Shown here in pieces: positions 1 to 64,000 of a DNA stretch of 64,000 nucleotides. Source of the stretch: Synechococcus sp. WH 7805 (GTDB lineage Bacteria; Cyanobacteriota; Cyanobacteriia; PCC-6307; Cyanobiaceae); NCBI RefSeq assembly GCF_000153285.1, contig NZ_CH724168.1:641854-705853 (forward strand). The letters are read 5' to 3'. Below the pieces are notes generated by a model. The model had not been told where the DNA came from and made no database searches. It saw only the letters and a program-made list of their open reading frames with translations. Position 1 is the first letter of the stretch. The number at the start of each line of letters is the position of its first letter. Made by a program: the position numbers and the translations under genes.

Positions 1-1
1 C

Positions 2-1446
2 ATCCCCTCACTCGCCCCTGGTGACTCTCAGGTCTTCAATACCTCCTACACACTCACGCAACAAGACATCGACACCAATGGCGGTGGTGATGGCACCCTC
101 GACAACACCGCCACTGTTGATTCCGACGAAACCGATCCCTCCGATTCATCCACATCCACCACGATTCCGCAGAATCCTCTGCTCGGCATCAACAAAACCG
201 TCCTCTCTGTTGATCCCATTGGTGATGGCCTCGCCAACCAGGTCGGTGATGTCATCAATTACCAGATCACTGTCACCAATTCAGGCAATCAGACCCTCAA
301 CAACGTTCTTGTTACTGACCCACTCACGGGCCTAAGCGAAACCATCCCCTCACTTGCCCCTGGTGACTCTCAGGTCTTCACGACCTCTTACACACTCACG
401 CAACAAGACATCGACACCAATGGCGGTGGTGATGGCACCCTCGACAACACCGCCACTGTTGATTCCGACGAAACCGATCCCTCCGATTCATCCACATCCA
501 CCACGATTCCGCAGAATCCTCTGCTCGGCATCAACAAAACCGTCCTCTCTGTTGATCCCATTGGTGATGGCCTCGCCAACCAGGTCGGTGATGTCATCAA
601 TTACCAGATCACTGTCACCAATTCAGGCAATCAGACCCTCAACAACGTTCTTGTTACTGACCCACTCACGGGCCTAAGCGAAACCATCCCCTCACTTGCC
701 CCCGGTGACTCTCAGGTCTTCACGACCTCTTACACACTCACGCAACAAGACATCGACACCAATGGCGGTGGTGATGGCACCCTCGACAACACCGCCACTG
801 TTGATTCCGACGAAACCGATCCCTCCGATTCATCCACATCCACCACGATTCCGCAGAATCCTCTGCTCGGCATCAACAAAACCGTCCTCTCTGTTGATCC
901 CATTGGTGATGGCCTCGCCAACCAGGTCGGTGATGTCATCAATTACCAGATCACTGTCACCAATTCAGGCAATCGGACCCTCAACAACGTTCTTGTTACT
1001 GACCCACTCACGGGCCTAAGCGAAACCATCCCCTCACTTGCCCCCGGTGACTCTCAGGTCTTCACGACCTCCTACACACTCACGCAACAAGACATCGACA
1101 CCAATGGCGGTGGTGATGGCACCCTCGACAACACCGCCACTGTTGATTCCGACGAAACCGATCCCTCCGATTCATCCACATCCACCACGATTCCGCAGAA
1201 TCCTCTGCTCGGCATCAACAAAACCGTCCTCTCTGTTGATCCCATTGGTGATGGCCTCGCCAACCAGGTCGGTGATGTCATCAATTACCAGATCACTGTC
1301 ACCAATTCAGGCAATCAGACCCTCAACAACGTTCTTGTTACTGACCCACTCACGGGCCTAAGCGAAACCATCCCCTCACTTGCCCCTGGTGACTCTCAGG
1401 TCTTCACGACCTCCTACACACTCACGCAACAAGACATCGACACCAA
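2..1446 (+). repeat. Type A tandem repeats, 342-bp units, within the giant CDS
   Basis: Four full 342-bp units (phased 12-353, 354-695, 696-1037, 1038-1379) and partial units at each side are almost identical at nucleotide level. Visible differences are few, for example CAG to CGG at about 973 and the first unit reading NTSYT instead of TTSYT. Each encodes 114 residues with core VTNSGNQTLNNVLVTDPL and a DTNGGGDGTLDNTATVDS loop. The array continues past the left edge. Such identity implies recent expansion or gene conversion. Confidence 0.95.
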
Positions 1447-4400
1447 TGGCATCGATGCAGCCGGCAATCCTGATGGTGATGGCGATATCGATAACACCGC
1501 CACCGCTGATTCCGATCAAACCGATCCAGTCTCAGATTCAGAAGCAGTTCCAATCATCCAGGATCCAGTTCAACCAACTCCAGACCCTTCTCTCTCCATT
1601 GACAAGCAGGTCATTGATGTTGATAACAGAGGGCCAACTGCAGCCGTAACCGCTGCAGGACAGGTCATCACCTACGACCTCATCGTCACCAACAACGGCA
1701 ACACAACCCTCACCGGCATCACCGTTGTTGACCCACTCACTGGCACCAACGTCACTGTCGGCACCTTGGATCCGGGTGAATCATCCACCGTTTCAGCTCA
1801 GACCTACACCACCACCCAAAACGACATCGATTCCGATGGCATCGATGCAGCCGGCAATCCTGATGGTGATGGCGATATCGATAACACCGCCACCGCTGAT
1901 TCCGATCAAACCGATCCAGTCTCAGATTCAGAAGCAGTTCCAATCATCCAGGATCCAGTTCAACCAACTCCAGACCCTTCTCTCTCCATTGACAAGCAGG
2001 TCATTGATGTTGATGGCAATGGTCCAACTGCAGCCGTAACCGCTGCAGGACAGGTCATCACCTACGACCTCATCGTCACCAACAACGGCAACACAACCCT
2101 CACTGGCGTCACTGTTGTTGATCCACTCACTGAAACCGACGTCACGATCGGCACCTTGGATCCGGGTGAATCATCCACCGTTTCAGCTCAGACCTACACC
2201 ACCACCCAGAACGACATCGATTCCAATGGCATCGATGCAGCCGGCAATCCTGATGGTGATGGCGATATCGATAACACCGCCACCGCTGATTCCAATCAAA
2301 CCGGTGCTGTCACTGATTCAGAAGCAGTTCCAATCATCCAGGATCCAGTTCAACCAACTCCAGACCCTTCTCTCTCCATTGACAAGCAGGTCATTGATGT
2401 TGATAACAGAGGGCCAGATGCAGCCGTAACCGCTGCAGGACAGGTCATCACCTACGACCTCATCGTCACCAACAACGGCAACACAACCCTCACCGGCGTC
2501 ACTGTTGTTGATCCACTCACTGGCACCAACGTCACGATCGGCACCTTGGATCCGGGTGAATCATCCACCGTTTCGGCTCAGACCTACACCACCACCCAGA
2601 ACGACATCGATGCCAATGGCATCGATGCAGCCGGCAATCCTGATGGTGATGGCGATATCGATAACACCGCCACCGCTGATTCTGATCAAACCGATCCAGT
2701 CTCAGATTCAGAAGCAGTTCTGATCAATCAGGATCCTTCTCTCTCCATTGACAAGCAGGTCATTGATGTTGATGGCAATGGTCCAACTGCAGCCGTAACC
2801 GAGGCAGGACAGGTCATCACCTATGACCTCATCGTCACCAACAACGGCAATACAACCCTCACCGGCATCACCGTTGTTGATCCACTCACTGACACCGACG
2901 TCACGATCGGCACCTTGGCTCCAGGTGAATCATTCACCGTCTCAGCTCAGACCTACACCACCACCCAGAACGACATCGATTCCAATGGCATCGATGCAGC
3001 CGGCAATCCTGATGGTGATGGCGATATCGATAACACCGCCACCGCTGATTCCAATCAAACCGGTGCTGTCACTGATTCAGAAGCAGTTCCGATCACCCAG
3101 GATCCTTCTCTCTCCATTGACAAGCAGGTCATTGATGTTGATGGCAATGGTCCAACTGCAGCCGTAACCGAGGCAGGGCAGGTCATCATCTATGACCTCA
3201 TCGTCACCAACAACGGCAATACAACCCTCACTGGCGTCACTGTTGTTGATCCACTCACTGGCACCAACGTCACGATCGGCACCTTGGATCCGGGTGAATC
3301 ATCCACCGTTTCAGCTCAGACCTACACCACCACCCAGAACGACATCGATTCCAATGGCATCGATGCAGCCGGCAATCCTGATGGTGATGGCGATATCGAT
3401 AACACCGCCACTGCTGATTCCAATCAAACCGATCCAGTCTCAGATTCAGAAGCAGTTCCGATCAATCAGGATCCTTCTCTCTCCATTGACAAGCAGGTCA
3501 TTGATGTTGATAACAGAGGGCCAGATGCAGCCGTAACCGAGGCAGGACAGGTCATCATCTATGACCTCATCGTCACCAACAACGGCAATACAACCCTCAC
3601 TGGCGTCACTGTTGTTGATCCACTCACTGACACCGACGTCACGATCGGCACCTTGGCTCCAGGTGAATCATTCACCGTCTCAGCTCAGACCTACACCACC
3701 ACCCAGAACGACATCGATTCCAATGGCATCGATGCAGCCGGCAATCCTGATGGTGATGGCGATATCGATAACACCGCCACCGCTGATTCCAATCAAACCG
3801 GTGCTGTCACTGATTCAGAAGCAGTTCCAATCATCCAGGATCCAGTTCAACCAACTCCAGACCCTTCTCTCTCCATTGACAAGCAGGTCATTGATGTTGA
3901 TAACAGAGGGCCAGATGCAGCCGTAACCGCTGCAGGACAGGTCATCACCTACGACCTCATCGTCACCAACAACGGCAACACAACCCTCACCGGCGTCACT
4001 GTTGTTGATCCACTCACTGGCACCAACGTCACGATCGGCACCTTGGATCCGGGTGAATCATCCACCGTTTCGGCTCAGACCTACACCACCACCCAGAACG
4101 ACATCGATGCCAATGGCATCGATGCAGCCGGCAATCCTGATGGTGATGGCGATATCGATAACACCGCCACCGCTGATTCCAATCAAACCGATCCAGTCTC
4201 AGATTCAGAAGCAGTTCTGATCAATCAGGATCCTTCTCTCTCCATTGACAAGCAGGTCATTGATGTTGATGGCAATGGTCCAACTGCAGCCGTAACCGAG
4301 GCAGGACAGGTCATCACCTATGACCTCATCGTCACCAACAACGGCAATACAACCCTCACCGGCATCACCGTTGTTGATCCACTCACTGACACCGACGTCA

Positions 4401-7400
4401 CGATCGGCACCTTGGCTCCAGGTGAATCATTCACCGTCTCAGCTCAGACCTACACCACCACCCAGAACGACATCGACACCGATGGAGCAGGTGATGGCGA
4501 TATCGATAACACTGCCACCGCTGATTCTGATCAAACCGGTGCTGTCACTGATTCAGAAGCAGTTCCGATCACCCAGGATCCTTCTCTCTCCATTGACAAG
4601 CAGGTCATTGATGTTGATGGCAATGGTCCAACTGCAGCCGTAACCGCTGCAGGACAGGTCATCACCTACGACCTCATCGTCACCAACAACGGCAACACAA
4701 CCCTCACCGGCGTCACTGTTGTTGATCCACTCACTGGCACCAACGTCACTGTCGGCACCTTGGATCCGGGTGAATCATCCACCGTTTCAGCTCAGACCTA
4801 CACCACCACCCAAAACGACATCGATGCCAATGGCATCGATGCAGCCGGCAATCCTGATGGTGATGGCGATATCGATAACACCGCCACTGCTGATTCCAAT
4901 CAAACCGATCCAGTCTCAGATTCAGAAGCAGTTCCGATCATCCAAGGGCCAGATCTTCCAACTCAAGAGCCTTCTCTCTCCATTGACAAGCAGGTCATTG
5001 ATGTTGATGGCAATGGTCCAACTGCAGCCGTAACCGAGGCAGGACAGGTCATCACCTACGACCTCATCGTCACCAACAACGGCAACACAACCCTCACCGG
5101 CGTCACTGTTGTTGATCCACTCACTGGCACCAACGTCACGATCGGCACCTTGGATCCGGGTGAATCATCCACCGTTTCAGCTCAGACCTACACCACCACC
5201 CAAAACGACATCGATGCCAATGGCATCGATGCAGCCGGCAATCCTGATGGTGATGGCGATATCGATAACACTGCCACCGCTGATTCTGATCAAACCGATC
5301 CAGTCTCAGATTCAGAAGCAGTTCTAATCACCCAGGATCCTTCTCTCTCCATTGACAAGCAGGTCATTGATGTTGATGGCAATGGTCCAACTGCAGCCGT
5401 AACCGCTGCAGGACAGGTCATCACCTACGACCTCATCGTCACCAACAACGGCAATACAACCCTCACTGGCGTCACTGTTGTTGATCCACTCACTGAAACC
5501 GACGTCACGATCGGCACCTTGGATCCAGGTGAATCATCCACCGTTTCAGCTCAGACCTACACCACCACCCAGAACGACATCGATTCCAATGGCATCGATG
5601 CAGCCGGCAATCCTGATGGTGATGGCGATATCGATAACACCGCCACCGCTGATTCCAATCAAACCGGTGCTGTCACTGATTCAGAAGCAGTTCCGATCAC
5701 CCAGGATCCTTCTCTCTCCATTGACAAGCAGGTCATTGATGTTGATGGCAATGGTCCAACTGCAGCCGTAACCGAGGCAGGGCAGGTCATCATCTATGAC
5801 CTCATCGTCACCAACAACGGCAATACAACCCTCACTGGCGTCACTGTTGTTGATCCACTCACTGGCACCAACGTCACGATCGGCACCTTGGATCCGGGTG
5901 AATCATCCACCGTTTCAGCTCAGACCTACACCACCACCCAGAACGACATCGATTCCAATGGCATCGATGCAGCCGGCAATCCTGATGGTGATGGCGATAT
6001 CGATAACACCGCCACTGCTGATTCCAATCAAACCGATCCAGTCTCAGATTCAGAAGCAGTTCCGATCATCCAAGGGCCAGATCTTCCAACTCAAGAGCCT
6101 TCTCTCTCCATTGACAAGCAGGTCATTGATGTTGATGGCAATGGTCCAACTGCAGCCGTAACCGCTGCAGGACAGGTCATCACCTACGACCTCATCGTCA
6201 CCAACAACGGCAACACAACCCTCACTGGCGTCACTGTTGTTGATCCACTCACTGGCACCAACGTCACTGTCGGCACCTTGGATCCGGGTGAATCATCCAC
6301 CGTTTCAGCTCAGACCTACACCACCACCCAAAACGACATCGATGCCAATGGCATCGATGCAGCCGGCAATCCTGATGGTGATGGCGATATCGATAACACC
6401 GCCACCGCTGATTCCAATCAAACCGGTGCTGTCACTGATTCAGAAGCAGTTCCGATCACCCAGGATCCTTCTCTCTCCATTGACAAGCAGGTCATTGATG
6501 TTGATGGCAATGGTCCAACTGCAGCCGTAACCGCTGCAGGACAGGTCATCACCTACGACCTCATCGTCACCAACAACGGCAACACAACCCTCACTGGCGT
6601 CACCGTTGTTGATCCACTCACTGGCACCAACGTCACGATCGGCACCTTGGATCCAGGTGAATCATCCACCGTTTCAGCTCAGACCTACACCACCACCCAA
6701 AACGACATCGATGCCAATGGCATCGATGCAGCCGGCAATCCTGATGGTGATGGCGATATCGATAACACTGCCACCGCTGATTCTGATCAAACCGGTGCTG
6801 TCACTGATTCAGAAGCAGTTCCGATCATCCAAGGGCCAGATCTTCCAACTCAAGAGCCTTCTCTCTCCATTGACAAGCAGGTCATTGATGTTGATGGCAA
6901 TGGTCCAACTGCAGCCGTAACCGCTGCAGGACAGGTCATCACCTACGACCTCATCGTCACCAACAACGGCAACACAACCCTCACCGGCGTCACTGTTGTT
7001 GATCCACTCACTGGCACCAACGTCACTGTCGGCACCTTGGATCCGGGTGAATCATCCACCGTTTCAGCTCAGACCTACACCACCACCCAAAACGACATCG
7101 ATGCCAATGGCATCGATGCAGCCGGCAATCCTGATGGTGATGGCGATATCGATAACACCGCCACCGCTGATTCTGATCAAACCGGTGCTGTCACTGATTC
7201 AGAAGCAATTCCGATCACCCAGGATCCTTCTCTCTCCATTGACAAGCAGGTCATTGATGTTGATGGCAATGGTCCAACTGCAGCCGTAACCGCTGCAGGA
7301 CAGGTCATCACCTACGACCTCATCGTCACCAACAACGGCAACACAACCCTCACCGGCGTCACTGTTGTTGATCCACTCACTGGCACCAACGTCACTGTCG

Positions 7401-10400
7401 GCACCTTGGATCCGGGTGAATCATCCACCGTTTCAGCTCAGACCTACACCACCACCCAAAACGACATCGATTCCAATGGCATCGATGCAGCCGGCAATCC
7501 TGATGGTGATGGCGATATCGATAACACCGCCACCGCTGATTCTGATCAAACCGGTGCTGTCACTGATTCAGAAGCAATTCCGATCACCCAGGATCCTTCT
7601 CTCTCCATTGACAAGCAGGTCATTGATGTTGATAACAGAGGGCCAGATGCAGCCGTAACCGCTGCAGGACAGGTCATCACCTACGACCTCATCGTCACCA
7701 ACAACGGCAACACAACCCTCACCGGCGTCACTGTTGTTGATCCACTCACTGGCACCAACGTCACGATCGGCACCTTGGATCCGGGTGAATCATCCACCGT
7801 TTCGGCTCAGACCTACACCACCACCCAGAACGACATCGATGCCAATGGCATCGATGCAGCCGGCAATCCTGATGGTGATGGCGATATCGATAACACCGCC
7901 ACCGCTGATTCTGATCAAACCGATCCAGTCTCAGATTCAGAAGCAGTTCCGATCATCCAAGGGCCAGATCTTCCAACTCAAGAGCCTTCTCTCTCCATTG
8001 ACAAGCAGGTCATTGATGTTGATGGCAATGGTCCAACTGCAGCCGTAACCGCTGCAGGACAGGTCATCACCTACGACCTCATCGTCACCAACAACGGCAA
8101 CACAACCCTCACTGGCGTCACTGTTGTTGATCCACTCACTGGCACCGACGTCACGATCGGCACCTTGGCTCCAGGTGAATCATTCACCGTCTCAGCTCAG
8201 ACCTACACCACCACCCAACAAGACATCGATGCCAATGGCATCGATGCAGCCGGCAATCCTGATGGTGATGGCGATATCGATAACACCGCCACCGCTGATT
8301 CCAATCAAACCGGTGCTGTCACTGATTCAGAAGCAGTTCCGATCACCCAGGATCCTTCTCTCTCCATTGACAAGCAGGTCATTGATGTTGATGGCAATGG
8401 TCCAACTGCAGCCGTAACCGCTGCAGGACAGGTCATCACCTACGACCTCATCGTCACCAACAACGGCAATACAACCCTCACCGGCGTCACCGTTGTTGAT
8501 CCACTCACTGGCACCAACGTCACGATCGGCACCTTGGATCCAGGTGAATCATCCACCGTTTCAGCTCAGACCTACACCACCACCCAAAACGACATCGATT
8601 CCGATGGCATCGATGCAGCCGGCAATCCTGATGGTGATGGCGATATCGATAACACTGCCACCGCTGATTCTGATCAAACCGGTGCTGTCACTGATTCAGA
8701 AGCAGTTCCGATCACCCAGGATCCTTCTCTCTCCATTGACAAGCAGGTCATTGATGTTGATGGCAATGGTCCAACTGCAGCCGTAACCGCTGCAGGACAG
8801 GTCATCACCTACGACCTCATCGTCACCAACAACGGCAACACAACCCTCACCGGCGTCACTGTTGTTGATCCACTCACTGGCACCAACGTCACTGTCGGCA
8901 CCCTGGATCCAGGTGAATCATCCACCGTTTCAGCTCAGACCTACACCACCACCCAACAAGACATCGATTCCAATGGCATCGATGCAGCCGGCAATCCTGA
9001 TGGTGATGGCGATATCGATAACACCGCCACCGCTGATTCTGATCAAACCGGTGCTGTCACTGATTCAGAAGCAGTTCCGATCACCCAGGATCCTTCTCTC
9101 TCCATTGACAAGCAGGTCATTGATGTTGATAACAGAGGGCCAGATGCAGCCGTAACCGCTGCAGGACAGGTCATCACCTACGACCTCATCGTCACCAACA
9201 ACGGCAACACAACCCTCACCGCCGTCACCGTTGTTGATCCACTCACTGGCACCGACGTTACGATCGGCACCTTGGATCCAGGTGAATCATCCACCGTTTC
9301 AGCTCAGACCTACACCACCACCCAGAACGACATCGATTCCAATGGCATCGATGCAGCCGGCAATCCTGATGGTGATGGCGATATCGATAACACCGCCACC
9401 GCTGATTCCGATCAAACCGATCCAGTCTCAGATTCAGAAGAAGTTCCACTCTCACTCACTCCTGGCCTCACCATCTCCAAAACCGTCGTCTCTGTTGATC
9501 CAACAGGAGATGCAGTAGCCAACCAGGTCGGTGATGTCATCAATTATCAGATCACTGTCACCAACAACGGCAATCAGACACTCACAAACGTCAGCGTCGT
9601 TGATCCACTCACGGGCCTAGACCAAACCATAAATTCACTCGCTCCTGGCGCTTCTCAGGACTTCAATACCTCCTACACACTCACACAACAAGACATCGAT
9701 TCCAATGGCATCGATGCAGCCGGCAATCCTGATGGTGATGGCGATATCGATAACACCGCCACCGCTGATTCCAATCAGACCGGTGCTGTCACTGATTCAG
9801 AAGCAGTTCCGATCACTCAGAATTCTTCTCTCTCCATTGACAAGCAGGTCATTGATGTTGGTGGAGAGGGTCCAACTGGAGCCGTAACCGCTGCAGGACA
9901 GGTCATCACCTATGACCTCATCGTCACCAACAACGGCAATACAACCCTCACCGGCATCACCGTTGTTGATCCACTCACTGGCACCAACGTCACTGTCGAC
10001 ACCCTGGCTCCAGGTGAATCATCCACCGTTTCAGCTCAGACCTACACCACCACCCAAAACGACATCGATACTGCTGGCGGTGGTGATGGCGATATCGATA
10101 ACACTGCCACCGCTGATTCCGATCAAACCGATCCAGTCTCAGATTCAGAAGAAGTTCCAATCATCACCTCACTCGGTACATTTCCCCCCTTAAATGCTGA
10201 CATCTCCAGACTCCTAACTGAAGATAAAAATACTATATTAGAAAACGATACAGACTCAGTATTTGTAAACGTACGCGGGGGGTCAGGGTCTTTCAGCTTT
10301 AGACTGGACAACAATACGGATCCAAACTTTGGCACCTGGTCGATAAACGAAAGCACAGGAGAAATTTCATTTACACAAACATCAGCTTTTCAACATTCAG

Positions 10401-13400
10401 AAGAGCCAAATCCACAAACCCAATTTGAAGCCAGTTTTGTCAATGTATTGGTATCTGACTTAGTCACTGGAAATACTGTCCGTCTACGAGCCGTTGTTGA
10501 CATCACTGATGACGGACCAACCGTCTCTACCGACTTCGCCGCCGCTGCTCTCACTCTCGACGAGGACGACCTCTCCAACGGATCCGATCAATCCGATCCC
10601 ACCTCCGTCTCCGGTTCTCTCTTCTCTGCTGACAACACCGGTTCCTTCTCCTTTGGCGCCGATAACGGCTCCATCACAGCCATCCAATTCGGCACCGGCG
10701 ACTCCGCTACAACCGTCAACCTCGGCTCAGAGAACTCCACCACCGTTTTCTTCGCGCAGGACGGCACACAACAGGGCACCTCGTCCACCGACGCTGCTGC
10801 TTCCCTCCTCGTTAATGCCGACGGCACTTATACCTTCAATCTCCTCGACAACCTCCTCCTTCCCAATCCTCCCGCCGACAACGGAGAACAAACCGAGAAC
10901 CTCTCTTCCATCAATGGCGGCATCGTCCTCCTCGGACAGGACAACGACGGTGACCTCATCAATTCAGGCAACGGCATCGCTCTCACTCTCAACGTCGTTG
11001 ACGACATCCCAACCGCCTCCTCCGACTTCGCCGCCGCTGCTCTCACTCTCGACGAGGACGACCTCTCCAACGGATCCGATCAATCCGATCCCACCTCCGT
11101 CTCCGGTTCTCTCTTCTCTGCTGACAACACCGGTTCCTTCTCCTTTGGCGCCGATAACGGCTCCATCACAGCCATCCAATTCGGCACCGGCGACTCCGCT
11201 ACAACCGTCAACCTCGGCTCAGAGAACTCCACCACCGTTTTCTTCGCGCAGGACGGCACACAACAGGGCACCTCGTCCACCGACGCTGCTGCTTCCCTCC
11301 TCGTTAATTCCGACGGCACTTATACCTTCAATCTCCTCGACAACCTCCTCCTTCCCAATCCTCCCGCCGACAACGGAGAACAAACCGAGAACCTCTCTTC
11401 CATCAATGGCGGCATCGTCCTCCTCGGACAGGACAACGACGGTGACCTCATCAATTCAGGCAACGGCATCGCTCTCACTCTCAACGTCGTTGACGACATC
11501 CCAACCGCCTCCTCCGACTTCGCCGCCGCTGCTCTCACTCTCGACGAGGACGACCTCTCCAACGGATCCGATCAATCCGATCCCACCTCCGTCTCCGGTT
11601 CTCTCTTCTCTGCTGACAACACCGGTTCCTTCTCCTTTGGCGCCGATGGCGGTTCCATCACAGGCATCGCCATCAATGGCGTCAACACCTCACTAGGCTC
11701 AGAGACATCCACAACCGTTTTCTTCGCGCAAAACGGCACTTCACTAGGCACCACATCCTCTGGCGCTGCAGCTTCTCTTCTCGTTAATGCCGACGGCACC
11801 TATACCTTCTCTCTCCTTAACAACCTCCTCCTCGACGGCACCAACAACGGACAGCAAACCGAAAGCCTCTCAGCCATCAACAACAACTCCATCGTTCTCC
11901 TCGGTCAGGACAACGACGGTGACCTCATCAACTCAGGCAACGGCATCGCTCTCACTCTCAACGTCGTCGACGATGTCCCAACTGCCTTTACACCTGACAA
12001 TGTCACACTCATTAATTCAGGAAGTGCAAATGCACAAGACAGTAACTTTAATATCACAACCTCAACAACAGGAGCCGACCAGGAAGATGCAAACCTGACA
12101 TTCACAACAAATGATGGAGACATTGTCCTAGGAAGCATTAACGGGCAGAACGAACAACAACTAACATCAGGAGGCTTAGGTCTAGCTTACTACGTATCTG
12201 ATGACAGAAAAGTTTTAACTGCTTCAACCTCAACAACAGAACCGACTAACAGCGAAGACACATCAATTGCATATACCATTGAGATTAATGGCGACACAAC
12301 AACTGGGTTCACCTATGATGTAATCACAAAGAAGACGATTGACAACGGGTCAGGATTAACATTTGATCCTGGAACGGCAATTGGCCCCTCAGGAGGGAAT
12401 CCACCTTATGAAATCATCGCTAACAGTGGCGATGTCGAAATCTTGGTGACCGGATACGACATAAGTACAATTGCCAACAACGGAGACGTATCGCAAACAT
12501 CGGTCAATGTAAACGACTTTAGTTATTCAGCCAGCACTGGTTCAGGTTTAAGGGGTGGCCAAAATCTAGTTCTAGATTACGGCACATTCTCCATCGGAAA
12601 TCCAGACTCAAGCTTTATTATTGACTCACGAATAGACATAATTGCACCAAAATTTACCCTCGTTCAAGGAAGTCCACGCGAAAACCTTACCGTTGCTGCC
12701 GTCAACGCCAACGGATCAACAACAAACACCAACGCAACAGGCTCAACAGATACTGTTGAAGAAATCAATGCATTTACAATTGTAAGAGCCAGTGATGAAA
12801 GTGCATTTACAAGAACCAAAGCCAGCGGTTCAAGCGGCAGTATTGTTCTTGATAGCTCACAAACAGTTGCATATACATTCAACAATGATGGCACTTTAAG
12901 CCTACAAAACATCAATGCAGGAAGCGGCAGCACCACAGGCGATTCACTAATAGTATTCGCAAACAATACGAATCGATTGGTGATTCAAAATGATAAAACA
13001 GGCAATAGCCCCAACTTCTCAATCGCCGAAGTCGAAGTCGGAAATTTTGACGCCGGGAATCCAGTCAGTACTAACATTGATGTTGCGCTTAAAGATGGAG
13101 ATGGAGATCAATCTAATTCGGCTTTTGCAATCAACTTTAATCCAGATTTACCGACAAACACTAATCCACCAATCACTATTGATCTTGACGGCAATGGAAT
13201 CAGTTACTTGTCACTCGAGGATGATATTCAATTCACTGACATTAATACGTTAGAAACGATTCAAACTGCATGGGTGGCATCGAATGATGGCATCCTTGTT
13301 TATGACGCTAATCAATCTGGAAGCGTGGAGACTCTTGATGAGTTTGTATTGACACGCTTGAGCACGCAAGCCTCAACAGACCTTGAGGCACTCGCTGAAG

Positions 13401-14083
13401 TCTTTGATACCAATCAAGACGGAATTCTGAATGCATTGGATACTGATTTTGAAAGCTTTGCAATTTGGCAAGACCTTAATTCTGACGGCATGTCTGATGA
13501 TGGTGAGCTCATATCCTTGTCAGATCTTAGCATCAAAAGTATTGATTTAAGATATTTTGAAGATAGCCAAAGCCGCATTGATGGAGAAGGGGATGTAGAG
13601 ATATTTGGTCAATTCAACATTAATTACGAAGACGGCTCAATAGGACTTGCAGAAGATGCAAGCTTTGCCTTTAGATCAGTTTCAGAAGAGCAGGTAAATT
13701 CAAACTATGATCTTATTAGCAGCTTAAACAATTCATTCAATGGCAAAGATGCAGATATCACTAACCCATCCAATTCTGAAAAGACAGACATCAGTGCAGG
13801 AGAGTTGGTCGATCAATTCCTTGCCATTAATACGGTTAGCAACGAACTGCTCTCCGAGATGCAACAAGAATTGAGTAATATAGACGATGATTTAAATGCA
13901 ATAGATACAAAAGAATTCGGCAGCCAAGACCAAGATAATTCTTACCAAGCAAATATAAGTGACTCCGAAGAGCTAGACCTTGAAACAGACCTAGATATTG
14001 ATATTATCGAATCTATTTTGATTGACAATTTTGACCCAACAGCACAAACACCAGCTGAAGACGAAGCGTTTGTGTATAGTTAG
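2..14083 (+). CDS. Giant DUF11-repeat / T1SS-143 surface protein (5' end outside window)
   Basis: The frame is open from the left edge to TAG at 14081-14083, giving at least 4,693 residues with no start in the window. Order: 342-bp DUF11-like units (about residues 1-482), 21 related 116-130-residue units (to about 3150), one diverged copy of each type (to about 3390), a beta-rich linker, three 164-residue T1SS-143/DUF5801-like repeats (about 3511-3994), a unique region, and a module with DLDGNG, DANQSGS, DTNQDG and DLNSDG loops (13180-13560). That last module is typical of RTX-family exoproteins and precedes an acidic tail. The unit core VTNNGNTTLTGVTVVDPL is a DUF11 hallmark. I infer type I secretion to the cell surface and a role in adhesion or motility, comparable to LapA-like or SwmB-like giants. 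The N-terminus, any retention domain and the exporter genes are not visible. Length and composition are certain; function is inferred. Confidence 0.9.
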   Translation: MPSLAPGDSQVFNTSYTLTQQDIDTNGGGDGTLDNTATVDSDETDPSDSSTSTTIPQNPLLGINKTVLSVDPIGDGLANQVGDVINYQITVTNSGNQTLNNVLVTDPLTGLSETIPSLAPGDSQVFTTSYTLTQQDIDTNGGGDGTLDNTATVDSDETDPSDSSTSTTIPQNPLLGINKTVLSVDPIGDGLANQVGDVINYQITVTNSGNQTLNNVLVTDPLTGLSETIPSLAPGDSQVFTTSYTLTQQDIDTNGGGDGTLDNTATVDSDETDPSDSSTSTTIPQNPLLGINKTVLSVDPIGDGLANQVGDVINYQITVTNSGNRTLNNVLVTDPLTGLSETIPSLAPGDSQVFTTSYTLTQQDIDTNGGGDGTLDNTATVDSDETDPSDSSTSTTIPQNPLLGINKTVLSVDPIGDGLANQVGDVINYQITVTNSGNQTLNNVLVTDPLTGLSETIPSLAPGDSQVFTTSYTLTQQDIDTNGIDAAGNPDGDGDIDNTATADSDQTDPVSDSEAVPIIQDPVQPTPDPSLSIDKQVIDVDNRGPTAAVTAAGQVITYDLIVTNNGNTTLTGITVVDPLTGTNVTVGTLDPGESSTVSAQTYTTTQNDIDSDGIDAAGNPDGDGDIDNTATADSDQTDPVSDSEAVPIIQDPVQPTPDPSLSIDKQVIDVDGNGPTAAVTAAGQVITYDLIVTNNGNTTLTGVTVVDPLTETDVTIGTLDPGESSTVSAQTYTTTQNDIDSNGIDAAGNPDGDGDIDNTATADSNQTGAVTDSEAVPIIQDPVQPTPDPSLSIDKQVIDVDNRGPDAAVTAAGQVITYDLIVTNNGNTTLTGVTVVDPLTGTNVTIGTLDPGESSTVSAQTYTTTQNDIDANGIDAAGNPDGDGDIDNTATADSDQTDPVSDSEAVLINQDPSLSIDKQVIDVDGNGPTAAVTEAGQVITYDLIVTNNGNTTLTGITVVDPLTDTDVTIGTLAPGESFTVSAQTYTTTQNDIDSNGIDAAGNPDGDGDIDNTATADSNQTGAVTDSEAVPITQDPSLSIDKQVIDVDGNGPTAAVTEAGQVIIYDLIVTNNGNTTLTGVTVVDPLTGTNVTIGTLDPGESSTVSAQTYTTTQNDIDSNGIDAAGNPDGDGDIDNTATADSNQTDPVSDSEAVPINQDPSLSIDKQVIDVDNRGPDAAVTEAGQVIIYDLIVTNNGNTTLTGVTVVDPLTDTDVTIGTLAPGESFTVSAQTYTTTQNDIDSNGIDAAGNPDGDGDIDNTATADSNQTGAVTDSEAVPIIQDPVQPTPDPSLSIDKQVIDVDNRGPDAAVTAAGQVITYDLIVTNNGNTTLTGVTVVDPLTGTNVTIGTLDPGESSTVSAQTYTTTQNDIDANGIDAAGNPDGDGDIDNTATADSNQTDPVSDSEAVLINQDPSLSIDKQVIDVDGNGPTAAVTEAGQVITYDLIVTNNGNTTLTGITVVDPLTDTDVTIGTLAPGESFTVSAQTYTTTQNDIDTDGAGDGDIDNTATADSDQTGAVTDSEAVPITQDPSLSIDKQVIDVDGNGPTAAVTAAGQVITYDLIVTNNGNTTLTGVTVVDPLTGTNVTVGTLDPGESSTVSAQTYTTTQNDIDANGIDAAGNPDGDGDIDNTATADSNQTDPVSDSEAVPIIQGPDLPTQEPSLSIDKQVIDVDGNGPTAAVTEAGQVITYDLIVTNNGNTTLTGVTVVDPLTGTNVTIGTLDPGESSTVSAQTYTTTQNDIDANGIDAAGNPDGDGDIDNTATADSDQTDPVSDSEAVLITQDPSLSIDKQVIDVDGNGPTAAVTAAGQVITYDLIVTNNGNTTLTGVTVVDPLTETDVTIGTLDPGESSTVSAQTYTTTQNDIDSNGIDAAGNPDGDGDIDNTATADSNQTGAVTDSEAVPITQDPSLSIDKQVIDVDGNGPTAAVTEAGQVIIYDLIVTNNGNTTLTGVTVVDPLTGTNVTIGTLDPGESSTVSAQTYTTTQNDIDSNGIDAAGNPDGDGDIDNTATADSNQTDPVSDSEAVPIIQGPDLPTQEPSLSIDKQVIDVDGNGPTAAVTAAGQVITYDLIVTNNGNTTLTGVTVVDPLTGTNVTVGTLDPGESSTVSAQTYTTTQNDIDANGIDAAGNPDGDGDIDNTATADSNQTGAVTDSEAVPITQDPSLSIDKQVIDVDGNGPTAAVTAAGQVITYDLIVTNNGNTTLTGVTVVDPLTGTNVTIGTLDPGESSTVSAQTYTTTQNDIDANGIDAAGNPDGDGDIDNTATADSDQTGAVTDSEAVPIIQGPDLPTQEPSLSIDKQVIDVDGNGPTAAVTAAGQVITYDLIVTNNGNTTLTGVTVVDPLTGTNVTVGTLDPGESSTVSAQTYTTTQNDIDANGIDAAGNPDGDGDIDNTATADSDQTGAVTDSEAIPITQDPSLSIDKQVIDVDGNGPTAAVTAAGQVITYDLIVTNNGNTTLTGVTVVDPLTGTNVTVGTLDPGESSTVSAQTYTTTQNDIDSNGIDAAGNPDGDGDIDNTATADSDQTGAVTDSEAIPITQDPSLSIDKQVIDVDNRGPDAAVTAAGQVITYDLIVTNNGNTTLTGVTVVDPLTGTNVTIGTLDPGESSTVSAQTYTTTQNDIDANGIDAAGNPDGDGDIDNTATADSDQTDPVSDSEAVPIIQGPDLPTQEPSLSIDKQVIDVDGNGPTAAVTAAGQVITYDLIVTNNGNTTLTGVTVVDPLTGTDVTIGTLAPGESFTVSAQTYTTTQQDIDANGIDAAGNPDGDGDIDNTATADSNQTGAVTDSEAVPITQDPSLSIDKQVIDVDGNGPTAAVTAAGQVITYDLIVTNNGNTTLTGVTVVDPLTGTNVTIGTLDPGESSTVSAQTYTTTQNDIDSDGIDAAGNPDGDGDIDNTATADSDQTGAVTDSEAVPITQDPSLSIDKQVIDVDGNGPTAAVTAAGQVITYDLIVTNNGNTTLTGVTVVDPLTGTNVTVGTLDPGESSTVSAQTYTTTQQDIDSNGIDAAGNPDGDGDIDNTATADSDQTGAVTDSEAVPITQDPSLSIDKQVIDVDNRGPDAAVTAAGQVITYDLIVTNNGNTTLTAVTVVDPLTGTDVTIGTLDPGESSTVSAQTYTTTQNDIDSNGIDAAGNPDGDGDIDNTATADSDQTDPVSDSEEVPLSLTPGLTISKTVVSVDPTGDAVANQVGDVINYQITVTNNGNQTLTNVSVVDPLTGLDQTINSLAPGASQDFNTSYTLTQQDIDSNGIDAAGNPDGDGDIDNTATADSNQTGAVTDSEAVPITQNSSLSIDKQVIDVGGEGPTGAVTAAGQVITYDLIVTNNGNTTLTGITVVDPLTGTNVTVDTLAPGESSTVSAQTYTTTQNDIDTAGGGDGDIDNTATADSDQTDPVSDSEEVPIITSLGTFPPLNADISRLLTEDKNTILENDTDSVFVNVRGGSGSFSFRLDNNTDPNFGTWSINESTGEISFTQTSAFQHSEEPNPQTQFEASFVNVLVSDLVTGNTVRLRAVVDITDDGPTVSTDFAAAALTLDEDDLSNGSDQSDPTSVSGSLFSADNTGSFSFGADNGSITAIQFGTGDSATTVNLGSENSTTVFFAQDGTQQGTSSTDAAASLLVNADGTYTFNLLDNLLLPNPPADNGEQTENLSSINGGIVLLGQDNDGDLINSGNGIALTLNVVDDIPTASSDFAAAALTLDEDDLSNGSDQSDPTSVSGSLFSADNTGSFSFGADNGSITAIQFGTGDSATTVNLGSENSTTVFFAQDGTQQGTSSTDAAASLLVNSDGTYTFNLLDNLLLPNPPADNGEQTENLSSINGGIVLLGQDNDGDLINSGNGIALTLNVVDDIPTASSDFAAAALTLDEDDLSNGSDQSDPTSVSGSLFSADNTGSFSFGADGGSITGIAINGVNTSLGSETSTTVFFAQNGTSLGTTSSGAAASLLVNADGTYTFSLLNNLLLDGTNNGQQTESLSAINNNSIVLLGQDNDGDLINSGNGIALTLNVVDDVPTAFTPDNVTLINSGSANAQDSNFNITTSTTGADQEDANLTFTTNDGDIVLGSINGQNEQQLTSGGLGLAYYVSDDRKVLTASTSTTEPTNSEDTSIAYTIEINGDTTTGFTYDVITKKTIDNGSGLTFDPGTAIGPSGGNPPYEIIANSGDVEILVTGYDISTIANNGDVSQTSVNVNDFSYSASTGSGLRGGQNLVLDYGTFSIGNPDSSFIIDSRIDIIAPKFTLVQGSPRENLTVAAVNANGSTTNTNATGSTDTVEEINAFTIVRASDESAFTRTKASGSSGSIVLDSSQTVAYTFNNDGTLSLQNINAGSGSTTGDSLIVFANNTNRLVIQNDKTGNSPNFSIAEVEVGNFDAGNPVSTNIDVALKDGDGDQSNSAFAINFNPDLPTNTNPPITIDLDGNGISYLSLEDDIQFTDINTLETIQTAWVASNDGILVYDANQSGSVETLDEFVLTRLSTQASTDLEALAEVFDTNQDGILNALDTDFESFAIWQDLNSDGMSDDGELISLSDLSIKSIDLRYFEDSQSRIDGEGDVEIFGQFNINYEDGSIGLAEDASFAFRSVSEEQVNSNYDLISSLNNSFNGKDADITNPSNSEKTDISAGELVDQFLAINTVSNELLSEMQQELSNIDDDLNAIDTKEFGSQDQDNSYQANISDSEELDLETDLDIDIIESILIDNFDPTAQTPAEDEAFVYS
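1447..9450 (+). repeat. Type B tandem repeats, 21 units of 348-390 bp, within the giant CDS
   Basis: Twenty-one units carry SLSIDKQVIDV, a DUF11 core and a DGDGDIDNTATADS loop. Unit length is set by three alternative linkers: VPIIQDPVQPTPDPS and VPIIQGPDLPTQEPS give 390 bp, while the short VPITQDPS type (also VLINQDPS and VPINQDPS) gives 369 bp. One unit near 4470-4510 has a shortened loop (TDGAGDGDID) and is 348 bp. Units differ at a limited set of alternative sites (DGNGPT/DNRGPD, TAAG/TEAG, TGTN/TDTD/TETD, QTGAV/QTDPV) combined in mosaic fashion. Confidence 0.95.
9451..10170 (+). repeat. Diverged terminal repeat copies: one A-like, one B-like
   Basis: Following the B array, 9451-9700 encodes an A-like unit (PGLTISKTVVSVDPTGDAV, then NQVGDVINYQITVTNNGNQT) that differs clearly from the left-hand A units. 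It then joins a B-type loop. A 22nd SLSIDKQVIDV copy follows (from about 9827) with private changes such as VGGEGPTGAV and TAGGGDGDID. These end copies are more diverged than internal ones, as expected when homogenisation acts mainly on the array interior. Confidence 0.85.
10532..11983 (+). repeat. Three T1SS-143/DUF5801-like repeats, 492-bp period
   Basis: Units begin at 10532, 11024 and 11516. The first two differ by only a few bases (for example NADGTY against NSDGTY). The third matches for about 130 bp and then diverges (GADGGSITGIAINGVN). Each starts DFAAAALTLDEDDL and ends with a GQDNDGDLINSGNG segment, the pattern I recognise as T1SS-143/DUF5801 repeats of type I-secreted proteins. Confidence 0.85.
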
Positions 14084-14406
14084 TCGTATTTTCGACCTCC
14101 TTATTGTTGACCTCGCGAACAAAGGTTTCTATATATAACAATGAGACAAAGAATACACTATAGATTCGTTCAATACCGAACAGAAAACTAAGTTCGATGT
14201 TCACCTTAGTCATACTGAATACAAAGTATTGAGTCAGCTCTGCAATCACGATCACAACAGAATCGGCATTAGAGTAAAACATTCAAGACTCAAGATACGC
14301 GATCAATAGCAGGCTAGACAAACATGGGCAATAGCATCGCGAAAAGTATCTGCAACGAATTCTTCACCGTTGCTATGACCCTCTTATAGCGCTAAACTAC
14401 ATAAAA
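14084..14406. other. Intergenic region between giant gene and GGDEF-EAL gene
   Basis: This 323-bp A+T-rich stretch shows no convincing gene, strong terminator hairpin or recognisable operator. A promoter for the downstream gene may lie here but cannot be placed with confidence. Confidence 0.5.
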
Positions 14407-16677
14407 ATGCGAAGCACAGTTATAACTTCAATGAAAATATCTCTTTTCACAAAAACTTCTCTTTTCCGTATACAAAATATTCGCATAAGATTAGCACCAA
14501 GATTTATGATCCCATTATTAGCTTTTTTATGCATCAATATATTGACCAGCGACCTAGATAGAAGACATCAAAAAACAACGCTAGACAAAAAAGTCGACCA
14601 AATCTCCGCAATCATATTACCCTATGTTGTAGACAAAGAAATCGATATACTGAAAGCCATTGGGAAATCCGAAGTAGAGAGAAATGCGCAACTAAGATCA
14701 ATTTACATACACTTAGTCGGGATCAATCAATCAATCGCTATTAATTCCACCCCAAGAGTAAACCTCCCTGCCACTGGTCAGGTCACTTATCAATCGACAA
14801 CAAACCTTGTTAATCAGGGATTGAAAGTTGCCGACCTCAAAATTAAATTCTCACTGACAAGCCCAACAAATAACTTAGTAAGGATCAATATTTTAGCTTT
14901 AATAGCAATCTTTGCTTATTTCTTAATTAAAAAGCAAATAAATTCTACATTGATAGCAGAAAAGAGAAAAATAGCAAGTTTAGGCCTTCATCTTGCTTTG
15001 GAGGCAAGCTCTGACGGTTGGTGGGAAATCAACAAAAGCGAAAATAAAGCGCTAGTTTCAAAGAAATTGTGCAACCTGTTGTCTATCAAACATAATGATA
15101 AACATAAAACTATTGTTGAATTGAATGCGAATTGGTGGATAAATTATTTCGAACAATCTTATGATCTTATTAAATTCTTGTGTCTCCAGAATGCTAGCAT
15201 AACACATAAAGAGGTTAAAATATTACCCGAAAAGGGTAAAAAACTACATCACATATCAATTAAAAGGGTCAAGATTCTTGGAAATAAATATATAAAAGAT
15301 ACAATCGTTTTCATGCTCACAAATGTCAGCGAAGAAGTTGCCAACAGAAGTCGCATTGAAGACATGGCTTACACAGATAACCTTACCAAGTTATCAAATA
15401 GAGTTTCATTTGAGCTCGAACTAGAAAAATTATCAGCAGAAAAGAATAGACATCAATATCGATATTCTTTGCTTATGCTCGATATTGATAATTTCAAACT
15501 CCTCAACGATATAAATGGCCACATCATTGGTGATCAATTTTTAAGAGAAATAAGCAATCGTTTAAGGCTTATACTTAGACCAATGGATTTTATTGCAAGA
15601 ATTGGTGGTGATGAATTTGTAATCATCGCTCGATTTCCTAATAGCAATGATGAAGATATCATGAGACGAAGCCTCGCGATTGGTGAAAAAATCAGGAAAG
15701 CAATATCCAAGCCATTTTTAGTTGATGATCTAGCATTACAATACAACTGCAGTATCGGTATATGCATCGACAAAGACCAATCAGATAGTCCATTATCTAT
15801 TCTTGATAATGCTGATCTAGCACTCTACGATGCAAAAGACAAGGGAAGAAACAAAGTTTCTTTCTTTAAAGATTCCATGAAGGATGTTGTTTCTCGAAGA
15901 GCATCACTGAAAGAAATGATTAGCGAAGCCCTAAATAAAAAGACAATTTATATTCACTACCAACCAATATTTGACATATCCTTGAAAAAAAGAGGCCAAC
16001 AAAAGCTTCAAATAGTTGGGTATGAGGCTTTATTTCGATGTGATCACATTAATGCTAGTCCAGGTCAGATTATAAAAACTGCCGAAAGAACAGGTCAGAT
16101 AGATCAAGTAACAGAAGCTGTCATTGATGCTATTGGCAATGACATCAAATACAATAAGATACGCCTCATCTCAACTCAAAAAATATCTATTAATGTCAGT
16201 GCTGTAGAAATTTTGAATCCTAATTTTTCAAAACAATTACTTGATCGTCTAGCACAAAATAATATTAACAATGATCAGATTTGCATTGAAGTAACTGAAA
16301 CTGCATTTATCAGCAACATAGAATTGGCGAAAAGAAATATTGCTCTACTGAGGTTAGAAAATATACAAGTTGCAATGGATGACTTTGGAACAGGATATGC
16401 GTCAATCCAGACCCTGAGAAATATTAAATTTGATCAAATAAAAATTGATCAGTCGTACATACAAGGGCCAATGAATGATATCAATTTGGCGTTAATCAAA
16501 TCATTAATATGGACTGCAAGAGCAATTAATGTTGATTTAGTAGCAGAAGGAATTGAAACTGAAGAACAACTTAATACCTTGAGTTCACTGGGATGCACAT
16601 TAGGCCAAGGTTTTTTTCTTGATCAATTTGATGAGCGCAATATGGAAGCCAAAACTCCACTCGATAAACATTTCTGA
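14407..16677 (+). CDS. Membrane GGDEF-EAL cyclic-di-GMP turnover protein
   Basis: This 756-residue protein has two predicted membrane segments (about residues 35-50 and 160-178) enclosing roughly 110 probably periplasmic residues. A PAS-sized cytoplasmic region follows, then GGDEF and EAL domains. The GGDEF motif is intact (residues 400-404), with a likely inhibitory I-site RPMD at 391-394. The EAL domain has EAL at 540-542, DDFGTG at 658-663, FDQIKID and VAEGIE, so both activities look possible. Cyclic-di-GMP is made by GGDEF domains and hydrolysed by EAL domains. Lying just downstream of a giant surface protein, it may control surface attachment; that is inference. The architecture resembles LapD, but LapD has degenerate motifs. 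The coding sequence is much more A+T-rich than chlH beside it. The start could instead be the ATG at 14434; no clear Shine-Dalgarno site separates them. Confidence 0.9.
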   Translation: MRSTVITSMKISLFTKTSLFRIQNIRIRLAPRFMIPLLAFLCINILTSDLDRRHQKTTLDKKVDQISAIILPYVVDKEIDILKAIGKSEVERNAQLRSIYIHLVGINQSIAINSTPRVNLPATGQVTYQSTTNLVNQGLKVADLKIKFSLTSPTNNLVRINILALIAIFAYFLIKKQINSTLIAEKRKIASLGLHLALEASSDGWWEINKSENKALVSKKLCNLLSIKHNDKHKTIVELNANWWINYFEQSYDLIKFLCLQNASITHKEVKILPEKGKKLHHISIKRVKILGNKYIKDTIVFMLTNVSEEVANRSRIEDMAYTDNLTKLSNRVSFELELEKLSAEKNRHQYRYSLLMLDIDNFKLLNDINGHIIGDQFLREISNRLRLILRPMDFIARIGGDEFVIIARFPNSNDEDIMRRSLAIGEKIRKAISKPFLVDDLALQYNCSIGICIDKDQSDSPLSILDNADLALYDAKDKGRNKVSFFKDSMKDVVSRRASLKEMISEALNKKTIYIHYQPIFDISLKKRGQQKLQIVGYEALFRCDHINASPGQIIKTAERTGQIDQVTEAVIDAIGNDIKYNKIRLISTQKISINVSAVEILNPNFSKQLLDRLAQNNINNDQICIEVTETAFISNIELAKRNIALLRLENIQVAMDDFGTGYASIQTLRNIKFDQIKIDQSYIQGPMNDINLALIKSLIWTARAINVDLVAEGIETEEQLNTLSSLGCTLGQGFFLDQFDERNMEAKTPLDKHF

Positions 16678-16743
16678 AATAACTAATGGCAAATCATGTG
16701 CGATAAGGTTTTTGGGCAAAATTTTGGTTACGAGAAAACTACT

Positions 16744-19700
16744 TTACGAAGTTACGCCCTCGATCCGATCTTCTACTTCCTGATAAAGCTCTTGAAGCTG
16801 TTGAATATTTTCATCGGATGTTTCCCAATAACCGCGTCCGTTCACTTCCAGCAGCGTTCCAACAATGCGCCGGAAGCTATGAGGGTTCAACTCCAACAGA
16901 CGCTTCCTCATCTCAGGATCATTGATGAAGGTGTCATTGGCTTCCTCGTAAACGAAGTTGTCAACAGCGCCACTGGTTGCACTCCAACCGAGCGTGAAGT
17001 TGAGACGCTTGGCCACCTCTCGCACGCCCTCGTAACCGGAATCAAGCATGCCTTCGTACCACTTGGGATTCAGGAGCTTGGTCCGTGAATCCAGGCGAAT
17101 CGTCTCACTCAGGGAACGCACCTGGGCATTGGCTGTTGTGGTATCAGCGATATAGCTGGTTGGTGCTTTGCCGTCGTCACGCAACCCTTTAATCAATTTA
17201 GTGGGATCACTATCGAAATAATGGCTCACGTCCGTGAGTGAAATCTCTGCTGAATCAAGATTCTGGAAAGTGACATCAGCTGTTTTCATCACGTTCTCAA
17301 ACACATCACGCTTCTGGTTCATCTCACCAGGATTATCCGCATTGAATGCAAATGTTTTACGGGAGAGGTACATCTCCTGCAATTCTCCTTCCTCTTCCCA
17401 AGTGCTGTTTTCTACAGCGAGGTTCACATTTGAGCTGTAGCTGCCACTCGCATTCGAGAACACTCTGCAAGCCGCATCGCGGAGACTTGTACCTTCCTTC
17501 TCGGCCTGTTCCAAAGCATGGCGACGAACAAAATTCTGCTCGAGCGGTTCATCAGCTTCAGCGGCCATTTTCACAGCCTGATCAATCAAGGCCATCTGGT
17601 TGATGAACAGATCACGAAAAACACCCGAGCAGTTCACCACCACATCAATCCGAGGGCGCCCCAACTCCTCGAGGGGGATCAACTCAAGCTTATTCACCCG
17701 ACCGACAGAATCAGCCATCGGCTTGACGCCAACAAACCAGAGGATCTGCGCTAGAGATTCACCGTAGGTCTTGATGTTGTCCGTACCCCAGAGAACACAG
17801 GCAATGGTTTCAGGCCACGTGCCCTGCTCTTCACGCTGTCGCTCAATCAACTTATCAACCACACCCTTCGCAGCTGCGACAGCAGCTCGAGTAGGTATCG
17901 CCTGCGGATCAAGGGCGTGAATATTCTTGCCGCTGGGAAGAACACCGGGGTTACGGATGGGATCTCCGCCTGGCCCTGGAAGCACGTATTCACCATCTAG
18001 CGCCCGGAGCAAACTTTCCATCTCCATATCCGCGCAGATTTGCTCAAGGCAAAAACGCAGGTAGGCGAAAAGCTTGTCGAGCTCGGTGGAATCGATGCTG
18101 GTGAAACCAGCGCCACAGCATGCCCTCAGCCAGGGAGTGGGGAGCTTCAGGCCGAACTTGGTGAGGAGATCAAGAAGCCAACCGAAATTGCCGCGCATGT
18201 TCACCCGGCCATCAAGACCGGTCAAGGAACGAACCATGGAGCCGATGGCCGCCCGGGATGTTTCGGTGATTGTGCGATTCAGTTCAACATCAGCAAGAAC
18301 GCCCTCATCATTTCCTCGATAAATGTCTTCGATGGTGCGTCCCATCGCTTCAGCGAGAAGCCCCGGCAGTGAACGAAGACCGTCTTCCTCACGCTCTAGT
18401 GCCGCAATATTGACCAAGGTTGCGACAGCCTCTTCAGCAGTCGGAGGCTTGCCAATGGTATGGAGACCGCAGGGGAGGAGACGACTTTCAATCTCCATCA
18501 ATTGGCGGTAAACAGCTCCAACCAGAGCATCCCGTCCATCGAGATCAAGGGATGCGGCATCGTCCTCAGGAAGGTCAACATCCTTGTCCAGATTGCATTG
18601 TCGGGCCGTTTCAACAATCGTGTTCACGATTTGAACGCCGCGACCACCCTCGCGCAATTGCTGATAGGAACCGACGAGTTCACCAAGCTCTTTGAGGCCC
18701 TTGTAGAGGCCGGCATTCTCTGCAGGTGGCGTGAGGTAGCTGATCGTGGAGGCGTAGCCGCGGCGTTTGGCGATCGTGGCCTCAGAAGGATTGTTTGCTG
18801 CGTAGTAATAGAGATTCGGCAAGGAGCCAATCAATGAATCCGGATAGCAGGTTTCGCTCATGCCCATCTGCTTGCCCGGCATGAATTCGAGAGAGCCGTG
18901 GGTTCCGAAGTGGAGAACGGCATCAGCGCGCCACACTTTTTCGAGGTAGGTGTAATAAGCAGCAAAACCGTGGTGCGGGCTAGCGCTGCGGGAATAGAGA
19001 AGGCGCATGGGATCACCTTCGTAACCAAATGTGGGCTGCACACCAACAAACACATTGCCGAAGTGACGGCCATAAATCAGCAGGTTCTGCCCGTCACTGT
19101 TGAGATTTCCGGGAGGCTTCCCCCAGTTCTCCTCCAAACGCTCTGAGTAAGGAGTCAGCCGCTCGTACTCCTCCACACTCATGCGGTGGGCAATCGAAAG
19201 CTCTGGTGCTCCCTGCATCGCTTCGGGGTCATTGATCACCGCTTCCATCAGGGTTTTGGAATCACGCGGAAGATCCTGGATGTCGTATCCCTTCGCCTTC
19301 ATCTCTTCGAGAACACGATGAATGGATCCGAACACATCGAGATAGGCCGCCGTTCCCACATTTCCCTTGTCCGGTGGAAAGCTGAAGACGGTGATCGCTA
19401 ACTTCTTCTGATTGCGCGGCTTGATTCGCAAAGATGACCAGCGAATCGCCCTCTCGGCGATGGCATCAACACGATCTTGGAGGGTATGAGCTTTTCCGGT
19501 TGCATCATCACGGCCGGACAGAACGATGGGTTCGATGGCACCATCCAGCTCTGGAATCGCAATCTGCAGTGCCACTTGCACGGGGTGAAGGCCAAGGTCG
19601 CTGTCCTCCCATTCCTGGGTGGTCTGGAAGACCAATGGCAAGGCCACCATGTAGGGGCGATTGAGCTTCTTGAGCGACTCGATTGCCTTGGGGTGGTCTT

Positions 19701-20757
19701 GGCGAGCCGGACCACCAACCAGTGCGAAACCAGTCAGCGAGACGATGCCATCAACCAATGGCTGTTCCGGATTCAGCGGGTCATAGAAAAAAGCATTAAC
19801 AGGCTTGGAGAAGTCGAGACCACCGCAGAAGATCGGGATCACCCGAGCACCGCGGAATTCAAGCTCCTGAACAACAGCAACGTAGTGAGCGTCATCACCG
19901 GTCACGATGTGACTCCGTTGAAGAACAAGACCAATCACAGGGCCTTGCCAAGCCTCATCGGATAAATCGGTTCGGCTCGACGTCCAGTTGAGGTATTCCT
20001 TGAGATCCTCAAACATGGTGGGAGCGAGTGGGTGCCAAATCCCCAGATCAGGGAATACCTCCGGCTCCGCCACCTCCATAGCCGGACGCTCTTCACCCTC
20101 AACAGCTGGAAAAACGTATTTGTCGGCCAGCATCAGCAGGAAATTCCTGAGGTTGTCCGGCGTTCCGCCCAGCCAATACTGAAAACTGAGCATGAAGCTT
20201 CTCGCGTCCTGTGCCTTCTCCACTGGCAGGTATTTGAGAACAGTCGGAAGCGTGTTGAGGAGCTTGAGCATGGCGTCCTGAAAGCCAGCTCCGCCGGCTT
20301 CTTTCCGCTTTTTCATGAAGCCGGCAATGGCGCTCTTGCTCTGCCCAAGCTGCGCCATCGAAAAGGAGCCGAGCTTGTTCAGGCGCATCACCTCCGGCAT
20401 CGAAGGAAACACCACAGCCGCTTTGAGACGGTCGCGGTGGGGGGCCACTGCCTCGACGACCTTCTGCGCTAAATCCTCAATAAAAATGAGAGAGGCGATA
20501 AATACATCCGCCTCGCTGACATCCTGCTTGAAATTTTCGTAATTATCGGGATCACGTAGTTCCTCGATCAAATAGCCGCAAAGATCAATGCCCAGATCGC
20601 CTTCAGCCGCATTCAGAGCAGTGGCGGCCTGAGTGAGTGAGTTTTGGTACTGAGGTTCCAGAACCACATACACCGCCTTCATCACGGACTTGTGGTTTTG
20701 ACCCTCCACAGGAGCAACGCGACGATCTGCGGAGCGGACCTGTGTAAACATCTGCAC
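16744..20757 (-). CDS. chlH: Magnesium chelatase subunit H
   Basis: ChlH is the large porphyrin-binding subunit of Mg-chelatase. With ChlI and ChlD it inserts Mg2+ into protoporphyrin IX, the first committed step of chlorophyll synthesis. The 1,337-residue length fits cyanobacterial ChlH (about 1,330). The N-terminus ([20 protein letters not shown], then the [11 protein letters not shown] segment) and the CobN/BchH-type stretch [15 protein letters not shown] (from about residue 616) are characteristic. Start may be Met1 or Met3. It is convergent with the GGDEF-EAL gene and divergent from dapB across 112 bp, where its promoter should lie. chlI and chlD are not in the window. CobN of cobalamin synthesis is the main alternative, but the N-terminus favours ChlH. 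Confidence 0.97.
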
Positions 20758-20869
20758 TCTTTGAGCAATGTGAAGAACATACGGCGGTCTGCGCTCAAGA
20801 TGCGAGTGTTTGGGGTCTGGTGTTACAAGTCCCCCGAGCCCATAGGCTCAAGCGAGTGACAGCAGTGCC

Positions 20870-21721
20870 ATGAATTCAGCAGCGGGTGGTTCAATCCCTG
20901 TCGTGGTAACAGGAGCACTCGGACGGATGGGTGCCGAAGTGATCAGAGCCATCAGGGCCGCCGAGGACTGCCACCTTGTTGGTGCTGTTGATACCACTCC
21001 CGGGAAGGAAGGTGAGGACGTCGGTCTTGCCCTTGGCCTGGGAGAGCTCGAGGTGGCCGTCACAGCAGATCTCGAAGGCTGCCTGTGCTCATGCAGCCAG
21101 GCTGTGCGAGATCAAGGCCCCGGCGGCGGTGCCGTGATGGTGGACTTCACCCATCCATCGGTCGTTTACGGCAATACCCGCGCCGCAATCGCTTACGGCG
21201 TGCACCCCGTGATCGGCACAACCGGTTTATCACCGCAGCAGATGAACGATCTCAGTGAGTTTGCGCAGAAAGCCTCCATCGGCGGCGCCGTGATTCCCAA
21301 TTTCTCCGTGGGAATGGTTCTGCTGCAGCAGGCAGCTGCTGCAGCGGCACGCTTCTACGACCATGCCGAACTCACGGAGCTCCATCACAACCGCAAGGCT
21401 GATGCACCCAGCGGTACCTGCATCAAAACCGCTGAACTGATGGAAGAACTTGGCAAATCCTTCAACCCTGAGGAGGTTGAAGAACATGAATCGCTCGAAG
21501 GCAGCCGGGGGGGGCGCCGCCCCAGTGGGCTTCGCCTCCATTCACTGAGGTTGCCAGGCTTGGTCGCCCACCAGGAGGTGATGTTTGGTGCTCCGGGAGA
21601 GACGTACACCCTTCGCCATGACACGATCGATCGTTCGGCTTACATGCCTGGGGTTCTTTTATGTGTGCGCCGGGTTCGTCAACTCGAGGGGCTTGTCTAT
21701 GGCCTTGAACGCCTGATCTGA
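20870..21721 (+). CDS. dapB: 4-hydroxy-tetrahydrodipicolinate reductase
   Basis: DapB catalyses the NAD(P)H-dependent reduction step of the diaminopimelate/lysine pathway. The 283-residue protein starts with a nucleotide-binding glycine motif (GALGRMG) and has the family signature [14 protein letters not shown], with the catalytic His pair at 172-173 and Lys176. The C-terminal [11 protein letters not shown] and RHDTIDR segments follow the cyanobacterial pattern. The gene contains a run of eight G (21507-21514) that stays in frame here. It is divergent from chlH and 6 bp before the next gene, suggesting co-transcription. Confidence 0.97.
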
Positions 21722-21727
21722 TTCACG

Positions 21728-22396
21728 ATGCTTCTGCCTTTGCGACCGGGAGAACTCCAGCGTCTGATCCCGGCAGTCGCCACGGGAACTCAATTCAGAG
21801 CAACCCTTGGTAATCCACGCAAAATCCTCCAGCGCTTGCTGATTTCTGGAATCGGCGGGGTGATCACGCTTCTAATCAGCCAGAGCTTGTCATTCAATCG
21901 CTGGGGGTCGGTCTGGCTCATCGCAGGGGTCATCCTGCTGCTTTACATCCTCTGGGGCCCGATCGTTGAAGCGGGTCGCCGCAATGCCGAGCTTCGGCGC
22001 TATCCCGCAGCTGCACTTTTTGAAGGCGAGGTGGTGGAAGCCTTCACACGAGAACGCGTGGAGAACCAGCGGGAACAGGCCGATGCCAACGGTCGTCTCG
22101 AACTGGTTGAGAACAGGCGAACCTGGATGGTCCTTGACCTCGCCGATGAAGATGGTTACCTCGGACGCATCAGCTTTCCGAAAACCAAGGCCCATGGATT
22201 AATTCGGGCGGGGATGGTGGTCCGTTGCGTCGTGCTCAGTGATCGCAAGGATTTCAGCCGCTTGGGAGCGTTGACCGATGCCTGGTTGCCTGAAGTCCGG
22301 CTCTGGGTTGGGGACTACCCATTCCTGCTGAGGCCAGCCTTCGAAGATCTTTGCCGACTGCGCTTGCATACGAGCTCTCGTCATCCAAAGTTCTGA
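21728..22396 (+). CDS. Conserved cyanobacterial membrane protein, unknown function
   Basis: The 222-residue protein has two hydrophobic segments (about residues 36-54 and 58-77) followed by a soluble domain rich in charged residues (EGEVVEAFTRERVENQ, ISFPKTKAHG). Similar cyanobacterial proteins are sometimes labelled phosphate ABC transporter permease, but the sequence lacks the multi-helix permease layout, so I do not adopt that name. It starts 6 bp after dapB and is probably co-transcribed with it. Confidence 0.8.
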   Translation: MLLPLRPGELQRLIPAVATGTQFRATLGNPRKILQRLLISGIGGVITLLISQSLSFNRWGSVWLIAGVILLLYILWGPIVEAGRRNAELRRYPAAALFEGEVVEAFTRERVENQREQADANGRLELVENRRTWMVLDLADEDGYLGRISFPKTKAHGLIRAGMVVRCVVLSDRKDFSRLGALTDAWLPEVRLWVGDYPFLLRPAFEDLCRLRLHTSSRHPKF

Positions 22397-22400
22397 AAAG

Positions 22401-22420
22401 ATGCGTTACGCTATGTAAAG
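22401..22420. promoter_or_regulatory. Possible hli promoter with HLR1-like half-site
   Basis: In the 37-bp gap before hli, TATGTA (22412-22417) could serve as a -10 element. On the minus strand TTTACATA matches one half of the HLR1 element bound by RpaB at high-light genes. The second half (GTAACGCA) matches only partly. This is a weak, motif-only call. Confidence 0.25.
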
Positions 22421-22433
22421 ACGCACGAGACAA

Positions 22434-22685
22434 ATGTCCCAAGTACCTGCAAATTCACCAGTCATTCGCGGAGCAACCGTCACCACAGAGGATGGTGGCC
22501 GTTTGAACGCATTTGCCACTGAGCCCAGAATGGAAGTGGTGGACACTGAAAGCGGCTGGGGATTCCACGAGCGCGCTGAAAAACTGAATGGACGCATGGC
22601 CATGCTTGGCTTCATTGCTCTCCTGGCAACCGAATTCGCCTTGGGCGGCGAAGCCTTCACCCGCGGCCTTCTGGGCATCGGCTGA
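22434..22685 (+). CDS. hli: High-light-inducible protein (one-helix Chl a/b-binding family)
   Basis: This 83-residue protein has one membrane helix carrying the chlorophyll-binding signature ERAEKLNGRMAMLGF near residues 46-60. HLIPs are thylakoid proteins that bind chlorophyll and carotenoids, protect photosystem II assembly and handle free pigment under stress. The N-terminal 40 residues are soluble and variable, as usual in the family. The next gene starts 5 bp downstream, so the two are probably co-transcribed. Confidence 0.95.
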   Translation: MSQVPANSPVIRGATVTTEDGGRLNAFATEPRMEVVDTESGWGFHERAEKLNGRMAMLGFIALLATEFALGGEAFTRGLLGIG

Positions 22686-22689
22686 TTCC

Positions 22690-23961
22690 TTGCCAGACGT
22701 TGCGGCATCTCACCGGTTCCTCATCGTTGGAGCCGGTCCAACAGGTTCACTTCTCGCCCTCGGTCTTGCACAACAGGGATATCAAGTCCTCTTGTGTGAT
22801 CAACTGTCACGAGCCGAACTTGCCGCAAGAAGTCGTGCCTACGCCTTAACCCATTCGTCCAGGCGGTTATTGGAGCGACTTCACGTTTGGGATCAATTAA
22901 AAACATCTCTGGAGCCATTTGAATCCCTGCGGCTCGACGATCGAGTTCTGGGATTAACGGCCTGGTTCCGCCACCGTGATTTAAGACTCGGTAATCGAGG
23001 GTTTGAAGCGATTGGATGGATTTTGGATCACAAGCCGTTGATGACGGCGCTTCTGAGTGAGCTTGAAATCAACACGCTGGTTGATCTTCGCTACGGAATT
23101 GACGAACGATCCTTTTCTCAATTCCATAAGCATGCTGATTGGGTTGTCGCTGCAGACGGTGCTCGCTCCACGCTTCGTCGCTCTAGGGCTATGCCGTTCT
23201 GGAGTCACACCTATGAGCAAGGTTGCTTAACAGCCAAGGTTTCTCTTGAGGGCGCTGAGCAACGTTGTGCCTATGAATTGTTCAGGTCAGAAGGACCGAT
23301 GGCTGTTCTGCCGTTGGGTGGAACGCATTACCAGGTTGTGTGGAGTGCACCCTTTCAGCACTGTCAGGAGCGCTCCAGCCTGCAAGCCGATCAGCTGCTC
23401 CAGCAGTTAGCGGCCGTGCTTCCGAAGGGAGTTCGTCCCACTGCTCTTTTGGATCACCCAGGGGCCTTCCCTCTGGAACTCAGTCTCGCCCCACAACTCA
23501 ACCGCTCGAACCTGTTGTTGGTGGGGGAATCGGGGCATCGCTGCCACCCCGTTGGTGGTCAGGGATTGAATCTCTGCTGGAGGGATGTGAGCGACTTGCT
23601 CGATCTCACGCAATCCAGAGGTGTCAGCGGATCCCTTCCATCACATCTGGGGCGCCTCTACACCTGGCGACGCCTTCCTGATCTGACCAGTGTTCTGCTC
23701 TCCACAGACCTCCTGATCCGATTGTTCTCCAATCGACAGCCACTGATTCTGCCGATGCGGATCCTGATCATGAAGCTTCTGGCGAACCTCCGTTGGGTTC
23801 GTCGCATCAGTCTTTCAGCCATGACCGACGGGCCTGGCAACTTGTTCTCCCGCTTGCCAAAGTGTGGCCAAACGATTGCCCACCATGGTGATCAGCAGCG
23901 ATCCACAACCTCAGCCAAGTCCAGCTCTGCTCAGTTTTCTTCAGCAGAAAATGGGACTTAG
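22690..23961 (+). CDS. UbiH/COQ6-family FAD-dependent monooxygenase
   Basis: The 423-residue flavoprotein has an N-terminal Rossmann motif (VGAGPTGSLLALGLAQQG) and the second FAD motif GESGHRCHPVGGQGLN, equivalent to the GDAAH motif of UbiH-type hydroxylases. The family hydroxylates aromatic rings of quinone precursors or other lipids; the substrate here is unknown. The best start is TTG at 22690, because the longer frame from 22588 overlaps hli and lacks family similarity before FLIVGAG. The last 25 residues overlap the following small gene, so this C-terminus is probably lineage-specific. Spacing suggests co-transcription with hli. Confidence 0.85.
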   Translation: MPDVAASHRFLIVGAGPTGSLLALGLAQQGYQVLLCDQLSRAELAARSRAYALTHSSRRLLERLHVWDQLKTSLEPFESLRLDDRVLGLTAWFRHRDLRLGNRGFEAIGWILDHKPLMTALLSELEINTLVDLRYGIDERSFSQFHKHADWVVAADGARSTLRRSRAMPFWSHTYEQGCLTAKVSLEGAEQRCAYELFRSEGPMAVLPLGGTHYQVVWSAPFQHCQERSSLQADQLLQQLAAVLPKGVRPTALLDHPGAFPLELSLAPQLNRSNLLLVGESGHRCHPVGGQGLNLCWRDVSDLLDLTQSRGVSGSLPSHLGRLYTWRRLPDLTSVLLSTDLLIRLFSNRQPLILPMRILIMKLLANLRWVRRISLSAMTDGPGNLFSRLPKCGQTIAHHGDQQRSTTSAKSSSAQFSSAENGT

Positions 23962-24097
23962 TGACAACGCACTCAATTTGGGATTGCGTCAAGCCGCATT
24001 GGACCAGGCTCCACTCCCTGTCGTGCTTTGGAGCTTCGGACTGCTGAACCTCAGCCAGTACCAAGATGTCCTGGACTGGCAACATCAACACGAGTGA
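23885..24097 (+). CDS. DUF2949 small cyanobacterial protein
   Basis: The 70-residue protein matches DUF2949 as I recall it: LLSFLQQKMGLSDNALNLGLRQ followed by LPVVLWSFGLLNLSQYQDVLDW. Function is unknown. The start is uncertain: ATG at 23885 is preferred over GTG at 23864, but either way the gene overlaps the 3' end of the monooxygenase by at least 77 bp. It ends 4 bp before the convergent apt stop codon. Confidence 0.75.
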   Translation: MVISSDPQPQPSPALLSFLQQKMGLSDNALNLGLRQAALDQAPLPVVLWSFGLLNLSQYQDVLDWQHQHE

Positions 24098-24101
24098 GGA
24101 A

Positions 24102-24653
24102 TCACTCGTAAATAATCAGAGATTCGACAGGAACACCAGCTGGCAGCTTCCTGCGCCCATCAAGTTCCGCTAGTTCAATCACGAAACCGCAACCGACGAG
24201 CACTCCGCCGGCCTTGGTCACCAATTCAGCCGAGGCCGAGGCAGTCCCCCCGGTGGCCAGCAGGTCGTCAACAAGCATCACCCTCGGATGATCAGTCAGA
24301 GCATCCGCGTGAATCTCCAGTCGATCACTGCCGTACTCGAGGGTGTAATCGATTCCGATCACTTCACCAGGCAATTTGCCTGGCTTGCGAACGGGTACAA
24401 ACCCCTTCTGCAGCTGGGTTGCCAGCGCCGTTCCAACAATGAACCCCCTGGATTCGATGCCCACGATCAGATCCGGTTGCCATCGCTCACACACAGCAAT
24501 CAGGCGTCGGATCACCTCAGCCCAGCCGGTGGGTTCTCGAAGCAAGGGGGCGATGTCTCGGAACAAGATTCCGGGCTTAGGGAAGTCGGGAATATCGCGA
24601 ACGTACTGACGAAGATCCACAAGGTGGTGACGTAAAGGCCTTAACCCTGGCAT
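24102..24653 (-). CDS. apt: Adenine phosphoribosyltransferase
   Basis: Apt salvages adenine to AMP using PRPP. The sequence shows [18 protein letters not shown] near the N-terminus and the PRPP-binding motif [14 protein letters not shown]. The longest frame begins at 24665, but that ATG overlaps the divergent DUF3038 start codon, so I use the ATG at 24653 (183 residues). GTG at 24620 would give 172 residues, near the usual family size, and is equally plausible. Confidence 0.93.
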
Positions 24654-24663
24654 CATCGCAGCC

Positions 24664-25221
24664 ATGACCGATGTTTCAGTTCCGGCGGTATCCGATCCGT
24701 CTCAACCCGAAGCCGTTCTCGGCCGTCGTTCGCTTGAGCGCCTGGACCTTCTGCTGCTGACCGTGGAGTCACTTGATCTCAATGGTGGTGAAGCCATGCT
24801 TTGGGCAACCCGTCAGCTGGGATTCGAAGCGGTCTTCCCCAATCGTGTGGAACTCTGGAAGCGCCGATGCCACAACCCTCTGCGACGCTCAACCCGTCGT
24901 GGCTCTCTCTCAGCCGTTGAAACGGAAGCCTTGATCCGCATCCTCTGCGCGATGGCTGATCGTCTTTATCCGATGCTGCGTCAATTGCTGTCAAGCAGGG
25001 AACCGGACAATCTCACCAGCGAGCGCTGGGCTCTTCTGGATGAACGCCTCAGGAACCTGATTGAGGAGCGCATGAACCTCCGCAGAGGAGCGATTCAACG
25101 ACTTCTCGATGGCGAACAATCCAAGCCCCTCCAACGCCAGCTTGTGCTCACACTGGCCTTGGCGGCCGGTCCCGGGGGAGTCGATCGACTCCGCGCCAGT
25201 CTTCTCGATCCAAATCCCTAA
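24664..25221 (+). CDS. DUF3038 cyanobacterial protein
   Basis: The 185-residue protein matches DUF3038 as I recall it ([34 protein letters not shown]). No function is established. It is divergent from apt and its stop codon overlaps the start region of the DUF4335 gene, so the two form a tight pair. This pairing is common in cyanobacteria and suggests a joint role. Confidence 0.85.
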
Positions 25222-25862
25222 TGGTGATGCTGAAACAGTCCTTCCGATACGACCAGACCGCTGCACGCTTGGAAGTTGAGGGTCTTCCCGACTTTTCAGC
25301 TAACCATGGCAGCAATGCGATCGGAATTCTCTCCAGCTGGCGACTCACCATGATCGGTGCACCGGAAATGGAAGGACAACGGGACCATCTCGAAGCCCTC
25401 ATGGCTTCAGTCATCCCTTATGCCCGTCTTCAGCTTTCAGGAGTAGGAAAAGTCCAGGGCAACGATGACGGCCCTGTGCGGATCCATCCCGCCGAGCAGG
25501 GGCACCAACTGGAACTGATTAGCAGTCGCAGTGGAGTGCCTCCTCTAACCCTTCAGCTCGATGACGCGGACCTTGCAGACCTGGTTCGCTGTCTCGATGC
25601 TTTGCGCGGCGATCCAAGGGTGCGTATCAATTGGCCTCCAATTGTTCATACCCCCCTACCAAAACGGGAATTAGCAGAGCGAACCCCTCTGCATCAACGC
25701 TTGGCTGCTCCTGTTCTCGGTGCCGGAACCTTCATGATCCTCGGACTTGCAGGCCTGCTCGTGCCCATTCCTAATCCTGATGCCCCCTCCCAGACAGAGA
25801 ACCAGACGAATTCGCAGGAAAGTCTGATTAGCAATCCTTCACAAGCCGATGGAGAGCCTTGA
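25221..25862 (+). CDS. DUF4335 cyanobacterial protein
   Basis: The 213-residue protein starts with a DUF4335-like segment (KQSFRYDQTAARLEVEGLPD, SSWRLTMIG). It ends with one predicted membrane helix (about residues 165-185, VLGAGTFMILGLAGLLVPI) and a short polar tail. It overlaps DUF3038 by one base. It may be a membrane-anchored partner of DUF3038; no function is known. The start could also be Met3. Confidence 0.85.
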   Translation: MVMLKQSFRYDQTAARLEVEGLPDFSANHGSNAIGILSSWRLTMIGAPEMEGQRDHLEALMASVIPYARLQLSGVGKVQGNDDGPVRIHPAEQGHQLELISSRSGVPPLTLQLDDADLADLVRCLDALRGDPRVRINWPPIVHTPLPKRELAERTPLHQRLAAPVLGAGTFMILGLAGLLVPIPNPDAPSQTENQTNSQESLISNPSQADGEP

Positions 25863-25909
25863 CCTCATGAGAGAGATCCTCAGAATGATGAAAGGAGATC
25901 AACGATTGA

Positions 25910-26155
25910 ATGACATCAAGCTGGTCAGATCTCCGACGTAAGGTTGCGAGAATTGGAGCGACACTTGATGTCGTCGTCCGGAGCGATCCGGAAGTTTGCG
26001 GTCTCAGTGGATCTGGCTATCACATCACTCTCCATCACAGTGGATATGGAGATTGCACAGTCGGCGATCTCACCTTGATCGATTGTCCCAATGAGCTTGT
26101 GCTGACGGAGTTCGAGCGGTGGATGCGAGGTGCCGGCCACGAGGCGACGTCATGA
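25910..26155 (+). CDS. Small hypothetical protein
   Basis: The 81-residue soluble protein has a pattern of alternating polar residues (SGSGYHITLHHSGYGDCTVG) that suggests a small beta-rich fold. I do not recognise a family. Its TGA overlaps the ATG of the next gene (ATGA), supporting both as real and translationally coupled. Confidence 0.6.
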   Translation: MTSSWSDLRRKVARIGATLDVVVRSDPEVCGLSGSGYHITLHHSGYGDCTVGDLTLIDCPNELVLTEFERWMRGAGHEATS

Positions 26156-26562
26156 AACCCTCGAACTTTCGTCCTGTGCTCAAGGGCCAGTCCCAAAAAA
26201 AAGTCTTCAGTAAAGGACGGGCTCACCAATCGACATCGATTGTCCGGCAGCTTCTCGAATCTGTTCTGCTGCTCAGCCTCGGAGCAGGTGCCTTCGCCTT
26301 TCTGAGCTGGCTTCCTCAGAAACTCGATGCCATGGTTCTGGTGAGTGAAGCCATCGCGGATCTCATCCGTGGAGTCACTCAACTTGTGGAAGCCTGCCTG
26401 GGTATTGCAGCGGTGATCCTGATCGCCCTGTTACTCATGTTCGCTTTGGTCACTTTCTTCGCCGGAGCTATGCGATTGATCAAAGGGTGCATCAGGCTTT
26501 CACAAGTAATGTCCAAGAAGCGCGTTCGACCAATCCATCCCCAGCCAAAACGCAGACGTTGA
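26152..26562 (+). CDS. Small two-helix membrane protein, unknown
   Basis: The 136-residue protein has a basic N-terminus, two hydrophobic segments (about residues 39-55 and 80-108) and a strongly basic C-terminus. The ATG at 26152 is chosen because it overlaps the preceding stop in an ATGA pair; an upstream in-frame start at 26119 would lie inside the preceding gene. No family recognised. It is convergent with the EF-hand gene. Confidence 0.6.
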   Translation: MKPSNFRPVLKGQSQKKVFSKGRAHQSTSIVRQLLESVLLLSLGAGAFAFLSWLPQKLDAMVLVSEAIADLIRGVTQLVEACLGIAAVILIALLLMFALVTFFAGAMRLIKGCIRLSQVMSKKRVRPIHPQPKRRR

Positions 26563-26577
26563 GGGACGTGTATCCGA

Positions 26578-27048
26578 TCAAGGTGCTGGAGCTCGAGGAG
26601 CGAGTGCGCGCTGAACAGTCCAAAGCTCCTCAAGAGTCAGACCTCCATTGCCATCGAGATCGAAGCTGACGAAATTACGGTTCAGCCAAGGCAAAGAACG
26701 ACATTCCGCTCGATCCAATTGACCATCGTCGTTACGGTCTGCCTGACGAAAGCGTTGCTGCAGACGCTGGCCACTGGGATGCGTCGTTGAGGGCCTGAGA
26801 TCATCCAGACGCAGGAAGCCTCGCGAATCTTGCCGTCGCAGTCTGCGTTCCAAGTAAGTCACCCCCTTCACCTCTCCTGACTCCAACCGGCCGTCGCCAT
26901 TCACATCCATACGCACAAACAGGGCCTCCATCCGTTTGCCGTAATTAACGACAGGTCTGGCTTCAGACCACACGGGGACAGCAGTCAGTGGAATGATCAG
27001 AAGGCCACTCGCCCCGATCAACAGTGATGGCGTTGAAAACATCATCAA
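26578..27048 (-). CDS. Secreted EF-hand calcium-binding protein
   Basis: The 156-residue protein has an N-terminal signal-like hydrophobic segment and three EF-hand-type loops: DVNGDGRLESGE, DRNDDGQLDRAE and DLDGNGGLTLEE. It is likely exported and calcium-binding. Its role is unknown. It is divergent from the two-component regulator at 27180, but a functional link is speculative. Confidence 0.85.
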   Translation of the reverse strand: MMMFSTPSLLIGASGLLIIPLTAVPVWSEARPVVNYGKRMEALFVRMDVNGDGRLESGEVKGVTYLERRLRRQDSRGFLRLDDLRPSTTHPSGQRLQQRFRQADRNDDGQLDRAECRSLPWLNRNFVSFDLDGNGGLTLEELWTVQRALAPRAPAP

Positions 27049-27179
27049 GACAGATTATGGACATTCAGGGACGTGAGGATGCCTCAGTAGTGACAATGCT
27101 TTGATCAGCTGTGACAAGGTCCTTCACTGGGCGACAAGGCGCTGCCATCTCCATACCATCAATGCAATGAAATTCAGGG

Positions 27180-27914
27180 ATGGGAACCATGGGACGCTCC
27201 TCAATGATCTGGGTCGTCGACGATGATCCTGAGCTGCGCCAAATGGTGGGTACATACCTGATCGACCAGGGGTACGACGTGCGGAGCCTCAGCGACGTCA
27301 AGCAACTCGAGGCAAGGCTCGAGTTTCAGAGGCCTGATCTTGTCGTTCTCGATCTCATGATGCCAGGAGACGATGGTTTGACAGCCCTTCGCCGACTTCG
27401 CGATGCGGGAGACGACTTACCCGTCGTCATGTTGACGGCCCGCGGCGAAGGAGTCGACCGCATCATCGGCCTCGAACAGGGTGCTGATGACTATCTCGCC
27501 AAACCTTTTCTGCCAAGGGAACTCTCAGCGCGAATCGAAGCGGTTCTTCGGCGCCGCAGCTCTTTGCCGGCCGGCACCCCTCTGGCTGAGGGAGGGGATG
27601 TCGTCTTTGGCGAAAACGTTCTCGATTTGGCCGCCAGGACGCTAAGCCGCGATGGAAAGTGTGTGGTCATCACCAGCGGGGAATTCAGCCTGCTGGCCGC
27701 TTTCGTACAACACCCCCACCGTCCGCTCTCAAGAGAACGACTCATCGAGCTAGCTCGGGGGCCTGGTTGTGACACCGACAGCCGCAGCATGGATGTGCAG
27801 GTCTCCAGGGTGCGCAAACTGGTGGAACCTGACCCGACGCGCCCCCGCTACCTGCAGACCGTCTGGGGGTATGGCTATGTGTTCGTTCCTGATGGCCAGC
27901 CACGCTCTCGCTGA
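27180..27914 (+). CDS. OmpR-family response regulator
   Basis: The 244-residue protein has a receiver domain (acidic pocket VDDDPE, phospho-acceptor Asp58 in LVVLDLMMPG, conserved Lys in DYLAKPF) and a C-terminal winged-helix DNA-binding domain ending VWGYGYVF. The partner kinase begins 9 bp downstream, so they form one operon. The pair resembles OmpR/EnvZ, implying a response to osmotic or envelope conditions, but the signal is not deducible. The start could be the ATG at 27189. Confidence 0.93.
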   Translation: MGTMGRSSMIWVVDDDPELRQMVGTYLIDQGYDVRSLSDVKQLEARLEFQRPDLVVLDLMMPGDDGLTALRRLRDAGDDLPVVMLTARGEGVDRIIGLEQGADDYLAKPFLPRELSARIEAVLRRRSSLPAGTPLAEGGDVVFGENVLDLAARTLSRDGKCVVITSGEFSLLAAFVQHPHRPLSRERLIELARGPGCDTDSRSMDVQVSRVRKLVEPDPTRPRYLQTVWGYGYVFVPDGQPRSR

Positions 27915-27923
27915 ACCCTTCCC

Positions 27924-29273
27924 ATGCCCTCGACGTCCTGGCAGAAGCGCATCAGCTCACTACTTGGATGGGGAACCCTGGCGCTGGGAAGTTCAGCGTT
28001 CTGTCTAATCGTCTTCCAAGCCCTATTCGGTCGCCAGTTGGAGCAGCTTCAGACCATTCAGCTCGGACGCGACTTAGCCCTCAACGTCAGACTCACAGAA
28101 CTGGCCCTGGAACGCTACCCGCCACACCTTGTGGCAGAACTGACAGGACTGGACTTGGTGGTCACAGTGCGCCCCAAACTCTCGCCACTGACTCCATCAA
28201 CTGCGTTCAAGCGCCAGGCTGAAGCGCTGCAACAACAGCTTTGCAAACGGTTGTCCCACTGCCCCATGGTGCATCCCCATCACTCGGCCCGGGAGGACCG
28301 CAGTGTATGGATCGAGTTGATTTCCCCCCTGGAACCCATCTGGTTGAGAGTGAAAGTGCCTTCGATGATGCGATGGCCCCCGGAGCCGACCCTTTTGGGC
28401 CTTTCACTGGTGGGAGCGGGCATCATCTGTGGAGGTCTGTTCTTGCTTGTGGAGGTTGAAGCCCCTCTTCGCGGCCTGGAAAAGGCACTTGCCAGAGTCG
28501 GGGAAGGGGGCGGTCCTGATGCGGTGCCAGCTCGAGGCGCACCGGAAGTGCAACGCCTGACCCAGCGCTTCAATGCCATGGTTCAGCGGTTAGCAGCCAG
28601 TCGGCAGGAGCGGGCAACCATGCTGGCTGGGATTGCCCACGATCTACGGGCACCGATTACACGCCTTCAGTTCCGGCTCTCCTTACCTGAACTCTCCCCG
28701 GAAGACCGGGAACGTTGCGCCGGAGATCTCCAGTCCCTCGAGCGGATCACAGGACAGTTTCTGCTGTTTGCAGGAGGAGGTGAAAGTGAAGCTTCGGTCG
28801 AGGTCCCACTCGAGCAGTTGTTGGCAGAAGTCGCCAATAGTCATCCCGCTGACGAACTCCAGCTGGATCTGTCGCCTCTGTCTTTGGCGGTGAAACCGGT
28901 GGCCTTGGGCCGGGCGGTTGCCAATCTGATTGACAATGCCTTTGCTTACGGTTCGGCACCAGTCGTTCTACGACTACGTGAGGTCGACGCACGGTGCATC
29001 ATCGAGATCTGGGATCAGGGTGAAGGAATGCCCGCAAACCAATGGGAACAGGCGCTTCAGCCCTTTCACCGCCTCGATCGTTCCAGAGGGCAGCAGGGTC
29101 ACTGCGGGCTTGGGCTGGCGATTGTGTCCCATGTGGCGAGGATTCATGGTGGACGTCTGGAATGTTTGCGAGGAAAACTTCAATCCCAACAACCCCCTCC
29201 GGGGCGATTTGCCATCCGCCTCAGCATCCCGATTGCTTTGAACGATCAGCCCTCTGCACCGATGCAAAGCTGA
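27924..29273 (+). CDS. EnvZ-like sensor histidine kinase
   Basis: The 449-residue kinase has a membrane segment near residues 10-32, a periplasmic region of about 120 residues, a second membrane segment near 152-172, a HAMP linker and a HisKA/HATPase core. The phospho-acceptor is His239 in GIAHDLRAPITRLQ, close to the EnvZ H-box. The N-box (NLIDNAFAYG) and G-boxes (DQGEGMP, GHCGLGLAI) are intact. It should phosphorylate the response regulator encoded 9 bp upstream. The external stimulus is unknown. Confidence 0.93.
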   Translation: MPSTSWQKRISSLLGWGTLALGSSAFCLIVFQALFGRQLEQLQTIQLGRDLALNVRLTELALERYPPHLVAELTGLDLVVTVRPKLSPLTPSTAFKRQAEALQQQLCKRLSHCPMVHPHHSAREDRSVWIELISPLEPIWLRVKVPSMMRWPPEPTLLGLSLVGAGIICGGLFLLVEVEAPLRGLEKALARVGEGGGPDAVPARGAPEVQRLTQRFNAMVQRLAASRQERATMLAGIAHDLRAPITRLQFRLSLPELSPEDRERCAGDLQSLERITGQFLLFAGGGESEASVEVPLEQLLAEVANSHPADELQLDLSPLSLAVKPVALGRAVANLIDNAFAYGSAPVVLRLREVDARCIIEIWDQGEGMPANQWEQALQPFHRLDRSRGQQGHCGLGLAIVSHVARIHGGRLECLRGKLQSQQPPPGRFAIRLSIPIALNDQPSAPMQS

Positions 29274-29341
29274 TAAAAAGATAAGCACTGACGACGTGAC
29301 GCCAAGAATCAATCACCAATGCAGAAGAGCGTTGCAGAACC

Positions 29342-30292
29342 ATGGGCCATAAAGAGAAGGGGAAGGAAAAGGGTCACGACAAAAAAAAGCACAACGGCGA
29401 CAAGCTGCCTGACACAGTGTTGGAGAGAATGGCTGGTAGCGAGCACGATCTCGACAGTCCGTCAGAGCTGCTGGAGGACCTGCTGGAAGGTCGGAATCAC
29501 AAGATCGAAAGGCTGAATAAAAAGCTGTACGAAGACGAACTGGAGAAACTCCAGACCCAGCTTGTGAAAATGCAGTACTGGATCAAGGACACCGGTTACC
29601 GGATGATCGTGCTGTTCGAAGGTCGGGATGCGGCTGGAAAAGGCGGCACGATTAAACGCCTTACAGAGCCGATGAATCCAAGGGGCTGTCGTGTTGTCGC
29701 TCTTGGAACACCAACCGAACGACAAAAAACACAATGGTATTTCCAGCGCTACGTGGAACATTTCCCCGCAGCCGGTGAAATCGTGGTGTTCGATCGCAGC
29801 TGGTACAACCGTGCCGGAGTGGAACGGGTAATGGGCTTCGCGACGCCGGAGCAAGTCGAACAATTCCTTGATGATGTACCCGAATTCGAACGGATGTTGG
29901 TGCGCAGCGGCATCCTTCTGCTGAAGTACTGGTTCTCTGTCAGCGACACGGAACAGGAAGCCCGTTTCCAATCGCGGATCGACGACCCCACCAGACGCTG
30001 GAAGCTGAGCCCCATGGATCTGGAAGCACGTAATCGTTGGGTGGATTTTTCCCAGGCGAAAGACGCCATGTTCAACCGCACCAACATCCCGGAGGCACCC
30101 TGGTTCACCGTTGAAGCCGACGACAAGCGCAGAGCACGCCTCAACTGTCTGCGACATGTGCTGAGCAAAGTTCCCTGGGAAGACATGACTCCTCCAGCCA
30201 TCGAACTTCCCCCGCGGCCGAAGCAGGGCAACTACACCCGCCCACCCATCAACGAACAGTTCTTCGTGCCGAATGCCTACCCCTACAACTGA
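29342..30292 (+). CDS. ppk2: Polyphosphate kinase 2 (PPK2 family)
   Basis: PPK2 enzymes transfer phosphate between polyphosphate and nucleotides. The 316-residue protein has the Walker A motif EGRDAAGKGGTIKR (residues 93-106), Asp151 in the Walker B segment VVFDRSWYNRAGVERVMGF, and a lid region with RIDDPTRRWKLSPMD. A lysine-rich N-terminal tail (residues 1-20) precedes the domain. It may favour nucleotide synthesis from polyphosphate, but subclass and specificity cannot be decided by eye. Polyphosphate is a phosphorus store in marine cyanobacteria. Confidence 0.93.
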   Translation: MGHKEKGKEKGHDKKKHNGDKLPDTVLERMAGSEHDLDSPSELLEDLLEGRNHKIERLNKKLYEDELEKLQTQLVKMQYWIKDTGYRMIVLFEGRDAAGKGGTIKRLTEPMNPRGCRVVALGTPTERQKTQWYFQRYVEHFPAAGEIVVFDRSWYNRAGVERVMGFATPEQVEQFLDDVPEFERMLVRSGILLLKYWFSVSDTEQEARFQSRIDDPTRRWKLSPMDLEARNRWVDFSQAKDAMFNRTNIPEAPWFTVEADDKRRARLNCLRHVLSKVPWEDMTPPAIELPPRPKQGNYTRPPINEQFFVPNAYPYN

Positions 30293-30312
30293 AAGAACAG
30301 CGGAGTTAATGC

Positions 30313-30558
30313 ATGCCGTATGAAATCCCCGCACAAGAACAAACGCGCAAATGGTTCCGTAGCCATCTGCTCGGTCGGGAGGTGGAATTGCAGGATCTCT
30401 ACGAACTGCCGCAAGAAGAACTTGACCTCTTGATGGCAGAAACGGCTGAAATACGCTCGGATCCTGAAAACCGAGTTCGCAGCCACGGTCGCTGGTGCAC
30501 TGCAGGCTATGTACTAGAACTCGCCCGGATCATTGATGCGCGACGGTTGAATGATTAA
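30313..30558 (+). CDS. Small hypothetical protein downstream of ppk2
   Basis: The 81-residue acidic soluble protein starts 20 bp after ppk2 and is probably co-transcribed. It contains the phrases LQDLYELPQEELDLLMAE and SHGRWCTAGYVLELARI. I do not recognise a family. Confidence 0.6.
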   Translation: MPYEIPAQEQTRKWFRSHLLGREVELQDLYELPQEELDLLMAETAEIRSDPENRVRSHGRWCTAGYVLELARIIDARRLND

Positions 30559-30593
30559 AACGCCAGAACTTCCAGAGCTCGGCAATGCTGGCT

Positions 30594-30842
30594 ATGAAAA
30601 GGCACAGCTGCATCACTCCAATGCCAAACATGATTCAGATTTTCGCAGCATTGATCCTCACTAGCGGCGCCATGGCAGCTCATGCGGGATCAGTGACCAT
30701 GGGTGGGGTCAGCGAGGAGCTTGCAACCAATCGAGCACTAGCCAAAGTACCTCAGGGAAAATCCGTAACGGATACAACCTGTGAAGTAATTGGAACAGCA
30801 GGACATTCGAAGACCTACCGATGCACGGTCACATGGGACTAA
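30594..30842 (+). CDS. Small exported protein, unknown
   Basis: The protein has a signal-peptide-like N-terminus (MIQIFAALILTSGAMAAHA) followed by about 50 residues with two cysteines (TTCEVIG, YRCTVTW) that could form a disulfide after export. Starts at 30585, 30594, 30621 and 30630 are all possible; 30594 supplies a basic n-region. No family assigned. Confidence 0.6.
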   Translation: MKRHSCITPMPNMIQIFAALILTSGAMAAHAGSVTMGGVSEELATNRALAKVPQGKSVTDTTCEVIGTAGHSKTYRCTVTWD

Positions 30843-31037
30843 ATAAAAAGATCCGAGCTCTGATGGATGCTTCCTGTCAGGTTCAACCCCGGAGCTGCGC
30901 AAACCAGAATCCTGCAAGCTGCCAGCTGGACCAGAGAAAAATACCCAAGAACAGCCAGTTCACCCAAGCAGGACGATTTTTGTTCTCAAACATCGAAGCT
31001 CGGATCTGGAATTCCATTCTGATGGAGAACCAGCCGT

Positions 31038-31262
31038 TCAGACAGGGGAGTGAATGGGTTGTTTGCGCTTGAGATCGTGCATCCCCTCGAGCTGCTGATG
31101 AACGGCCTTGAGTTGTCGTTGAATGTGATCGCTATTGGGAAGAGCACTGAGGGATGTCAACGCAAGCTCGAGATGGTGCTTGGCGTCAATTAACAAACGG
31201 CAATCCGTGCTTCCTGGTTCGTAACTCATCACGTTGATGACTCTCATATTATTCAGATCCAC
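31038..31262 (-). CDS. Small hypothetical protein
   Basis: The 74-residue frame is predicted mainly helical (LLIDAKHHLELALTSLSALP, then HIQRQLKAVHQQLEGMHDL). Met12 at 31229 (MSYEPGSTDCRL) is an equally good start. No recognised family; supported only by composition and lack of competing frames. Confidence 0.45.
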   Translation of the reverse strand: MDLNNMRVINVMSYEPGSTDCRLLIDAKHHLELALTSLSALPNSDHIQRQLKAVHQQLEGMHDLKRKQPIHSPV

Positions 31263-31305
31263 CTAGACAGAATCGGCTGTGTCAACCACAACGGTTTTGG
31301 ATCGT

Positions 31306-31851
31306 TCAGGGAGCAAGGCGTCCACCAGACGCCTCAATCAGATTCCACGGGCGTTTGATACCTCCTGGAACGCTCCAGATCCCGAGCTGAGCTGTTTTGG
31401 CAGTGCTCTCAAAACGGTCATAGTCGAGGTCATTGCACTGACCCAAATAACCGTCGTAGGCGAACACTGCACCTTGTCGCAGCAGTGGAGCAGCCACATC
31501 AGCCCCATTGTTGATCAATCGCGCCACAACCCTGCCGTAGACATCCCTGGCCCTTAATTCGAGAGCGACGATGCTTCCGGGCTGGAGTGAGCGACGAAGC
31601 TGGGCCGTGGCACGCTCCGCCCAGGGCTTCTGCTCAGCAAGCGGCGCCTGAATGCAGGCCAGTCGGACAGCCCGCCCTTCACCCTGAAGATCCACAAGAA
31701 CTTCTTGCCCATTATTCACGGTCAGAACCGTGACCTCCCGACGCGGATGAGGGTCAGCAACGGCAGTCGTTGTTAGGAGCGAGGGCCAGAGCATCACCGC
31801 GCCAGCAAAGCTGATCGGTCTTGGGAAGAGTTTTGGTTGCAGTCTTCTCAT
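31306..31851 (-). CDS. Exported SNase-like (thermonuclease-fold) protein
   Basis: The 181-residue protein has a signal-like segment (about residues 12-32) and a staphylococcal-nuclease-like domain: VRLACIQAP (Arg63), PWAERA, and DVYGRVVARL (Arg107). The canonical metal-binding Asp and catalytic Glu of the usual D-x-P-E stretch are replaced here (Gln68 and Leu71), so nuclease activity is doubtful. Its start codon overlaps the stop of the gene at 31851-32528, implying translational coupling. Confidence 0.8.
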   Translation of the reverse strand: MRRLQPKLFPRPISFAGAVMLWPSLLTTTAVADPHPRREVTVLTVNNGQEVLVDLQGEGRAVRLACIQAPLAEQKPWAERATAQLRRSLQPGSIVALELRARDVYGRVVARLINNGADVAAPLLRQGAVFAYDGYLGQCNDLDYDRFESTAKTAQLGIWSVPGGIKRPWNLIEASGGRLAP

Positions 31852-32528
31852 CAGCCCGCTACCGCCTCTACATCGATGAAGTCACCAGATTCCATGGCCT
31901 GCGCCGTGAGATACCGGAGCGTTCGATGACGAATCAATTGAACCTCAACAGCATTCCAGGTGCCACCAATCACGCACCCCACCAGGGGAACCGTCTTGGT
32001 GATCAAGGCACGTTGGCTCACTCTGCGTCCGAACACCCTGGTCATCACACCATTGATCAGCGCGAGGCTGCGCTTGTTGATCAGTTTCAACACCATCTCG
32101 CGAGTCGCTGTGTGAGCAGCCTTCAACCCCAGCTCCACTCCTACCTGACTGATCACACTGGACCCGAAGACCGGGAACAGCAGCTCGTGGCGGGCGTTCT
32201 CACTCTCCAGAAAACCTGGGATTAAGAGCTCGGCAGCGCATGCAGCTGCGAACAGCTGGGTCCGGGTCGTGACTGACAGATCAGCCAGCGCACCAGCAAC
32301 ACTCAGAACGGGATTAGCGGCGAGTCCCGAAGCGGCACCTGCTGTGATCACGCGCAATCGTGCGTCGCCAAAGGCACGTTCAGCGAGTTCGTACGTTGTG
32401 GCATCCGGATAACGGCGGCGCAGACGATCAACTTCGAAACGAACCTTCTTGGCATCAAAACTGATGACCCAGTCGAGCAAGTCGGCAACGGAGTTCAGCG
32501 GCAACGCACAATCCCGCACATCATTCAC
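31851..32528 (-). CDS. Hypothetical protein, possible EcsC-like
   Basis: The 225-residue protein has a moderately hydrophobic Ala/Leu-rich centre (AGAASGLAANPVLSVAGALA) and a basic C-terminal third. It is loosely reminiscent of EcsC-type proteins, but I cannot assign it. It is first in a two-gene overlap with the SNase-like gene. Confidence 0.65.
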   Translation of the reverse strand: MNDVRDCALPLNSVADLLDWVISFDAKKVRFEVDRLRRRYPDATTYELAERAFGDARLRVITAGAASGLAANPVLSVAGALADLSVTTRTQLFAAACAAELLIPGFLESENARHELLFPVFGSSVISQVGVELGLKAAHTATREMVLKLINKRSLALINGVMTRVFGRRVSQRALITKTVPLVGCVIGGTWNAVEVQLIRHRTLRYLTAQAMESGDFIDVEAVAG

Positions 32529-32555
32529 CCTATCGGGATTAGCAAGAGTGAAGCC

Positions 32556-34727
32556 TTAGCGAACAAAGAGCATCTCCCGGTAAGAGGGCAAGGGCCAGCG
32601 ATCATCATCCACGAGTTCCTCCAAGCCATCCACAGCCTCACGCAACTGCTGCAGACGGGGAAGGATCACACCCGCGCAGTGGTTCATGGCTGCGGCGGTG
32701 TCTCCGCTATGTAATTGATGCAAGTCCCCTTCCAGAGCCGTTGCATGGTCGTCCATACGCCCGTGCAGCAAAGCGATCTGGTGAAGAACACGGGTTTCAG
32801 GCTGAAGTCCGAGAGCCTGTTGCTGCTGAAGGCTGCGTGCCAAACCGCTCAGATGCTTCTGAACAGCAGGACTGATCTGCGTACGCACCATGGAGAGAGC
32901 CACCTTGGCCTCCACTTCGATCGCGAGGGAATACTGCTCTCCATACACCTCATAACGGCTTTCCATCTCCACAGGTGAAATCACCCCATGCCGCTGGAAC
33001 AGGCTTCTCACCTCCTCCCGGCGCAGCACCGGCAGTGCTTCAGCGGTATTGCGGAGATTTTCCAGGCCACGATCATCGGTCGCTTCCCGATGCCACGCGT
33101 CGGAATAGCCATCACCGCCGAACACAACGGCACCATGCAACTCCATGATCTGCCGGAGCACTGACGCCGCCGACTGTTCGAGACTCTGGCCAGAGCCCAT
33201 TTCAGCGTCGAGGCGATCGCTGATCCATTCCAGAGAATCAGCCAACACAGTATTCATGGCCACAAGAGGGCCAGCAACAGACTGGCCGGAGCCAACCGCT
33301 CGGAACTCAAATCGGTTTCCGGTGAAGGCAAAGGGGGATGTGCGGTTGCGATCTCCGGCATCTTTGGGGAATTCAGGAAGAGAATCCACACCGAGACACA
33401 TGACTCCGCCACTGGAGCTTCCTGTGACCTCGCCCTGTTGAATCTGCTGAAAGACCTTCTCCAGCTGCTGTCCGAGATAAACGGAAATAATCGCCGGAGG
33501 GGCTTCATTTGCGCCAAGGCGATGGTCATTGCCTGCCGTGGCCACAACAGCACGCAACAAAGGGCCATTGCAGTGCACACCACGGATGACCGCGGCGCAG
33601 AACAACAGGAATTGAAGGTTGTCGTGGGGAGTATGTCCGGGATCCAGAAGGTTGCCCTGGGTGCTGTTGCCAACCGACCAGTTCACATGCTTCCCAGACC
33701 CGTTGATCCCAGCAAAGGGCTTCTCATGAAGCAGGCAGGTGAAGCCATGACGCTTAGCGGTGCTGCGCAGCGTCGACATGATCAGTTGCTGATGATCCGT
33801 CGCGACATTGGCGGCTTCATAAACCGGCGCGATCTCGAACTGACCGGGCGCAACTTCGTTGTGTCGAGTTTTGGCTGGAATTCCCAGTCTGTAAAGCTGA
33901 TTTTCAACGTCCTGCATGAACACCTGCACCCGTTCCGGAATCGCACCGAAATAGTGATCATCGAATTGCTGCCCCTTGGGTGATGCCGCGCCGAACAGCG
34001 TGCGACCCGCGAGAAGGAGGTCGGGCCTGAGGGTGGCGAACTGAGTATCCACCAGGAAATATTCCTGCTCGGCGCCACAGGAGCTGTTGACAGGGGCCAC
34101 ATCCACATTGCCAAGGATGCGAAGCAGCCTCTGCGCCTGCCGGTTCATGGCGGCATTCGAGCGGAGCAGCGGTGTCTTTTTGTCGAGGGCCTCACCTGTC
34201 CAGCTCACAAACACTGTGGGAATGCAGAGCGTCACCCCATTGGGAGTGCGCATTAGGTAGGCCGGACTGGTGATGTCCCAGGCCGTGTACCCCCGGGCCT
34301 CAAAGGTGGAACGGATACCTCCATTGGGGAAGGAGCTGCCATCAGGTTCACCCTGCACGAGGAGCTTGCCTGAGAACTCATGGATCGCCTGACCATCACC
34401 TTGCGGGCTGATGAAACCGTCGTGCTTCTCCGCAGTGGAGTTGGTGAGGGGATAAAAGACGTGGGCGTAGTAATGCGCGCCCTTGGACACAGCCCAGTCC
34501 TTCATCGATTGAGCGACGACATCCGCCACATCGAGATCGAGACGCCCGCCATCACGGATCACTCGACGAACAGCCTTATAAGACTCCTTTGGGAGAGCAC
34601 TCTTCATCCTTGCGAGCGTGAACACATCGCTGGCCCAAATGTCTTCAAGGGGTTGTGCAGGGGCACAATCCACAGGAGTGCGCTGCTGGATGGCCTGAAG
34701 AGCAGCCAGACGGGCGGGATGGGGCAT
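32556..34727 (-). CDS. glnN: Glutamine synthetase type III
   Basis: GSIII makes glutamine from glutamate, ammonium and ATP. The 723-residue length fits GSIII (about 720), far above type I (about 470). Recognisable features include [19 protein letters not shown] near the N-terminus, [23 protein letters not shown], and the ATP-loop region [18 protein letters not shown]. The start at 34727 ([11 protein letters not shown]) is preferred over the longer frame from 34886, whose extra 53 residues run into arsJ and have no family character. It lies 46 bp downstream of arsJ on the same strand. No clear NtcA box was found in that gap. Confidence 0.95.
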
Positions 34728-34773
34728 GGTGAGGAACCCGCAGAACAGCGGGATGGGGCTCGTTAATCCGACG

Positions 34774-36027
34774 CTAAGCCGCCGACCTCCGAACAGCAGG
34801 AAGCCGCAGACTGGTGAACCACGAGAGGAAGACAAGGAGAGATGAAGTCCAGAGGCAGGCCTGCATCCCTGAGGAGGGAGTTCCACCGATCAGAAACACG
34901 GCACCGGAAAGCAAGGTTCCAACCAGACGGCCTGCCGCATTCGCCATGTAATAGAAGCCCACATTGAGGCTCACGTTCTCCTCATCGGTGTAAGCCAGCA
35001 CCATGTACGAGTGAATCGAGGAGTTCATCGCGAAGACGACTCCAAAAGCCGCCAAACCGCCCACGATCGCGACCGCCACATCAACCTCACGAAGAAGGGC
35101 GATGGCAATGAGCGCGGGAATTGCGGTGAGAACCGCACTCCAAAACTGCACAGCAGACGCCCCGGGACTTTCACGCTGTCCCCAGAGGCGACGCAGCCCG
35201 GGGGCTGTGCCCTGCACGATCCCGTAACCAATCACCCAGAGGCCGAGGAAGCCGCCGATTTCCCAGAACCCCCAGCCAAGGGAGGCTTCCAGAAACACCG
35301 GAAGTGCCACCACAAACCACACATCGCGGGCACCGAACAAAAAGAAACGAGCGGCCGAAAGCACATTGATGCCTTGGCTCTTCGAAAACAGAGACGAAAA
35401 CGCAGGCTTGGCCTTCATTTTTCCGATCTCGCCCGGCAACACCAGAGTGACGAGAAAAGCCAGTGCCAGACCTGCAGCCATCCAGGCCACGGCAGCATTG
35501 AAACTCAATGCTGTGAGCAGAACTCCGCCAAGGAAAAAACCAACCCCCTTGAGAGCATTTTTGGAACCGGTGAGGATCGCCACCCACTTAAATAATTGCT
35601 TCTCACCTTTTTGAGCATCATCTGGGGTTTCGGGAACCACCGTTTTAATGGCGCTCTTGGCGCTCATCTTGTTGAGATCCTTGGCAATCCCACTGATCGC
35701 CTGAGCAACCATTACGTACACCACGCTCAGGAGCTTTGGCCAGGATTCCGCGACGGGAACCAGCATCAACAACGCAAAGATCTGCAGAAGCGTCCCGACC
35801 CAAAGGGTGAGACGTAATCCATAACGAGCTCCGATCCAGCCTCCATAGAGATTGGTGAGAACCCCGAAGAATTCATAAAAGAGAAATAGAAAGGCGATCT
35901 CGAGGGTGGAGTATCCGAGCTCGTGAAAATGGAACACAACCAACATGCGCAAGGCGCCGTCAGTGAGGGTGAACGCCCAATAATTGGCCGTCACAATTCC
36001 GTACTGCTGCAGAGCGGAGAGCTTCAT
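34774..36027 (-). CDS. arsJ: ArsJ organoarsenical efflux MFS transporter
   Basis: The 417-residue, roughly 12-helix MFS protein has the ArsJ N-terminus ([34 protein letters not shown]). ArsJ exports 1-arseno-3-phosphoglycerate, produced when a dedicated GAPDH uses arsenate in place of phosphate. The adjoining upstream gene is such a GAPDH and the two overlap by ATGA, so they are translationally coupled. Together they give arsenate resistance without reduction to arsenite. Confidence 0.93.
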
Positions 36028-37046
36028 GCCTCACTCTCCACAACATGGCAAGTGAGATCAGCCATTCTCGAGCTGTAACCCCATTCGTTGTCATACCAAG
36101 CGAACACTTTCAACTGAGTGCCATCAACAACCATCGTGGACAGCGCATCAATGATCGAACTGCGATTGTCGTTGGTGTAATCACAAGACACCAAAGGGCG
36201 CTCCTCGTAACCCAGGATCCCCTTGAGTTGACCTTCCGCAGCAGCCTTGAACGCTGCATTCACCTCTTCAACCGTGACGCTGTGCTTGAGCTCGAACACG
36301 GCATCGGTGAGGGAACCATTGAGCAGCGGTACACGGACCGCATGACCATTGAGCTTGCCCTTGAGCTCAGGGAAGATCATCGCGATCGCCTTGGCCGATC
36401 CGGTCGTGGTGGGGATCAGTGAGGTGAGGCCAGAGCGGGCCCGTCGCAGATCACTCTTGAAGGCATCGATCGGCACCTGGGTGTTGGTGATGTCGTGAAT
36501 GGTGGTGATCATTCCGTGCTCAATGCCGAAGCTCTCATGCACCACCTTCACCACAGGCGCCAGGCAGTTGGTGGTGCAGGAGGCCGCGGTCACCAACCGG
36601 TTCCGATCGGGCTCGTAAAGGTGATGGTTGATGCCGTAAACAATGTTGAGAGCTTCCGCACCGGCAACGACACCCTTCACAGGGCAAGCCACAACAACAC
36701 GTTTCAGCCCTACCCGCTCGAAATAGGGGTTGAGGGTCTCTGGCGTTTTGATCTTGCCGCTGGCCTCCAGCACCATCTCCACCCCGCGCTCAGACCAAGG
36801 CACAGCGGTGGGATCTTTCTCACTCGACCATGTCAGAAGGGCCCCCTCCACGGTGAATCCCTCAGCGCTACTGCTGATCGCGCGATCCCAGCGGCCATGG
36901 ACCGAGTCAAACTCCAGAAGATGAGCGGCGGTTGCGGCATCACCGGCGGGGTCATTGACGTGAACCAGTTCGATGCCGGGTCGCCCCCACAGCGCTCTGA
37001 ACACAAGGCGACCGATGCGCCCGAAGCCATTGATGCCGATCCGCAT
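36024..37046 (-). CDS. gap: ArsJ-associated glyceraldehyde-3-phosphate dehydrogenase
   Basis: The 340-residue GAPDH has the NAD-binding start [18 protein letters not shown] and the catalytic motif SCTTNCLAP (Cys157). Housekeeping GAPDH is a glycolytic and Calvin-cycle enzyme; this copy, coupled by a 4-base overlap to arsJ and preceded by two ArsR-type boxes, is best read as the enzyme that forms 1-arseno-3-phosphoglycerate from glyceraldehyde-3-phosphate and arsenate. That assignment depends on context, since the fold alone does not separate it from other GAPDHs. Confidence 0.92.
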
Positions 37047-37075
37047 GAGATCAAAGGGCTCGATCGCCCGAAAAG

Positions 37076-37109
37076 ATCAAACTATCTTGATTGATCAACA
37101 TTGATTGAT
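37076..37109. promoter_or_regulatory. Two tandem ArsR-type operators upstream of GAPDH-arsJ
   Basis: Two exact ATCAA-N6-TTGAT palindromes occur at 37076-37091 and 37094-37109, spaced 18 bp start to start. They lie 30-63 bp upstream of the GAPDH start (minus strand). This matches the double ATCAA-N6-TTGAT element I recall being reported for ArsR of Synechocystis at arsBHC. They should let ArsR repress the GAPDH-arsJ unit until arsenite appears, and might also affect the divergent mscS side. Confidence 0.8.
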
Positions 37110-37246
37110 GCAACCACCTGGTTCCCAGGACGAACCCGATGGGCAGCCTCATGGGTCGCGCTCGACGGACAAGAACGCTTGAACACAATGAGCTTGCAGG
37201 CAACGCCGATGCCTAGCAAAATTTTCAGAAGTGAATTGAATCGCCA

Positions 37247-38272
37247 ATGAACGTGAGTCATCTCCTCTGGACTGTTCTGGGCGGCGCAGCAATCACCTTG
37301 GTGCTGTCCTACCTATTGCGACGAGTTTTACCTCAACTCACTCGCAAAACAAAAGGCGATTTTGACGATTTAGCGATCAGCGCACTCGCGGATGCCGTCA
37401 TCCCCATCGGCATCATCATCATCCTGGTTCTCACCGAGCAGGATCTTGGCCTAGCCAGCAACTTAAAGGTGGCCTATGGCGTCGGCCTGCGGACCGTCGT
37501 CACAATCGTGATGGTCCGCTACGCGAATCGAGTCGCCTCCCGATTCCTCACCATTGCCGCGAGGCGCTCTGGAGGGGAAGAGCTGCAACAGCTGCTCACA
37601 AGCCTTCTGCCTTTGCTTAGAGCTTTGGTGTGGATCGTCGGAATCTTGGCCCTCCTCCAAAGCCTGGGCGTGAAAATGACCGTGATCTGGGGTCTGCTCA
37701 GCGCCGGCGGCATTGGCATCGGCCTCGCCCTGAAAGAACCCGCCCAAGAACTTTTTGCTTACCTCATGATTCTTCTGGACAAGCCCTTCACTCTGGGGCA
37801 AACAATCCAGTCAGGATCGATGACGGCAACGGTGGAAAAGATTGGAGTTCGATCCACTCATTTACGAAGCCTGCGTGGTGAGCTTGTGGTGATGAACAAC
37901 TCCACTCTCACGGAAAACACAATTCAGAATTTTGCTGAAATGAATCAGCGACGAATGATTTACTCCATTGGCGTCACATACGACACGACCGTGGAACAGA
38001 TGAAAGCGATTCCGGCGATGATTGAAGCCATTATCGCCCAGCAGGAACACAGCACCTTCTCCCGTTGTCATTTCACTGAATTCGGAGACTCCAGCCTGAA
38101 TTTCGAGCTTGCTTACTACATCGATACACGCGATTACACCGTCGCCCTCAATGATCAGCAGGCGATCAATCTCAAAATCATGCAATCCTTTGAAGATATG
38201 GGCATCGAATTCGCATTCCCGAGCCAAACCGTTTACCTGGAAAGCGATTCAGGGCTGAACAAGGAATCCTGA
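37247..38272 (+). CDS. mscS: Small-conductance mechanosensitive channel (MscS family)
   Basis: The 341-residue protein has about four hydrophobic N-terminal segments and the MscS pore region (VIWGLLSAGGIGIGLALKEP), followed by the beta domain (GQTIQSG, VEKIGVRSTHLRSLRGELVV). MscS channels release solutes under hypo-osmotic stress. It sits between the divergent GAPDH-arsJ unit and arsR, 71 bp before arsR, so co-regulation with the ars genes is possible but unproven. Confidence 0.93.
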   Translation: MNVSHLLWTVLGGAAITLVLSYLLRRVLPQLTRKTKGDFDDLAISALADAVIPIGIIIILVLTEQDLGLASNLKVAYGVGLRTVVTIVMVRYANRVASRFLTIAARRSGGEELQQLLTSLLPLLRALVWIVGILALLQSLGVKMTVIWGLLSAGGIGIGLALKEPAQELFAYLMILLDKPFTLGQTIQSGSMTATVEKIGVRSTHLRSLRGELVVMNNSTLTENTIQNFAEMNQRRMIYSIGVTYDTTVEQMKAIPAMIEAIIAQQEHSTFSRCHFTEFGDSSLNFELAYYIDTRDYTVALNDQQAINLKIMQSFEDMGIEFAFPSQTVYLESDSGLNKES

Positions 38273-38343
38273 ACAAGTTGCAGACCTGCAGACAATCCCT
38301 CGAAACTGGCCCACTTACGCTGGCATGAATGCCGACGTAGTCC

Positions 38344-38676
38344 ATGACGTCCTCCGTGGACAAAGTGCTCAATTTGGATAGCGACCAAGCTCAGAGCCTG
38401 CTCAAAGCACTCTCAGACCCCCTGCGACTCCGCATACTCGATCAGCTGTCCACCGGCGAGCGCTGCGTGTGTGACCTAACAGAGGCTCTGACCTTGTCCC
38501 AGTCACGCCTTTCATTTCACCTCAAAGTCATGAAGGAAGCAGGTCTGCTAGGGGATCGTCAAAGCGGACGCTGGGTGTACTACCGCATTCGAACTGAAGC
38601 CCTGAACGCGCTGCAGGGATGGCTTCACGAGCTCACTCGCTCCTGCGAAACACCGGCCAACAGCTGCAGCGACTAA
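38344..38676 (+). CDS. arsR: ArsR-family metalloregulator
   Basis: The 110-residue winged-helix repressor has an ArsR signature (ALSDPLRLRILDQL), the metal-sensing motif ERCVCDLTE (Cys41, Cys43) and a recognition helix LSQSRLSFHLKVMKEAGLL. Two further cysteines near the C-terminus (101, 108) might join an As(III) site. It is the obvious candidate to bind the two operators at 37076-37109. The downstream DUF938 gene starts 5 bp later. Confidence 0.93.
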   Translation: MTSSVDKVLNLDSDQAQSLLKALSDPLRLRILDQLSTGERCVCDLTEALTLSQSRLSFHLKVMKEAGLLGDRQSGRWVYYRIRTEALNALQGWLHELTRSCETPANSCSD

Positions 38677-38681
38677 TCCTG

Positions 38682-39305
38682 ATGGATCTCTCCAGTCCCG
38701 ACGCAAGGCTGTTTTTTCCAGCGACGCAACGCAATAGGAGGCCGATCGGGGATGTCCTGGCCGAGACTCTCCCCCCGAAGGGACTCATTCTCGAACTGGC
38801 CAGTGGATCGGGCGAACACGGCGTTGCCTTTCAAAAGCGATTTCCCCAGATCACCTGGCAGTGCAGTGATCCAGACCGTAATCACTGCCGCAGCATCAGC
38901 GCATGGATCAGCAAAGAAGGACTGACCACTGTGATGCCGCAGCCTTTGTCATTGGATGTGTGCTCCCATGACTGGTTAACGCATGGTTCAGAGGCTCCGG
39001 TCATGGTTGTGGCTGTGAACCTGCTCCACATCTCCCCCTGGGAGTGCACACGATCTCTCATGCAGGGATCCGTCCGCCACCTGAAACCAGGAGGGAAGCT
39101 CTTGATTTACGGCCCATTTCGGGTCAGTGGAAAGCATGTGAGCGAAAGCAATCAACGCTTCGACGACGCGTTGCAGGAACGCGATCCGAGCTGGGGAGTC
39201 CGCGAGCAGGAGGCTGTGGTCGAGGAGGCCCGGAAAGCCGGACTCGCCCTTCAAGACATTCGCTTAATGCCCTCAAACAATCGAATCATCCTGCTTGAAC
39301 GATGA
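38682..39305 (+). CDS. DUF938 SAM-dependent methyltransferase-like protein
   Basis: The 207-residue protein has the SAM motif LILELASGSGEHGVAF and the DUF938 features LLHISPWECT and YGPFRVSGKH. DUF938 proteins are widespread with uncertain function. The gene is 5 bp after arsR and probably in its transcript, so a role in arsenic handling is possible. It does not look like ArsM, which has a distinct cysteine set. The start is the ATG at 38682; a longer frame from 38619 would overlap arsR. Confidence 0.88.
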   Translation: MDLSSPDARLFFPATQRNRRPIGDVLAETLPPKGLILELASGSGEHGVAFQKRFPQITWQCSDPDRNHCRSISAWISKEGLTTVMPQPLSLDVCSHDWLTHGSEAPVMVVAVNLLHISPWECTRSLMQGSVRHLKPGGKLLIYGPFRVSGKHVSESNQRFDDALQERDPSWGVREQEAVVEEARKAGLALQDIRLMPSNNRIILLER

Positions 39306-39417
39306 GAGCGTGAGCATTAATCCAGCTCAAAGCACCCCTAGAGACACCCAGCAGCTACTCACAAGTTGCTCAGCAGCATCTCTAGGCTAAATTTGACTCA
39401 CTCCAATCTCCCGTCGT

Positions 39418-39654
39418 ATGGCTGTCCCACGGGAAAACCAGGTGAAGCTGACGGTCTCTGTTCCGCCAAGCCTTCACGTCTTGCTGCGCAGCTGGGCTCT
39501 CTGCGAAGGTCGCGAGCTCACCAGTGTTGTCTTGCAGTGCGTGGAACTGTCTGTACGCCAGCTAAAAAGCAACGGCTCCATCCCTGCCGGCGCGATCCGC
39601 AATTACGAAATGGCGTGCGAAGAGCGCCTGACCGCTGGAGGAGCACTGTCATGA
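39418..39654 (+). CDS. Small ribbon-helix-helix-like protein
   Basis: The 78-residue protein begins with a segment like an RHH strand and helix (QVKLTVSVPPSLHVLLRSWA) and may bind DNA. Its TGA overlaps the ATG of the next gene. Such coupled pairs can be toxin-antitoxin modules, but no toxin family is recognised in the partner, so it is left as hypothetical. Confidence 0.65.
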   Translation: MAVPRENQVKLTVSVPPSLHVLLRSWALCEGRELTSVVLQCVELSVRQLKSNGSIPAGAIRNYEMACEERLTAGGALS

Positions 39655-40055
39655 CCCTCAAGCAAGCCTCACTCGAGCAGGCGTTGCTGGCTCCGTGCAT
39701 GGAAGCGGTGATCGCCGTGACCGAGCGGTATCAATTTCTGGAGGATCACCGAGGAGCGCGCGTTTTCACCGCTTACAGGGAGATCGACCACGTGATCCAG
39801 CTCGGCTTCAGTGAAGACCTCAGTGGGCAGACCCGGATTGATCTGGAGGAACGGGGGTTTCAAATCCTGGAAGCGCGGGAGGGAACCCGACGGGAACATC
39901 GCCTGCTGATGCTCACCTTGAAGGAAATCGGCTACGCGCCTCAGTACAGCAATGGGTACTACCAGGCCTCGAAAGGCCTGCTTCGCCATCTACGCAACCT
40001 CGGATGGCCCCTTGGTGAGCTTGCTCAACTGCTCAAAAGCCAGCACACTCACTGA
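39651..40055 (+). CDS. Hypothetical protein coupled to RHH-like gene
   Basis: The 134-residue soluble protein contains FEDHRG-like and charged helical segments (RYQFLEDHRGARVFTAYRE, LLMLTLKEIGYAPQYSNGYY). No family recognised. ATG at 39651 overlaps the previous stop by ATGA and is preferred to the longer frame from 39366. Confidence 0.65.
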   Translation: MTLKQASLEQALLAPCMEAVIAVTERYQFLEDHRGARVFTAYREIDHVIQLGFSEDLSGQTRIDLEERGFQILEAREGTRREHRLLMLTLKEIGYAPQYSNGYYQASKGLLRHLRNLGWPLGELAQLLKSQHTH

Positions 40056-40138
40056 TCACGCCGCCGACGGCGGATTCCGCGCCCGCTGAAATCCCAATCC
40101 AAGGGCGACAGTTCACCGGTTCAGCATCTCGCCACGAC

Positions 40139-40372
40139 TCAGAACGTGTCTCCGATACCAGGGCCATACCAACCGTCCGGCCAGAAATCATCGTCGTAAT
40201 CCACACTCCACTGATCTTTGGGAATGGGCCCCGATGAGGGTTGACTGCCATCCAGGCAGCCATCAGGCGTGGTGAAACCGCTGGAAAATGCTTCACAGGT
40301 CACCGAATCCTTCTGTGCAAGAACTGGTGTCGCCTGAAGTGCGGCGGCCAAGACAACAATGAACACGCGCAT
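40139..40372 (-). CDS. Small exported protein, unknown
   Basis: The 77-residue protein starts with a signal peptide (MRVFIVVLAAALQATPVLAQ). The mature part is short, acidic and aromatic-rich at its end (DYDDDFWPDGWYGPG), with two cysteines. A start 12 bases upstream at 40384 is possible. Function unknown. Confidence 0.6.
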   Translation of the reverse strand: MRVFIVVLAAALQATPVLAQKDSVTCEAFSSGFTTPDGCLDGSQPSSGPIPKDQWSVDYDDDFWPDGWYGPGIGDTF

Positions 40373-40407
40373 GCCCGATCTCACATCTCAAGCAAGTCTG
40401 ATAGGCC

Positions 40408-41088
40408 TCAGCCCAAGGTGAGCTGTGCCTGCAACTCCAGACCTGCCCAGCTCTGGAGAGCACCCCACGACCGGACCCGCTGCTCGATCCAGTGATGCCC
40501 GTCACTGTTGAGATGGATGCCGTCAGGCTCAATCCAGGCCAGCCACCCCGGCTCTGCCTGCATCGCCGCGTGGAGAGGCATGAAGGGAACATCCACCTCG
40601 AGGCAAGCCTCTTCAATTTGGGCTTCATGCACAGCGATGTCGTTGTTGCTGTACCAGAGACAGTCAGCAAACGGCATCACCTGTTCATCCACCGGCGACA
40701 GTCCCAGAACAAACACCTGGGTTCGAGCCGTCATGGCGTGAAGCATCTGTTCGAACCCGAAGCGCAAGGCCTGAGCATCAAGTGGTTGCCGGCCGTCGGC
40801 ACGACCAACCCTGGCTGAATCATTCAGGCCCACCGCCACCAGCAAAGCCTTCGGATGTTGGCGTCGCAGCTCCCCACGACAGGCCCATTCATCCTCCCAT
40901 CGTTGCGACACCGACTCGAGTCCGTCACCGCGAATCCCCAATGGATAGATCACAGGTGCATCCGGAAGCGCCATCCAGGAGCGCCGTAACCGCTCGCACC
41001 AGCCGCCACCCTCGGTGTCTCCCCAGCCGACCACGCCACTATCACCAATCACCACCAGTTGACGGGGATGGCGCATGGATTCAGTCAC
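40408..41088 (-). CDS. GDSL/SGNH-family hydrolase
   Basis: The 226-residue protein shows all SGNH blocks: VVIGDSGVVGWG (nucleophile Ser), a conserved Gly in PLGIRGDG, Asn in VGLNDSA, and the Asp/His pair in EPDGIHLNSDGH. Such enzymes are esterases, lipases or acyl hydrolases; the substrate is unknown. No signal peptide is visible. It follows the phnDCE-like operon on the same strand by 13 bp and might be co-transcribed with it. Confidence 0.88.
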   Translation of the reverse strand: MTESMRHPRQLVVIGDSGVVGWGDTEGGGWCERLRRSWMALPDAPVIYPLGIRGDGLESVSQRWEDEWACRGELRRQHPKALLVAVGLNDSARVGRADGRQPLDAQALRFGFEQMLHAMTARTQVFVLGLSPVDEQVMPFADCLWYSNNDIAVHEAQIEEACLEVDVPFMPLHAAMQAEPGWLAWIEPDGIHLNSDGHHWIEQRVRSWGALQSWAGLELQAQLTLG

Positions 41089-41101
41089 TCACAACGGGTG
41101 A

Positions 41102-42631
41102 TCAGCTTTGCAGCCAGCGGTCCCGACACTGATCATTGAGCCACTCCCCGAGCAGGGTGATCAAGGCATAGGCCCCGATCAACACCAAAACAGCATCCCA
41201 GTGGAAGGAACTGAGCGATTCCAGCAACTGCCAGCCCAGTCCACTTCCACCGATCAGGCCCACCACAACGGTCTCCCGCAGGATCACATCACTGCGATAG
41301 GCCCCATAGGCCAAGTATCCGGGGCTGCGCGGCGTGAACAGGCCATAGAGCCAGCTGAGCCGTGCAGAAGCTCCCAACGCGCCCATGGCCTGTTGTTGAT
41401 CAGCAGACTGCTGCTCCAATTCTTCGCGCAACAAACGTCCCATCACCCCGCCGTTGTGCAACCCGAGCGCCAACGCACCGATTGCAAGGGTTGGACGGTT
41501 GCTCAGCAGCAGAAGCAACACCGTGAGCGGTGGGGGGATGAGACGCATCAGAGCCCAAACAGCGTTGAGAACGACCTGCCACGGCCGTGAGGGGACCAAC
41601 AACATCGCCAGCGGAGGAAGTCCTACCGCAATCCCAGCGGCCAGCACTGTGAGCAGGAGCGTCTCATAGATCAGCCGCAACCAGGGAAGTTCTGCAGCGG
41701 CCAGCATCAGACGGCCCCAATCCGGCAACGCCAGTCCCTGCCAGACGACACTGCCGGAATCCGGCAACAACACATGGAGCCAGGTGCTTCCTGTGATCCC
41801 CGCCACAATCACACCAGCGAGGAAGAGACACAGACGTCGCTGGCCTGCCTGGGCCTTGTGGGATTGACGTCGCCAAAGCGTGAGCAGGATCTCCAAAGAA
41901 ACACTGAGAAGGCCAAGCAACCACAGCCCACTCCAAAGCTCTCTGAACTGCAGCGACTGCAGGCTGAGTTGCAGATCAGTGCCCAGGCCTCCCAGGCCAA
42001 ACACACCCAGAAGCGTTGCACTTCGCAATGCGCACTCGAGTCGATACCCGCCATAACTCATCAACACTGTGCCCATGGCGGGGGACAGTGCGGTGCAACA
42101 AGCGGCGAGGGGGGGCGCACCGCCCTGCAGCAGTGCCTGAAGCCTGGATGGATCAAGCGCATCCAGCTGGTCGCGCCAAACGCGAGCGACCAGGGCCGCA
42201 TAGGGAATCGTGATCGCGGCGACCGCCACCCAGGGATGCAGACCGAGAACCTGCAGAAGCAGCAGTCCCCAGATCAGCTCATGCACCGATCGAGGCAGTG
42301 CCAGGGAGCGGCGAAGGATCCACGCCGGCCAGGTTGGCCATCTCCACGTCTGCATGAGACGTTCTGAGGCAAAGCACCCAAGCAGCACCCCAAGAACCAG
42401 GCTGAGACTCCATCCAGCCAAAGCCATCGCCAGCGTGACCTGCAGAGCTCTCAATAGAGCTTTGAGCAGTAGTGGGTCGAGGGACGGATGAACCGCTGCA
42501 GAGAGAAACGCCATCCAGATTTCAACGCCACCGGCGTGAATCCCAGCGAGAACGGTGATCAAGACCGGCAGCAGTGCCAAGGCTGGCAGCACGGCGAGCG
42601 CGGGTGCACTGGGTCGGGGCAGAGCCATCAC
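41102..42631 (-). CDS. phnE: PhnE-type ABC permease, double-length fusion
   Basis: The 509-residue membrane protein contains two permease halves of about 250 residues each, both multi-helix and with a cytoplasmic coupling-helix-like region (for example LRSATLLGVFGLGGLG in the first half and VILRETVVVGLIGGSG in the second). Ordinary PhnE has one such domain and works as a dimer; here both appear in one chain. It overlaps phnC by 4 bp. It should import phosphonate, phosphite or a related anion. Confidence 0.88.
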   Translation of the reverse strand: MMALPRPSAPALAVLPALALLPVLITVLAGIHAGGVEIWMAFLSAAVHPSLDPLLLKALLRALQVTLAMALAGWSLSLVLGVLLGCFASERLMQTWRWPTWPAWILRRSLALPRSVHELIWGLLLLQVLGLHPWVAVAAITIPYAALVARVWRDQLDALDPSRLQALLQGGAPPLAACCTALSPAMGTVLMSYGGYRLECALRSATLLGVFGLGGLGTDLQLSLQSLQFRELWSGLWLLGLLSVSLEILLTLWRRQSHKAQAGQRRLCLFLAGVIVAGITGSTWLHVLLPDSGSVVWQGLALPDWGRLMLAAAELPWLRLIYETLLLTVLAAGIAVGLPPLAMLLVPSRPWQVVLNAVWALMRLIPPPLTVLLLLLSNRPTLAIGALALGLHNGGVMGRLLREELEQQSADQQQAMGALGASARLSWLYGLFTPRSPGYLAYGAYRSDVILRETVVVGLIGGSGLGWQLLESLSSFHWDAVLVLIGAYALITLLGEWLNDQCRDRWLQS

Positions 42632-43386
42632 AGTGCGTAGAGATCCTGAAGCTCCCCAGGCGTCACAGCCCTTGCCGGTGCATCGATCAACAGACGTCCA
42701 TCCCGCAGGGCCAGGACACGATCAAAACGATGAATCAGATCCGGTCGATGCAGCGACACCATCACCGCTTCCGCACCGTAGGCGAGGGAGCCATCAGCGT
42801 CTCGTTCCAGAAGGCGATCGAGCACTTCGGCGGCAATGGCTGGGTCCAGACTGGCCAAAGGCTCATCGGCAAGAACCAGAGACGGTTGTTGCCGGAACAA
42901 CCGGGCCAGGGCAACCCGTTGTCGCTGTCCTCCCGACAGCCGTTTCACGGGGCGATCCAAACCTTCAGAGCCCAAAACCTGGGGCTCCAATCCAGCCTGG
43001 CGCAAGCACTGCAGACAGGGCTCTGAGCCAATGGTGAACAGAAGATTCGCCAACGCCCAGGGCAATCCACGCCGACCAAGGACGCCGGCATTGATGTTCT
43101 GCCCAACACTGAGTTCCTCAATCAAGCGCAGGTCTTGCCAGAGGGTGCCGATCTCACAGCGCTGACGGCGGTTGCGTTGCTGCAGACTCCTGCCTCGCCA
43201 GAGAACCGTTCCCTGTTGTGGGATCAGGGTGCCATTGATCACAGACATCAATGAGCTCTTGCCGGCGCCGCTGGGGCCCAAGAGAGCCACACGCTCTCCG
43301 CGGTGGACCTGCAGCGACAGGCTGATCAGCCGGTCTCTCTGCGAGCCGACCAACTGAACCTCTTCAAGCTGAAGCAGGGAACTCAA
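42628..43386 (-). CDS. phnC: PhnC-type ABC transporter ATPase
   Basis: The 252-residue ATPase has Walker A LGPSGAGKSS (37-45), the signature LSGGQRQRVALAR and Walker B LVLADEPLASLDP. It powers import by the PhnE-like permease. Its ends overlap both phnD and phnE in ATGA pairs, so the three genes are tightly coupled. Confidence 0.9.
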   Translation of the reverse strand: MSSLLQLEEVQLVGSQRDRLISLSLQVHRGERVALLGPSGAGKSSLMSVINGTLIPQQGTVLWRGRSLQQRNRRQRCEIGTLWQDLRLIEELSVGQNINAGVLGRRGLPWALANLLFTIGSEPCLQCLRQAGLEPQVLGSEGLDRPVKRLSGGQRQRVALARLFRQQPSLVLADEPLASLDPAIAAEVLDRLLERDADGSLAYGAEAVMVSLHRPDLIHRFDRVLALRDGRLLIDAPARAVTPGELQDLYAL

Positions 43387-44333
43387 CGAATTTTGCCGAG
43401 CTGGCGACCCACCGTTTCGATCGGCTTGTACTGGCTGGCATCAGCAGGAATGAAACGTTTGGCAGCGAAGAGCTCGAGAATCGTGGTCTGGCGGGGGGTG
43501 GTTGGCTGTAAAGCCAGGATCGCCTTCTGCAGGCGCGTTGTGAAACCCGAACCGAAGCGCTGATCAAGATCAGGGCGTGCAACCCAGTGGTAGTCAACAT
43601 ATTCAGGGGTTCGCCAGATCACAGCGACCTTGTCGGTGTTGACCCGACCCTCTTTGAGAGCGGACGTCCAGACCTGCTCATTCAAGGCACCTGCCTGGTA
43701 CGCCCCGCTTTGCACCAAAGCGATGGTGGCGTCATGACTGCCGCTGAAGCCCGCCCGGCCTCCGCTGAACTGACTGGGAGTGACCCCGGCTTTCTCGAGG
43801 AAATGCTGCGGCATCAAACGGCCAGACGTTGAGCTCTCCGAGCCAAAGGCGAAGCGCTTCCCGCGCAAACTGGTGAGGCCGCCGATGGACTGGATCGGTT
43901 GGAGACCCGCTGAGGCATTGGCGATGAACACACTGCGGAAGCGAGCATCGATATCCCGCTGCGCCAAGACCTTGGCTCCGGGAGTCTGGAGACGGGCCTG
44001 AACCCCGGTCAGGCCACCGAACCAGACCAGATCCAAGCCACCGGTCCGGAAGGCACTAACAGCAGCGGGGTAGTTGCTCACCGGCACGTAGCGAACGGTC
44101 ACCTTCAGACGGTCGCTGAGCTCATCAGCAAGCTGGCCATAGAGACGATTCAGTCGCTCGGGGTTCTGATCGGGAATGGCGCCGACGCGAAGCGCCGGTT
44201 TGGCCATGGACGGCAGGACCGTCAACCCCTGGCAAAGAGACAAAGCCAGAAGGGCGACGGCCCCTCGTTCTCGAATGGGCATGAACTGGTTTCTGGTGAA
44301 ACGATCCTTCAGCAACTGCGAAAAAGGTGTCAA
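43383..44333 (-). CDS. phnD: PhnD-type periplasmic phosphonate/phosphite-binding protein
   Basis: The 316-residue protein has an N-terminal hydrophobic export segment and the PhnD-like pattern LRVGAIPDQNPERLNRLYGQ, DLVWFGGLTGVQ, ESSTSGRLMPQHF and HDATIALVQSGAYQAGALNE. Related marine proteins bind phosphonate or phosphite; ligand cannot be set by eye. No C-P lyase or ptxD-like genes occur in this window. Its ATG overlaps the stop of the aminotransferase gene. Confidence 0.9.
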   Translation of the reverse strand: MTPFSQLLKDRFTRNQFMPIRERGAVALLALSLCQGLTVLPSMAKPALRVGAIPDQNPERLNRLYGQLADELSDRLKVTVRYVPVSNYPAAVSAFRTGGLDLVWFGGLTGVQARLQTPGAKVLAQRDIDARFRSVFIANASAGLQPIQSIGGLTSLRGKRFAFGSESSTSGRLMPQHFLEKAGVTPSQFSGGRAGFSGSHDATIALVQSGAYQAGALNEQVWTSALKEGRVNTDKVAVIWRTPEYVDYHWVARPDLDQRFGSGFTTRLQKAILALQPTTPRQTTILELFAAKRFIPADASQYKPIETVGRQLGKIR

Positions 44334-45508
44334 TTCACAGCAAGCAGGCGGGCCAGTCGGGCCAAGCCATCTGTAATCGTCTCACGCGAGACCGCACAGG
44401 ACACCCGTACACAGCGGTCGTCACCGAAGGCGACTCCGGGAACGATCGCCAACCCTTCATCTTCCAGGGCCCTGCGGCAGAAACTCATTGAATCGCCGCA
44501 CCCTTCAGGCAGCTGAGGGAATGCATAAAAGGCACCCTGGGGGGGGACCAGGGTGATACCGCTCATCGCCTGCAGGCCTGCCACGAGAAAGGATCGGCGG
44601 CGGTTGTAGCTCTCAGCCATCGTCTGAACGCAGTCCCGTGGAGCCGTCAGAGCGGCAATGGCTCCCTGCTGGGCAAAACTGCAGACATTGCTGGTGCTCT
44701 GGCTCTGGAGAGCGGATGCAGCTTTGATCACGGATTCAGGGCCGCTGAGATAACCCAGGCGCCATCCGGTCATCGCCCACCCCTTGGCGAAACCATTCAC
44801 CATGAAACAGCGATCCTGAAGATCTGGAGCAAGAGACGCAAAGCTGTCGTGGGTCACGCCGTCGTCGAGCAGGTATTCATAGATCTCATCGCTCATCACC
44901 ACAAGCCGAGGGTGACGACGCACCAGCTCAGCAATGGCTAACAGCTCATCGCGACTGAGCACACGGCCTGTCGGATTGCCAGGAGAATTGATAATCAGCA
45001 CCCGGGAGGCCGGAGTGATCGCGGCTTCAAGCGCATTGAGATCCAGGCGGAAGCCATCGTCAGCCGACGAGGGAACAGCAACCGGACGGGCACCGGCGAG
45101 GCGGGCCATCTCCGGATAACTGAGCCAGTACGGCGCAGGAATCAAGACCTCGTCGCCGGGGTTCAGCAAAACCTGAAAAAGGTTGTAAATCGCCTGCTTC
45201 CCGCCATTGGTGACCAGAACCTCGGCCGCTGAGGTTGGAATGCCGTTCTCCTTACTGATCTTGCTGGCGATCAGCTCACGCAGGGTGGGATCCCCGGCAG
45301 CGGGACCGTAACGAGTCATGCCGTTCCTCAAGGCCTCAACAGAGGCCTCAACAATGAACTCAGGAGTATCGAAATCTGGCTCTCCGGCGCTGAGGCTGCA
45401 GATGTCGCGCCCCTCCTGTTGCAGGGCCTTGGCCCGAGCGCTGATCGCCAGCGTGAGCGAAGGCTGCAGGGCTTCGGCCCGGCTGGATAGAGAGAGCGGG
45501 CGTGACAT
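44330..45508 (-). CDS. aspC: Class I/II PLP-dependent aminotransferase (AspC-like)
   Basis: The 392-residue enzyme has SAGEPDFDTPEFI near the N-terminus, the NSPGNPTGRV loop, VMSDEIYEYL and the PLP lysine (Lys242) in NGFAKGWAMTGWRLGY. It is probably an aspartate-type aminotransferase. Its stop codon overlaps the phnD start, so it leads a four-gene overlapping set, an arrangement that may reflect compact organisation more than shared function. Confidence 0.93.
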   Translation of the reverse strand: MSRPLSLSSRAEALQPSLTLAISARAKALQQEGRDICSLSAGEPDFDTPEFIVEASVEALRNGMTRYGPAAGDPTLRELIASKISKENGIPTSAAEVLVTNGGKQAIYNLFQVLLNPGDEVLIPAPYWLSYPEMARLAGARPVAVPSSADDGFRLDLNALEAAITPASRVLIINSPGNPTGRVLSRDELLAIAELVRRHPRLVVMSDEIYEYLLDDGVTHDSFASLAPDLQDRCFMVNGFAKGWAMTGWRLGYLSGPESVIKAASALQSQSTSNVCSFAQQGAIAALTAPRDCVQTMAESYNRRRSFLVAGLQAMSGITLVPPQGAFYAFPQLPEGCGDSMSFCRRALEDEGLAIVPGVAFGDDRCVRVSCAVSRETITDGLARLARLLAVN

Positions 45509-45629
45509 CAGCGCGGCACCCCTCCAGTGGATGCGCAGGTACGAAAGAACTCATCCTGCCTGATGTGGTGTCACAGACAACCAAGCGCCAAGGCAGAAGG
45601 GCCTCGATCCGAGGGAGGACCATGGGGAA

Positions 45630-46043
45630 ATGGACAACCCAAAGCCCTCCCTCAGCTGGGTCCTGGCCGCACGGGACCCTCAGAGACTGGCAGCGTTTTA
45701 TGCCGGTCTTCTTCAGACCAGAGCCCAATCGGGCCTGGCTGAACACCACTGGATCGTTCCCTTACCGGAGGGAGGGTCGCTGCAGATCTACACCCCATCA
45801 CGACGTCGCCCCTGGCCGGCCTCAGGCGCCGTGCTGGCACCTTGCCTTCAACGGATCACACGCCACAACCCCCTGCAGGAACTTTGCTCCTGGCGAGATG
45901 AGGTCATCGCTCTGGGCGGATCCAGTGCGGAAGAACCCCGCCAAGAATCATTCGGCGCAGAAAGCTGGCTCAAGGATCCTGAGGGTCAACGCTTTTTGCT
46001 GCTGGTCACTCAATCAAAAGAATCACCCGAGGAAGCGAAGTGA
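45630..46043 (+). CDS. VOC/glyoxalase-like domain protein
   Basis: The 137-residue protein shows a glyoxalase/bleomycin-resistance-like layout: LSWVLAARDPQRLAAFYAGLL at the start and ESWLKDPEGQRFLLLVTQ at the end. Substrate unknown. Its TGA overlaps the GTG start of the uracil-DNA glycosylase gene. Confidence 0.8.
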   Translation: MDNPKPSLSWVLAARDPQRLAAFYAGLLQTRAQSGLAEHHWIVPLPEGGSLQIYTPSRRRPWPASGAVLAPCLQRITRHNPLQELCSWRDEVIALGGSSAEEPRQESFGAESWLKDPEGQRFLLLVTQSKESPEEAK

Positions 46044-46615
46044 AAGCTCTCGACGCCTTAAACAGCCAATGTGCAGCCTGCCGGCGCTGTGATCTCGCTC
46101 ATCATCGGCAAAAGGCAGTGGTTGGCAGGGGAAACCCCGGGTCCGATCTGATGCTGATCGGTGAAGCACCCGGAGCCGACGAGGACAGCCTGGGGCTGCC
46201 CTTCGTCGGCCGCTCAGGCCGGCTGCTCAGTGCGCTGCTCAAGGAAGCAGAACTGGATGAAGACCAAGACCTCTACATCTGCAACGTGATCAAGTGCAGG
46301 CCCCCCAACAACCGAAAGCCCACGCTTGAGGAGATCAGACAATGCAGACCCTGGCTAGAGGAACAACTCGAGCTCGTGAACCCTTCCTTGGTGCTGATGG
46401 CTGGAGCAACGGCTCTTAAGGCGCTGCTAGGGATCAAAAGCGGGATCAGCAAGCTGAGAGGTCAGTGGCACGAGCAGGAGGGAAGGGCCTTCATGCCGGT
46501 GTTTCATCCCTCCTATCTCTTGCGGTTTCAATCGCGGGAAGCAGGATCCCCCCAGGCCCTCACCCTCCAGGATTTGCAGGAAGCGAAACGCAGGCTTAGC
46601 GCACAAGGGGGATAG
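46040..46615 (+). CDS. Family 4 uracil-DNA glycosylase (Fe-S)
   Basis: The 191-residue protein removes uracil from DNA in base-excision repair. It has an early CxxC pair (CAACRRC), motif GEAPGADEDSLGLPFVGRSG, and two later cysteines (VIKC and IRQC about 16 residues apart) that complete the 4Fe-4S ligands of family 4 enzymes. The C-terminal motif FHPSYLL is present. Start is GTG at 46040, overlapping the VOC gene. Confidence 0.93.
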   Translation: MKALDALNSQCAACRRCDLAHHRQKAVVGRGNPGSDLMLIGEAPGADEDSLGLPFVGRSGRLLSALLKEAELDEDQDLYICNVIKCRPPNNRKPTLEEIRQCRPWLEEQLELVNPSLVLMAGATALKALLGIKSGISKLRGQWHEQEGRAFMPVFHPSYLLRFQSREAGSPQALTLQDLQEAKRRLSAQGG

Positions 46616-46651
46616 GTATGCCATGGTTTGGCCAAGGTCCCTGAACGATCC

Positions 46652-47887
46652 ATGACCGGCACCCTGGCCACCGCTTCTCAGACCGGCAATGACACCGCTC
46701 GGAGTCAGCGGTACGACACGGTGATTCACCGGCGTCGGACCCGCACCGTCATGGTGGGCGACGTGCCGATCGGCAGTGAGCACCCGGTCGCCGTTCAGTC
46801 GATGATCAATGAAGACACCCTTGATATCGAGGGTGCCGTGGCTGGCATCCGAAGGCTCGCCGATGCCGGCTGCGAGATCGTTCGCGTCACCACGCCCTCC
46901 ATGGCGCACGCCAAGGCCATGGGAGACATCCGCGCAGCCCTCCGATCGCAGGGCTGTGGTGTTCCTCTTGTTGCGGACGTGCATCACAACGGCATCCGCA
47001 TCGCCCTTGAAGTGGCAAAGCACGTTGACAAGGTGCGCATCAACCCGGGGCTGTTCGTGTTCGATAAACCCGACCCGGATCGGCAGGACTTCAGCCGTGA
47101 AGAATTTCAGGCGATTGGTCAACGCATCAAGGACGACTTCGCTCCCCTTGTGGAAGTCCTCAAGACGCAGAACAAGGCCCTTCGCATCGGCGTGAACCAT
47201 GGATCACTGGCCGAACGGATGCTGTTCACCTACGGCGATACACCGGAGGGAATGGTCGAATCCGCCATGGAGTTTGTGCACCTCTGCGATGAACTCGACT
47301 TCCACAACATCGTGATCTCGATGAAAGCGTCCCGGGCCCCGGTAATGCTGGCGGCTTATCGCCTGATGGCCGACACCCTGGATCGTGAGGGCTTCCACTA
47401 CCCCCTTCACCTCGGGGTGACGGAAGCGGGTGATGGGGACTACGGCCGGATCAAAAGCACCGCCGGGATCGCCACACTCCTGGCCGAGGGCCTCGGAGAC
47501 ACGATCCGTGTGTCTCTCACCGAAGCACCTGAGAAAGAGATACCCGTCTGCTTTTCAATCCTTCAAGCCCTCGGATTGCGCAAAACGATGGTCGAATACG
47601 TGGCTTGCCCAAGCTGCGGTCGCACTTTGTTTAATCTTGAGGAGGTTCTAAATCAGGTTCGGGATGCCACATCCCACCTGACCGGTCTCGACATTGCTGT
47701 GATGGGTTGCATCGTGAATGGCCCAGGTGAGATGGCCGATGCCGACTACGGTTACGTCGGCAAGACCCCTGGAGTCATTTCCCTCTATCGAGGGCGTGAT
47801 GAGATCCGAAAGGTGCCGGAAACCGAAGGAGTTGAAGCGCTGATCCAGATCATCAAGGACGACGGACGCTGGGTGGATCCCGACTGA
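46652..47887 (+). CDS. ispG: 4-hydroxy-3-methylbut-2-enyl diphosphate synthase
   Basis: IspG (GcpE) is the 4Fe-4S enzyme of the MEP isoprenoid pathway that converts MEcPP to HMBPP, supplying carotenoids and the phytyl chain. The 411-residue protein shows [39 protein letters not shown] and the cluster cysteines in [16 protein letters not shown] and [12 protein letters not shown] use ATG at 46652; a TTG at 46628 would add eight residues. It lies upstream of ctpA with a 36-bp gap. Confidence 0.97.
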
Positions 47888-47923
47888 TGTCGTTACTGTG
47901 AGCTATCAGTCCTCTAGGACGTT

Positions 47924-49276
47924 ATGCCCACTCCCCGACTGCGCCCTGAGCACTCCCATCGCCAAGGCATTCTGCTGATTCTTGGTGCCGGAGGCATCGC
48001 AGCCGCCGTGGCGATCGCGGCACCGGGTCTGGGCCTTCCCAGTACAAATTCATCGTCGATTACTGACAGCCCGAAGGAGGTCATTGACCAGGTCTGGCAG
48101 ATCGTCTATCGCGACTACCTGGATTCCACCGGCAACTACTCACCGGAGCGCTGGACACGCCTGCGCCGTGACCTGCTGACCAAGAATTACGCAGGCACCG
48201 ATGAGTCGTATGAAGCGATTCGGGGAATGTTGGCCAGCCTCGACGATCCCTACACGCGCTTTTTGGACCCCAAAGAGTTCAAACAGATGCAGATTGACAC
48301 CTCAGGTGAACTCACCGGGGTGGGCATTCAGATCACTCTCGACAAGGACACCAAGGAAATCGTGGTGGTGTCGCCGATCGAAGGAACTCCGGCATCGAAA
48401 GCTGGTGTTCTACCTAAGGACGTGATCGTTTCGGTCGACGGCAAGACAACCAAGGGGATGACCACCGACGACGCGGTGAAGCTGATCCGCGGCAAAGAAG
48501 GCAGTGAAGTCACCCTCGGTCTGCGCCGAAAGGGAGAGGTGGTCATCGTTCCCCTCAAACGGGCCCGCATCGAGATCAACGCCGTCGAGAGTCGGCTGAA
48601 TACCAGTGCAGACGGCACAAAGGTGGGCTACATCCGCCTCAAGCAGTTCAATGCCAAAGCCTCCCGGGAGATGAGGGCGGCGATCCGGAAACTTGAGCAG
48701 AAGGGTGCCCAAGGCTTTGTCCTTGATCTGCGGAGCAATCCTGGTGGCCTTCTGGAAGCCAGCGTGGACATCGCCCGCCAATGGCTCGACGAAGGCACGA
48801 TTGTCAGTACCAAAACACGCGATGGCATTCAGGACATCCGCCGGGCCACCGGGAATGCGGTGACGGATCGTCCCGTGGTGGTGCTTGTGAATGAGGGATC
48901 CGCCAGCGCCAGCGAGATCCTCTCGGGAGCACTTCAAGACAACAAACGAGCGGTCCTCGTTGGTCAGAAGACCTTCGGCAAAGGATTGGTTCAGTCGGTC
49001 CGGGGGCTTTCGGATGGCTCCGGACTCACCGTCACGATCGCCAAATACCTCACCCCGAAAGGAACGGACATTCACAAGAACGGGATCCGTCCTGATGTAC
49101 CGGTCGAACTAAGCGAAAGGGAGATTCAATCGCTCACGGTTGATCAGCTGGGAACGGGCAAAGACAGTCAATACCGGGCAGCGGAAACCACGCTGATCAA
49201 AGCCCTGCGCTCCCCGGAACGTGGCCAGGCGTTCCAACCGGGCAGCGCCAATCTCCAGTCAGCGCTTCAACGGTAG
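47924..49276 (+). CDS. ctpA: C-terminal processing protease (S41 family)
   Basis: The 450-residue protein has an N-terminal membrane or signal segment (about residues 15-35), a PDZ domain (GVGIQITLDKDTKEI, GTPASKAGVLPKDVIVSVDG) and an S41 peptidase domain with Ser328 in GSASASEIL and Lys353 in KTFGKGLVQS, spaced 25 residues as in known Ser-Lys proteases. Cyanobacterial Ctp proteases act in the lumen or periplasm; CtpA trims the D1 precursor of photosystem II. Which paralogue this is cannot be settled without comparison. Confidence 0.92.
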   Translation: MPTPRLRPEHSHRQGILLILGAGGIAAAVAIAAPGLGLPSTNSSSITDSPKEVIDQVWQIVYRDYLDSTGNYSPERWTRLRRDLLTKNYAGTDESYEAIRGMLASLDDPYTRFLDPKEFKQMQIDTSGELTGVGIQITLDKDTKEIVVVSPIEGTPASKAGVLPKDVIVSVDGKTTKGMTTDDAVKLIRGKEGSEVTLGLRRKGEVVIVPLKRARIEINAVESRLNTSADGTKVGYIRLKQFNAKASREMRAAIRKLEQKGAQGFVLDLRSNPGGLLEASVDIARQWLDEGTIVSTKTRDGIQDIRRATGNAVTDRPVVVLVNEGSASASEILSGALQDNKRAVLVGQKTFGKGLVQSVRGLSDGSGLTVTIAKYLTPKGTDIHKNGIRPDVPVELSEREIQSLTVDQLGTGKDSQYRAAETTLIKALRSPERGQAFQPGSANLQSALQR

Positions 49277-49716
49277 GGATAGAGACCAAAGCCTTCCATC
49301 GCACTGCGACTCGAGCCGAAACGCGGCCGCTCGCTCACGGGAACGACCCCCGAGTAAGGCGAAATAGTCCTTGTTTCCTGAATCCGGTTCACCATCGCCG
49401 CACAGCCACCTGCAGCACCAATGGCTTGGTCGACCCGTCTTAAGGGGATGCGTCGGCCCCACTGGGCATCCCACCCCCAGACGTCTCCCTGACGCGAGAG
49501 CATGCTGCGAGCCTGGTCGCGGCTGATCTGACCTTCACGCAACAAGCAGGTCGCTGTGGCTAGGGATGCCAGCTGGAGCGAAAAGGTCTTGTCAACGCTG
49601 GGCGCAGCAATGCCGACCGGAAAACCGCCAACGGGCATGCCGATCGGCATGCTGCTTCCGCCAGCGGCGAACTGACCGAGTGCGGCCGCAGCAAGTTGCA
49701 TGAGAAGTGAATCCAT
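49267..49716 (-). CDS. Hypothetical protein with Gly/Pro-rich N-terminus
   Basis: The 149-residue protein has a small-residue-rich N-terminal part (AAAALGQFAAGGSSMPIGMP) and a helical charged middle (LLREGQISRDQARSMLSRQG). Start is set at MDSLLMQL (49716); the longer frame from 49788 would overlap the upstream gene. It converges on ctpA with a 10-bp overlap. Confidence 0.6.
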   Translation of the reverse strand: MDSLLMQLAAAALGQFAAGGSSMPIGMPVGGFPVGIAAPSVDKTFSLQLASLATATCLLREGQISRDQARSMLSRQGDVWGWDAQWGRRIPLRRVDQAIGAAGGCAAMVNRIQETRTISPYSGVVPVSERPRFGSSRSAMEGFGLYPYR

Positions 49717-49763
49717 TTGAAAAAAGATGAAAGAACAAGGGGGTCTCCAGAGCCGAAGCCCCC

Positions 49764-50255
49764 TTAGATGTGAACCTGCGATCCGCAATACCGGTCAAAC
49801 AGCTCGAGAACCTGCTGGGACGGAAGCTTCGCGGTGTACCGAGCCTCCAGCTCTGCCAGTTGCTGTCCCAGGGGGTAGGCACGCATGGAACGGATCTCGG
49901 CGGGATGACTGCGCACGAGGGCGGCCGCCATTGCCCGGTGATGCCGCTGGTCGGTGATCAACCCACCGGCGCACTGCTGCATGCGATGAGTGGCCTCATG
50001 GGCCAGGGTGTCCCACACCTGAGACGGGGTCTGATGGGATCGGCACACCACCAGAGTGTCACTCCTGGGGTGATAAAAGCCCTGCAAACCGCTGCGAGAG
50101 CAGTCTTGTTGAATGACACGCACACCGGCGCTGGTCAGCCGTCCCCGCAAGGCATCGATGGCATCCCAGGAGGAGGCGCGCGCGGGCAGAACGCTCAGAA
50201 CAAAACCAGAAACTCCGACCAACAGAAAGGATTGACACCTTGAAGGCAAGGACAT
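49764..50255 (-). CDS. Exported HExxH-motif protein, putative metalloprotease-like
   Basis: The protein has a signal segment (SFLLVGVSGFVLSVLPARAS) and a single zinc-protease-like motif HEATH in DTLAHEATHRMQQ. Two cysteines flank the motif region. I infer a small periplasmic protein resembling a minimal metallopeptidase, but no family is assigned. A start 12 bases upstream (50267) is possible. Confidence 0.65.
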   Translation of the reverse strand: MSLPSRCQSFLLVGVSGFVLSVLPARASSWDAIDALRGRLTSAGVRVIQQDCSRSGLQGFYHPRSDTLVVCRSHQTPSQVWDTLAHEATHRMQQCAGGLITDQRHHRAMAAALVRSHPAEIRSMRAYPLGQQLAELEARYTAKLPSQQVLELFDRYCGSQVHI

Positions 50256-50296
50256 GGACCGCTGCAAGGGACTCGGCCACCCTCGGACGGAGCATT

Positions 50297-50328
50297 AAAA
50301 AAACCATCCCCCAGTTGGGGGATGGTTT
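50297..50328 (-). terminator. Strong rho-independent-type terminator for minus-strand genes
   Basis: A perfect 12-bp stem (50301-50312 paired with 50317-50328) with a 4-base loop is followed on the minus strand by a run of seven T (complement of 50297-50303). It should end transcription of the small gene at 50357-50521 and perhaps of mfd. Confidence 0.8.
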
Positions 50329-50356
50329 AGGGAATATGACGAATCAAAAAAAACGT

Positions 50357-50521
50357 TCAGGCGACCGGTTGCATCAAGCCGCCACCAGGAGAAGAGTCAT
50401 CGTCGTCATTTTGGGAATCGTCCTGCCAAAGAGCAAAGATGCCAAGGGCAGCTGCCCCAACGAGGCTTGACAAAAGTCCGAAGGAGCCAACGGAACTGAT
50501 CGGATCGATGAATTCGCCCAT
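50357..50521 (-). CDS. Small single-helix membrane protein
   Basis: The 54-residue protein starts MGEFIDPISSVGSFGLLSSL, has one hydrophobic stretch and an acidic tail (WQDDSQNDDDDSSPGG). A 68-residue frame from 50563 is possible. It lies 36 bp upstream of the terminator hairpin. No family recognised. Confidence 0.55.
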   Translation of the reverse strand: MGEFIDPISSVGSFGLLSSLVGAAALGIFALWQDDSQNDDDDSSPGGGLMQPVA

Positions 50522-50613
50522 GGTTCCAAATATCTGAAGTGACTGTAACGAAGAATTGCGCAATGTGTCGGACGTTTCTCATATTCATCTGGTTCCATCA
50601 GCGCCCCCATGGC

Positions 50614-53600
50614 TCAGACGCTCAGAACAGCCTCGTTACGGTCTTTCTGCTGCTGCTCTCGCTGCTCAGCAGTCAATCCGTCAGCATCTGGGATCTGAGC
50701 CGCCATCTGCTCCAGCCAGCCCTTGAGCTCATCCAGCTGTTTCTCCATCGGCAGAACCCCCAGTCCCCGGGCCAGCACCTTGGCAGCAGCACCCGGTCCA
50801 GCCTGGTACACCAACCGGCCGTGCAGGTGTTGGGGCAAGCCCTGCCGGAGCAACCTGAAGGCCGGCTCTTCCATGGGCGTCTCCAAAACAATGTTCGGCT
50901 TCTCCGGACGGATGCGGGAAAAACCGCAGCGTTTGGCCAGAAGCTTCAGATTCATCAGCTGCAGTAACGACTGAACCGGTCCTGGCAGCGCTCCATAACG
51001 GTCAGCCCAGAGAGCCGCCAACTCCACGAGCTCATCACTGCTGAGGCATTCCGCTGCAGCGCGATACGCAGCCATCTTCTCGTCTGCATCGGTGATCCAG
51101 TCCGCAGGAATGAAGGCTGTCACCTGCAGATCCACCTGGGTGTCATCCACAGAAGGAATGTCTTGCCCTTGAATCTCCGCAAGCGACTCCTGCAACATCT
51201 CCATGTAGAGATCGAAGCCGATCGCTTCCATCTGTCCGCTCTGTTCCACACCAAGCAGATTGCCGACGCCCCGGATCTCCATATCGCGCATGGCCAGCTG
51301 ATAACCACTTCCCAACTGGGCGAATTCCTGAATCGCGCGCAGACGCTGACGCGCCGCCTCACTCAAGGAGGCATTACCGGGATAAAACAACCAGGCATGG
51401 GCCTGAATGCCACTGCGGCCCACACGACCGCGCAGCTGATACAGCTGAGCCAGTCCGAAACGGTGCGCGTCCTCGATGAGAATCGTGTTCACCCGTGGAA
51501 TGTCGAGACCGCTCTCCACGATGGTGGTGCAAAGCATCACATCGGCTTCACCACCGTTGAAGGCCACCATGGCACTTTCAAGCTCACCCTCGGCCATCTG
51601 GCCATGAGCCACCAACAACTTCAGCCCAGGAAGCATCTGACGCAACTGACCAGCCACATCCTCAATCCCCTCCACGCGAGGCACCACGTAGAACACCTGC
51701 CCACCCCGATCCAGTTCCTGACGGATCGCGCTACGAATCGCCTCCTCATCGAGAGCGGCAAGATGGGTCTTGATCGGACGCCGCAACGGAGGCGGTGTGG
51801 TGATCAGGCTCATCTCCCTCACACCAGAAAGACTCATGTAAAGCGTTCGTGGAATCGGCGTTGCCGAAAGCGTGAGAACGTCAACGTCCTTGCGTAAGGC
51901 CTTGATTTTTTCCTTCTGGTTGACCCCGAAGCGTTGCTCCTCATCCACCACAAGCAGGCCGAGCTTGTCGAACGCTGTGCTTTTGCTGAGCAACTGATGG
52001 GTACCGACCACGGCATCGATGGTGCCTTTTTTCAATCCCTCGAGGATTGACTTGCGTTCTCCAGCCGTGCGGAACCGGTTCAGCAAAGCCACCTTGATCG
52101 GGTAAGGGGCAAAACGTTCGGAGAGGGTGCGCCAGTGCTGCTGGGCCAGCACCGTGGTGGGGGCAAGCATGGCCACCTGACGCCCCGCGGTGATCGCCTT
52201 GAAGATCGCCCGGATGGCCACTTCGGTCTTGCCGAAGCCCACATCACCGCACACCAACCTGTCCATCGGTTGGGACTTTTCCATGTCCCGCTTCACCTCT
52301 GCCGTGGCTTTGAGCTGATCGGGTGTCGGTTCGTATGGGAACGACTCCTCAAGCTCGGTCTGCCAGGGACCATCCACAGGGAAGGCGAACCCCGGAGCCT
52401 GATGGCGCTCGGCATAGAGCTTCACCAGATCGAGCGCCACTTTGCGCAGGGCCTTGCTGGCCCGTTCCTTGGCTTTCACCCAGGCCGAACCGCCCATCTT
52501 GCTCAGCTGAGGCGGAGCATCGCTGTTGGCTCGGTATCGCCCCAGACTTCCCAATTGGTCTGCGGCCACCCGCAGGATGCCATCGGCGTATTGCACAACG
52601 AGGTAGTCGCGCACCTCACCGCTGATGGCCAGCTTCTCGAGTTTCTGGAAGCGACCGATGCCGTGGTTGCGATGCACCACAAAATCGCCGGGGCGCATTT
52701 TGTTGGGATCCACCGTGCGACTGGCCGCCTTCCGCCGCCGACGCACATACCCCGTGCTAGTCAGTGTCTGCTGCCCGAAGAATTCACGGTCAGTGATCAG
52801 AACCACGCGCCAGGCGGGCAGCTGCAGTCCCTCGAGATCAGCGGTGCCACGGGTTTTCAGAGCCACCGGTGTGCTCTGCTCGACCAGCCGTTCAATGGCC
52901 GCAGCATCGGCCGCATTGGGAACGAAACGACTGACACAGTCGTGTTCTTCGAGCAGGGCGACGGCACGACTCGGCTGGGCCGACAGCAGCCACACCGCCT
53001 GCTTCTCCTTCTGGTAGCCCTTGATCAGCTCACCAAGCTTGCCGAACTGATTGGGATACGCCGAAACCGGCCGGCTGTTGAGATCAAAAGCATTGGGGTG
53101 ATCGTCCTTCTCCTGCAGTTCAGCCAGATCGAAACCACGAAAGGCATCAGCCAGAGCCATGGCCTCATCAATCGGGCGATGGAGCTTTGGCAACGGCAGT
53201 CCGAGATCACCATGGTGCTCTTCGGCGTGGTCGAACCATTGATCGCCATGGGATCGCCCATGCCGGCGCTCATCAATCGCAACGCAGCACGCTGCGGGGA
53301 GATAGTCGAGAAGAGACGCGGGCTCCTGCCAGGCCAGTCCGAGCAACCGACGCATCCCTTCCGGGGTGCCACCGTCGAGAAGCTCATTGAGAGCCTGCTC
53401 ATTCAGAAGCTGATCCAACCCATCGGGCATCGACTCGCGCAGGGCTTCGGCGATGAGAGGGCTAAACCCGGTCGGGGTCAGCCGCAGGCTGTCGATCGGA
53501 TCCAGGGATCGCTGACTGGCGGGGTCAAACTCCCTGAGTTTGTCGAGTTCATCGCCGAAGAACTCAAGCCGCACCGGCAGCTCACTGCTCACCGGAAACA

Positions 53601-54156
53601 CATCCACGATGTCCCCGCGCCGACTCCAGGTGCCTTCTTGGTCGATCGTCGACACCCGCTCGTAACCCAGCTGGCTGAGAGAAAGGGCCAACACCTCGAG
53701 ATCAAGAGTGTCGCCTTTGCGCAGGGTGCGGCAGCGGTCAGCGAGCACCTGCGGGGGCGGCAGGTGGGGCTGAAGACAGCGCTCTGTGGCCACGATCGCC
53801 AGGTCGTTGCTCTGCCCTTCGACCTGCAATTCACTGAGAACCTGCAACTGCCCCCAGGTGATCTCACTGGTGGGATCAAAGGGTTCATAGGGAGACCCCT
53901 CACTGGTGGGATACAGCTGGGCACTGCGCCAACCCATCAGATCAAGCAGCGCGGTCCAGCGTCCGGCCTCCTCCAGAGTGGGGACCACCACCAACAGAGG
54001 CCGGTCTTGATGGCGGGCCATGGCGCTAGCCACCAAAGCGCGGGCAGCGCGCCCAGCTCCACGCAGCAGCAAACGGTCCGAGCGATCGAGCCGATCACAC
54101 AGCTCACCGCTCAGCGCCGAGGTCTGCAGCAGACGCACCAGGGAGCTGAGGGGCAT
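50614..54156 (-). CDS. mfd: Transcription-repair coupling factor
   Basis: Mfd removes RNA polymerase stalled at DNA lesions and recruits UvrA. The 1,180-residue protein shows the N-terminal UvrB-like region ([20 protein letters not shown]), the RNAP-interacting/CarD-like segment ([18 protein letters not shown]), Walker [17 protein letters not shown] (Lys643), the DEEQRFGV helicase box, and the C-terminal regulatory domain. Start is set at [12 protein letters not shown] (54156); 54192 is a longer alternative. Confidence 0.95.
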
Positions 54157-54234
54157 GGCGTGACCACAAGCGGCAACGCATGATTGTCGCAATCAACTGC
54201 ACGCGTTCGTGTGCTGCCATCGGTTTCGTTCCCC

Positions 54235-54474
54235 ATGCCTCGGTACCGCTGCCCCGAATGCTGTTGTGGTCCAGCGATCGTGCTGCATCCTCCAAAAGGA
54301 TCCGTGCCGGTGTGTTCTCGCTGTCGCACCGTGATGGAACGTCAGCCGCTGGTCCGGCCGGGGCCTCTGTTCGTGCTGCTGACGGTCGGGTCCGCTTTGA
54401 TCGCGTTCTCCATCCCGGCCCTGCTGACCCCGACGCCGCAACCACGGCCTCCTGCGGCTCAAACCACGGCCTGA
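54235..54474 (+). CDS. Small zinc-ribbon membrane protein
   Basis: The 79-residue protein begins with a four-cysteine zinc-ribbon-like segment (YRCPECCCGP, VCSRCRTVM) followed by one membrane helix (FVLLTVGSALIAFSIPALL) and a proline-rich tail. No known function. ATG at 54235 avoids overlap with mfd regulatory sequence; 54184 is another in-frame start. Confidence 0.65.
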   Translation: MPRYRCPECCCGPAIVLHPPKGSVPVCSRCRTVMERQPLVRPGPLFVLLTVGSALIAFSIPALLTPTPQPRPPAAQTTA

Positions 54475-54516
54475 TGGGCACCTGGCTGCTAAGGAAGAGC
54501 GAGTGATCAGTCGAGC

Positions 54517-55056
54517 ATGGGCGACAACCTCAAACCCACACGCAAGCTCCGTGTGGAGCGACGCTTCGAAAGTGCGATCTGGAGGTTCCGCCTGATCACG
54601 CTCATCCCTGTGGTGATGAGCCTGATGGGCAGCGTCAGTTGCTTCGTGCTTGGAACCTACGAAGAGCTCACCGTGCTCACGAAGGTGATGCAAGGTCATT
54701 TCACCTACGCCAACAGCACACTGTTGATCGGCAAGGTTGTTGGAGGCATCGACTACTACCTAATCGGCATCGCCTTGCTGATCTTCGGCTACGGCATCTA
54801 TGAGCTGATTATTTCCGACATCGATGTCCGCCAGCAGGACAACTCTCAGGAACGTCGGAATCTTCTCAATATCGAATCCCTCGATGGTTTGAAGCACAAG
54901 CTCACCAAGGTGATCATCGTGGCTCTGATCGTTACCGCCTTCAAGGTGATGGTGGGTTTCGAGGTGAAAACCATCACGGAACTCCTTCAATACTGTGCCG
55001 GTGTGCTGATGCTGGCCTTCAGCGCCTATCTGATAGGTCGCACCGGCAAGCACTGA
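54517..55056 (+). CDS. YqhA/UPF0114 family membrane protein
   Basis: The 179-residue protein has about four membrane segments and the family pattern FESAIWRFRLITLIPVVMSL near its N-terminus and FKVMVGFEVK later. The YqhA family is poorly characterised; no role is implied here by context. Confidence 0.85.
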   Translation: MGDNLKPTRKLRVERRFESAIWRFRLITLIPVVMSLMGSVSCFVLGTYEELTVLTKVMQGHFTYANSTLLIGKVVGGIDYYLIGIALLIFGYGIYELIISDIDVRQQDNSQERRNLLNIESLDGLKHKLTKVIIVALIVTAFKVMVGFEVKTITELLQYCAGVLMLAFSAYLIGRTGKH

Positions 55057-55170
55057 ACCAGGTTCGGGAGTTGCATCCCCCTGAAGGGTGAACAGCGTTC
55101 ATCCGCAGGGGGGAGGCATCGAAAGACACAGGCAGCGGACGGTGAAAAGGTCCCAACGCAATGCCTGCGA

Positions 55171-56031
55171 ATGACCTCCACCACACCACCGACCCCGCCC
55201 TGCCGCCGGCTCGAACGTCTGCAGCGCCGGGAGCAGCACCGCCCGATTCCTGCATCCATCCAAAAGCGCAATGGACAGGTGCTGCAACACCTTGGGCTGG
55301 CTCACCATGCGGCCAATCAACAGTTGCCCCGGGGCGGCGGCGAGTACGACGACCTCCGCCAAGAAGCTTGTCTCGGACTCGTGAAAAGTTTGGACTGCTT
55401 CGAGCCCTCCCGTGGCCACCGGGTGAGCAGTTACGTCATGCCGCATGCCACGGGTCAGATCCTTCACTACCGGCGCGATCGTCTGCAAACACTGAGAATT
55501 CCCTGGCGACTGAAGGATTTGCACACCCGTGGCATGCGGCTGCAGGAGCAGCGCCTGCATGCAGGCCAGGCAACCTTCAGCGATGCAGATCTGGCCGCCG
55601 CTCTGGGGGTGTCCCCTCGCCGCTGGCAGCAGGCGAAAAGCGCCCATCTGGATCAACGCCTGGTGTCGTTGAACACCCCGATTTCAACGAAAAAAGGAGC
55701 AAGACCAAACGATGGCGACGAACAGATCGAGCTGCTTCCCAGCCCAGGGAGCGAGGCTCACGACGACCCCCAACAACGCTGGTTGCATGAGGCCCTGCAA
55801 AACCTTGATCCGGATCATCGCCGCTGGCTCTGGTCGTACTGGATCGACGGCATTCCCATCAGCCGCCTGGCTGAACAGGAACAGATGAATCGAAGAAGGT
55901 TGTCGACAATCCTGCAGGACACACTGCGGGACCTGCGCTACAAGGCTGGATCAACATTCAATTCATCACCCCCAGGAATGCCGCCGCTGCCATCGCCAGC
56001 AAGGCAGCCCAGGCTGTCTGCAAGGCATTGA
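55171..56031 (+). CDS. Alternative RNA polymerase sigma-70 family factor
   Basis: The 286-residue protein has sigma region 2 (EYDDLRQEACLGLVKSLDCF, SSYVMPHATGQILHYRRDR), a middle region and region 4 (LDPDHRRWLWSYWIDGIPIS, LSTILQDTLRDLRY). Its size and lack of region 1 suggest a group 3-type or SigF/G-like factor in cyanobacteria. Target genes unknown. Its 3' end overlaps the convergent DUF92 gene by 74 bp. Confidence 0.85.
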   Translation: MTSTTPPTPPCRRLERLQRREQHRPIPASIQKRNGQVLQHLGLAHHAANQQLPRGGGEYDDLRQEACLGLVKSLDCFEPSRGHRVSSYVMPHATGQILHYRRDRLQTLRIPWRLKDLHTRGMRLQEQRLHAGQATFSDADLAAALGVSPRRWQQAKSAHLDQRLVSLNTPISTKKGARPNDGDEQIELLPSPGSEAHDDPQQRWLHEALQNLDPDHRRWLWSYWIDGIPISRLAEQEQMNRRRLSTILQDTLRDLRYKAGSTFNSSPPGMPPLPSPARQPRLSARH

Positions 56032-56725
56032 CGATTTCATTGCTGAGCCAGGGCCATCGACCCTGGCCGGTGGCTCCCAAAAAGCTCTCGAGCAGCGTGG
56101 CAACCAGCCCAACCACAAACACCAGCACCACAGACGAAGCCGTTGTCAGCAGGCCTAGCAGTGCCATCACGAAGGTCATCAACAGGCTTCCCAGAGCACT
56201 GGCAAGAGTCCCCTCAATGCTCACGGCACCCTCAGTGCCTGCCGGCACTGGTCGCAATGTGGTGATCAGCAGGGTGGTCCGTCCCCAGCGCTTCCCGATT
56301 TCACTGCCGAACGTATCGGCAAGCTTGGCCGCGAAACTGGCCGCAAACCCGACCAGCAAGAGGTGCTCAGATCCCAGTCCAGCGGCGACAAGCATCGCCA
56401 GCACCAGGCCGGTGAAAGCTGAACCCCAGACATTTTCAGGCCCGCGGCGTCCTCCCCGGGCCTCGGCAAGACCCAGATCTCGCTTGCGCGCGAATCCCAG
56501 CTTGGTGACCAATGAACCCAAGACCAGGTAAGCCACCACCGCGAGCCACCCCCGCCAACCCAAGGCACCCCAGAGCACCGTGCCGAGAAGTCCCGCATGA
56601 CACCAACCAGCACGCGTCAGCACCGGAAAGCGCTGCGCCACGCTGATCAGAACACCGTTCACCACCAACGCCGTCAGCCAGAGCATTGGCTCCTGGGTTG
56701 GGAAATCTGGCGTAGCAAAGGCCAT
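55958..56725 (-). CDS. DUF92 membrane protein, VTE6/phytyl-phosphate kinase-like
   Basis: The 255-residue protein has several membrane segments and DUF92 motifs: VLGSLVTKLGFARK, AKLADTFGSEIGKRWG and VPAGTEGAVSIEGTLA. Plant VTE6 is a DUF92 protein that phosphorylates phytyl phosphate for tocopherol and phylloquinone synthesis; a similar role here is inference. It is convergent and overlapping with the sigma factor gene. Confidence 0.88.
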   Translation of the reverse strand: MAFATPDFPTQEPMLWLTALVVNGVLISVAQRFPVLTRAGWCHAGLLGTVLWGALGWRGWLAVVAYLVLGSLVTKLGFARKRDLGLAEARGGRRGPENVWGSAFTGLVLAMLVAAGLGSEHLLLVGFAASFAAKLADTFGSEIGKRWGRTTLLITTLRPVPAGTEGAVSIEGTLASALGSLLMTFVMALLGLLTTASSVVLVFVVGLVATLLESFLGATGQGRWPWLSNEIVNALQTAWAALLAMAAAAFLGVMN

Positions 56726-56790
56726 GGCATGTGTTGCACTGCCCTAAGCATCAGCGCTGAAGGCTTCGCTTGCGCGGATAATCACCACTG

Positions 56791-57222
56791 GTGTCATTCC
56801 GGATCCGCATGGTGCTGCTGCGTAAGGGTTTTTATCTCGAACTGGATACGGCGAAGTCGGCTGAGACGCAAAAGCTCCAGCTCGGCACGGTGAGAGTCGT
56901 GTCCGAATCCCCAGAGGAATCGGACGGTACGGTCAGCGCATCAGCTGTTCTGACAGCCGCAACATCTGCAGTCGCAGCAGCACCAGCTCCTGGCAGGGTT
57001 CAGACCACATCCACCAGCACCGAACCAAAACCCTCCCTCACCACAGCAGAGGCGATGGCCGCAGAACTGGCTGCTGCGGAAGCATCCCGTCCTGCCATTC
57101 AGTACGTGACGTTTGCACCGCAAGCCCTGCAGCCCGGCACCGGACTTCGCCCTGGCAAACGCAAGCCCGGCCGCAATCTCTCCAATTTCCGCTCGATGGC
57201 CTCAGAGCTGTTCAAGAGCTGA
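56791..57222 (+). CDS. Ala/Thr-rich hypothetical protein
   Basis: The 143-residue protein has an Ala/Thr/Pro-rich, probably disordered centre and a basic end (PGKRKPGRNLSNFRSMASEL). GTG at 56791 or ATG at 56809 (MVLLRKGFYLELDTAKS) may start it. No family recognised; similar proteins are known to me only as picocyanobacterial hypotheticals. Confidence 0.6.
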   Translation: MSFRIRMVLLRKGFYLELDTAKSAETQKLQLGTVRVVSESPEESDGTVSASAVLTAATSAVAAAPAPGRVQTTSTSTEPKPSLTTAEAMAAELAAAEASRPAIQYVTFAPQALQPGTGLRPGKRKPGRNLSNFRSMASELFKS

Positions 57223-57242
57223 GTCAGGCCTAAACATCCGAG

Positions 57243-57434
57243 ATGACGTTGAAATCCAAGCGAGCAGCTGGCTTTCTGAGCTGGATCGGGCTCAGTGATC
57301 AATCCAATCATGAGGAGGCCAGGCCCAGGGCGGCCCGCGAGCAACCTCTGACGAGTGCACGCATTGCCCGACTGCGCCGGATGGGGGTCAAGGCCCGCCA
57401 GCTCATGGATGCCTACAAGGGTCAGGAGCGCTGA
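57243..57434 (+). CDS. Small basic hypothetical protein
   Basis: The 63-residue basic protein ends with a helical segment (ARIARLRRMGVKARQLMDAY). It follows the preceding gene by 20 bp and overlaps the convergent rsmE stop by 13 bp. Function unknown. Confidence 0.55.
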   Translation: MTLKSKRAAGFLSWIGLSDQSNHEEARPRAAREQPLTSARIARLRRMGVKARQLMDAYKGQER

Positions 57435-58177
57435 ACCTCTCGCCTCCAACTGCAGAGAGCCGTGGTTGCAGCCACTGCCGCCGTTGAGCTGCGCAGGATC
57501 GTGTCACCGAGGCCCACTCCACACCAGCCGGCCTCGGCTGCGGAGCGAAGCTCTGCGCTGGTCCAGCCACCCTCAGGCCCGATCGTGATCCAGCAGCCAT
57601 CAGGCAAGGACTTCGTGACCGCCAACAGAGTCGACAGATCAGAACAGGCCTGATCACGGGTCACCGCGATCAGGCGGAGGTGCTCCGCGGAAGGGTTGCC
57701 CCACCAGTCGTCGGTCGACAGGACAGGCAGAAGCTCAGGAGCCCAGAGTCGTTCACACTGCTCTACCGCCTCGCGCAGGATCACTCCCCAGCGATCAGGC
57801 CTGTACTCCGCCTGCGGTACACAGCGTTGGGCCTGAAGAGGTTGCAAGCGATCCACCCCCAGCTCGCAGGCCATGCGCATCACCTCATCCATACCGCGGC
57901 GCATCAAGGACACGGCCAGCCCTAACGGTGGGTGGGGTGCTGCAACGGTGTAAGGGAGCGCGCCAAGTTCACTATCCAGCGCAAGATCACCCTCTGTTGT
58001 GAGTCGAGTGCTGAACAACTGGCCGCAACCACTCACGACGTGCACCTCAGCACCGGGCCGCAAGCGGAGCACTCGCTTGAGGTAACGCGCCTCCGCCACG
58101 GTGAGCCCAATGCGGCTCAGCGCCTGAGCGCTACGAAGCCTGGCGGGTTCAATCAGCAGCCGCCGTCGCTCAGCCAC
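57422..58177 (-). CDS. rsmE: 16S rRNA m3U1498 methyltransferase
   Basis: RsmE methylates U1498 of 16S rRNA using SAM. The 251-residue protein shows LGLAVSLMRRGMDEVMRMAC, the SPOUT-type GPEGGWTSAEL and GLGDTILRSSTAA motifs near the C-terminus. It is 6 bp downstream of the DUF3531 gene and probably in one transcript. Confidence 0.93.
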   Translation of the reverse strand: MAERRRLLIEPARLRSAQALSRIGLTVAEARYLKRVLRLRPGAEVHVVSGCGQLFSTRLTTEGDLALDSELGALPYTVAAPHPPLGLAVSLMRRGMDEVMRMACELGVDRLQPLQAQRCVPQAEYRPDRWGVILREAVEQCERLWAPELLPVLSTDDWWGNPSAEHLRLIAVTRDQACSDLSTLLAVTKSLPDGCWITIGPEGGWTSAELRSAAEAGWCGVGLGDTILRSSTAAVAATTALCSWRREVQRS

Positions 58178-58183
58178 AGCCGC

Positions 58184-58633
58184 TCAGGTCATACCCGGGA
58201 AGATGCTGTCTGGATGGTCCTCAACTGGCCAATCCTCATTCACGCCTCCGATCAAGAGTTCCTCGATCTGTACAAGATCAGAATCGAGTTGACGCAAGGC
58301 GTTGATCAGCACATCAAGGGAGAACCCATCACTCGTTCCAAGATCGACCCAGCAACGAGCCCAATCCTGCTCATACTCGAGTTGGCCCATGTTGTGCATC
58401 AACGCCGGCATCACTGAGGTGGACTCTTCATTGTCGTAACTCATCCAGCTGAGCTCATCACCCTCTTCGTGCACCTGCATGGATTCCGCATTGAAGCCTC
58501 CAAGCCTTCCCAGCACGTACCAGCTGTCGAAGATTCCATCGACATAGTTGCGCTCACCTTGGCTAGGAACTTCGCTGAAGCGCAGCCAGAGCCAGCAGTT
58601 GAAGGGATCAACCTCTCGGAAGCGAACGTGCAT
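58184..58633 (-). CDS. DUF3531 protein
   Basis: The 149-residue acidic protein matches DUF3531, known from cyanobacteria and plastid lineages (DPFNCWLWLRF, VDGIFDSWYVLGRLGGFN, YEQDWARCWVDLGTSDGFSL). Function unknown. It forms a probable operon with rsmE. Confidence 0.85.
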   Translation of the reverse strand: MHVRFREVDPFNCWLWLRFSEVPSQGERNYVDGIFDSWYVLGRLGGFNAESMQVHEEGDELSWMSYDNEESTSVMPALMHNMGQLEYEQDWARCWVDLGTSDGFSLDVLINALRQLDSDLVQIEELLIGGVNEDWPVEDHPDSIFPGMT

Positions 58634-58724
58634 GGCCTTCAGATGACCACCGCATCATCGCTGGCTTCAGCCTGATCGACCATGCTGGGTTTGCCTGGAT
58701 AAGGGATACAGCGCGTTTTAGGAA

Positions 58725-59357
58725 ATGCTGGAACTCACCGATATCCACTACAAACCGGCAACCGCAGGAAGTTCCATCCTCAACGGAGTCTCCCTGACGG
58801 CGCAACAGGGCAGCCCCCTGCTGATTTCAGGGGAAAGCGGCAGCGGTAAAACAAGCCTCCTGGAGATCATCAGCGGCATGGTCGGAGCCCAATCCGGCAG
58901 CATCACCTGGAAGGGAGCAAGCCTGAATCAACGCCAGCGACGCTGGCTTTGCGGTGTCGTGTTCCAATTTCCTGAACGTCACTTCTTAGGACTGAGCGTG
59001 AGCCAGGAACTGAAACTGGGTCATCGCCGACTGGCCGGTGACGACCAGATTGAGGTCCTCAGCCAGGTGGGACTGCATGGGGTGGACAACCGACAGGCTC
59101 CGGAGCGGCTCAGTGGCGGGCAACAACGACGGCTGGCTTTGGCCGTGCAGCTTCTGAGAAAACCAGAGGTCCTGCTCCTTGATGAACCGACCGCGGGCCT
59201 GGACTGGTCGGTTCGAGGTGAGGTCTTGGACCTGCTCTTCAACCTATCCAGACAGCATGTTTTGATCGTGGTGACCCATGAACCCGATCTGTTCCGGAGC
59301 TGGAACTGCAAGCACAACCAACTGCGCGACGGCCAGCTGCTCGCTCTGTCACCATGA
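58725..59357 (+). CDS. ABC transporter ATPase, EcfA/CbiO-like
   Basis: The 210-residue ATPase has Walker A GESGSGKT (36-43), a Q-loop FQFPERHFLGLSVSQEL typical of cobalt/ECF-type ATPases, the LSGGQQRRLALA signature and Walker B LLLDEPTAGLD. No permease gene is adjacent. It is 21 bp before hslO and likely co-transcribed. Confidence 0.88.
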   Translation: MLELTDIHYKPATAGSSILNGVSLTAQQGSPLLISGESGSGKTSLLEIISGMVGAQSGSITWKGASLNQRQRRWLCGVVFQFPERHFLGLSVSQELKLGHRRLAGDDQIEVLSQVGLHGVDNRQAPERLSGGQQRRLALAVQLLRKPEVLLLDEPTAGLDWSVRGEVLDLLFNLSRQHVLIVVTHEPDLFRSWNCKHNQLRDGQLLALSP

Positions 59358-59378
59358 CCGCTGCGATGCAGGGCAGCC

Positions 59379-60287
59379 ATGGCTGATCGGCTGGTGCGGG
59401 CGACCGCAGCTGGGGGGGGAATCAGGCTTGTCGCCGTGACCACCAGCGACACAACCCGATACGCCCAGGTTCGCCACGGGCTCTCCTATCTCACCACCGT
59501 GATGCTTGGACGGGCCATGAGTGCAGGGCTGCTTCTGGCCAGTTCCATGAAGGTGAGCCACGGAAGGGTCAATCTCAGACTGGGGTCGGACGGCCCTATC
59601 CGAGGTCTCTCGGTGGACGCCGGACGGGATGGACGGGTTCGTGGCTATGTGGGCAATCCAAATCTGGAACTCGATCCAGTCCGCTCCACCAACGGTCAAG
59701 CCAGTTTTGATTTCACAACGGCCGCGGGAACGGGCTACCTGCATGTGGTGCGAGACGAAGGGAAAGGTGAACCTTTCAGCAGCACGGTCGAGCTCGTGAG
59801 CGGATGCATCGGTGAGGATGTGGCGTCCTACCTGCTGCACTCCGAACAGACTCCATCGGCAGTGTTTGTGGGTGAAACCATCAACAGCGATGGCTTGGAA
59901 AGCAGCGGTGGACTGCTGGTGCAGGTTCTTCCCAAAGCCGCTGAAGAGCCCGCCTTGGTGGCCTTACTTGAGGAACGCTGCCGTGAGATTCAGGATTTCA
60001 GCAAACAGCTGAACAGCTGCGGTGATCATCCGGAGCAATTGATCCAACAAGTCTTCCCCGATCTGGATCCACAACCGATTCCGAGTGGTGAACCGATGCA
60101 ATCAGTGTCGTTCCACTGCCCTTGCAGCAGAGAGCGCAGCTTGGGAGCCCTCACGCTGCTTGGCCCTGATGAGCTCACCGACATGTTGAAAAACGATCGG
60201 GGCGCAGAGCTCACCTGTCACTTCTGCAGCGAGGTGTACAAGGTCGATGAGGTTGAGCTTGCGGAACTGATCAAAACCTTGGCTTGA
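59379..60287 (+). CDS. hslO: Redox-activated chaperone Hsp33
   Basis: Hsp33 is a holdase switched on when its zinc cysteines oxidise. The 302-residue protein has the chaperone domain ([18 protein letters not shown]) and a C-terminal redox switch of CPC and CHFC cysteine pairs. Its stop codon abuts the convergent gene at 60288. Confidence 0.94.
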
Positions 60288-60977
60288 TCAGGCCAGAAGC
60301 AGCGTTCCAGCGAGGAGCAGCAGCAGGGCAGGCAATGCTTGCAACTGTTCCATGGTGAAAGGCAGACCCGAGCCGGTCACGGCAACACTGAGCAAGGCCC
60401 CAACCACAAGACCGAGGATTAACAACAAGACGCCCCAACCCAAGGAGCTAAGGGGACGGCGTCCACGGCGGATCTGACTAAGGAACAAACCGATCGTTCC
60501 CAAAGCGAGAAGCAGCTCGATCGTCTGCGGTGCAAACAGCAACAAGAGCAGAGCAAGAGCTCCTAGGGAGAGGCGGACCAACAGCCCCTGACCTTCAACA
60601 AGCGTGAGATCGGGCACCATCGCCGATCCCTTAAAAGAAGGAGCTGGAAGTGAAAGATTGCGAAACCGAGTGAGCAGAGCCGCCGGTCCGTTGGTGGTTT
60701 GAACCATCCCTCCCTCGCCCTGCTGACGCTCTACGCGCGAAGCTGTCGCCGCTTCAGCGCTCAGGCGGCCGGACTGACGATCGCGAAGACGATCCATGAG
60801 AACGCCGTCATAGGCCGCTTCGACCTTCGCGCGAGCCACTACATCGTCACCGCAGGCCTTGAGAACTCGATCACGGGCGCGTTGCACCTCGTCAAAACTG
60901 GCGTCGGACTGAATTTGCAACAGCTGGTAAGGATCCTGTCCATCGGAGTCCTCACCAGGGTTCAGCCCTGCCGCCAT
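60288..60977 (-). CDS. CPP1-like (DUF3353) membrane protein
   Basis: The 229-residue protein has an N-terminal J-like helical domain (DPYQLLQIQSDASFDEVQRA) and three C-terminal membrane segments. It resembles plant CPP1/CDF1, which stabilises protochlorophyllide oxidoreductase, so a role in chlorophyll synthesis is possible. It lacks an HPD motif, so it is not a true DnaJ. Confidence 0.85.
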   Translation of the reverse strand: MAAGLNPGEDSDGQDPYQLLQIQSDASFDEVQRARDRVLKACGDDVVARAKVEAAYDGVLMDRLRDRQSGRLSAEAATASRVERQQGEGGMVQTTNGPAALLTRFRNLSLPAPSFKGSAMVPDLTLVEGQGLLVRLSLGALALLLLLFAPQTIELLLALGTIGLFLSQIRRGRRPLSSLGWGVLLLILGLVVGALLSVAVTGSGLPFTMEQLQALPALLLLLAGTLLLA

Positions 60978-61053
60978 CGATGTTCTCTTCTCTTGATGAA
61001 TGGTATCGAGGATGAAGACCAGATGAGTTGATCAACCGCCATCGACAAACGAT

Positions 61054-61413
61054 TCAGAACAGAGGGGGCCCATGCCGGAAGCCTTGTTGACGTTCGCAAC
61101 GATGGCGGAAACCGGGAACTTCAGTGCTGAGAAGAAATTGGCGATGCTTGATCAACGGCATCTGCGGCGGCAGGTGATATCCCTCAAGCACCTCCACGCG
61201 ATCTCTGCAATCACGGAAGCAAACGTAATCCGTTCCTCCGTCATCACAGGGCCGAAGCAGCCAGAGGGTGTCCAAACCACACCGCACAAGAATATGCAGT
61301 CTGGCGATTTCAATCTGCTGCCGTGAGGACCATCCGGGGATACGGACAGCCACACCGGACGCAAGTAAAGAGTGGGTTAAGGCTGAATGGAGATGAAAGA
61401 GGCTGTGATGCAA
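61054..61413 (-). CDS. Possible hypothetical protein
   Basis: The 119-residue frame contains a plausible folded core (IEIARLHILVRCGLDTLWLL, DGGTDYVCFRD). It is the best candidate in the 409-bp gap 60978-61386, where plus-strand frames look less protein-like. It overlaps the 5' end of the small plus-strand gene at 61387, so both may not be real. Confidence 0.35.
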   Translation of the reverse strand: MHHSLFHLHSALTHSLLASGVAVRIPGWSSRQQIEIARLHILVRCGLDTLWLLRPCDDGGTDYVCFRDCRDRVEVLEGYHLPPQMPLIKHRQFLLSTEVPGFRHRCERQQGFRHGPPLF

Positions 61414-61545
61414 ACCCTGACCCGACCCCCATCCACTCGTCAGAGCCAGCCATTGGCGTTTGAGTCAGGCACTTGGCCCGAGGCTGCTGCCCACGATGTC
61501 AAGACGTGGCTTCAAGCTCTGATCAACGTCTGGTTCAAAGGCTGA
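61387..61545 (+). CDS. Very small hypothetical protein (52 aa)
   Basis: The frame encodes [19 protein letters not shown] and ends [16 protein letters not shown] with a TGA at 61543-61545. The amphipathic C-terminal helix and protein-like composition suggest a real gene. A start at 61408 (MQTLTRP) is also possible. It overlaps the prfC stop region by 11 bp (convergent). Confidence 0.45.
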
Positions 61546-63172
61546 TCGGCTCGACACCACTCACCACAGGAGCAACCGTGCTGAGCTCGAGAGCAGGATG
61601 CTCTTCAGACAACTGATTGAGGTTCCACTGATTCTTGAATAACAACACCGGGCGGTTCCATGCGTCGCGAACGGTCTTGCAGTTGAAAATCCGACCCACC
61701 TTCTCTAGCGCTGGCCAACCACCATTCACCCAGCGGGCTACCTGATAACCCAGAGGTTCAAGCCTGGTATCTACGCCATATTCATTCTCTAAACGGTGCT
61801 GAACCACCTCAAGCTGTAGTTGACCAACAGCCGCGAGGATCGGATCGCGTTTGCTCTCATCGGTGTCATAGAGAATCTGCACGGCACCCTCCTCGCGCAG
61901 CTCATTCACACCTTTGCGGAAATTTTTGAAGGCTGAGGGATTCGGATTGCGGAGCCAACTAAAGATCTCCGGACTGAAACAGGGAATGCCCTCGTACTCA
62001 ACCTTGGAACCCACATAAAGAGTGTCCCCGATCGAAAACATGCCTGGATTATTGAGACCGATCACATCCCCGGGATAGGCGTCCTCCACCACAGCACGAT
62101 CCTGACCAAAGAGCTTCTGGGGCCGGGAGAGACGAATGGTTCGGCCTGTTCGCGCGTGGCGGACGGTCATGTCCTTCTCAAACCTGCCGCTGCACACCCG
62201 CACGAAAGCCACACGATCGCGATGGCGTGGATCCATGTTGGCCTGAAGCTTGAACACGAAGCCACTGAAATCTGGGCTCAATGGATCAACAGGCCCGTCA
62301 TGACCGAGTCGAGCCACTGGTTTCTGCGCCATCTCCAGAAAGGCGTTGAGGAAAGGACGCACACCGAAATTGGTCATCGCTGATCCGAAGAACACCGGCG
62401 TGAGCTCACCGGCATGCACCAGCTCGAGGTCGAGCTCCGCTCCGGCAGCGTCCAAAAGATCCATCTCCTCAACCGCCTGATCCAGGAGGTCGGACTCCAC
62501 CAGATCCAGAAGTTCTGGATCATCCAGAGACAGATGACGTTCTTCTGACTGCTTGCCGCGTTCAGCACGACTGAACAACACCACCTCACGGGTCCGCCGG
62601 TCGATCACACCTCGAAACTGCTCGCCACTGCCGATTGGCCAGTTGACAGCCCAGGGCGTCAATTCCAGTTCAGCTTCGATTTCATCGAGAAGCGCCAGAG
62701 GCTCGCGCCCTGGTCGATCCATTTTGTTGATGAAGGTAAAGATCGGGATCTGCCGCATTCGGCAGACCTCAAAAAGCTTGCGCGTCTGAGGCTCCAATCC
62801 CTTGGCCGCATCCTCAAGCATCACGGCATTGTCAGCCGCCGCCAGTGTCCGGTAGGTGTCCTCTGAAAAATCCTGGTGTCCGGGAGTATCGAGCAGGTTG
62901 ATGGTGTTGCCCGTGTAGTCGAACTGCAGCACCGTTGAAGTGATCGAAATCCCCCGCTGCTTCTCCAACTCCATCCAGTCGGAGGTCACCTTGCGCTGCT
63001 CTCCCCGGGCCTTGACGGCTCCAGCCTGCTGGATGGCACCGCCGTACAAGAGCAGTTTTTCTGTGAGGGTGGTCTTGCCCGCGTCTGGATGGGAAATGAT
63101 CGCAAAATTTCTGCGGCGTGCCACCGCCTCCAACAGTTCGCTGTTGTCTTGTGGACCTGATTCCGTGCTCAT
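61535..63172 (-). CDS. prfC: Peptide chain release factor 3
   Basis: RF3 is a translational GTPase that recycles RF1/RF2 from the ribosome. The 545-residue protein has G1 [14 protein letters not shown] (Lys33), the switch II motif [16 protein letters not shown] and [10 protein letters not shown]. Length is near that of E. coli RF3 (529). Its ATG overlaps the stop codon of the upstream methyltransferase gene. Confidence 0.96.
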
Positions 63173-63882
63173 GCGCTGGGCTGATCGAGACCAGCCTGAC
63201 AGCCCGTGATCCAGCCACTGATTTCGAGATAGCGATCCTCAAGTTCTCGAACCTGGAGGTGATCGAGTTGGGCGTCCCGCAGTTGCTCTTTCACCTCCTC
63301 GACCGTGAAAGCTGCGTGAAGAGAAGCCCGATAGTCCCTCTGAAGTAACTCCGGAGCATCAGCCGTGTAGCACTCACAGAGCTGATCCAGCTCAGATGAA
63401 CTGGACGGTCGCCTTAAGTCCCGATGCAGAACCAGACAGTGGCTACCGGCGAGGAGACGAAGGCATCCCCAGAGTTTCTGAGGATCATGTAAGTGATGCA
63501 GGAGGCTATTGCTCACAATCAAAGACGCCTGGGATGAGGGCGCATGCCAGGGGAGCGGAGCGACGACGTATTGGAGCCGATCACTGGGGATACTATTTTG
63601 CCGGCGGCGGTCCTCCGCCTCAAGGATCATCTGTTCGGCGGCATCCACACCGACAACAGTGCAACGCGGCCAGCGCCGGGCCAGACGTTCACTGATGTTG
63701 CCGGGACCGCAACCAAGATCAATCAGGCAGTCGCCATGGGCAGGCCAACGATCAGCGTCCCGCAGCAACTGATCAAGGCGCTCCACCAGCGCCTGGTCAG
63801 TTGAAGCAAAATCCGCCGCCGCGTAAGCCTTCACCTGCAGTGGCTCATTCATGAGCTCCGGCTCAGGCGTCCGCTGGATCAT
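63169..63882 (-). CDS. Class I SAM-dependent methyltransferase
   Basis: The 237-residue protein has SAM motif [17 protein letters not shown] (about residues 53-68), an acidic motif [11 protein letters not shown] and motif SNSLLHHL. Substrate unknown. Start may be Met11 ([15 protein letters not shown]) at 63852. It overlaps prfC by 4 bp, indicating translational coupling. Confidence 0.85.
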
Positions 63883-63936
63883 CGGGTCGAGTCAGTGGAC
63901 TTCAATTCCAAAGTCTGACTTCAAAAGGGACGCGCG

Positions 63937-64000
63937 ATGGCCGACGCGCTCAGAAACCGAAAGGATGCATCGATGAGGGTGAATGCAGCCACCGCTACCA
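63937..64000 (+). CDS. Possible 5' end of a gene running off the window
   Basis: An ATG at 63937 is preceded by AAGGGA at a suitable distance for a ribosome binding site and stays open to the window edge (MADALRNRKDASMRVNAAT). Only 21 residues are visible, so the call is tentative. Confidence 0.3.
   Translation, partial: MADALRNRKDASMRVNAATAT

Follow-up and report, generated by a model that had tools for sequence, protein, structure and literature searches.

A candidate tandem ArsR operator before the gapdh-arsJ pair of Synechococcus sp. WH 7805

Two exact copies of the palindrome ATCAA-N6-TTGAT precede the gapdh-arsJ pair of Synechococcus sp. WH 7805, and very probably form a tandem operator for the ArsR protein encoded at 38344, by which this pair would be controlled. 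A pattern scan of the stretch of DNA analysed, 64 kb in length and termed here the window, confirmed that two copies are present and 18 bp apart, as originally predicted from the letters: the copy nearer to gapdh reads ATCAAACTATCTTGAT, and the distal copy, ATCAACATTGATTGAT, follows after a 2-bp gap. No further exact match was found in the window. The doublet lies 30-63 bp before the GAPDH start, inside the 200-bp gap that separates the divergent genes (Table 1); gapdh-arsJ is thus an arsenic gene set with two direct repeats, at an 18-bp step, in its promoter region.

Table 1. Features of the gapdh-arsJ region, with positions as numbered in the window.
Feature	Position	Strand	Basis or remark
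arsJ, organoarsenical efflux MFS transporter	34774..36027	-	NF033734, 581.3 bits (cut-off 400)
ArsJ-associated GAPDH	36024..37046	-	NF033735, 553.1 bits (cut-off 450)
Intergenic region gapdh/mscS (divergent), containing both copies	37047..37246		No sigma-70-like promoter by scan
Proximal candidate ArsR operator copy (nearer gapdh)	37076..37091		Exact; copy type kept in 55/60 family loci
Distal candidate ArsR operator copy	37094..37109		Exact; 18-bp step from proximal copy
mscS-type channel, first gene of divergent side	37247..38272	+	PF00924 and PF21082 over cut-off
arsR	38344..38676	+	NF033788 (ArsR/SmtB metalloregulator), 98.9 bits (cut-off 55); PF01022, 63.9 (cut-off 22)
DUF938 methyltransferase-like gene	38682..39305	+	PF06080, 205 bits (cut-off 27)

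The names first given to the GAPDH-arsJ pair and to arsR are upheld by the curated models NF033735, NF033734 and NF033788. The two genes of the pair are adjacent, arsJ overlapping the end of gapdh by 4 bp, and both score above the curated cut-offs; they make up a predicted arsenate resistance pair, in which GAPDH presumably produces 1-arseno-3-phosphoglycerate for export by ArsJ, the chemistry being taken from the family literature and the function from family membership. The original prediction had placed arsR two genes away on the other strand. The strand is correct, but the gene is not remote: only mscS intervenes, arsR being the second gene of an mscS-arsR-DUF938 set that diverges from the same intergenic region as gapdh, and the site is thus positioned to act on both sides. 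The 38344 protein contains an ArsR/SmtB winged-helix domain, and its closest solved relatives by sequence belong to the ArsR/SmtB family, among them 6j0e, an arsenic-responsive ArsR, and SmtB (1r1t). In an alignment of 50 family copies, Cys41 and Cys43 of the CVCD motif and the C-terminal Cys108 are invariant (50/50), while Cys101 occurs in 40. The corresponding motif of E. coli ArsR is CVCDLC; the third of its cysteines is missing from the 38344 protein, whose binding of As(III) by its cysteines is a prediction.

The DUF938 ATG stands 5 bp past the arsR stop. MscS-type channel and DUF938 genes accompany arsR in two gene orders, mscS-arsR-DUF938 and arsR-DUF938-mscS, in the window and in relatives (L056, L064, L065, L071, L075 and L079); in the set of 60 loci described below DUF938 falls within the stretch in 11 and MscS in 8, and one further locus (L256) has an MscS-like match after arsJ too. 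Both may be unrecognised arsenic genes.

The palindrome had been equated with the ArsR element of Synechocystis, and the same sequence is indeed restated in PMC4585019, which in excerpt recalls a footprint of two 17-bp direct repeats with ATCAA(N)6TTGAT in the arsBHC promoter region of Synechocystis PCC 6803 (Lopez-Maury 2003). The window resembles that operator in its motif and in the presence of two direct repeats before arsenic genes, but the Synechocystis repeat is given there as 17 bp and the step here is 18 bp. The genes served differ as well: the Synechocystis operator controls arsBHC, for arsenite efflux and arsenate reduction, with arsR unlinked (PMC4284471, in excerpt), whereas in the window the genes behind it are gapdh-arsJ, and arsR belongs to the divergent side. 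The excerpt of the same review, in which no operator is given, associates ars clusters of cyanobacteria with Gap3, an MFS transporter and PstS, sometimes also with arsR, and suggests co-regulation; these clusters, unlike the window, are described as one operon with arsB and arsC. The GAPDH plus ArsJ strategy is shared with the var operon of Vibrio cholerae (arsR-varG-varH-arsJ), described in an extract of PMC9601151 as ArsR-repressed and arsenate-inducible, and as constitutively expressed when arsR is inactivated. ArsR control, predicted for the window, is common to both, but the var genes are co-directional, with arsR first and the phosphatase gene varH included, whereas the layout of the window is divergent. 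In Paracoccus denitrificans, according to an extract of PMC9137774, binding of ArsR to two sites with an ATCAAN6TTGAT core was seen by gel retardation; the core and the number of sites are the same as here, but those sites overlap by 8 bp and lie before an arsH-containing ars operon. Of the papers listed in searches on this subject, none describes ATCAA-N6-TTGAT before gapdh-arsJ in its title or opening abstract. The reading of the doublet as a new instance of a known module, a known operator in the position usual for the family, is well supported by comparison of sequences.

To say what is usual for the family we drew on 201 of its genomes, of which 154 pass the cut-off for ArsJ-associated GAPDH; the comparison set comprises the window and 59 loci hand-picked from the 153 other genomes, nine of them of the same genus and the rest a spread of other genera. 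An exact copy lies 10-130 bp before GAPDH in 55 of these 60 gapdh-arsJ loci. When all 1,024 half-sites of the same palindrome form are scored as a control, the next best reaches 5/60 loci, with 0.07 as the mean. At a further 18 bp upstream, a second copy matches at least 8 of 10 positions in 23 of the 55 site-bearing loci and is exact in 17/60, and other offsets reach at most 1, self or neighbour overlaps (-4, -14) aside; the distal copy is absent or poor in the remaining 32/55, and so is not essential. Among 43 named family records, which partly overlap the 60, 41 allowed a verdict. An exact copy is present in 40 of these, and 25 show the exact pair at the 18-bp step; in the sole exception, L198, which does have arsR, the copy (at -47) carries one mismatch. 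Far from being peculiar to this genome, the pairing of this site with GAPDH-ArsJ is the norm across the family. In cyanobacteria outside the family an exact copy is found upstream in 10/20 and 9/19 loci (two overlapping sets). None of 18 ArsJ loci of non-cyanobacteria has an exact copy upstream; L247 and L254 have too little upstream DNA to be judged.

Most likely, then, the site before gapdh-arsJ is an ordinary arsenic-responsive switch. When arsenic is absent, ArsR dimers would occupy both palindromes and so keep gapdh-arsJ from being transcribed; binding of arsenic at the invariant cysteines would release ArsR, whereupon GAPDH would turn arsenate into 1-arseno-3-phosphoglycerate and ArsJ export it. 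In 28 of the 55 site-bearing loci a TANNNT box begins 1 bp after the proximal copy, so that in these relatives this copy fills the space before a -10-like box while the TTGAT of the distal copy falls near -35; such spacing makes blocking of RNA polymerase the likely mode. In the window no TANNNT box is found at the relatives' position (CTTTTCG stands there), and a promoter scan of 36950-38400 returned no promoter-like and no terminator-like site; we infer the position of the promoter in this genome.

The same intergenic operator probably restrains the divergent mscS-arsR-DUF938 genes too, and ArsR would then regulate its own synthesis. No upstream copy belonging to arsR itself, within 1 mismatch, is present in the window, and with mscS between the operator and arsR, autoregulation needs read-through from mscS. 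That the operator serves gapdh-arsJ only, the divergent genes having an independent, unregulated promoter and arsR being constitutive, is rather unlikely. In its favour, the distal copy and the mscS start are 137 bp apart, a -10-like box of the gapdh-side kind was not found on the divergent side, and an Ochrobactrum arsR located outside its operon is constitutively expressed, as cited in an excerpted paper. Against this stands the arrangement in relatives: wherever arsR falls within the fetched stretch (50 loci) it runs divergently from gapdh, and in 44 of these it is the immediate divergent neighbour, with at most about 210 bp separating the arsR match from the GAPDH start, the exceptions (the window, L047, L074, L080, L091 and L094) having other DNA or genes between. 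Moreover, half of the 30 family acr3 loci (15) have the site before an arsR-acr3 pair, a further sign that the arsR side is controlled as well.

A search for ArsR in the same 201 genomes gave a match at E<=1e-10 in 149. Within the comparison set the presence of the site and that of ArsR agree in 60/60 genomes: all 55 with the site have ArsR, and the five without it (L043-L046, L097) have none at this threshold. Five site-bearing loci lack arsR in the fetched stretch and have it elsewhere in the genome, at 58-65% identity, two of them (G069 and G037) having it as near to gapdh as about 5 kb. A quick GAPDH tree groups the five loci lacking the site in a single clade (SH-aLRT 99), so the agreement may rest on a single event; one of their genomes (G089) is of another genus, making transfer of the site-less variant possible. 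These comparative data support ArsR as the predicted reader of the site before gapdh-arsJ. Two more PF01022 matches in this genome, in open frames of 118 and 227 aa, raise the question whether another ArsR/SmtB-type regulator reads the palindromes while the 38344 protein serves something else; but it is the 38344-type ArsR that the site tracks across all the genomes compared, and that gene which is always divergent from gapdh where both are in the stretch, and the idea is very unlikely.

Still more improbable is that gapdh-arsJ is governed chiefly by phosphate status through PhoB, with the palindrome minor or a relic. It draws on a TTAACC element, found within 130 bp before GAPDH in 18/60 loci, including all five that lack the ArsR site; of the 90 permutations of this hexamer only TCAACT, a part of the operator, is commoner (24). 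TTAACC resembles a Pho box. Scored with the consensus YTTAAYYW-N3-YTTAAYYW against mononucleotide shuffles, 9/60 loci reach p<=0.02, three of which (L054, L076, L095) match on the operator's own bases; of the five loci without the site, four fail to reach significance by this score. The window is not among the 18 loci with TTAACC, and its best Pho-box score is 11 (p 0.59), yet its palindromes are exact.

The family search found the doublet in 64/201 genomes. The doublet places listed, leaving aside that of the window, number 75: in 42 the doublet is no more than 150 bp before GAPDH, in 30 it is on the same contig at up to 12 kb from GAPDH, and three are on contigs with no tabulated GAPDH place; many of the 30 precede pstS. 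The site stands before pstS in 14/14 loci fetched by the doublet pattern and in 19/50 not fetched by it, and the pstS query passes the PstS model. ArsR-type sites, often as a doublet with a 19-bp step, are seen 30-90 bp before pstS genes adjoining arsJ (L184, L185, L187, L195, L196, L218-L220, L222, L223 and others). At L195:9968-10021 three copies stand in a row between divergent pstS and a PtrA-like Crp/Fnr regulator (10095-10733; 189.2 bits, below the PtrA cut-off of 300), and at L190:10451-10467 one exact copy is found some 15 bp ahead of a response-regulator gene (9691-10437) whose best model is PhoB, below its cut-off (219.9 vs 296.2 bits). We put forward only tentatively that in marine picocyanobacteria ArsR and the phosphate regulon may share one circuit, with ArsR doublets in front of gapdh-arsJ and also, where the locus is of Prochlorococcus type, of the pstS next to it, and with gapdh-arsJ moved to a Pho-box-like element in lineages that lack ArsR. 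If true, arsenate would adjust both its own export and the phosphate-binding protein, and an arsenic pump would have had its regulator exchanged, arsenic sensor for phosphate sensor or the reverse.

The original prediction held that the operator is reused across distinct ars systems and proposed a genome scan for further sites. That scan, of the whole genome (2.63 Mb), found 7 places with an exact copy, where the reversed control found none, and a single doublet. The five other exact copies (L003-L007) were considered as parts of a genome-wide ars regulon, and this was rejected, as they add no ars targets: three are inside open frames, one (L007) lies between genes, and one (L006:1501-1516, a single copy) precedes a porin-like gene, these names being read from translations. 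Between 300 bp ahead of the acr3 gene of this genome and 20 bp into it, no copy with at most 1 mismatch is present. Family acr3 loci other than those with the site before arsR-acr3 vary: in five (L107-L109, L119, L123), whose stretch holds neither arsR nor gapdh, the site directly precedes acr3; in one (L125) it is between divergent gapdh and acr3; and in nine of the 30, this genome's own included, it is nowhere in the stretch. Reuse thus holds good among relatives, where arsR-acr3 pairs, acr3 alone and pstS have the site, but is not seen within this genome.

Matches with at most one mismatch number 6 in the window, where shuffled sequence gives 2.18 on average and 6 or more in 4 of 100 shuffles; a count so mildly above chance is weak by itself, and the case therefore stands on the exact doublet and its conservation. 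An order-3 Markov simulation of the window gave a mean of 0.275 exact sites. AT-rich palindromes do arise by chance, as the three genomic copies inside open frames may illustrate, but with two sites within 30 bp in 0/400 simulated windows and the site kept in 55 of 60 loci, the notion of a chance or purely structural repeat can be dismissed.

The novelty here lies in the comparative evidence and in a lead towards phosphate control, and of these the overlap with phosphate control, which is seen in relatives, is the more novel lead. The doublet yields a clear prediction for the control of GAPDH-ArsJ arsenate detoxification in abundant ocean phototrophs, and the operator can serve to flag arsenic-regulated genes in their genomes. 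The variants found among relatives—the ArsR site, the ArsR site with TTAACC, TTAACC alone, and the ArsR site before pstS—open the link between arsenate and phosphate to comparison.
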